Shown here piece after piece: positions 1-39,128 of a stretch of 39,128 nt of DNA. The notes beneath the pieces are model-generated. The model ran no database searches. It was not told the origin of the DNA and worked only from the letters and a program-made list of their open reading frames with translations. The stretch comes from Pedobacter sp. (GTDB lineage Bacteria > Bacteroidota > Bacteroidia > Sphingobacteriales > Sphingobacteriaceae). A program made the position numbers and the translations under genes. Where the stretch lies: contig SEDG01000002.1 in assembly GCA_004295885.1 (NCBI GenBank), forward strand, positions 1-39,128. Reading direction: 5' to 3'. Every line of letters begins with the position of its first letter. The first letter of the stretch is position 1.

Positions 1-1
1 T

Positions 2-40
2 GATGAGCGTGCTTTGATTCAATTGCTTCTATTGGGCTAG
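2..40 (+). CDS. Possible 3' end of a chromosomal CDS (partial, ...DERALIQLLLLG*)
   Basis: Open frame from window start to TAG at 38-40, followed by a hairpin terminator; very short. Confidence 0.25.
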   Translation, partial: DERALIQLLLLG

Positions 41-65
41 AAAATTGATGAAAAGAATAGAATCA

Positions 66-95
66 AAAAAGCCTCAACTTTCGTTAAGGCTTTTT
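66..95. terminator. Bidirectional hairpin terminator; probable original tRNA-Asp terminator
   Basis: AAAAAGCCTCAAC-TTTC-GTTAAGGCTTTTT, 13-bp stem with one mismatch, directly abutting the tRNA 3' end sequence. Confidence 0.7.
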
Positions 96-109
96 GCGGA
101 CCGGACGGG
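96..109. repeat. Left attachment-site core (duplicated tRNA-Asp 3' end)
   Basis: GCGGACCGGACGGG identical to 37959-37972. Confidence 0.85.
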
Positions 110-169
110 TCCGTGATTTTATGATTTATCGGCCTGTATGCCAAAATTTTAAGGTTTTTGCTCGTGAGT

Positions 170-186
170 ACTCACGAATTACTCAC
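170..186 (+). repeat. Subterminal 17-bp repeat, left copy (candidate integrase arm/Xis site)
   Basis: ACTCACGAATTACTCAC, also at 37841-37857. Confidence 0.75.
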
Positions 187-315
187 TGGAAATCCATCCA
201 GATGGTAGTAAATGGTATGAACAAATTTAATTATTTCCCATTCAAATAGCAATTATTTTTTGCCTTTTATTGATTAAATATCGCTTGTCAATTATTTCCA
301 GAGAGAAGTCAACTT

Positions 316-882
316 CTACCCCAGTGCCCAAGCCCTGTCACCCCTCTCGTATGGATAGTCCCCTATAAATTTTCCCGGCACAGGCACATATCGCATGGTC
401 TTGGTACAACCCTCTTCTGAAGTGAAATAACTCAACAATGTCAACTGCATCATCATTCCGAAAAAACGTGGTGAATCTTTCTTTTGGTCACTTGCGGCGA
501 ATGCTTTCTCCCTGCGTTGAAAGTCCTTCATGAATTGTAGGCGATCACCCGTTTTGCCATCTTTAAAGTCTCTATCGAATTCATCGTTGAAATCACGATT
601 AAGTTTATCTAGACCATCTAAAAAAGTCTGCTGATTTATTTGGCTGTAACAATCGTTAACAATCAAGGCTATGACTGGCGCTACGTCAGCATCTTTCGCC
701 CCAGGAGTTTTGGTCCTCGGCAATATGGTATCAGCGATTTCATTTAACAGCCCGAGGTTTCTTTCATCGAATAATTGAGATGCCAATGGCTGTTGCCTGC
801 AACCCGAAAGCCAAACTTCAGCACCTATCACAACACCACCTAATATCAGGGCAACACGGTTAAGAGCTTCCTTTCTGGTCAT
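316..882 (-). CDS. Gluconate 2-dehydrogenase subunit 3-like protein (exported/lipoprotein-like)
   Basis: ORF 316..897; 'LLNEIADTILPRTKTPGAKDADV' typical of the family; hydrophobic N-terminus ending in Cys; start probably MTRKEALNRV. Confidence 0.8.
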   Translation of the reverse strand: MTRKEALNRVALILGGVVIGAEVWLSGCRQQPLASQLFDERNLGLLNEIADTILPRTKTPGAKDADVAPVIALIVNDCYSQINQQTFLDGLDKLNRDFNDEFDRDFKDGKTGDRLQFMKDFQRREKAFAASDQKKDSPRFFGMMMQLTLLSYFTSEEGCTKTMRYVPVPGKFIGDYPYERGDRAWALG

Positions 883-930
883 ATTTATAAATATCATTGC
901 TATTTCGATTATCTACAAGCAAACTTAATT

Positions 931-960
931 TTAATACCTTATTTGGTTAAAATAGTATTA
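931..960 (+). promoter_or_regulatory. PUL-wide cis motif upstream of the ThuA-GMC unit
   Basis: TTAATACCTTATTTGGTTAAAATAGTATTA on the plus strand, same orientation relative to the downstream gene as the other copies. Confidence 0.55.
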
Positions 961-1041
961 GCTAAAGCCTTTGTTTTCAAATAGATTTGAATTGACCTAA
1001 TATATGACGACCTCGTTTTCACTTAAAAAATCGTATCGAGA

Positions 1042-1761
1042 ATGCTGAACAAAGTTCTAATAGCAATATCCATCTGCGGCTGGCTCCTAACCGAAAATGC
1101 CCTGGCCAAGCCTAAGGTTCTTGTCTTTACAAAGACAACGAGATACAAGCATGAATCTATCCCAGACGCGACCAAGGCACTCATAAAATTGGGCAAGCAA
1201 AACGACTTCGAGGTTGACACAACAACGGATGCCAAGATGTTCAACCCAAAAACCTTGACGCAATATAAGAGCATAATTTTTTTGAGCACTACCGGAGACT
1301 TATTGGATTCCGCACAAAAAGCTTGCTTTATAAAGTATATACATAATGGAGGTGGTTTTGTAGGCATTCATTCCGCTTCTGCATCTGAAAAGGGATGGCC
1401 TTGGTACGGTCGGCTGGTCGGTGCCGTTTTTACAGATCACCCTGAGCCGCAAACTGGAAATGTCTTGGTAATCAACAGAACCGATCCCTCAACTAGGCAC
1501 TTGCCAAGAATATGGGTACGGAAAGATGAATGGTATAATTTCGACCGCGTCCCAACTGACGTCTCTGTCTTAATCTGTGCCGACGAAAGATCTTACGAAG
1601 GGGGCAAAAATGGCAAATACCACCCATTGGCATGGAAGCACTCTTTTGAGGGTGGCAAGGTATTTTATACTGCCTTAGGTCATTTTTCCGAATCATACTC
1701 CGACCCCTTGTTCCTTAAACATCTTTTAGGTGGCATTAAATACACAATGGCAAAAAAATAA
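1042..1761 (+). CDS. ThuA-like domain protein
   Basis: 'KVLVFTKTTRYKHESIPDA', 'GGGFVGIHSAS', 'GGKVFYTALGHFSESYSDPLFLKHLLGGI'. Confidence 0.85.
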   Translation: MLNKVLIAISICGWLLTENALAKPKVLVFTKTTRYKHESIPDATKALIKLGKQNDFEVDTTTDAKMFNPKTLTQYKSIIFLSTTGDLLDSAQKACFIKYIHNGGGFVGIHSASASEKGWPWYGRLVGAVFTDHPEPQTGNVLVINRTDPSTRHLPRIWVRKDEWYNFDRVPTDVSVLICADERSYEGGKNGKYHPLAWKHSFEGGKVFYTALGHFSESYSDPLFLKHLLGGIKYTMAKK

Positions 1762-1783
1762 TTCTGACTGAAAAATTATATCG

Positions 1784-3460
1784 ATGAATAAATTCCATTA
1801 CGATGCGATCGTGGTTGGCTCTGGTATCTCTGGGGGATGGGCTGCCAAGGAACTAGCTGAGAAAGGCCTAAAGGTTTTGCTTCTCGAACGGGGTAAAAAC
1901 ATAGAACACATCAAAGACTATGTAAATGCAAACAAAGCCCCTTGGGAGCTGCCACATCGAGATGTACCAGATAAAAATGCCATCGCAAAAAAGCCGTTAT
2001 TGAATCAATCTGGGACATTAAACGAATCCAATCCTGACTTTTGGGTAAATGAAATTGACAGCCCCTATACATCGATCAAACCCTATACCTGGAAAAGGGG
2101 GTATCAGGTCGGTGGCCGGTCACTCACCTGGGGCAGGCAAACCTACCGCTGGAGTGATTTTGATTTTGAAGCCAACCTGATTGAAGGAGTTGCCATAGAT
2201 TGGCCCGTGCGATATAAGGAAATAGCCCCTTGGTATGATTATGTGGAACAGTTCGCGGGGATAAGTGGCTCCATGGAGAACCTCCCACAATTACCCGATG
2301 GCAAATTCTTACCCCCAATGGAAATGAACTTCCTGGAAAAAGATGTGGCTTCACGGATAAAAAAGATTTATGAAGATCACAGGAGAATGATCATTGGCAG
2401 GACAGCCAATCTCACTACCCCGCTCAATGGAAGAACAAATTGCCAATACAGGAACAGGTGTGCCTTAGGATGTCCATTTGGTGGTTATTTCAGTTCACAA
2501 TCAGCAACATTACCCGCTGCAGTTGCAACTGGAAACTTAACCATCAGGCCATTTTCAATAGTTACCCAAGTATTGTATGACAAGGATAGGAAAAGGGCAA
2601 AGGGAGTAGAGGTTCTAGATGCCGAAACGAATCTAACCTATAAGTTCACCGCTAGTGTCATATTCTTGAATGCATCGACCTTCAACAGTGCATGGATCCT
2701 AATGAACTCCGCCACGGACATTTGGCCCGACGGGTTAGGTAGCAGTAGCGGTGAGCTGGGACATAACATCATGGACCACCACGTTGGAGGGGGAGCAACC
2801 GGAATTGCCAAGGGTTTTGAAGATAAGTATTATTATGGGCGAAGAGCGAATGGGATTTATATCCCTAGATACAGGAACCTGTTTGGAGACAAAAGAAATT
2901 ACCTAAGGGGTTTCGGCTATCAAGGAGGCGCTTCCAGAGAAGCTTGGAGCAGGGAAATCCCAGAGATACAGATTGGGGGTGACTTTAAGGATGCACTTGC
3001 TGAACCAGGCGACTGGTCCATGTCAATAGTTAGTTTTGGAGAGGTTTTACCTTACCACGAAAACAAAATATCTCTGAACAAAAACATAAAGGACAAATGG
3101 GGGCTCAGCACCCTGAACATCGATGCCGAGCTAAAGGAAAATGAACGCCTAATGGAAATAGACATGGAAAACGACGCAGTGGAAATGTTGAGAAAAGTTG
3201 GGTTGGAAGACGTTAAGGGCTTCGTAAAAAGAAAGACCATAGGCGCCACGCACGAAATGGGCTCTGCTAGAATGGGCAGCGACCCAAAAACCTCAGTCTT
3301 GAACAAACATAACCAGATCTGGGACGCTCCGAATGTCTTTGTCACAGATGGTTCCTTTATGACATCCTCCTCTTGTGTAAACCCTTCATTGACCTATATG
3401 GCTTTTACGGCAAGGGCAGCAGAGTATGCCGTGGAAGAACTCAAAAGATCCGATCTATAA
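1784..3460 (+). CDS. GMC-family oxidoreductase (FAD-dependent sugar dehydrogenase-like)
   Basis: N-terminal 'YDAIVVGSGISGGWAAKELAEKGLKVLLLERG'; C-terminal 'GSARMGSDPKTSVLN...VFVTDGSFMTSSSCVNPSLTYMAFTARAAEY'. Confidence 0.9.
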   Translation: MNKFHYDAIVVGSGISGGWAAKELAEKGLKVLLLERGKNIEHIKDYVNANKAPWELPHRDVPDKNAIAKKPLLNQSGTLNESNPDFWVNEIDSPYTSIKPYTWKRGYQVGGRSLTWGRQTYRWSDFDFEANLIEGVAIDWPVRYKEIAPWYDYVEQFAGISGSMENLPQLPDGKFLPPMEMNFLEKDVASRIKKIYEDHRRMIIGRTANLTTPLNGRTNCQYRNRCALGCPFGGYFSSQSATLPAAVATGNLTIRPFSIVTQVLYDKDRKRAKGVEVLDAETNLTYKFTASVIFLNASTFNSAWILMNSATDIWPDGLGSSSGELGHNIMDHHVGGGATGIAKGFEDKYYYGRRANGIYIPRYRNLFGDKRNYLRGFGYQGGASREAWSREIPEIQIGGDFKDALAEPGDWSMSIVSFGEVLPYHENKISLNKNIKDKWGLSTLNIDAELKENERLMEIDMENDAVEMLRKVGLEDVKGFVKRKTIGATHEMGSARMGSDPKTSVLNKHNQIWDAPNVFVTDGSFMTSSSCVNPSLTYMAFTARAAEYAVEELKRSDL

Positions 3461-3466
3461 CGCCGA

Positions 3467-4393
3467 TCATTTGTATTTCATAACAAAATCAATGATCCTA
3501 TCCCTGTTCGGAGAAACATCATCACCCAGGGCATCTCTCATCTCAACGTGACCCTTGTTTGGCTGTGTATAAAAATATACGTTTTTACTTCCCAGCTTTG
3601 ACAGCAAAAAATGATATACCTGATTATCTATGATGGTCTGTCCCTCGTTCCCACCGGTAGAGATATAAATGGGAACTTGGGTTTTGTGAGCTAAGGCGAG
3701 TGGCATTGCATCCGGCCTCAAGGAGAGCATCTCGGTTTGCGGCACCCCTAAGTCCTTCGCCAAGTTTGCATGTTGCCTAGTTTGCCCACTCATTGGAATG
3801 TATCCCCTTATTTGTCTCGGATTAAAACCGAGTTCCTTAAACCAGGTTGGATCGATACTTAGCATATGGGTAATGTATCCACCTGCAGAAAAGCCCGAGA
3901 CAAATAAAGATTTTGGGTTGCCCCCATAAGCCCGGATGTTTTTTGAGACCCAGACAACAGAGGCAGCTGCATCCCGGAGATAATCCGGCCATTTAGTGCC
4001 GTTTTTACCGCTGAGCCTGTAATTAACCATCACCAGGCCAATACCATTCCGTAAGAACTGATAGCCAAAGTTGTTGCTCCAGTTTGCCCAACCCTCGCTC
4101 TTGTCACCTTCAACCAATCCACCACCGTGAAAATAGACAATGACTGGAAAACTGCCAACTGGGAGGTCAGGCATATAGATGTCAAGGTTACATCTTTCCC
4201 TTTCATAGGTATTCAATGTATCACCGGTCTTATATGACAGATCCTTAAATCTTAACCCCGTGATTCCATTATGGGAAATCTTTTCTTGTGCAGATACATT
4301 GACCCATGATACGCACAGTAACAGTAAACCAGCTATCAATGTTAAACCTCTTTTAAAAAATTCGTTGCTCTTTGCCATATAGTTATGTTTCAT
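3467..4393 (-). CDS. Alpha/beta hydrolase (HSL/BD-FAE-like esterase)
   Basis: 'VIVYFHGGGLVEGDKSEG', 'GFSAGGYITHML', C-terminal 'NKGHVEM'. Confidence 0.85.
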   Translation of the reverse strand: MKHNYMAKSNEFFKRGLTLIAGLLLLCVSWVNVSAQEKISHNGITGLRFKDLSYKTGDTLNTYERERCNLDIYMPDLPVGSFPVIVYFHGGGLVEGDKSEGWANWSNNFGYQFLRNGIGLVMVNYRLSGKNGTKWPDYLRDAAASVVWVSKNIRAYGGNPKSLFVSGFSAGGYITHMLSIDPTWFKELGFNPRQIRGYIPMSGQTRQHANLAKDLGVPQTEMLSLRPDAMPLALAHKTQVPIYISTGGNEGQTIIDNQVYHFLLSKLGSKNVYFYTQPNKGHVEMRDALGDDVSPNRDRIIDFVMKYK

Positions 4394-4448
4394 ATTATCA
4401 TTGATGGAATGATGGCTGTTTAAGTTGCGGAAAATCCAGTCAGTTGGG

Positions 4449-5660
4449 TCATTCGGATCCTTGGATCCTTCTGATCATCTCTATACACGCCCTGCTATTG
4501 TGATATGGGCACTTCCAAAGGCCTATCTTATCTTGACCGTCCATAAGGGAAAAATCTTTATTTCTTCCCCAAAACCATTCGCCATGATGTCCATCTACGA
4601 TATATGCCTTGGTATATTTCCATATCTTGATGCATAAATTGAGAAAGAACTCATCATTTGTGAGTTGCCAAGCATTAAAAAAGCCAACTATTGCTTCAGC
4701 CTGAACCCACCAGTGTTTTTCATCGACCAAATGGTCGGTATCTGGATTATATTCGTAAATCATTCCATCATCGTCTACACCCTCGGATGCAGCATATGCA
4801 ATTTTGACAGCAAGCAACTTTGTCTCTGCGATTAGCTGCTCGTCAGAAATGGATAGTGCCGCTTCCTGCAGGAGCCATGCAGCTTCGATATCATGTCCAT
4901 AAGAAATCACCTTGGATTTTGAAACCCAAAACTCATCAAAAAAAAGATTTAGGTGGTGTTCATCGTTGACGATATGTTTGGAGAAACCAGAAATTAGGTT
5001 AACTATTTGAGTTTTGAGTTTTTCATTAGGCCAAATATGATAAAGGTTGGTGTAGGCTTCTAGAATGTGAAGATGGGTATTCATTGTCTTTTTTTCATTC
5101 TCGTCTTTTTCACTTAATCGCAAGTCTCCGATTTCCTCCCAATTCCTAGAGAACGCCTCCAAATAACCGCCATTGACCAGATCATAGCTATGATCCTCGA
5201 TTTCAAAAAACAGGTCCTTTGCAAGCTGAAGGGCTTCGTCATCAAACGTTGCCTTATAAAACTCAGATAGGCCATAAACAGCAAATGAAAGCGCATAGAT
5301 CTGTTTCTTGGTGTCCAACGCCTTGCCCGTGTAATCCAGGGTCCAGTAAACCCCACCATATCCGGCATCGATAAAATGAGCCCTGAAATACTCAAAGCTA
5401 CGCTTTGCAACCTCTAGATCTAATGGGTCCTTATTTAAGTTATATGCAGCGGAAAACGTCCAAAGTATTCGTGCATTAAGCACCGACCCTTTATCTGCCT
5501 TATCCATCACCACCTCATCTCCACCAATTTGTCCCAAGAAGCCTCCATTCTTATGATCCATTGACTTTCTATGCCAATAAGATAGTATATGGTCGAGCTC
5601 GATCCTAAATTCTTCGGCTAATCCGGTTATTGATCCATGTCCTGATATTCGATCTGTCAT
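4449..5660 (-). CDS. AGE-family epimerase, cellobiose/mannobiose 2-epimerase-like
   Basis: 'NGGFLGQIGGDEVVMDKADKGSVLNARILWTFSAAYN', 'ISYGHDIEAAWLLQEAA', 'HWWVQAEAIVGFFNAWQLT'; adjacent to GH130/mannan genes. Confidence 0.85.
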   Translation of the reverse strand: MTDRISGHGSITGLAEEFRIELDHILSYWHRKSMDHKNGGFLGQIGGDEVVMDKADKGSVLNARILWTFSAAYNLNKDPLDLEVAKRSFEYFRAHFIDAGYGGVYWTLDYTGKALDTKKQIYALSFAVYGLSEFYKATFDDEALQLAKDLFFEIEDHSYDLVNGGYLEAFSRNWEEIGDLRLSEKDENEKKTMNTHLHILEAYTNLYHIWPNEKLKTQIVNLISGFSKHIVNDEHHLNLFFDEFWVSKSKVISYGHDIEAAWLLQEAALSISDEQLIAETKLLAVKIAYAASEGVDDDGMIYEYNPDTDHLVDEKHWWVQAEAIVGFFNAWQLTNDEFFLNLCIKIWKYTKAYIVDGHHGEWFWGRNKDFSLMDGQDKIGLWKCPYHNSRACIEMIRRIQGSE

Positions 5661-5692
5661 TGATCAAAGCTAACATTGACCATGGTAATATC

Positions 5693-5770
5693 ATAGTATG
5701 ATTTTAACATAAACGAATATTAATTATGCCTAACTCTGATATGGTCTTATTTTAACAAAATCACATCTTT
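5693..5770 (-). promoter_or_regulatory. Two copies of the PUL-wide cis motif upstream of the epimerase operon
   Basis: Gene sense: TTAATATTCGTTTATGTTAAAATCATACTA and AAAGATGTGATTTTGTTAAAATAAGACCA. Confidence 0.5.
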
Positions 5771-5920
5771 TTTTAACGTGAATAATCACAATTCTGACCC
5801 CTAACATCTAATTAAACTAACCTTAATCAGTTAATGGACACTTTCATTGATGTAGAAAATAAGAATTATGCTTTTAAAGAGCATATTATTTTAACTAAAT
5901 TACCTTGCCAAATATAGATT

Positions 5921-6796
5921 ATGTCAAATAATATCATCAGGGAAATTACCCCTCTCACACAAAATGACTGTTTCACTATTTTTTCCAGGAAGAAACAAGA
6001 ATTCGACTTTCCATTACACACCCATGAGGATATGGAGCTCAATCTGATACTTAACGCTTCAGGTGCCAAGAGGATTGTCGGCGATCATATCTCAGAGATC
6101 GAGGATGTGGAATTGGTGCTTGTAGGCTCAAATCTATCCCATGGCTGGTTCATGCATAATTGCCAAAGCAAGGAAATCGTGGAGGTAACGATCCAATTTC
6201 ATAAAGATCTATTGGATGAAAGATTTTTGAAGAGAAATCAACTGGCCTTTATCAGAAACATGTTTGAGCACTCCAAGAGAGGGGTTTTATTTTCAAGGGA
6301 GACCATCGAAAGAATTTCTCCCCGGTTACTTGCCTTGAGCACTAAGGGTGGATTTGACTCGATACTGGAATTGCTATCCATCTTGCACGACCTTTCCATA
6401 TCCAGGGAAAGTAAGATGCTGTCAGATTCTACATTTACAAAAGAAGATTACAATTACAACAGCAGGCGAATCGAAAAGGTGTTTGAATACATGAACAACA
6501 ACTTCCACAAGTTAATAACCTTGACGGATGTATCACGAATTGCCAATATGCCCGAGGCATCATTTAGTAGGTTCATAAAAAAACGGACAGGCTACAGCTT
6601 CATAGACAGCCTAAATGAGATCAGGTTGGGCCATGTCAGTCGAATGCTGATCGATACCACACAATCTATTGCAGAAATAGCCTTCATATGTGGCTTCAAC
6701 AACATGGCAAACTTCAATAGAACCTTTAAGTCTAAAAAAGGCTGTACACCAAAGGAATTTAGGGAGAATTATGTAGGTAAACGGGTTTTTATCTAA
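5921..6796 (+). CDS. AraC-family transcriptional regulator with cupin-like N-terminus
   Basis: C-terminal AraC HTH: 'ITLTDVSRIANMPEASFSRFIKKRTGYSFIDSLNEIRLGHVSRMLIDTTQSIAEIAFICGFNNMANFNRTFKSKKGCTPKEFRENY'. Confidence 0.93.
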   Translation: MSNNIIREITPLTQNDCFTIFSRKKQEFDFPLHTHEDMELNLILNASGAKRIVGDHISEIEDVELVLVGSNLSHGWFMHNCQSKEIVEVTIQFHKDLLDERFLKRNQLAFIRNMFEHSKRGVLFSRETIERISPRLLALSTKGGFDSILELLSILHDLSISRESKMLSDSTFTKEDYNYNSRRIEKVFEYMNNNFHKLITLTDVSRIANMPEASFSRFIKKRTGYSFIDSLNEIRLGHVSRMLIDTTQSIAEIAFICGFNNMANFNRTFKSKKGCTPKEFRENYVGKRVFI

Positions 6797-6800
6797 AATT

Positions 6801-6830
6801 GTTTACGGCTCGTTAAACCGAGCCGTAAAC
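6801..6830. terminator. Perfect 12-bp stem hairpin between convergent genes (bidirectional terminator candidate)
   Basis: GTTTACGGCTCG-TTAAAC-CGAGCCGTAAAC, between stops of the AraC regulator (6796) and the esterase (6896). Confidence 0.65.
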
Positions 6831-6895
6831 TTGACAATGTTTTATGGGACTAAGGCAGCAAGCCAGATGAATGATGCCTTTTTACACCGATGCAA

Positions 6896-9096
<2,201 letters not shown>

Positions 9097-9121
9097 AGCG
9101 GTTCTTTATTAGGAATGTGTT

Positions 9122-10807
9122 TTATTTAATGATCAGCACCAAATCTGCGTTTGCCGCTAATGTAATATCATTGATCTTTAACTGTTTAGAAACAGATTTC
9201 ATCTTCCGTGGAGATGAAAGTGCGCCTGTTTCGCACGTGTAAACTTGCAATGTAGGTGCCGTTGACTTGACCTGGGTATTTACGGAAGCCTTAATTGTTT
9301 CCTTAGTAGGGTTATACACATAGATGTAGGTCTCCACACCACATTTTACGCTGTATAGTTCCAGTTGTGCTGAACTGGCAACTGCCTTATGGATCAGAAA
9401 TGAGCCTCTTCCAGCTTTCATCATCATATCTTGGACTTTTCTTACCCTTGCGATGTAGGCGTCAGTGCCTCTATCATCGAAATATTCCCACCACCATGAA
9501 AGAGGTAAGATTGGTGTAGGCGTAAAAAGCCCATACCATAGCCCTCTTTTGAAGTCACTATCCATTTCATCGGCGAAAAGATTGAAATCCTTAGACCAAT
9601 CATACTCATAGCCAAATTCCCCGATTACATACGGCTTCTTGAACTGATTTGTATAACTGACAATAGTGGTCGGTAATGCCTTGTTATTTTTATAGATATG
9701 CTTTTGATTAAAATCAATATTGGCAATGGAGTTAAGCCCCTTCAAGTCCCGATGGGAAATACTGGTTGTTACCAAATGCTTAAAAGGATCAATCTTCTTA
9801 ATATACGCGCTCATTTCATCATGCCACTGCACAATTGCTGCAGGGTCTATTGGATTGTTCCTGTCCCGAAACTGCACGTTGTCAATCTCGTTAAAGAATT
9901 CCCAGGCCCCAATTGCATTACTATATCCCCATCTTGCCACAATAAACCTAAGCCTATTCCTATATTGCTGTTTAGCCTTTTCGTCCACAAAAAAATTGGC
10001 TGTCGAGGTTGCGTACCTTCCATTACGCTCATCATAAGATCCAGGGCCCAAAGTCAACATTACATATAGCCCAAGTGAGTCTGACAGATCAATCATCCTA
10101 TCGAGCTTTTTAATTGCGCTTGGGTTAAAGTACTCATCAGACTTAGTGTAACGGCTATTGTTAAAGTTGGAATTCCAGTCCAATGGCAGGTTCCAGGAAC
10201 AAATCCAGGTACGGTAGTAATTACCACCGTGCGAGGCTAGCGAACGCAACATGTACTCGTAATTATATTTAGGTTTCTCGTGTAAGGCCTTAAAAAACTT
10301 AGAATCATCGTTAGCCCTAGACTCCCAGCAAAGGTTCTCGCCAATCCCCCTGAAAAACTCGCCATTGTCGAACTGGAAACCCCAGTCATTCTTTGCATGA
10401 AGTATTCCCTTGCCAGTTCCCTTTTTTGATGAGAAAGTTTTTTTCACACTTGACGCCACAGGTCTCTCTTGTTTGTTAAGCTGAAATTTATAGGCATAAT
10501 TACCGACTTCCTGAGGAGTGAACCTTGCTTTCCATAAAGAGGTTTCATTGCTTTTACCCCTTTCGAAATAACATGGTAAGGTTAATTTCTTGCCAGTGGG
10601 ACTGGTTATGACCATGTCCAGGCTGATTTCCTCCTGTAAATATGCATTGGCAAACTCCGCCGTGATCAGGATATCCCACTCAGCCTTGGCATATTGGTAA
10701 ACTACCTTATTCATGACTTTGGAAGTTACGATCTTATTCTCTTGCCCAAAGGTATCTGAAGCATTTATGGAGGCTAGCAGCAGATATAATAATACGATTT
10801 TTTTCAT
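9122..10807 (-). CDS. DUF5060 + GH5-like glycoside hydrolase
   Basis: N-terminal Ig-like DUF5060 pattern; catalytic-like 'IGAWEFFNEIDN' and 'PYVIGEFGYEYDW'; start adjusted to MKKIVLLYLLL. Confidence 0.78.
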   Translation of the reverse strand: MKKIVLLYLLLASINASDTFGQENKIVTSKVMNKVVYQYAKAEWDILITAEFANAYLQEEISLDMVITSPTGKKLTLPCYFERGKSNETSLWKARFTPQEVGNYAYKFQLNKQERPVASSVKKTFSSKKGTGKGILHAKNDWGFQFDNGEFFRGIGENLCWESRANDDSKFFKALHEKPKYNYEYMLRSLASHGGNYYRTWICSWNLPLDWNSNFNNSRYTKSDEYFNPSAIKKLDRMIDLSDSLGLYVMLTLGPGSYDERNGRYATSTANFFVDEKAKQQYRNRLRFIVARWGYSNAIGAWEFFNEIDNVQFRDRNNPIDPAAIVQWHDEMSAYIKKIDPFKHLVTTSISHRDLKGLNSIANIDFNQKHIYKNNKALPTTIVSYTNQFKKPYVIGEFGYEYDWSKDFNLFADEMDSDFKRGLWYGLFTPTPILPLSWWWEYFDDRGTDAYIARVRKVQDMMMKAGRGSFLIHKAVASSAQLELYSVKCGVETYIYVYNPTKETIKASVNTQVKSTAPTLQVYTCETGALSSPRKMKSVSKQLKINDITLAANADLVLIIK

Positions 10808-10884
10808 TCTTGATATTTGGTTAAAATGGCAGTGCCTGTTTGCCCGCCTACTTTTCAAAGCTAATGGCATAAAGTATTTTAATG

Positions 10885-10913
10885 TAATGTTATTTTAACA
10901 TTTGTTTGTACTA
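10885..10913 (-). promoter_or_regulatory. PUL-wide cis motif upstream of the GH5-GH26-esterase unit
   Basis: Gene sense TAGTACAAACAAATGTTAAAATAACATTA. Confidence 0.6.
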
Positions 10914-10945
10914 TGCTTTACCCAATCGATTTTTACGCCAGAAGG

Positions 10946-12486
10946 TTATTTCCTTGCGGCATTGCGATTTTTTAGCAGAACCAACAGTGGTTCCCTATAT
11001 GATCCGCTACTGCTTGTATAAAATTTATTTCCAAGCAATAGTTCAGGTTTCCCATCACCATCAACATCACCCACATCCATGGTTAACCCCTTTTGGAAAG
11101 GTATGTCCTTTGGTAAGGCAAATGGCTGAAATGAGTAATTTCCATTGTTCTGTAGATAAACAAACGCCTCCCAAGGGGTTATCGCAGCGGGAAACGCGCT
11201 AATTGCAGCTATGTCAAGGTCTCCATCTAAATCCAAGTCTTTCGCAATTGCCTTGTAACAGCCATTTATGGGATGAAAATATCTTAGCTTGAATTTATTC
11301 CCTCCCTCATTTAGATAGAGATATATGCCATGGTATGGCTTTAAGATTTTACTGAGGTCCGCATTGTCCCCACAGGTATAGAGGATATCAGTCAGTCCAT
11401 CCCTGTTAAAATCAATCCGTTGGAAAGAACTGGATCCATAAGAGGGCGGAAAGGACATGATTCGCTTTTCAGTAAATTTTCCATCCCCAATATTGGCATA
11501 AAGATAAATGGCCTCGTCTGCCTGGGCGAACAGTGCCCAAATATCTGGCAGGCCATCGTGATCATAATCGTCGATTTTCAGGTCAATCGCACCGGGAAAA
11601 TCGCGTAGAACATGCGTTTGATAAACCCCCTTGCCCATATTCTCTCGCCAAGTTAACCGGCCCAGCATATTGCCGAATTCTGCTATCAACTGATCTGGCA
11701 ATCCATCTTTATTAAAATCTGCACTCAATGCCTTGAGTGGCCTGCCCAGACTCCCAAAATTGTTATACTTGGCTAGGCCTTTGATGCCCATAGGTGAAAG
11801 ATCAGCTTTTGCCAACATCCCATTTTTTAGGTTATTGGCATTGAAGTCTTTCCCGATAATCGTGGCCACCGCTGAACCTGCCTGTAAATTAATATCTACG
11901 ACAGGACCGGGCGTACTTACCTTTTCAAGTATCGTTAACTGTCTGTCAAGCGAATAAAGCCTATTGGCCATACCATCTCCAACATAGATTTGTTGCCTTT
12001 TAGAATCAATCTTAACCACTGTAGCGATGGCCAGCTTGCTGAAGAAAGCGGAGTCCGGTAACTTCACCTCAAAATTTGGAAGCCCAAATCTCACAGGTAG
12101 GGTAACTCGCTGTGCCGGCATCTCAAGGGGAGCCTGATTGACATAAAAGTCCTGGAGTTTTTGCCAACTTCCTTGGTCTATTACCGCAACCCTTGGGAAA
12201 AGCTTTCAGTTATGGAATCTAGGGCGTGGTTAGAAGGAGTGGCGCCGAGCAGTAGCCCCATAGACGGGAGTACAGATTTAGCCCAAATTTCTTTTGTGAG
12301 CAAAGAAGGCTCTGGGAAGGCATGGCAGCTTTGGCAATATCTTTCGGCAAGGGTTCTTGCCTCAACCGTTCCGCTTTCCGGTGCCTTTGCCACAGATGTG
12401 AGCTTGGTATGCCTCGGGTATAAAAAGACTAACAGGATAATGACACAACCGATCCCTATTAAAACCAACCTGTTTTTTGATTGCAT
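10946..12486 (-). pseudogene. c-type cytochrome + VCBS/FG-GAP repeat protein, split by a single-base frameshift (mutation or sequencing error)
   Basis: ORF 12181..12486 has the 'AERYCQSCHAFPEP' heme motif; ORF 10946..12121 has FG-GAP/VCBS repeats ('DYDHDGLPDIW', 'DFNRDGLTDILY', 'DVDGDGKPELLLGNK'); adding one G at 12190-12192 fuses them as ...ESFSQGVAVIDQGSWQKLQDFYVNQAPLEMPAQRV... Confidence 0.8.
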
Positions 12487-12499
12487 GTTTATCGATTAT

Positions 12500-12534
12500 A
12501 AATGGCCCATAACATTTTCCGCCATGGGCCATTT
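12500..12534. terminator. Hairpin terminator/attenuator between PKD lipoprotein and cytochrome/VCBS gene
   Basis: AAATGGCCCAT-N13-ATGGGCCATTT, perfect 11-bp stem. Confidence 0.6.
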
Positions 12535-12537
12535 TTA

Positions 12538-13671
12538 TTATGGTAACATTACCAAGCTAACATTATCAACCAAGAAATCTCCATTTGATTTCCCCGCGGA
12601 TGTAAGCACGCCGATTCCAACGTACACCGTACCCGTCAAGGTAGCCGTATATACGCCATTAGTGGCGACGAGCAATCCATAACCTCCATTTAAAGGGGCC
12701 AATTGGGAGATTTCTCCATCTAATGCCTTTGAATTTTGATTGGATCCCCAACCATTCCAGGTATTCAGGCCATAGATGAAATTGTTATCTGGACTAGAAT
12801 TATTCTCCACCCAAAGCGTATTACTCTTAGAGATATAAAATTGCAGGAAAGAAAACGTAGCTCCAGCTGGAACCTTAACTTGGGCGGTAAATCTATATTT
12901 CTTGCCTGATGTCACCTGAACTGCCTGATAGATAATGCCACTTACAGAGCCGGTGAAAGATGGCCAACGCAAGCAACCATTATAACCAGCCGATGGCTTA
13001 TCGGTTGTATGTCCATAAGTTGGTACCACTCCCGTGCTATAAGCTGTCCAGAAACTGTTTTCCCCAGTCTCAAAACTACCACCCTTAACCAGATTGTTAT
13101 CAACTATGGTAATGGCTTTTGTCTTTACCACAACATCCCCCAATAGACCCGTGACAGTTAATTTCACGTTGTAGGTTCCAAAGGCTGCAAACTTATGGTC
13201 GGGAGCAGTGGCTGTTGATGTTGCTGTTCCATCTCCAAAGTCCCAAACAACTGCGTCAGCGGCGGTCGAGGTATTCAAGAACACCGTATTTAAACCGAAG
13301 CTGGTGGCTGAGACTTCAAAATCTGCAATGGCGGCCGCTGATGCAGGCACCACTTTTTCAATGGTATTTGAATAACCTGCCTCGCTGGTTACCTTTAATG
13401 TAACCTTGAACTTACCAGGAACCGCATAGTTATGCACCGGTGACTTTTCGGTCGAACTGGTTCCATCACCAAACTGCCAGTAATATGATTCGGCGCTTGT
13501 TGATGTATTGTTAAAGGTGACCGCCAGGGATCCTGAAGATGCCGTGAAAGCAGCGACGGGCTTGACCCCATCCTTGACTATGGATTTTATGGTGTCGTCT
13601 TCCTTGCAGGAAGATAACACTAACGTGATTAAGCCTAATCCGACTAAGCAAATCGTGAATATTTTTTTCAT
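12538..13671 (-). CDS. PKD-domain lipoprotein, putative surface glycan-binding protein
   Basis: Lipobox 'LVLSSC'; two PKD repeats ('YYWQFGDGTSSTEKSPVHNYAVPGKFKVTLKV', 'VVWDFGDGTATSTATAPDHKFAAFGTYNVKLTV'); C-terminal carbohydrate-binding-like domain; downstream of SusCD. Confidence 0.85.
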   Translation of the reverse strand: MKKIFTICLVGLGLITLVLSSCKEDDTIKSIVKDGVKPVAAFTASSGSLAVTFNNTSTSAESYYWQFGDGTSSTEKSPVHNYAVPGKFKVTLKVTSEAGYSNTIEKVVPASAAAIADFEVSATSFGLNTVFLNTSTAADAVVWDFGDGTATSTATAPDHKFAAFGTYNVKLTVTGLLGDVVVKTKAITIVDNNLVKGGSFETGENSFWTAYSTGVVPTYGHTTDKPSAGYNGCLRWPSFTGSVSGIIYQAVQVTSGKKYRFTAQVKVPAGATFSFLQFYISKSNTLWVENNSSPDNNFIYGLNTWNGWGSNQNSKALDGEISQLAPLNGGYGLLVATNGVYTATLTGTVYVGIGVLTSAGKSNGDFLVDNVSLVMLP

Positions 13672-13696
13672 GCCATTTTTTAATTAAAAGTTGTTC

Positions 13697-14284
13697 TTAT
13701 AGTTTAAGTGCGTTCACATCAACGATAACTATTACCTTGTCATTTTTTGGGTTTAGCGCATACTTGGTGGGATTAGTTATTGCTATGGCCAAGGCTACTT
13801 TCTTACCCGTGAAATTGGCCTTTAACTGGCTTCTGGTAATCGAAAGTAGAAATTGCTCAGAAGATTTCCCATCTGCCACGGCCACACTTTGGCTCAGTTG
13901 ATACATAGTGGTGGGCAACAATACCGTATTGGTCAATACATTGTTCGTGATCAGCGTCCCGATAGTATCTGGCCTTGTAATTATATTAACACTAAAGGCA
14001 TCGTTACTCACCTTGCCACTTCTAGAGACCCCCAATATCACATGGATACGGTCGTTCTTCAAATCATCTATATAATTGCGGGAGGCCGAATCGAGACCCT
14101 TGGGAACAAGGTAATTCAGGTTGCTACCTGTAGACAGGCTTTGGGGAATATAGATTTTCGCTTCCCCGAAATCTGCTTCGCTGTCATCTTTTTCGCAGCC
14201 TAGAAAGAGGCCCAATAAGGCCAACGGCAATACTAAAAGGAATTGTTTGATTTTTAATCTCATCGTACTGTATTTAAAATTCAT
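13697..14284 (-). CDS. DUF1735-like lipoprotein (putative surface glycan-binding protein)
   Basis: Lipobox 'LLGLFLGC'; 'LLSITRSQLKANFTGKKVALAIAITNPTKYALNPKNDKVIVIVDV'; between SusD and the PKD lipoprotein. Confidence 0.7.
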   Translation of the reverse strand: MNFKYSTMRLKIKQFLLVLPLALLGLFLGCEKDDSEADFGEAKIYIPQSLSTGSNLNYLVPKGLDSASRNYIDDLKNDRIHVILGVSRSGKVSNDAFSVNIITRPDTIGTLITNNVLTNTVLLPTTMYQLSQSVAVADGKSSEQFLLSITRSQLKANFTGKKVALAIAITNPTKYALNPKNDKVIVIVDVNALKL

Positions 14285-14286
14285 GA

Positions 14287-15987
14287 CTAATAACCAGGGT
14301 TTTGTACAAGGGAACCATTTGATCTTACCACCTCTGCCCGAGGAAAGGGAAGGTAATACATTGGGGTCCTGAATACTCTTGTCGCCACATCTACCACACT
14401 GTAATTGAAGGTTCCGTTAGGATTCTTGGTAACCTTGACGCCCCTGATTGGTTGATTAAGTAATGTAGAAGCATCATTCCATCTTAACAAATCCCAGTAA
14501 CGATGATCCTCGAAAGCTAGTTCTATTCGACGTTCGTGCCTTATCGCCAGTCGCATGGCACTTTTATCTGCGGCAACAACTGCCGGCATCGCTACACCTG
14601 CTCTAGCCCGAACCATGTTTATGGCTTGACGGGCCGTCATTACAGATGCAGGATCCGGAGCAAGATTATCTGGCCCGAAAGCTTCATTCATGGCTTCGGC
14701 ATAATTAAGTAGGATTTCCGCATAACGAAAGGCAATCCACTGATGTTGGGCAGTTGCGTTATTCACAAGGTCAAGGTTTGGAGCCAGAAATTTCTTGATA
14801 TAATAACCGGTACGGCTCGTATTTACCTTTGTCATATCATCCGAACCACCCACCGATTGATCGATTGTGCGTCCATTCCAAGTACTCCCATTGGTAACGA
14901 TGGTCTCTGCCAATCGAGGGTCGCGATTCTTGTAAATATCCGTTGGGTCTGCCGAACCCTTTAACTCATATTCAGCAACCAAGTTGTGAGATGGCGTTAC
15001 CCCACTTGAACCCCCTGATGTAGATATTGGATAGTTCGCCCGTTCCAGGTCATTTCCACCGGCACGCCTAATGGCTAAGATTGTCTCTGAACTTGCCAGC
15101 GCATTGTTACCTTGGAAATAGTTGCCATATCCCGCCGTATGTAGGGAATATCCCAGTCCAGTGGTGGTCATCACATCCCTTGCGGCAGCAGCTGCCCTTG
15201 CCCATTTCGCCTGATCGTTTGTCGGGTTATGCAGCGGACTTGCCGCATACAGAAGAACTCTTGCCTTGATAGCTAGTGCAGAGCCCTTGCTAAAGCGACC
15301 GTCCTGGTCAGAGTAGCCATTGGTTTTCCAATTCAAGGCGATGCTATCCTTATAGTTGTCAATTTCCGAAACAATAAAATTCACCACATCATCATAGCTC
15401 GATTTTGCAACGTTGGTATCATCACCACTTTGTTGTAATGTTTTATTGATGATGGGCACACCGCCATAACGCTTTAACAATTCCGAATAATAAAAGGCTT
15501 TTGCGATGTGCGCCTCACCCCTGTAGGATGAGATAAATAGTTTATCTCTGGTATAGTTGGTTACATCAGTAACCGTATCCCTATTTTTTGTGATCATAGC
15601 TTTCCAACCCTTTGAATAATCCAAAAAGAAGTTAGCAGCTCTTATACCCTCGTAAAAACTGTAGTATTTATTTACCTCAACAGAGGGATTTGCTTCGCTC
15701 AAAGTTCCTTGGTTAAATGGGATAACCCCTTGTGCATATGACAGGGTCTGTTGCGCATCATCGGTTGCAGCGTCAAAAAAACTGTTGTCCAGTGAAGTAA
15801 AGCTGATTGCCGATGACATTGGCGCATAAAATGCATTTGCAAACCCCGTCAGGGATGTCCTGGTAGATAGAACTGTCTCAGGGGTTGGCGCCGTATCAAG
15901 CTGGGTGTTTAGGAAATCCTTCTTACAACCCGCTAACGCTCCCATCACGAATAAAGCAAGCAAGGTATAGTTATATTTAGTTTTCAT
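14287..15987 (-). CDS. RagB/SusD-family outer membrane lipoprotein
   Basis: Lipobox 'GALAGCKKDFLN'; 'IRHERRIELAFEDHRYWDLLRW'; ends 'PFPRAEVVRSNGSLVQNPGY'. Confidence 0.95.
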   Translation of the reverse strand: MKTKYNYTLLALFVMGALAGCKKDFLNTQLDTAPTPETVLSTRTSLTGFANAFYAPMSSAISFTSLDNSFFDAATDDAQQTLSYAQGVIPFNQGTLSEANPSVEVNKYYSFYEGIRAANFFLDYSKGWKAMITKNRDTVTDVTNYTRDKLFISSYRGEAHIAKAFYYSELLKRYGGVPIINKTLQQSGDDTNVAKSSYDDVVNFIVSEIDNYKDSIALNWKTNGYSDQDGRFSKGSALAIKARVLLYAASPLHNPTNDQAKWARAAAAARDVMTTTGLGYSLHTAGYGNYFQGNNALASSETILAIRRAGGNDLERANYPISTSGGSSGVTPSHNLVAEYELKGSADPTDIYKNRDPRLAETIVTNGSTWNGRTIDQSVGGSDDMTKVNTSRTGYYIKKFLAPNLDLVNNATAQHQWIAFRYAEILLNYAEAMNEAFGPDNLAPDPASVMTARQAINMVRARAGVAMPAVVAADKSAMRLAIRHERRIELAFEDHRYWDLLRWNDASTLLNQPIRGVKVTKNPNGTFNYSVVDVATRVFRTPMYYLPFPRAEVVRSNGSLVQNPGY

Positions 15988-16004
15988 TAATAAATATTTT
16001 AAAG

Positions 16005-18866
16005 TTAAAATGTAACAGACAACCCTGTATTAAACGATTTTAAGGCTGGGTAACCACTCAATGTTTCTGGATCGAAATGATAGTCCCTTTGCAGGGAGCT
16101 CCAGCTTAGCGGATTTACTGCGTTGACATAAATACGAAGGTTACTTATTCCCAAGGATTTAACCACGCCAGTTGAAAACGTATAGCCCAACTCCACGTTT
16201 CTCAGGCGAAGAAAATCTCGGCTTTTCTGCCAAAATGAACTTGTCCTGTAGTTATTGTTGTTTGCTGCAGTTGTCAGACGGGGATAGGTCGCGGTGGCAC
16301 GGGTATCGATGCCTTGATCCGGGTAATATGCCCATGCACCCTGTGCAATCGAATAAGCATTACCATTGCCCACAAATGCCTGGACCTGTGTGCCCGCTGC
16401 CCCCAATATATTAACGGAAGAACCACTGATGCCCTGGAATAACGCACTGGCATCAAATCCCCTGTAGTTAAAGTTCGTGCCAAAAGAGTAGGTCAGGGTT
16501 GGGAATATAGATTTCCCAATTGCAGTCACGTCCTTCTCATCCACGATGTTATCCGCGTTAAGGTCTTGATATCTCAAGTCGCCCGGCTGTACCACCCCAA
16601 AGGCGGGAGAAGCAATACCCGACTTGAGCGTGCCGTTCGCATTGAAGTCACTCAATTGATAAAAACCAGTCGCCACCAAGCCAATAGTTGTTCCGATAGG
16701 CCTACCAGTCTGTTGGTTATAATCATATGGCAATGGGATCTCAGCCATGTAATCTATGTTGTTCTTGTTAAAAGATGCTGATCCAAAGACCGTGTAACCA
16801 AAGCCCCCGACCTTATCAGAAAAACTTGCCGTAGCCTCAAAGCCCTTATTCGTAACTTCTCCCAAGTTTGCAAAGCGGTTAACTGCACCGTAAAACCCCG
16901 GTATGGAATTATCTCTTGTAATGATGCCGGATCTTTTGTCCAGGAACACATCCACGGCCAGGTCGAGTTTCTTGAACAGGGAGATCTCTGCACCGATGTT
17001 GTATTTCATGCTTTTCTCGGCAAAAATATCGGGATTGGCCAGGGTCGTCTGGGTAAGCCCGGTATTTCCCGCGACACTCGCGTTTCCAGTGTAGAATGTT
17101 CCACTATTGTTATAGTATTGCTGGTAAAGAAATCTTCCACTGTTCTGTGTCTCGGAGTCCATTCCCCCACTTTTTCCAGCTGATGCCCTTATCTTTAAAA
17201 GGCTTATGATCTTATTTTGCTTTAGAAAGTCCTCATTGGAAACGACCCAGCTTGCTGATAGCGCTGGGTAAAAGCCCCACCTGTTTCCGGGAGCATAGCC
17301 ATCAGCCCCAAAATATGAGAAGCCAAACTCTGCAGTATACCTCTCGTCATAGTTATAGTTTGCCCTACCACTTACATTTTGATAATGATAGATGTAGGAA
17401 CTTGCCTCACCATCACCGCGGTAATCGGACTGATGGTAGTTGATGGCAGAAATCAGTTGATGCTTGCCAAATGCCTGTTCGTAACCCACGGTGGCCATAA
17501 GTTGTTTCCAGTCCTGTTGCCCGCCAGGCGCCAAGCCGGTTGCCCTCAAGGGAACAAGTACATTTGTTGGTCCTCCCGGTAGGCCATTAAAATATCTTGG
17601 GTAATCAGCCGTCTTGCTATAGTTACTTTGAGAATAACTGTTGAATGAATAGGCCTGAGAAAGATAAAGCCCTGGTACAAGTTCATCCAGCCTTTCCTTT
17701 AGTGAAAAGTTACCCTGCAATATCCTTCGATGTGAAGAAAACCAACCCAATGAGTTCAGCGAAGCTACGGGGTTATCTGGATAAAGAGAGGTCCCAGAAT
17801 AATTCCCTGTCGGACCATCTTTAACCTGGTAAATATTAGATGGGTACCTGGCTAGGTTCTGCCACAAGGAACCGCCACTGTAATTTGGAGCTTTTCTATC
17901 CTCCAGTCGGCCCCCGATATCTACTTTTGCCTCAAAGATATTGAACATCTTGAAATCTAGATTCGACCGCAAATTGTATCTCTTGATGACCGAGTTTGAG
18001 GTAGCGTCGGTTTGCTTGACATCGTAAAGCGCCTGTTGATTGGCATAATTCAAGACAATATTGTACCTGGCATTCTCATCCCCACCGTTAAAATTCAGGT
18101 CGGCATCCGTGTATGGTGATTGTTTCTTCAGCACCTCTGCATACCAGTCTACATCTGGTAAGGTACCGTTTTGATAACCCTGTAACTGTGCCGGAGAATA
18201 GGTCGGGGTCCAGATGTTACCCTTATCATTGCTATTGGCCTGATTATATAATGTCGCATACTCAAACGAATTCAATGGCTTATAAATGTTGACTGCCCGT
18301 TGCAAACCAGTTCTGGTTTGGAAGGTAATGGTTGGTTTACCAACCTTCCCCCTTTTTGTTATGACATAGATAACGCCGTTGGACCCACGCATGCCAAAGG
18401 TTGCCAGGGCAGCAGCGTCCTTGAGTATGGAAACGCTTTCGATTTCAGCTGCCGATAGGTAGGAAAAGTTATTCGAATTGGTTTCGAACCCATCAATGAA
18501 AACCTTATAGGTATTTAGCCCACTATTGGACAACCTCCCAAATGAACCCACGCCTCTAATGCCGAGCGACGCGTCATCATATCCTGGCTCCCCTGAGCCC
18601 TGATTAACTGTTAGACCTGGCAAACGACCGTACAACGTGTTCATTAAGTTCATCGTAGGTGTTTTGTACAGTGTTTCACCATAAACGGTTGATACGGCCG
18701 CGGTAGAGTTTATTTTTGTCGTCTTAAATAGTCTACCTGGCTCCATTCTGCCCGCCTTGATGGTGTCGGTCAGTTCACGGCCTGTCGTTTGGGCCGTTGA
18801 ACGTTCAGCTATAGCCAGAAATAACATGGCGAAGACTGCTTGTTTTAGGATATATTTTTTAGTCAT
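16005..18866 (-). CDS. SusC/RagA-family TonB-linked outer membrane protein (lacks N-terminal carboxypeptidase-regulatory-like extension)
   Basis: Plug 'LMNTLYGRLPGLTVNQGSGEPGYDDASLGIRGVGSFG', 'SVSILKDAAALATFGMRGSNGVIYVITKRGK'; beta-barrel C-terminus; paired with SusD. Confidence 0.95.
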   Translation of the reverse strand: MTKKYILKQAVFAMLFLAIAERSTAQTTGRELTDTIKAGRMEPGRLFKTTKINSTAAVSTVYGETLYKTPTMNLMNTLYGRLPGLTVNQGSGEPGYDDASLGIRGVGSFGRLSNSGLNTYKVFIDGFETNSNNFSYLSAAEIESVSILKDAAALATFGMRGSNGVIYVITKRGKVGKPTITFQTRTGLQRAVNIYKPLNSFEYATLYNQANSNDKGNIWTPTYSPAQLQGYQNGTLPDVDWYAEVLKKQSPYTDADLNFNGGDENARYNIVLNYANQQALYDVKQTDATSNSVIKRYNLRSNLDFKMFNIFEAKVDIGGRLEDRKAPNYSGGSLWQNLARYPSNIYQVKDGPTGNYSGTSLYPDNPVASLNSLGWFSSHRRILQGNFSLKERLDELVPGLYLSQAYSFNSYSQSNYSKTADYPRYFNGLPGGPTNVLVPLRATGLAPGGQQDWKQLMATVGYEQAFGKHQLISAINYHQSDYRGDGEASSYIYHYQNVSGRANYNYDERYTAEFGFSYFGADGYAPGNRWGFYPALSASWVVSNEDFLKQNKIISLLKIRASAGKSGGMDSETQNSGRFLYQQYYNNSGTFYTGNASVAGNTGLTQTTLANPDIFAEKSMKYNIGAEISLFKKLDLAVDVFLDKRSGIITRDNSIPGFYGAVNRFANLGEVTNKGFEATASFSDKVGGFGYTVFGSASFNKNNIDYMAEIPLPYDYNQQTGRPIGTTIGLVATGFYQLSDFNANGTLKSGIASPAFGVVQPGDLRYQDLNADNIVDEKDVTAIGKSIFPTLTYSFGTNFNYRGFDASALFQGISGSSVNILGAAGTQVQAFVGNGNAYSIAQGAWAYYPDQGIDTRATATYPRLTTAANNNNYRTSSFWQKSRDFLRLRNVELGYTFSTGVVKSLGISNLRIYVNAVNPLSWSSLQRDYHFDPETLSGYPALKSFNTGLSVTF

Positions 18867-18901
18867 TTTTCCTCTAATATTTGATTGTGATTTCTACAGG
18901 A

Positions 18902-20668
18902 TTAATATCCAGGGTTTTGGATCAGGATACGTTTGTTAATTTCCGATAGAGGAATAGGCTCCAAAAACATTTTGGGGTTCCAATACGGGCTGAGGGAGTT
19001 GGCATTGAAGTAAGTCAAGATATCCGCGGTTATTGCGGGATTTGTCTTTCCCGCTACAAAAGTGAACTTAAATTCTTCGTACTGCCCCCCAATTATCCCT
19101 GCACCAATATCGGTACGTTTCCAATGTTTGACATCAAAGTACCTTCTGTTTTCCTTATAAAACTCTATCGTCCACTCCCTTTGGATCAGCAGGCGAAGTT
19201 TATCTTTATCGACCTCAGTGATAGAAGGCAATCCCGCCCTATTATGTACAATATTCAGGTTTTCTAGCGCTTTGGCGGTATTTCCAAGCTCATTGTAAGC
19301 TTCAGCTAGGTTCAAGTAGAACTCGGACATCCTGAACAAGGGAAATTCAAACCATTCCCTTGTGCCAGCCAAGTAATAAAATTTCGTGCTTTGCGCAACG
19401 CCCCTTCCCACGGCTGAGGTATTCACGCCTTTGTTGATTGCGCTATAGGCCCAGTTATTGTCCCCAGGGTTGTTCCATGCATTTATCCCATGGGCAAAAT
19501 TATCAGCCTTAAAGCGGGGCTCCATTTGTTGCATCCTTGTATTGTAGTCCGTATAGCTCCTCGCTGCATCTCCCACTTTTGGCCAATCTTGGTCAGTACC
19601 ATCCGCCTTGTAATAATTGCGCAGAAAGTTGGTAATCATACCAGCGTTATCAATCAGGTATCGATCGCTGTTACCATTAACGATCGGCCAATAAAACTTG
19701 AACATCTTATCACTGGCGTCGAATTTATAAGCAAGCAGGGTTTCCTTATTACCTGGGGTTGAAGTTGCAGTGCCATAATCTGATAAAGCGTTTATGTTAG
19801 GGACATTTGCTGCTCCACCGGTATTCAAGATGGTATATCCATTTGTTTTTCCCCACGCGATTACTGCTTCGTTCGCCGTTACGGCATCTGTCCAACGCTG
19901 GGAACTTACTGTACCAAAACTGATAAGGTTATTATTGGCGCCAAGACTGAGATAAGGAGTGCTAGAATTAAATAACGGCCTTGCAGCATATTCAAGCACC
20001 CTGGCCTTAATTGCCAAAGCTGCACCTTTTGTTAATCTCCCATTGAATTTATCTGGCCAGGTGTCCGGTAATCCAGCATAAGCGCTTTCCGCCATCTGTG
20101 AAATAGCCTCCAAGGTAGCCTGTAAAGAAGCCCTCGGCGTAGCGAGGTCATCTTCTGGGGTAAGTGTCTTGGTAATAATGGGCACCCCTCCGTAACGAAT
20201 AAACATCCCCATATAACGGTAGGCATTCAAGCCGGCCATTTCTGCCTTCACATAGCCCTTGGTAGCAGCATCCATGTCAGGTACCTTGTCAATGTTCTCT
20301 GCTATGAGGTTATTTCGCCTGATTGCCACGTAATTACTTGCAAAGTTATCAGTACTTCTTTCCGAGGTCAGGCCAGACAAACTATAGCCGGCATATAAAT
20401 CGCTCCACGTTTCTCCCGGCATTGCTTCCCCAGAAATTCCCGATAGGGTTCCATTGCCTATGGCAGTGCCCCCGTTGTTAAATAAGCCATGATTCAAGGT
20501 TGAGCGATAGGCATTAGCCAAGGCTTTATTCGCTTCAACAGTTGAGGAGAATACCGTTTCCAAGGTAGTATTACCAGTGGTTTCAGGTTTTTCCAGAAAT
20601 TCTTTTTGGCAAGCTATAAGTAAGGATACCGATAACACACCCAATAAAATATATAGTAATTTTTTCAT
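18902..20668 (-). CDS. RagB/SusD-family outer membrane lipoprotein
   Basis: Lipobox 'LLIACQKEFLEKPETTGN'; 'LLIQREWTIEFYKENRRYFDVKHWKRTD'; ends 'PIPLSEINKRILIQNPGY'. Confidence 0.95.
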   Translation of the reverse strand: MKKLLYILLGVLSVSLLIACQKEFLEKPETTGNTTLETVFSSTVEANKALANAYRSTLNHGLFNNGGTAIGNGTLSGISGEAMPGETWSDLYAGYSLSGLTSERSTDNFASNYVAIRRNNLIAENIDKVPDMDAATKGYVKAEMAGLNAYRYMGMFIRYGGVPIITKTLTPEDDLATPRASLQATLEAISQMAESAYAGLPDTWPDKFNGRLTKGAALAIKARVLEYAARPLFNSSTPYLSLGANNNLISFGTVSSQRWTDAVTANEAVIAWGKTNGYTILNTGGAANVPNINALSDYGTATSTPGNKETLLAYKFDASDKMFKFYWPIVNGNSDRYLIDNAGMITNFLRNYYKADGTDQDWPKVGDAARSYTDYNTRMQQMEPRFKADNFAHGINAWNNPGDNNWAYSAINKGVNTSAVGRGVAQSTKFYYLAGTREWFEFPLFRMSEFYLNLAEAYNELGNTAKALENLNIVHNRAGLPSITEVDKDKLRLLIQREWTIEFYKENRRYFDVKHWKRTDIGAGIIGGQYEEFKFTFVAGKTNPAITADILTYFNANSLSPYWNPKMFLEPIPLSEINKRILIQNPGY

Positions 20669-20687
20669 TTTATATAATTTAGGTTGA

Positions 20688-23600
20688 TTAAAAACGAATA
20701 TTTGCCCCGAAGACGAAGACCCTGGTTAATGGATATAGGTATGAAGTTCCACTGTCTGTTTGTTCAGGGTCAATTTCATCAAATGCATTGTCCCATGTAA
20801 TCAGGTTATTTCCATTGGCATAAATCCTCAATGTACTTATGTGAGCCTTTTGTAACCATGGCACATTCTTGAAACTGTAACCTAGCTCAACGTTTTTCAG
20901 CTTTTTAAATGCATTGGAAATCAACCAGAAATCACTGTTCTGGTAATTATTGGATTCACTTGCCGAACCAGCAATCGTTGAACGGGGGAAGGTAATCTTC
21001 TCGCCGTTCGCCACCTTCTCGGGCGTCCACCTACCATCATACTGCCATTGGAAGGCATTCCCGGCATTCTTTACAAATGGATGGTTCATTCCGTTATTGA
21101 TGTTGAACGAGCCCTTTGCCTTGCCGGTGAATAATATGTTCAGGTCAAAATTATTGAATCCTATTGAAGATTTAAGGCTAAAGTCATATAATGCCCTGTT
21201 GGTATAGCCAATTGGCACCCTATCGTTCGCATCTATGGTGCCATCTCCATTGATATCCTTGTACCTGATGTCACCTAGCGCAGCCTGGTTACCGTTATAA
21301 GAGAGGCTCGGACGGTTGTTCAGTTCAGCCGGTGTATTATAGAACCCATCTGAGACAAAGCCCTTGTACTGGCCAAAGCTATAACCAGATGAATTCATAT
21401 AGGGATATGGGTTCAGTGCCTCAGCATTGTAGACCACCTTGTTCTTTGCATAGCTCATCTGAGCGTTAATGCTATAGCTGATCTTGCTCGACGATTGTGT
21501 CCATCCCATGGAAATTTCGTAACCCTTGTTGTTCATTATTCCCAAATTCGCCCTGGGCACACTTTCGGAAGCAACACCATAGCTCGCGGGAATGGTTCCC
21601 GGACGGGTAAAGATGTTGGTACGATCGTTCTTAAATCCTTCCAGCAACAATGAAAGCCTATTTTTCAAGAACTTCATCTCCACCGCTAGGTTGCGTTTGG
21701 TCTCTTCCTCCCAGGTTACGTTGGGATTTCCAAGCTTACTTTCGTTTGTACCTGGCGTCAGCGTATTGACAGACGATCCGTTGCTGTTACCAAAGTAATA
21801 GCCAGGCTGTCCAGAAACGAATGTACTAGGCAGGTAAACGTACCTATCCCCGCCGATCTTATCGTAACCGCTCAGACCATACGACCCCCTGATCTTCAGG
21901 AAGGAAACCCCGATGTTCTTAGGGAAAAAACTCTCGTTTGAGATTACCCAACCTGCAGAATATGCCGGGAAAAGGCCAAAACGCCTTCCCTCCGCAAACT
22001 GTTCGGTACCATTGTAACCCACACTTATTTCAGCGAGGTAACGCTCCTTATAGTTGTAGCTCACGTTACCAGCAAGCCCCATGTTGCCCGAAGGCGTGTT
22101 GAAACTGTCAGATGGCAGGTAGTATTTCTGCGCATTTCCAAGCACAAGGGCAGAAACAGAATGATCTCCAAAGGTCTTGGCATACTCAATCCCGGCATCG
22201 ACGTAAAATGTCCTATTGATCGAGTTGTGATTTGGATTACTGTTAAAGGTTCCCGTTGTCGCCCTTTCGCCACCGAAAAAATCAAGTATGTTAGGGTCTG
22301 TCAAGTTTCTCCTTACGGTATATTCGGGCAAGGTTACCCTATAGGTAGTCGCCTTTGAGTAATTATTCTCATAGTTAACGTTAGCTCGAAGGGAAAGTCC
22401 CCTTGTAAGGTAATCCAATACGTATTTCGCACCCAGCCTCCCCGTTAACCTGGAATCGTAAGTGGTCTCGGCGCCACTGGCCAAGAGGTTTCTGGTGGAA
22501 TTCTGGCTTCCGACCAAGCTACCTATTTTCTTTCCCAACGGGTTAGAAGGGGTTCCAGGGTTGCCGGCAATGTTGTTGATCAGTTTCCCGTCTATTATGC
22601 CGGGTGCCATCATTGCATTGGTATCATAGAGATATTGCATGATGACCTTATAACGGTCACCCAGGGAAGTCCCCCCATCTATGCCAGGGCCAACGGTAGT
22701 GCCAAACTGCCCGGATAGATTAACAGAAAGCGCTAGATTCTTGGTGGCCTGAATATCAAAATTGGATAAAAAGTTATAGCGGTTATAGGTGGACTGGGTA
22801 TTTGCACCAAAATAATCCGTGTTTTGAAGGATGCTTCCCTGTGAAAAATAACCCAGTGAAGAGTAATACTTAACCTTTTCAGTTCCGCCAGATATATTTA
22901 AGTTGAATTGCTGCTGAGGGCCATTGCCGCCAAACTGATCCTTGAATAAATCCCTGCTGGAGTAGTAAAGTGCCGGACTGGCGGCAAGGGCGGCACGTTG
23001 TGCATCGGACAGACCCGGATATGCGGCAACCTCAGCTGGGGTGTAGTCCCTATTGTTCTTGAATTTCCACAAGTCATTTACATCGAATAGATAATCATTA
23101 TAGGAGGCAATTCCATATGTACTTTGCTCGGTTCTGATCGCTTCATTACGCATCACCGCAAAATCGTAGGAGCTTATGTTCGATGGCAGTTTTGCCGCAT
23201 TTGTAAATCCAAAACTTGTGGATGCACTTAGCATTGGCTTGCCAACCTTCCCTCTTTTCGTGGTCACGATTATGACCCCGTTTGCGCCCCTGACACCATA
23301 GACGGCAGTAGATGATGCATCCTTCAAAAGCGTAACACTTTCGATCTCGTTCGCATCCATGGAGTTCAGTCTTGAATAGGTTTGCTCCGGGGGCTCAGGT
23401 ACACCGTCTATAACGACAAGTGGGTCCGTGCTTCCCGCATAGGTAGAGACGCCACGAATGTAGAGCGCCGCATTGTTACGCCCTGGCTCTCCACTCTGTT
23501 GCAACCCACTAATGCCTGGCATCGTTCCGATCAACATGTTGGAGATGTTGGATACAGAAGTGGCTACCAGGTCCTTTCCAGAGACCGTGGCCACTGAACC

Positions 23601-23966
23601 GGTTACTGTAACCTGTTTCTGGACTGCCCCAAATCCCTTGACCACCACCTCACTCAACGTGCCAGAATCCTCCTTGAGGATAATGTTAATGGTAGTTGAA
23701 CTTGTAGGGCTTTCCTGTATCACGAAGCCAATGCTTGTAAAGGTAAGTATGGACGAGGGATTTGGCACGGTGATCGAAAACTGCCCATCCCCATCTGTTG
23801 AAACGCCTTGTTTTGTACCCTTGATGATAACGGAGACGCCTGGAATGGGCCTCCCCTCGATATCCCTTACGGTGCCCTTGATATTCCTTTGCTGTGCAAA
23901 ACCTTGGAAGGCTAAAGTGAACAAAAGCATGATGCACACCACTGTCGTGTGTAAAAATCTTTTCAT
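20688..23966 (-). CDS. SusC/RagA-family TonB-linked outer membrane protein with N-terminal carboxypeptidase-regulatory-like domain
   Basis: 'RNIKGTVRDIEGRPIPGVSVIIKGTKQGVSTDGDGQFSI', 'LSEVVVKGFGAVQKQVTVTGSVATV', 'SVTLLKDASSTAVYGVRGANGVIIVTTKRGK'; start adjusted to MKRFLHTTVV. Confidence 0.95.
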   Translation of the reverse strand: MKRFLHTTVVCIMLLFTLAFQGFAQQRNIKGTVRDIEGRPIPGVSVIIKGTKQGVSTDGDGQFSITVPNPSSILTFTSIGFVIQESPTSSTTINIILKEDSGTLSEVVVKGFGAVQKQVTVTGSVATVSGKDLVATSVSNISNMLIGTMPGISGLQQSGEPGRNNAALYIRGVSTYAGSTDPLVVIDGVPEPPEQTYSRLNSMDANEIESVTLLKDASSTAVYGVRGANGVIIVTTKRGKVGKPMLSASTSFGFTNAAKLPSNISSYDFAVMRNEAIRTEQSTYGIASYNDYLFDVNDLWKFKNNRDYTPAEVAAYPGLSDAQRAALAASPALYYSSRDLFKDQFGGNGPQQQFNLNISGGTEKVKYYSSLGYFSQGSILQNTDYFGANTQSTYNRYNFLSNFDIQATKNLALSVNLSGQFGTTVGPGIDGGTSLGDRYKVIMQYLYDTNAMMAPGIIDGKLINNIAGNPGTPSNPLGKKIGSLVGSQNSTRNLLASGAETTYDSRLTGRLGAKYVLDYLTRGLSLRANVNYENNYSKATTYRVTLPEYTVRRNLTDPNILDFFGGERATTGTFNSNPNHNSINRTFYVDAGIEYAKTFGDHSVSALVLGNAQKYYLPSDSFNTPSGNMGLAGNVSYNYKERYLAEISVGYNGTEQFAEGRRFGLFPAYSAGWVISNESFFPKNIGVSFLKIRGSYGLSGYDKIGGDRYVYLPSTFVSGQPGYYFGNSNGSSVNTLTPGTNESKLGNPNVTWEEETKRNLAVEMKFLKNRLSLLLEGFKNDRTNIFTRPGTIPASYGVASESVPRANLGIMNNKGYEISMGWTQSSSKISYSINAQMSYAKNKVVYNAEALNPYPYMNSSGYSFGQYKGFVSDGFYNTPAELNNRPSLSYNGNQAALGDIRYKDINGDGTIDANDRVPIGYTNRALYDFSLKSSIGFNNFDLNILFTGKAKGSFNINNGMNHPFVKNAGNAFQWQYDGRWTPEKVANGEKITFPRSTIAGSASESNNYQNSDFWLISNAFKKLKNVELGYSFKNVPWLQKAHISTLRIYANGNNLITWDNAFDEIDPEQTDSGTSYLYPLTRVFVFGANIRF

Positions 23967-24043
23967 ACGGTTTTTATTTTGGTTAGTTGTTTGCCTGAGC
24001 AATAATTATTAAACAATATTACTACACATGCAGAGCTCATTAC

Positions 24044-24072
24044 TAATGATATTTTAACAAAATATAATACGA
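24044..24072 (-). promoter_or_regulatory. PUL-wide cis motif upstream of the first SusC gene
   Basis: Gene sense TCGTATTATATTTTGTTAAAATATCATTA. Confidence 0.5.
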
Positions 24073-24230
24073 TTAATTAATAGTGCGGAATATATTTGTG
24101 GATTGTCGAATTATAAGGGATTTTATCTGAAAACAATCACTACCATAAGGCTACCTGTTTGGCAACCTCAAGCAATCATAGAAAAGATAAATCTACTTCA
24201 TTAACAGTCGATTACGATTTAGCTAAACAT

Positions 24231-24262
24231 AAAAAGGACCCGTGAGTCACAGGTCCCTTTGA
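24231..24262 (-). terminator. Rho-independent terminator downstream of GH130
   Basis: Minus-strand AAAGGGACC-loop-GGTCCTTTTT (stem with one bulge, T-tract). Confidence 0.65.
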
Positions 24263-24329
24263 AGTTTTTAGATGACGATTGTTCAAATAAAATATACCGA
24301 TAGTATTATTTTAACAATCTATTGTACTA

Positions 24330-25520
24330 TTAGGGCATATCCAAATTCACCTCTAAATTGATCCTTTCATTCTCTTCTACAAGCCTATTGATTGCCTTAA
24401 CTGATTCCGAGGAGTTTAGCCCATCTTCCGGTGTATTGATCACATAATCCAATAGCTGTTCAATGCTTGAGACCGCGACATGCATCCGCGTATCGGAGGA
24501 TGCATAATAAATAAAGACCTTCCCGTCTTCATCAGCTATCCATCCATTACAAAACACGACGTTTGACACATCTCCAATTCTCTCCTCCCCCTCAGGGGCA
24601 AGGAAATAGCCTGAAGGTTTATGTGTGATCCTGGTCAAGTCATTCAAGTCGGTCAAGAACATATAGAGCACGTAACGAAGCCCCGCTGCTGTGTTCCTAA
24701 CCCCGTGGGCCATATGAAGCCATCCCTTTTCAGTTTTAATCGGGGCTGGGCCTAAACCATTCTTCGCCTCATAGATCGTGTGATACACCCTTCCGTCCAT
24801 GACAAGCTCCTGCTCAACAATGGCCGGCTCAATGGCATCCGAAAGGCCAAACGCAATTCCACCTCCCTTTCCCGCCTCAATAAAGCCGTCTTGTGGTCGC
24901 GTATAAAACGCATACTTCCCATCTACAAATTCCGGATGAAGGACAACATTCCTCTGTTGAGGAGAAGTTGTCTTAAAATCAGTCAATCGGTCCCAGCTAA
25001 TCATATCCTTGGACCTTATGATCCCACACTGTGCAATTGCCGAGGTCTGATCTGCCTCTGGAGTAGTCGGATCACGGCTTTCCGTGCAAAAAACCCCATA
25101 GATCCAACCGTCCTCATGCTTGACCAATCGCATGTCGTACAAATTGGTTTCATTGTTCATGTGCGGCACCAACACCGGTTTGTCCCAAAACCGGAAGTTA
25201 TCGATACCGTTTGAGCTCTCTGCCACTGCAAAAAAGGACTTTCTGTCGTTCCCCTCTACCCTTGCCATCACTAGGTACTTCCCGTTGAATTTGATTGCCC
25301 CTGCATTGAAGACTGCATTCACCCCAATTCTTTCCATCAAAAATGGATTGGTCGCCTGGTTTAGGTCAAACCTCCATTGATATGGGGCGTGGGCACTTGT
25401 TAAGATGGGATATTTGTACCTTTGATATATGCCATTATTATCTTCCTCCGGAGCATTACTGCGGCTAACCAGCGCTTCATGCGCCGCTATCAGTTTTTCT
25501 AATCTACTCGTAAAATCCAT
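24330..25520 (-). CDS. GH130 glycosidase/phosphorylase, mannosylglucose phosphorylase-like
   Basis: '[66 protein letters not shown]', '[26 protein letters not shown]'. Confidence 0.92.
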
Positions 25521-25532
25521 TTATTCTTTCTC

Positions 25533-27359
25533 TTAATTTTCTAATTTATTCCACCATGTACGCTTCAGGATAAAGGCGATTATGGCTATGATGAGGATCG
25601 TAATGACCAATGGAAGCTTCATCCACAGGATAAAGTACATCGGTAAAAGCGTAAGGCACAATTGCGCCACGATGCCTAATGCAACATTAAACATATCTAG
25701 GGTAAACCGCTTGTTCGGCTCAAAATCCGGATCATCCAACATCACCTGTTCGTGTACCACCCCCCAGAAACCCCAGGGCTTAACCGTACGATAAAAGCTT
25801 TTCAAAATTTCCATATCAGTGGCAGGGGCGGTATAGGTACCCACCAAGCAACCTATGATTGAAATCAGGAACAACAAGGGGAAATAGTAAAGGAACTCTA
25901 TGCCCGTAAAGAAATGCGAGAAAACCAGGGCCCCGGCAATACCGGTTACCATTCCCCAGAAAAATCCATTGGCATTAAATCTCCACCAATACCATTTAAG
26001 CATGTTTGCAGCAATGTATCCACCATACAATCCTGACACGATCCACTGAAGGACGCTGTTTACGTCCTTGGCAAAGAAACCAAGGAAAACGCCAACGACC
26101 ACCACCACAAGTCCACTCAGGTAATTCATGGACATGATTTGCTTGGTGCTTGCATTGGGCTTGACGTACTTTAGGTATAAATCGTTCACGATATAGGCCT
26201 GAGCGGCATTTAGCGTACCAGAAAATGTCCCCATAAATGCTCCCATCAACCCAGTCAACACGATTCCCAATATACCCACCGGTAAAAAGCTATTGATCGC
26301 GGCAGGTAGGATTTTTTCAAAGTCAGTCCCCGTTGCCGAACTTAGGTCCAGTTGCTTGTAATATAAAAGGGCCAAGACAGTTAACCCTATAACCATCGTG
26401 TACCTAACGGGCAATAAGATGAGTGAAACAAAACCCGTCATCTTGGAAGCCTCTTTTGGGGACTTCGTAGAAAGCACCTTTTGCATGTCATAGTTCGGCG
26501 CTGGTCCTGCAAGGCTTGCAAATACGCCCTTAAACAGCATCATCATAAAGAACATCCCAAAAAGGCCATAGCCATCGTCGGCGATCTTCTTATTGGCATC
26601 GGCAACAAGGTTCGACCAGTCTAGATTTAGGTTCCAGCCAAAAAATGGATTGGCCCATCCCTCAGGCACGGAGATCGATCGGGTATGAAGGTGTGAAAAG
26701 GCAATAAAGCCAATGGCCACACAACCAATGGTCATGATGACGTACTTGATCACATCTCCCAGAACTATGCTGTGCATTCCTCCAAGGACTGAATAAAAAG
26801 TGGCAAAAAGGGTAAACAAGATCCCGTAGAAATGAGGCACATAACGAGCTGCCACATGAAAGGGAACATAAGGTTCCACATAGCTCCAGGGCACGAATAT
26901 CTCTACGAATTTACCTAGCCCAACGAAACCGTAAGCCAAGAAGCCCAGGCATCCAATCAAGGCGAATACCACGGTGATATTGTGGGAGGCCTTAACGCCG
27001 GTTCCCCTTAGCCCAAAACGGGTTGCCAGCCATTCGGCACCAGTATCTGCATTTGACCGTCTCAGCCATTTTGCCAAGAACATCATGTTAAACACCTGGT
27101 TAAAGACCGGCCATAGCCAAGGGATCCAAATGCTTTTGAAACCATATACAAAACAAAGCGATACCATCCACATCGTCCCACTGATGTCAAACATATCGGA
27201 CGCGTCACTTAAGCCGAGCATGTACCATGGTAGTTTTTTGCCACCCATCAGGTAACTTTCCTTGTTTTGCTTGGCCTTGTTGCGATAGTACCATCCTATT
27301 AACAGCATCATCAGCAGGTAGGCCACCAGAATAGAAATATCGAGTAAGTGTAGTTTCAT
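25533..27359 (-). CDS. Sodium:solute symporter (SSS) family transporter
   Basis: Multi-TM protein; 'NKESYLMGGKKLPWYMLGLSDASDMFDISGTMW', 'GMHSIVLGDVIKYVIMT', 'MGTFSGTLNAAQAYIVNDLYLKYV'. Confidence 0.9.
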   Translation of the reverse strand: MKLHLLDISILVAYLLMMLLIGWYYRNKAKQNKESYLMGGKKLPWYMLGLSDASDMFDISGTMWMVSLCFVYGFKSIWIPWLWPVFNQVFNMMFLAKWLRRSNADTGAEWLATRFGLRGTGVKASHNITVVFALIGCLGFLAYGFVGLGKFVEIFVPWSYVEPYVPFHVAARYVPHFYGILFTLFATFYSVLGGMHSIVLGDVIKYVIMTIGCVAIGFIAFSHLHTRSISVPEGWANPFFGWNLNLDWSNLVADANKKIADDGYGLFGMFFMMMLFKGVFASLAGPAPNYDMQKVLSTKSPKEASKMTGFVSLILLPVRYTMVIGLTVLALLYYKQLDLSSATGTDFEKILPAAINSFLPVGILGIVLTGLMGAFMGTFSGTLNAAQAYIVNDLYLKYVKPNASTKQIMSMNYLSGLVVVVVGVFLGFFAKDVNSVLQWIVSGLYGGYIAANMLKWYWWRFNANGFFWGMVTGIAGALVFSHFFTGIEFLYYFPLLFLISIIGCLVGTYTAPATDMEILKSFYRTVKPWGFWGVVHEQVMLDDPDFEPNKRFTLDMFNVALGIVAQLCLTLLPMYFILWMKLPLVITILIIAIIAFILKRTWWNKLEN

Positions 27360-27503
27360 ATGGTTATGGTAACATTTTTTGAATGGTTAACTTAAGGCAA
27401 GCGATGACCTTCACGATCATGATGCTTTCCATCTCGTCAATAATTTGTTTGGTTTGATCAAGTTTACAGATGCCCAAAAATATTGCCTAGGCAGCTTATC
27501 ATT

Positions 27504-27532
27504 TAATACTATTTTAACTAAAGATTGTACTA
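27504..27532 (-). promoter_or_regulatory. PUL-wide cis motif upstream of the SSS transporter-GH130 unit
   Basis: Gene sense TAGTACAATCTTTAGTTAAAATAGTATTA. Confidence 0.6.
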
Positions 27533-27563
27533 ATAATCTATATTCGTCGACCTGGAGACAGCA

Positions 27564-29123
27564 CTATTTATAATAAAGTTGATCTAGGTACTGATAACGC
27601 CTTAAAAACCTTTCAGGCTCTTGCTTCATTCCACCACCTATCATCATCACCTTGGGGATACTGCTCTGAAAGCCCGACCAAGTAGGCAGGCCCTCGCCAT
27701 TGGGGTTTCCAGTCTTGACAAAATTGACAAAAAATCCCTGCATGATCCTCGATATCTCGTAATCTTCATCGGTATATGCAAATGTCTTGTCGCGCGCCAG
27801 GTTTCCCAGGCCATACGGTATGTCAGCAGAATGAGGTGCGCCCAACCCCTTCTTGTAACCGGCTTCCTTTCCAACGACCGGAGGTAAGGGTTGTTGGTAG
27901 AGGTAACGGTAAACCGGTTTTCCGTTAGTTTTCCCATGTAGGTCTATCCACTTCCAGGTACTGTAGCCCGCAAACCTATCTCCCGCCAGCTGCGTAGCCA
28001 CTAACGGCACGTCTTCATCCTTTGCTACCGGATAATGTTTCTTTATTTCTTCTGCGTTCTCTCCGTAAAGCCTTTTTATGGCAACATGGAAATTCTCCAC
28101 AGTGGGATCTGCATTTTCCAATACCAATTTATTGCTGACTTCTGCAGATGTCCAACCCGCCAGTAATGGTACGTCAGCTTGCTTGCCCATGGTATAGATA
28201 TTAATGGGAAGATCTGGCAGGAAATATCCATCAACTGTGATGGGGAAATAGGCCTTGGCCTCCGTTGAAATACGCAATAGTTCTACAGCATCCAGTTTTT
28301 TGAGGTCATGGATGCTATTAAAGCCCGCACTTTTCATGAATTTTTCACCGATTAGCTCAGCATCCTTAAGACTTGTCGGCGGGTTTCTATTTAAGATCGA
28401 CCCGCTTTGCCCGATGGCAGAACGGAACAATCCCTTGGAAAGCGGCGAGGCCATTTGTAGGCTGACCGAGGTTGATCCTGCTGATTGTCCAGCAATTGTT
28501 ACCTGTCCTGGATCTCCACCAAAGGCCAGGATATTTGCCCGTACCCATTTCAGCGCCGCATTTTGATCCAGCAGGCCATAGTTTCCGGAAGCATGGTGTA
28601 TCGACTCACCACTCAGTGCTGGATGTGAAAAGAAACCAAAAATCCCCATCCGGTAATTAATGGTTATCATGATGATATCTTTTCTAGCCATGCTTTCCCC
28701 GTCATATCTGGGTTCAGACCCATCCCCAGCGGTAAAGCCGCCACCATGAAAATAAACCAGTACCGGGAGTTTCACGTTGTCCTTCTGGATGGGGGTCCAG
28801 ATATTAAGGTACAGGCAATCCTCACTGAAACGCCCAGACCTAAAAACCATGTCATCATAGATCTTATTTTGCATGGCTCCGGCTCCGAAGGAAATGGCTT
28901 TTTTAATACCAGTCCATTTTTCCACTGGTTGCGGCTCTCGCCACCTCAATTCATTTACTGGAGGTTTGGCATAGGCAATGCCTTTAAATGTGCGAATACC
29001 ATTTTCAATGGCACCTTCCAAAGTTCCGGTTGTTGTTATTACCCTTGTGGCAGGATTCTGTGCCTTAACTTGATGGCTTACCATATTGATAAGCAAAACC
29101 ATAACGATTAAATACTTTTTCAT
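27564..29123 (-). CDS. Carboxylesterase type B-family protein
   Basis: 'GTLEGAIENGIRTFKGIAYAKPPV', 'SEDCLYLNIWTP', 'VLVYFHGGGFTAGDGSE', 'VTIAGQSAGSTSVSLQMASPLSKGLF'; start adjusted to MKKYLIVMVLL. Confidence 0.92.
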   Translation of the reverse strand: MKKYLIVMVLLINMVSHQVKAQNPATRVITTTGTLEGAIENGIRTFKGIAYAKPPVNELRWREPQPVEKWTGIKKAISFGAGAMQNKIYDDMVFRSGRFSEDCLYLNIWTPIQKDNVKLPVLVYFHGGGFTAGDGSEPRYDGESMARKDIIMITINYRMGIFGFFSHPALSGESIHHASGNYGLLDQNAALKWVRANILAFGGDPGQVTIAGQSAGSTSVSLQMASPLSKGLFRSAIGQSGSILNRNPPTSLKDAELIGEKFMKSAGFNSIHDLKKLDAVELLRISTEAKAYFPITVDGYFLPDLPINIYTMGKQADVPLLAGWTSAEVSNKLVLENADPTVENFHVAIKRLYGENAEEIKKHYPVAKDEDVPLVATQLAGDRFAGYSTWKWIDLHGKTNGKPVYRYLYQQPLPPVVGKEAGYKKGLGAPHSADIPYGLGNLARDKTFAYTDEDYEISRIMQGFFVNFVKTGNPNGEGLPTWSGFQSSIPKVMMIGGGMKQEPERFLRRYQYLDQLYYK

Positions 29124-29133
29124 CTCGATTAAT

Positions 29134-30528
29134 TTACCAAACATAAGTTCCTACTGCTCCCGCGGATAAGCTGCCCACAAAGGCTTTACCCTTAAAATTT
29201 ACATTGAATTGTTGCTCTTGCTTATCTTTATTTGCCACGATCAACACGACCTTCCCGTCTGGGGTTGAAAAGGCAACCGAACCAAGGTTTGATTGCTGGG
29301 AGCTTTCGACCCTCAACGCACCAGGGGAAACGAATTTAGACGCATGGGCAATCACATAGTAAGCCGTGTTCCTAACTACGTTATCGCCATCAATGGTAAC
29401 AGCACCCTGGCAAATGGAACAACCACCATTATTGGTGTGGGGCTCATATTTAGAGTTTGCGGCTAGGTTCCATAAGATCACATTCCGGCTCCAGTTCCTG
29501 GTAGCCCCGATCAAGATCCGGTCCACCGGACCTGCAATGTTATACCCGTTCCTGCTTACGGCCATCATTTCCGTAAAATAAAGGGCCTTGTCGGGAAATG
29601 CATCGTGAACCTTGGAGAGTGCATCGGTTGTTCCCGTATATAGGTGAAAACCGGATCCATCAACATATTTGGCCGCTTCGGCATCAGCCAAGATGGACAT
29701 GGGGTACTCTGGAGCATCACAGTTATGATCATATAAGATAATCTTTGTCTTAATGTTATTAGACCGGAACTGTGGACCCAAGTGGTTCTTTATAAAGGCT
29801 AGCTGCTCCTTTGCGAACATCTGCATGCTGGGTGTGTTACCGTCGTTGAAGGTTTCATTTTGAATTGTTATTGCATCTATCTCAATACCATTCTTTTTCA
29901 TTTCCTGCACGTACTTGACAAAGTATGTTGCATAAACTCCATAATATTCTTCCTTTAACCTTCCTCCCTGGACGTTCCCGTTTGTCTTCATCCACGTAGG
30001 GGCAGACCAAGGGGAAGCCAAGATTTTTATGGAAGGGTTGATGGCCAGGATTTCCCTCATCATCGGGATTATGTCCTTCTTATCCTGATCAAGATCGAAC
30101 TTGTCCAATTTTACGTCTGTCTCCCCAGGCTGCAGGTCATTATATGAAAAGACATGGTCATTTAAGTCAGAGGCACCAATGCTTAGCCGTAGGTAGCTAA
30201 TGCCAACTGAGGTCTTGTCGCTACCGAAAAGTTCTTGCAGCAGCTTCGCCCGTTCGCCGGCGCTCATTGCTTGTAAATGCTGGGCGCTACCGCCGGTCAA
30301 GGCAAATCCAAATCCATCGATGGACTGATACTTTTTATCAATATTCACATCAATGTTTGCGAGGTTCTTATCAATCTCGGTCTTGAAACGCAGGGGTTTT
30401 TCCTGTAGGGCCAAGACTTGTGTTTGTTCCTGATTTGATAACCAAAGGGATGCCTCTTGTGAAAAAATGCTATTTAATAGGCAGCAGTTAAGAAAAACGG
30501 AGAGCACGAGGATTTTAGTGACGGTCAT
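29134..30528 (-). CDS. GH30-family glycoside hydrolase
   Basis: 'QSIDGFGFALTGGSAQHLQAM', 'SYLRLSIGASDLNDHVFSYND', 'ILASPWSAPTWMKTNGNVQGG', 'ITIQNE', 'LYFTEMMAVS'. Confidence 0.9.
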   Translation of the reverse strand: MTVTKILVLSVFLNCCLLNSIFSQEASLWLSNQEQTQVLALQEKPLRFKTEIDKNLANIDVNIDKKYQSIDGFGFALTGGSAQHLQAMSAGERAKLLQELFGSDKTSVGISYLRLSIGASDLNDHVFSYNDLQPGETDVKLDKFDLDQDKKDIIPMMREILAINPSIKILASPWSAPTWMKTNGNVQGGRLKEEYYGVYATYFVKYVQEMKKNGIEIDAITIQNETFNDGNTPSMQMFAKEQLAFIKNHLGPQFRSNNIKTKIILYDHNCDAPEYPMSILADAEAAKYVDGSGFHLYTGTTDALSKVHDAFPDKALYFTEMMAVSRNGYNIAGPVDRILIGATRNWSRNVILWNLAANSKYEPHTNNGGCSICQGAVTIDGDNVVRNTAYYVIAHASKFVSPGALRVESSQQSNLGSVAFSTPDGKVVLIVANKDKQEQQFNVNFKGKAFVGSLSAGAVGTYVW

Positions 30529-30601
30529 ATCGTGATTTAAATTTGGTTAGCGGTATAGAATATTACTAGGGCCAAATTTATAAGCATTGTTGTTTTACGT
30601 G

Positions 30602-30630
30602 TAATGTTATTTTACCAACTTATGGTACTT
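30602..30630 (-). promoter_or_regulatory. PUL-wide cis motif upstream of the GH30-carboxylesterase unit
   Basis: Gene sense AAGTACCATAAGTTGGTAAAATAACATTA. Confidence 0.6.
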
Positions 30631-30794
30631 TTATAGAGAATAAGCAATTTTATCTCATTCCCATGATCAACCCGTGTGGAATCATCAGCAAATCCAAGCG
30701 CATAACCAAAAAACACCATTGTATGCAACAATAGTATTATAAATCCCTTTCATGCGGTTCTAACTTTAAGGTATTCAAATAACCAAAGTAAATC

Positions 30795-31826
30795 ATGAAA
30801 AAAGAATTCTCACTAATTTTACTAATCGTATTTGCACTATTGATAATAGGATGCAAAAAGAAAGCCCTAGAGGAGGCCGAATTACCATATGACCCCATAA
30901 TTCCAGCGCCTGTCAAATTAACCTACAAGACCTTGGATTACCTGACCAGTATCTCTGGAAGCAAGACGATATCAGGTCAACAGGGACTGGCCTGGTGGCA
31001 ACCGATGAAGGATATCACTGGCAAATACCCCGGTCTTTTCGGGGAGGATTTTTCGTTTGCACCATTTTTTGGCGGCAAGGATTTGGCGGCGTCGAGGCAA
31101 CTATTATCTGAGGAGGTGAAAAAACGATGGAAGGAAGGTCAATTGATCGCATTGATGTGGCACCCATGTCCACCGACAATGGGCGAGCCCTGTGCATTCG
31201 AAGGAAACGTAAAAAGCAAGCTTACCGATGTCCAGTGGACAGAGCTAATAACGGATGGCACGCCGTTGAACAATGCCTGGAAGGCCCGAATGGATGCCAT
31301 TATTCCTGCCATGCAGGATATGAAAAACAATGGTGTTGAGATTTTATGGCGCCCGTTACACGAAATGAACCAGGCTGCATTCTGGTGGGGAGGCAGGCCT
31401 GGGCCGAATGGGTCAGCCAGGTTATACCAGATCACAAGGGACTATCTTGTCAAGGTTAAGGGAATGACCAACCTGATCTGGGTTTGGAACGTTCAGGATT
31501 TTGCGACATTGGCAAGCGACCTAAACACCTACGATCCGGGCAGTGACTATTACGATGTACTTTCATTAGATGTATACTGGAGCGATGGAACCGGACTGAC
31601 TGCTGCAAAATATAATGCAATGGTCGCCAAGGCCGGTAAAAAGCCTATAGGCATTGGTGAAAGCGATGTGCTTTATACCGCAGCGGATTTCACGAGTCAA
31701 CCTAAGTGGAGTTATTTCATGGGCTGGAGAGAGCTTACGCAGCAGAAAAACTCCAACCAGAGGATATCCGATATTTATAATGCAACAAATGTTGTTACGC
31801 TGGAAAGAATGCCCGGCTGGAAGTAG
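30795..31826 (+). CDS. GH26 beta-mannanase, predicted lipoprotein
   Basis: Lipobox 'LLIIGCKKK'; 'LIALMWHPCPPTMGEPCAFEG', 'LWRPLHEMNQAAFWWGGRPGPNGSARLYQITRDYLV', 'NLIWVWNVQDF'. Confidence 0.92.
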   Translation: MKKEFSLILLIVFALLIIGCKKKALEEAELPYDPIIPAPVKLTYKTLDYLTSISGSKTISGQQGLAWWQPMKDITGKYPGLFGEDFSFAPFFGGKDLAASRQLLSEEVKKRWKEGQLIALMWHPCPPTMGEPCAFEGNVKSKLTDVQWTELITDGTPLNNAWKARMDAIIPAMQDMKNNGVEILWRPLHEMNQAAFWWGGRPGPNGSARLYQITRDYLVKVKGMTNLIWVWNVQDFATLASDLNTYDPGSDYYDVLSLDVYWSDGTGLTAAKYNAMVAKAGKKPIGIGESDVLYTAADFTSQPKWSYFMGWRELTQQKNSNQRISDIYNATNVVTLERMPGWK

Positions 31827-32213
31827 TACAATAGTCTTGCACATAAGTAGTGTTCGGGGTGGCAAATTTAACAACCACCCCAACCTTATGAACCTAAGAT
31901 CAATTTTTTTAAGTTTTAATTTAACTACAAAGCCAATCAAATCAATACCTCTTTGATTTAGAAACATAAGCTTTGGGTCATTATTTATGACCTTTGGCCA
32001 AAAAATGGCCAGACTAGGTCGCTTGGCAATTTGCCGACCAAGCGCAGGATCATACAAATTGAAACAAACATTTCATTTGTAAGCTGATAGAATCCATCAT
32101 GTGATGTTGGCCATGACAATCCGCCCAAAAATCTTCCAATACTGATTTATCCAATATTAATACAAGCTCCCCAAAAAGTTTGCACGTATAAATTTAATTT
32201 CGGGCGTGAAAGA

Positions 32214-32389
32214 TTCCAGTCTTTTGGTAGGAGCTCACCTGAATTCAATCCATTTTCAAGACAAGGCTTTGCGAACAAAAATACCTCGCGAGCAAGGCGA
32301 GCAGGGAAGATTTTTGTGATGCAAACCCGCAGGGCATGGCCTTGGCGGAAAATGGATTGTTCATAATTTTGCCTACTAAAAGGCTGGAA
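32214..32389. other. Large imperfect hairpin (structured DNA or ncRNA candidate) downstream of relaxase gene
   Basis: Nested complementary segments: 32214-32231/32372-32389 (18 bp, two G-T wobbles), 32247-32257/32348-32358 (11), 32262-32267/32339-32344 (6), 32268-32272/32321-32325 (5), 32275-32282/32310-32317 (8), 32285-32289/32297-32301 (5). Confidence 0.8.
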
Positions 32390-32446
32390 GGTTTGTGGCA
32401 AACCAATTATTGTTCCTGAACGATTCATCCGGCAGACCTAATACCA

Positions 32447-33334
32447 TTAAATACCCCTCTCTTGAGATTGCGCCCTTTTCTTCCTCACCACCATTGACCC
32501 TGTGTCATCATGATATTCTTCCTTTAGCAATATATCCAGGTATTCCGTCTGGTTTGCGGGGGCAGCGAAATCTCTTTCTTTTTTGGATTCATGTGAAGAT
32601 TGCATACGCTCCCTTTCAAGCTCCACCTTTTGTTCTACAGTCCCATTCTTCTGGACGTTGGCATAATGAAAGGTATCCTTCAATCCACGATCAAAGCCAA
32701 AATACTGGTCGAATAATTTTTCACCTGATTCCTTAAAAGCGACACGGTTGAACTGCCCAAGCTTCTTGGAATGCTCGAGATTCCTTCCCCTGGACTTGTT
32801 CATGGGGCTGAGCTTGATGGTATTGGTAATGTCTTTCCTGCTTACGATTATCTGAACATGCATCTGCTTGCCCGGCTTTGCTTCTCCTCTTTTCTTTGTG
32901 CGACTTTTTACCTCGGCATCTTTATGTGTATAGTACCGGTGGTTTTCTAGCTTACCGAACCACAAGAGGTCTTTTTCGCTTTCTATTCCGGGACGGTTGA
33001 AGTTCTTAGCATATTCATCCATCACCTTGATGCAAAATTCCTTTAGTCCCTCTCCCATTTCCTCCTCTCCAAATTCTTCGTTCAGGAAAGCGATTTCCTT
33101 CTGGCTCGGATTGATGTTGACCAAGAAGAATTTTGCATCATCCCTGCACAGCTTGGCAATATTATTATCCAGCGCGTGCTTTACCTTGTAAGACCTGATA
33201 TCATCATTCTCACCATTGAACCAGAATTCAGGGTCCTGGTCAAAAAGCCTGTTCTCCTTATCAAGGTAGTGCACCAATTGCCCACTGCTGCCCTTGTTGT
33301 TTCCCGTTTCGCTACCGGTAATGTTGATGAACAT
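32447..33334 (-). CDS. DUF5712-like mobilization protein/relaxase
   Basis: 'MFINITGSETGNNKGSSGQLVHYLDKENR', 'HVQIIVSRKDITNTIKLSPMNKSRG'; downstream of the BfmA-like gene. Confidence 0.82.
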   Translation of the reverse strand: MFINITGSETGNNKGSSGQLVHYLDKENRLFDQDPEFWFNGENDDIRSYKVKHALDNNIAKLCRDDAKFFLVNINPSQKEIAFLNEEFGEEEMGEGLKEFCIKVMDEYAKNFNRPGIESEKDLLWFGKLENHRYYTHKDAEVKSRTKKRGEAKPGKQMHVQIIVSRKDITNTIKLSPMNKSRGRNLEHSKKLGQFNRVAFKESGEKLFDQYFGFDRGLKDTFHYANVQKNGTVEQKVELERERMQSSHESKKERDFAAPANQTEYLDILLKEEYHDDTGSMVVRKKRAQSQERGI

Positions 33335-33336
33335 AT

Positions 33337-33912
33337 CTAGAGTATTTCTACCTGTCTCCTGGTTTCAGAAACCAGCTCCTCTTTTTCCTTTCCATTCAAA
33401 AACCCACCTATATTTTCACGTGACGTGATATAATTGTTCAATATATAGAGGAACCTTTGTTTGAGCTCAGCTTTTCCATCTTTTCTTGTGTGTAAACTTC
33501 TTAACTGATGATAGATATCTGTTAACTGCAGCATTTGTTTTTTATGTTCTTCCCTTTGCGCCTGATTGGCCTGCAGGACCTGCACATTTATTGCCTTTAG
33601 GATTTTCTCCTGTAGCTGGAGACCTTCATCTGTTTTCTCGTTGATCGGGAGCAGAAATATTTTTTCCTGTGCCTTCAAAAAACTGATCTGGTTTTGGCTG
33701 TGCTTTAGAATTGAATTTTTCAGCATATCATCATTTAGGTCTATTGGATCCTTTTTGGTTCGATAGAAATAATCCACCATTTGTTCAAGTACCAGCATTT
33801 TTGACCTGCCCAGCTTGATGGCAAGTTTCTGGAATTTCTCGTCTACGGCAATTGAGAAACGGATTGACTTCTCCGCTGGTTTACCCATTGTTTTATCTTC
33901 AGATATACTCAT
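33337..33912 (-). CDS. BfmA/BtgA-family mobilization protein
   Basis: 'EKSIRFSIAVDEKFQKLAIKLGRSKMLVLEQMVDYFYRTKKDPIDLND'; immediately upstream of the relaxase. Confidence 0.8.
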   Translation of the reverse strand: MSISEDKTMGKPAEKSIRFSIAVDEKFQKLAIKLGRSKMLVLEQMVDYFYRTKKDPIDLNDDMLKNSILKHSQNQISFLKAQEKIFLLPINEKTDEGLQLQEKILKAINVQVLQANQAQREEHKKQMLQLTDIYHQLRSLHTRKDGKAELKQRFLYILNNYITSRENIGGFLNGKEKEELVSETRRQVEIL

Positions 33913-33998
33913 AAGTATATGGTTTTAATGTTTAGCGCTCTTTAAGAAAGGAGAAGTATACTCGGGGTATACTTCAAACCCCCAAAGCGCAGCGTGGG

Positions 33999-34034
33999 GC
34001 AAGCAAAGTAGGGCGCAGCCCAACTTCCGCTTGC
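33999..34034. other. Candidate oriT hairpin/cruciform upstream of mobilization genes
   Basis: GCAAGC-A-AAGT-A-GGGC-GCA-GCCC-A-ACTT-CC-GCTTGC (6+4+4 bp stems), just upstream of the bfmA-like gene. Confidence 0.5.
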
Positions 34035-34087
34035 TCCTTTTCTTTTAAGGGAAAAGGACTTCATGGTCCAAGTTGCCCCTCATAGAT

Positions 34088-34384
34088 CTACTGTAACTCT
34101 GTACAAATGATTGATATCCTGCTGGCCCTAATGGGATCATAGGATGGCTCGTAACGGATATACCCAAAATCAACCAGGTTTTTTAGGCACCTGTGGTAGG
34201 TCGACTTGGACCTGAGCTTGGAAAACTCCATCAGCTTTCTGCGACACACCCTGAACCATTTACTGGAGATGCCGCTATTCGAGTACATCAATATGGCCAT
34301 GAAAAGTGCCAAATGGGTTGGGAGGATCCGGTCATCGCCCCTAGCTTTTTCCAAAAAACCTGCTACCGGATCCTGTGCCCTCAT
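34088..34384 (-). CDS. Winged-helix-like element protein (hypothetical; regulator or replication-type)
   Basis: 'KLRSKSTYHRCLKNLVDFGYIRYEPSYDP' wHTH-like; stop/start overlap with upstream HTH gene. Confidence 0.6.
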   Translation of the reverse strand: MRAQDPVAGFLEKARGDDRILPTHLALFMAILMYSNSGISSKWFRVCRRKLMEFSKLRSKSTYHRCLKNLVDFGYIRYEPSYDPIRASRISIICTELQ

Positions 34385-34677
34385 TGTGGAAATGATTTGA
34401 AGTCCGCATTTAAGTCTTTCTCCAGCATTCGCTCCACATCTTCCGCCTTATAAAACATCATCCCACCTACTTTCGAATAGGATAGTGTGCCATTTATACG
34501 AAGGTTCTGAAGCGTGCCTGGGGAAATACCCAGCATCTTCCTTACGTCAGCACTCTTCAGCCATTTTTTTGTGAGTGCGCCTGATAAGGGCACCTGTATC
34601 ATTTTTCTCATTTCCTCAAGCATCTCGACCTTGAACTGCTCAAGGTCCTGCTTGGTAATTAAATCTAATGGTGTCAT
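34381..34677 (-). CDS. Helix-turn-helix (excisionase-like) DNA-binding protein
   Basis: 'KKWLKSADVRKMLGISPGTLQNLRINGTLSYSKVGGMMFYKAEDVERML'. Confidence 0.8.
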   Translation of the reverse strand: MTPLDLITKQDLEQFKVEMLEEMRKMIQVPLSGALTKKWLKSADVRKMLGISPGTLQNLRINGTLSYSKVGGMMFYKAEDVERMLEKDLNADFKSFPQ

Positions 34678-35291
34678 AGGGTAAATCTTAAATTCATTCT
34701 CAAACCTAGTGGGGTCAAAGTCAATGATGCCGTGACCTCCAAGTAACTCACGTGATATTTTAGGATAAACTTATCGGTTTGCAGTTCTCTGACTTGGTTA
34801 ATTTTGGGTAGTACCCTACAATAAATGTTGTGCAAACATCTGAAGTTCCAGATATCACTATTTGCCCATATGGGCCTCATTTCAAAGTTGAATAATATGG
34901 AAGAGAATAATTGACAATACCCTAGGTTATAACCTATGAAAAATATGTGCTGAAATACGTTGGAAAAGCAGTTTTCTATGCACCGATCTGTGAATGACAA
35001 AATTTTTTGCCCTGAGACGGGATCTTGGAATGCAAAGTTTTAGGATTAATGATAAATCATTTCTAAATGATTTATGCAAAAAAGGATAAAGTTAAGTGCA
35101 ATTCAAGAATTGCACTTCTACCAACTGCATTAATGACTTCAGAAGAAAAACCAAGTCCTTCTCCGTGATGAACGTAGCCTAACTGGTTTGACGGATAGTC
35201 TTGCCTACTTGAAAATCCATGAAAGGGCGTTATAGCATAAACTTCCTATTCGCTGGATATTCCAGGTGTATGTCAGAGGCATATTGAAATG

Positions 35292-35978
35292 TCATAGGCC
35301 CAGGCCCCCATCCAGTTCAGTTCCCTTTTTTCTTTTGATTCCAAGGTAGTTTGTTTTATCCAGAGTTACTGACCTGCTCCTTTCAAGCTCAGCCAAGCTC
35401 TTAACGGATTTTTTTTCAAACCACTTGGCCTTGTCATCCAAGATCTTCAGTTCGTTATCCACTTTGTGATAATAGGCGATTATCGGGGCCGTCCCTATGA
35501 CACTGGTATGAGCAAACAAGATATGGTCATACAGTCCAAGATTCTCCCTGACCCGCCTAATTCCCTCTTTCATGTTAAAGTTGATTGTATCGATCGGAAC
35601 ATTGTGGCCTCCAAGAGCAAACCTAGTCTTCACCCTTGCACGGGAATTCTCTAGATCATTCAACCCAAAATATAACAAGGTGCTTTCGTAGCCCGCATGC
35701 TTGAATTCCAGAGAAATTTCCGATGCCATATCATTGGCATAATTGGTTTCAAATCCAAAATTCAATCTGTTTTTAATTGCGTGGTCCTTATCCTTTTCAA
35801 GTTGCATGGGCACGCCGCCCGCAAGTTTCTGTGGATCGTATGCTGGGTATTTTTTGACGAGCCCTGCAAAAATAAGGTCCCCATTGAATATCTCGGTACC
35901 AGCAGGCACATACATATGCCCATAAAGACTCTTGCCGGCACCATTTGGTCCGGCAATAATTACAAACTGAGGCTTCAT
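35292..35978 (-). CDS. Zeta-toxin-like P-loop kinase
   Basis: 'FVIIAGPNGAGKSLYGHMYVPAGTEIFNGDLI' (Walker A), 'NFGFETNYANDMASEISLEFKHAGYESTLLYFGLND'; start adjusted to MKPQFVIIAG, 2 nt after the upstream stop. Confidence 0.85.
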   Translation of the reverse strand: MKPQFVIIAGPNGAGKSLYGHMYVPAGTEIFNGDLIFAGLVKKYPAYDPQKLAGGVPMQLEKDKDHAIKNRLNFGFETNYANDMASEISLEFKHAGYESTLLYFGLNDLENSRARVKTRFALGGHNVPIDTINFNMKEGIRRVRENLGLYDHILFAHTSVIGTAPIIAYYHKVDNELKILDDKAKWFEKKSVKSLAELERSRSVTLDKTNYLGIKRKKGTELDGGLGL

Positions 35979-35980
35979 GA

Positions 35981-36430
35981 CTAATGAATTGAATGAAGAA
36001 GATATGACCAATATCCCTTCCCTGGGCCCAAAAGGTTCTTCATCAAGATATACTCATCGGTCTGTAAATCTAGGTAAACAAGATCTTCAGAGCCATCTGG
36101 GTTCGCCCTTACAAATTCCTTGTCCTTGGTTCTCTCATCGCGGTAGAACATTGGCACGCCTTTGGAAAATGCCTCCCTATGGATATCCTCTGTCACTTTG
36201 GCCGCCATCTTATTGGTTTCGGCAATCGTATGCCCATTGGGCAGAATGGTCTGTAGTGCCTCCATTTCTTCCTCCCTTGCCAACTGTACGTCATTAAGGT
36301 AATTGGAAAGTGCAGAATTTGGCTTCAGGTTTTCCTGTAGTTCTTTGATATCTTCAGCTTTGATGACAAGGGCGGAAAGCATTCCCTCCTCGTTTCTGAG
36401 TTCTTTGAATTTCATAACACTGGTGTTCAT
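35981..36430 (-). CDS. Hypothetical protein; candidate antitoxin partner of the zeta-like toxin
   Basis: 149-aa ORF whose stop is 2 nt before the toxin ATG; no recognised domain. Confidence 0.6.
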   Translation of the reverse strand: MNTSVMKFKELRNEEGMLSALVIKAEDIKELQENLKPNSALSNYLNDVQLAREEEMEALQTILPNGHTIAETNKMAAKVTEDIHREAFSKGVPMFYRDERTKDKEFVRANPDGSEDLVYLDLQTDEYILMKNLLGPGKGYWSYLLHSIH

Positions 36431-36494
36431 GGCCTATACAAATTTAATGATTTAAAATGATTTTGTGAATTTGGATCTTTAACATAAATGTGGA

Positions 36495-37721
36495 CTAAGC
36501 TGTATACATCTTCTCCCTGAGCTTTTCCATATCGCTGCCCACTTTTGTGTCCATCACCTTGGCATAGATCTGCGTGGTTCGGATATCCGTATGTCCAAGC
36601 ATCTTGCTGACACTTTCTATCGGCACGCCCTGTCCAAGAGTCACCGTAGTGGCAAAAGTGTGCCGTGCAATATGGAAGGTCAACAGTTTTTCAATACCGC
36701 AAAGATTGGCCACCTCCTTAAGATAGGCGTTCATCTTCTGGTTGCTCGATACAGGAAGTACCCTTTCATTTACCATGCAATCTGCATGTTCGCTGTACTT
36801 TTCCTTGATCCCAAGCGCAATTGGAAGAAGCGGGACGTGTGAGGCCACCGCCGTTTTCTCCCTTTTGATAAAGATCCACTGCCTGCCGTCCATACCTTTC
36901 TGGATATCGGACCTGCTCAGTTTCTGCACGTCGATAAATGACAGGCCGGTATAGCAGCAGAACAGGAATACGTCGCGCACCTGACAGATACGGGCATTGG
37001 ATATCTCCTTTTGATAGAGTAGGGATAGTTCATCCTCCGATAGCTTTACCCGTTCCACTTTCTTGAGCTTGTTCTTGTGGCCGGAAAATGGATCATGTGA
37101 AATCCATTTTTTTGCCAAGCATTCCCGCAGGATCTTACCTAGGTTCTTCAGGTGCTTGATGGCTGAATTGTTTGCACAGCTGCAGGTACTCCTCAAGTAG
37201 AAATCAAACTCGGTGATGAAATGGTATTCGATCTTCTTGATCTCTATATCGGAAATCCTAAAGCGTGCCCTCATGAAAGCTTTCAGGTGTTTCTTTGTCG
37301 TATTGTACTTAGTCAATGTTCCCTTGGTGAAACCCTTGCCGATTAGGGCCTCCAGTTTATCGTTATGCTCCTGAAAGACCTCCAACAAGAGGTGCGGCTT
37401 TTCCTTCTTGCCAAGGAAGGTATTGAGGATTGTTTCAGGACTGATCTCAGAATCTGACCTGAGTAGCTTCAGGTGGATATCCTCGATCTTCATCCGAAAG
37501 GTGTCGACATAGGCGTTCAGGTTCTTTGACGCCTCATCCCTACCATTCGCCCTTCCCACCTTGTTATTCCATCGTTTTGGTTCGCAAGGCCGGCCGATCG
37601 AAAGTTCCTTGGGTGTGCCACCAAGGGTGATTCTCATATAGATGGGCATCGGGCCAGATTGATAGTTCTTGGGCTTCTTCAGATAGAAGAGCACGTTTAA
37701 GTTTTTTTTCATAATACGCAA
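36495..37721 (-). CDS. Tyrosine-type recombinase/integrase
   Basis: C-terminal 'HIARHTFATTVTLGQGVPIESVSKMLGHTDIRTTQIYAKV'; N-terminal arm and SAM-like core; adjacent to the tRNA attachment site. Confidence 0.95.
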   Translation of the reverse strand: MRIMKKNLNVLFYLKKPKNYQSGPMPIYMRITLGGTPKELSIGRPCEPKRWNNKVGRANGRDEASKNLNAYVDTFRMKIEDIHLKLLRSDSEISPETILNTFLGKKEKPHLLLEVFQEHNDKLEALIGKGFTKGTLTKYNTTKKHLKAFMRARFRISDIEIKKIEYHFITEFDFYLRSTCSCANNSAIKHLKNLGKILRECLAKKWISHDPFSGHKNKLKKVERVKLSEDELSLLYQKEISNARICQVRDVFLFCCYTGLSFIDVQKLSRSDIQKGMDGRQWIFIKREKTAVASHVPLLPIALGIKEKYSEHADCMVNERVLPVSSNQKMNAYLKEVANLCGIEKLLTFHIARHTFATTVTLGQGVPIESVSKMLGHTDIRTTQIYAKVMDTKVGSDMEKLREKMYTA

Positions 37722-37840
37722 TTAAAAGTTAAACAAAATTGCCATTTACTACACAAATCGTCAAGATGTCCATCGATAGAACTAGTTGAAGGTCAGTATT
37801 TTAACCCCTAATTCGTGAGTGCTGTTTTTCGCAAGTGGTG

Positions 37841-37857
37841 ACTCACGAATTACTCAC
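37841..37857 (+). repeat. Subterminal 17-bp repeat, right copy (candidate integrase arm/Xis site)
   Basis: ACTCACGAATTACTCAC, also at 170-186; inverted half-copy ATTCGTGAGT at 37811-37820. Confidence 0.75.
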
Positions 37858-37901
37858 GAAAAAAATGGGAAAACCTGTATATTTTGGTGTGGGCTGAAAA
37901 C

Positions 37902-37937
37902 AAAAAAGCCTGTTTTCATACGAAAAACAGGCTTTTA
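37902..37937 (-). terminator. Element-borne terminator downstream of tRNA-Asp
   Basis: AAAAGCCTGTTTT-CATACGA-AAAACAGGCTTTT, perfect 13-bp stem with T-tract on the minus strand. Confidence 0.75.
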
Positions 37938-37958
37938 AATGATTTGGTAGTTAAACCA

Positions 37959-37972
37959 GCGGACCGGACGGG
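37959..37972. repeat. Right attachment-site core within tRNA-Asp 3' end
   Basis: GCGGACCGGACGGG identical to 96-109. Confidence 0.85.
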
Positions 37973-38033
37973 ACTCGAACCCGCGACCTCCGCCGTGACA
38001 GGGCGGCATTCTAACCAGCTGAACTACCGATCC
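37960..38033 (-). tRNA. tRNA-Asp (anticodon GTC), CCA not encoded
   Basis: Minus strand GGATCGGTAGTTCAGCTGGTTAGAATGCCGCCCTGTCACGGCGGAGGTCGCGGGTTCGAGTCCCGTCCGGTCCG; 7-bp acceptor stem GGATCGG/CCGGTCC; T-arm GGTTCGAGTCC. Confidence 0.95.
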
Positions 38034-39066
38034 GTTTTCCTAAAACAAAATCTCTTTCTTGCACACCACCATCCATTACTCCATTAAGGTTATATAAGGT
38101 TAAACCAATACGGTGATCCGTTACTCTACCTTGTGGATAGTTATAAGTTCTAATCTTTGCAGACCTATCTCCAGTTGATACCATCGTTTTACGTCTCGCT
38201 GCAACATCGCCATTCTTTTTCTGCAATTCGATGTCGTATAATTTACTACGCAACATCTCCATCGCAATTAAACGGTTACCCAATTGCGATCTATCTTGCT
38301 GACAAACTACAACAATTCCCGAAGGTTTGTGTGTTAGTTGTACTTTAGTTTCAACCTTGTTTACATTCTGTCCACCTGCACCTCCAGAACGTGAAGTGTG
38401 CAATTCAATATCCGCTGGGTTAATGTACAAATCAATTTCTTCAGCCTCAGGCAAAACAGCTACCGATGCAGCAGAAGTATGTACACGACCTTGAGTTTCA
38501 GTATCAGGCACACGTTGTACACGATGTACGCCAGATTCATATTTCAACTGGCCATAAACATCATCGCCACTAACTTTTAAGATTACCTCTTTATAACCAC
38601 CAGCAGTTCCTTCCGTTACATCAACGGTTTCAACTTTCCAACCTTTGGTGTCAAAATAACGACTGTACATGCGGTATAAATCTCCTGCGAATAAAGCAGC
38701 CTCATCTCCTCCCGTTCCACCTCTGATCTCAAAAACTGCATTTTTAGCATCCTCTGGATCTTTTGGTATCAACATCAAACGGATTTCTTCTTCCATTTTC
38801 TCTTGTTGAACCAATAACATATCCAGCTCTTCCTTTGCCATCTCACGCATTTCTTGGTCCTTTTCAGTACTCAGAATCTCCTTATTGGCATCAATGTTAC
38901 TCATCACATTTTTGTAGATTTTATATTCATCCACAATCTTGCCTAAATCTTTATATTCTTTATTTAAAGCTGCAAAACGCTTCATATCCTGCATCGTATC
39001 AGGATTGCTCAATTGCTCTTCTACATCTTCCCAACGCAATTTTATCGCTTCTAATTTTTCTAACAT
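38011..39066 (-). CDS. prfA: Peptide chain release factor 1 (atypical C-terminus overlapping tRNA-Asp)
   Basis: GGQ motif '[31 protein letters not shown]', '[29 protein letters not shown]'; stop codon inside the tRNA gene. Confidence 0.93.
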
Positions 39067-39128
39067 AGTATTAAATTCTTTTGAAAATCTGCTTCGCTAC
39101 AATAAACAAAGCAAGTCCCGCTTTACGT

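Follow-up and report, generated by a model that had tools for sequence, protein, structure and literature searches.

A likely single-stranded-DNA promoter and priming hairpin in conjugative and mobilizable islands of Bacteroidota

The window (the whole stretch of 39,128 nucleotides of Pedobacter sp. DNA analyzed here) contains a mobilizable island of the MobB/BfmA type, in which the hairpin under study is located. Coordinates are those of the window, and the mobilization genes and island features are as follows.

32447..33334, − strand: MobB family relaxase, DUF5712 (Pfam, E = 2.6e-91; NCBIfam NF041495)
33337..33912, − strand: BfmA/BtgA family mobilization protein (NCBIfam NF041200)
33953..33975, no strand assigned: tentative candidate oriT, an inverted repeat (GAAGTATAC-TCGGG-GTATACTTC) read from the sequence, intergenic and upstream of the BfmA/MobB operon
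36495..37721, − strand: tyrosine integrase of the island (Pfam)

The integrase is adjoined by a tRNA gene (37960-38033, Rfam). Together with a zeta-toxin-like gene, these two occupy positions 35292-38033 and form one end of the mobilizable island. As the initial annotation had described, the hairpin lies downstream of the relaxase gene, 57 bp beyond its 3′ end. Leftward of the hairpin is GH26 glycosidase cargo in the opposite orientation, with no leading-region gene directly in front.

Folding of both strands was compared with that of shuffled controls, using RNA and DNA parameters. The + strand of positions 32200-32420 folded as RNA at −84.7 kcal/mol (z = −5.5), with none of 200 shuffles as good, and the − strand gave z = −3.6. 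With DNA parameters, the + strand of positions 32209-32395 folded at −44 kcal/mol (z = −6.0), and the − strand gave z = −5.2. The hairpin was thereby confirmed at 32214-32389, where it had originally been drawn. The + strand is designated the “folding strand”, and the parts of the hairpin are listed below.

32214..32389, + strand: whole hairpin element (RNA and DNA folds, covariation)
32214..32231, + strand: outer stem, left arm; predicted template arm of a leftward transcript (DNA fold)
32232..32239, + strand: left side of the internal loop, AGCTCACC (DNA fold; TCACC/TCTCC conserved in relatives)
32246..32257, + strand: middle stem, left arm, CAATCCATTTTC, 12 bp, paired with 32348-32359 (DNA fold, covariation)
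32285..32301, + strand: apical stem-loop CTCGC-GAGCAAG-GCGAG (sequence; variable in relatives)
32326..32334, + strand: side mini-hairpin CCC-GCA-GGG with a GNA trinucleotide loop (DNA fold; conserved in relatives)
32342..32344, + strand: tentative candidate −33 TTG, 19 nt upstream of the −7 box (18-23 nt in relatives)
32348..32359, + strand: middle stem, right arm, GAAAATGGATTG (DNA fold, covariation)
32364..32371, + strand: right side of the internal loop, TAATTTTG, matching the sigma-A −7 box TAnnTTTG (DNA fold; conservation, strand asymmetry, flavobacterial consensus)
32372..32389, + strand: outer stem, right arm (DNA fold)

Several details of the structure differ from those first proposed. 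An internal loop is indeed present, but in the DNA fold its 15/13 nt resolve into an 8 × 8-nt loop, a 4-bp step (TGAA/TTCA, pairing 32240-32243 with 32360-32363) and a TT bulge. A junction stem (CAAGGC/GCCTTG) sits above the 12-bp middle stem, and the inner stem is composed of TTTGC/GCAAA and an A-run/T-run. The segment previously taken for a 13-nt bulge (CCCGCAGGGCATG) is actually the conserved mini-hairpin CCC-GCA-GGG plus CATG, which makes the junction a three-way junction. The 18-bp outer stem exists as described; in relatives only its T-run/A-run part (“helix 1”) is well conserved. The sequence also contains the second small hairpin, GGTTTG-TGG-CAAACC at 32390-32404, which falls outside the conserved element. 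Note also that CAAAAATCTTCC at 32126-32137 is a perfect 12-nt complement of a conserved hairpin segment (GGAAGATTTTTG, 32305-32316) and would permit an alternative pairing; the complement was absent from every genus copy checked and was taken as chance.

A single copy of the element is present in its own genome. Searches with blastn gave matches in 35 of 150 genomes, own genome included, and covariance model R1 located the element in 67 of 150 same-genus genomes and in 18 of 399 genomes of the phylum. Model R2, which was built with distant copies included, found it in 39 of 396 genomes of the class (32 of 195 genera) and in 51 of 151 genomes of the family (15 of 25 genera). The elements that carry the hairpin are conjugative and mobilizable islands. 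No Rfam 15 family scored above cut-off, a blastn comparison with 72,556 plasmids gave no match at 1e-5, a phage search with the window copy returned nothing, and the exact pattern of the distant core was not found in viral contigs. A near-perfect palindrome (L100) was a false positive of model R1, and one blastn match (L082) is probably false as well. The outer-stem 18-mer was also tried as a marker; it had 17 scattered genome matches, of which the one checked, in Algoriphagus, was without the core, and it is not diagnostic alone.

The apical loop is enlarged by 40-80 nt in some distant copies (L088, L093, L103, L125 and L132), with the core intact. At the left end of L039, L045, L048, L053 and other genus copies, the outer stem overlaps a palindrome (GGCAGGAG-CCTCCTGCC) that is followed by TTTTTG. 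This palindrome looks like a + strand terminator and could compete with that stem; the window copy does not have it. One genome (G964) holds four copies of the same score (C5, C7, C25 and C26), which suggests that this host carries several related mobile elements.

In the alignment of 29 genus copies, 27 pairs had changed on both sides, compared with 15.7 ± 2.1 in shuffles and 15 or fewer in slid structures; the copies share descent, and counts across them are therefore not independent observations. Covariation in the homologues is strong. The middle stem (“helix 2”) showed compensatory change at 10 of 16 pairs in this alignment. For a mixed set of genus and distant copies, compensatory change was seen in 38 of 45 pairs and the covariation score was 0.42, versus at most 0.09 for slid structures, where the alignment had been fitted to the structure and is hence biased towards it. 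An RNAalifold consensus did not recover the outer stem, because the lengths of its arms vary. A MAFFT alignment of the core (A4), in which the inner stem was mis-registered, was left out.

The 8-nt right side of the main internal loop, TAATTTTG, perfectly matches the −7 box of sigma-A in Bacteroidota, for which the consensus in F. psychrophilum is TAnnTTTG at −12 to −5 (PMC9723704). Among 28 distant or named copies, 22 had TAnnTTTG on the folding strand and none had it on the opposite strand (shuffles: mean 3.95, maximum 10), and a perfect box is missing in about a quarter of the distant copies. Loci fetched later gave 17/24 versus 0/24, counting two that repeat earlier ones (L119 = L085 and L126 = L089). 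The corresponding position in the 29 genus copies has the sequence (G/T)AnnTT(T)(G), with G replacing the first T of the box in 27; despite being unpaired, the A and the TT after nn do not vary. The box is mostly unpaired in the window copy and in L084, L090 and L114, and is paired within the hairpin in ssb-type copies. Many copies have a TTG 18-23 nt upstream of the box, a spacing too variable for a firm −33 box. Read as a double-strand promoter, the −7 box faces away from the conserved operon described below, into variable sequence. For a conventional leftward promoter, 41 of 46 copies of the genus set have no TAnnTTTG within about 260 nt.

Usually a copy closely precedes genes whose transcription leads out from the base of the hairpin, namely ssb, ardA, radC, DUF6943 or a DUF932 operon. 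Most genus copies directly front a leftward operon encoding an acidic protein of ∼195 aa, a 68-aa protein and a DUF932 protein, and have on their other side either cargo or the 3′ end of a CTnDOT-type tra operon (TraM, TraJ and neighbors). By hand count, the nearest left gene points away from the element in about 40 of 45 genus copies; no co-oriented gene adjoins the window copy or genus copies L041, L044, L047 and L076. Among distant copies, the first co-oriented leftward gene is SSB in L094 and L098 (Pfam) and, by likeness to these, in L091, L095, L107 and L108; it is ArdA in L104, L110 and L140, and RadC in L090 and L130. DUF6943 is repeatedly the first downstream gene (14 copies: L087, L088, L093, L101, L103, L109, L122, L123, L128, L129, L131, L134, L138 and L141), with several of these assignments resting on likeness only. 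A copy in a B. ovatus ICE has JAB and ArdA genes leftward, and copies in P. distasonis ICEs front PcfK/PcfJ or ArdA operons, the model score being weak for the ArdA-operon copy (L115). The genes ssb and ardA count among the classic genes of leading regions (PMC9849209, PMC11541004), and a location upstream of such genes characterizes the family, not the window copy. We regard DUF6943, for which the literature search returned no paper, as a candidate early establishment or anti-defence gene.

From these data we consider that ICEs and mobilizable islands of Bacteroidota likely use the element in single-stranded DNA, as a promoter and priming signal similar to Frpo and sso. The fold could instead be a single-strand origin read by a primase of the DnaG/primosome type and not by RNA polymerase, in which case it would prime the complementary strand without serving its neighbors as a promoter. 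Such an origin would suit a branched ssDNA fold in conjugative elements, the invariant core outside the promoter box (CAAG.. / GGAGATTTT / GNA hairpin) and copies of the window type, which have no early genes in front. We nevertheless judge it unlikely, since neither the strand-specific sigma −7 box nor the repeated siting before co-oriented ssb, ardA, radC and DUF932 genes would be explained.

Base-pair composition was used to ask whether the fold is one of DNA or RNA. The curated stems (mid, inner and side helices) comprised 1083 Watson-Crick, 19 G-T and 11 A-C cells, a wider set comprised 1358, 53 and 24, respectively, and a crude arm-to-arm alignment gave 58 G-T versus 97 A-C. Wobble asymmetry was discarded as a test for the functional strand: the ratios (58 to 97, 19 to 11 and 53 to 24) pick no strand, and wobbles are simply scarce. 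The G-T wobbles that were at first taken as a sign of selection on RNA or single strands do occur in the window copy, but they are not a feature of the family. Of 39 copies, 30 have a side loop of three nucleotides, which conforms to GNA in 28 of these 30; C-GNA-G is an exceptionally stable DNA mini-hairpin. Scarce wobbles and GNA loops favor a DNA fold, short of proof.

These values bear on the possibility of a structured RNA, that is, a 5′ leader or small RNA by which the leftward operon would be controlled, or an antisense RNA transcribed from the box as an ordinary double-strand promoter. The strong RNA fold and the position just upstream of genes would agree with this explanation, which we find quite unlikely given the few G-U cells, the GNA loops and the absence of an Rfam match. 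In addition, the strand that folds better is not that of the operon mRNA, and a double-strand promoter at the box would point away from the conserved operon. The conserved ncRNA suggested in the initial annotation is accordingly disfavored, because covariation is of the wobble-poor Watson-Crick kind and the box points towards the conserved genes only in the folded single strand.

A double-strand regulatory site, either an operator palindrome or a terminator between tra and leading operons, is very unlikely. It would account for inverted repeats, for the many copies situated between the end of tra and the leading operon, and for the terminator-like palindrome adjoining genus copies. However, nested covarying arms of ∼140 nt and a conserved branched junction would be superfluous for an operator or terminator, and the loops are conserved too.

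To assess how the hairpin is oriented relative to transfer, the closest gene for a relaxase (PF03432 or DUF5712) was located on the contig of each copy, up to 130 kb away. In each of the 22 elements that could be tested, this gene was on the strand opposite to the folding strand, and in 21 of the 22 it lay to the right. Two Bacteroidales ICEs, from B. ovatus and P. distasonis, have tra in inverted orientation with respect to the element, but their mobABC keeps the opposite-strand rule. Relaxase genes are typically located in the lagging region (PMC11541004). With oriT upstream of the mob genes and the relaxase lagging, the folding strand is therefore predicted to be the transferred strand in every architecture, including that of the window.

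The same survey of relaxases speaks against an oriT or relaxase-binding hairpin. In the window the hairpin is only 57 bp from the relaxase gene, as such a site might be, but most relaxases are 8-120 kb away, and the element is common to two unrelated relaxase families (PF03432 and DUF5712) and so is not specific to one relaxase. An oriT is moreover expected upstream of the mob genes, where the separate inverted repeat lies, and we hold this explanation to be highly improbable. Of the “transfer/oriT-related” fold originally suggested, the oriT part is thus not retained, and a single-strand promoter and priming signal fits more specifically. The transfer-related ssDNA fold is supported by the island context, the strand opposite to the relaxase, a −7 box on the folding strand exclusively, and the ssb, ardA and radC neighbors. 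A non-autonomous hairpin mobile unit (MITE), also proposed at the outset, can be set aside: the element is palindromic, about 176 nt long and present in up to five copies per genome in some relatives, but it is single in its own genome, its copies keep a fixed place and orientation in conjugation modules, and its outer ends are the least conserved part where conserved ends would be expected.

If the element is a single-strand promoter and priming signal, the following sequence of events is envisaged. The + strand, as the predicted transferred strand, would enter the recipient single-stranded and fold into the hairpin. The right arm would then present the host sigma-A −7 box TAnnTTTG, which in the window copy would be pre-opened in the 8 × 8 internal loop. 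RNA polymerase would bind and use the left arm as template, with the transcript leaving the hairpin base leftward along the transferred strand. This transcript would prime the complementary strand and would also be the early mRNA of leading-region genes (ssb, ardA, radC, the DUF932 operon or DUF6943) where such genes lie leftward. Protective genes would in this way be switched on before double-stranded DNA exists, and double-stranding would abolish the hairpin and turn the promoter off. Use of RNA polymerase, the start site, priming and on/off switching are predictions of this model, as is the identity of the transferred strand. The window copy probably acts mainly in priming rather than in gene expression, because it has oppositely oriented GH26 cargo, and no leading-region gene, in front.

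Single-strand promoters of the Frpo/ssi type occur in F, ColIb-P9 and related plasmids (Masai and Arai, 1997; PMC9849209, PMC11541004). They are ssDNA hairpins that rebuild a sigma-type promoter, and they precede ssb, ardA and further leading genes, which are oriented for transcription from the predicted transferred strand. The Bacteroidota element resembles them in each of these respects, being a stable ssDNA stem-loop with a host sigma box. It differs in having no detectable sequence similarity by plasmid blastn, a −7 box (open-looped in some copies) instead of −35/−10 elements, and a three-way junction with a GNA mini-hairpin, and it belongs to another phylum, where ICEs and mobilizable islands carry it. 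The sso of rolling-circle plasmids and sso1 of ICEBs1 (PMC4595007) are likewise strand-specific folds of about 150-200 nt, present in a conjugative element and expected to prime the second strand; a structure that is conserved and strand-specific, in elements with an ssDNA stage, is also what was found here. The sso1 of ICEBs1, however, consists of three stem-loops similar to those of pBAA1, whereas the Bacteroidota element is one long branched hairpin and is usually placed like a promoter before genes. A third comparison is with 6S RNA, a cellular RNA whose long hairpin has an internal loop that mimics an open promoter. The Bacteroidota element shares this form but has no Rfam match, is patchily distributed in mobile elements, and yields evidence that points to DNA.

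The element would work like Frpo and sso, but it has no detectable similarity to known plasmid elements, a branched core of its own and a Bacteroidota box, and is therefore placed outside the Frpo sequence family. In its main text, a large survey of single-strand promoters in leading regions (PMC11541004) makes no mention of Bacteroid*, and no single-strand promoter or sso for Bacteroidota ICEs was found in the literature searched, many subscription papers lying outside it. On balance, we favor the view that ICEs and mobilizable islands of Bacteroidota have in common a family of ssDNA promoters of their own, in which second-strand priming is coupled to immediate expression of establishment and anti-defence genes and in which the unusual sigma-A box of this phylum is, for some copies, pre-opened in a hairpin loop. 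If this is true, the element would mark unknown early genes, among them DUF6943 and the DUF932 operon with its first protein of ∼195 aa. Bacteroidota ICEs carry much of the gene traffic in gut, soil and aquatic Bacteroidota. The element may provide a testable handle on how the incoming single strand is made double and protected: it predicts the transferred strand, and it points at candidate establishment and anti-defence genes such as DUF6943.
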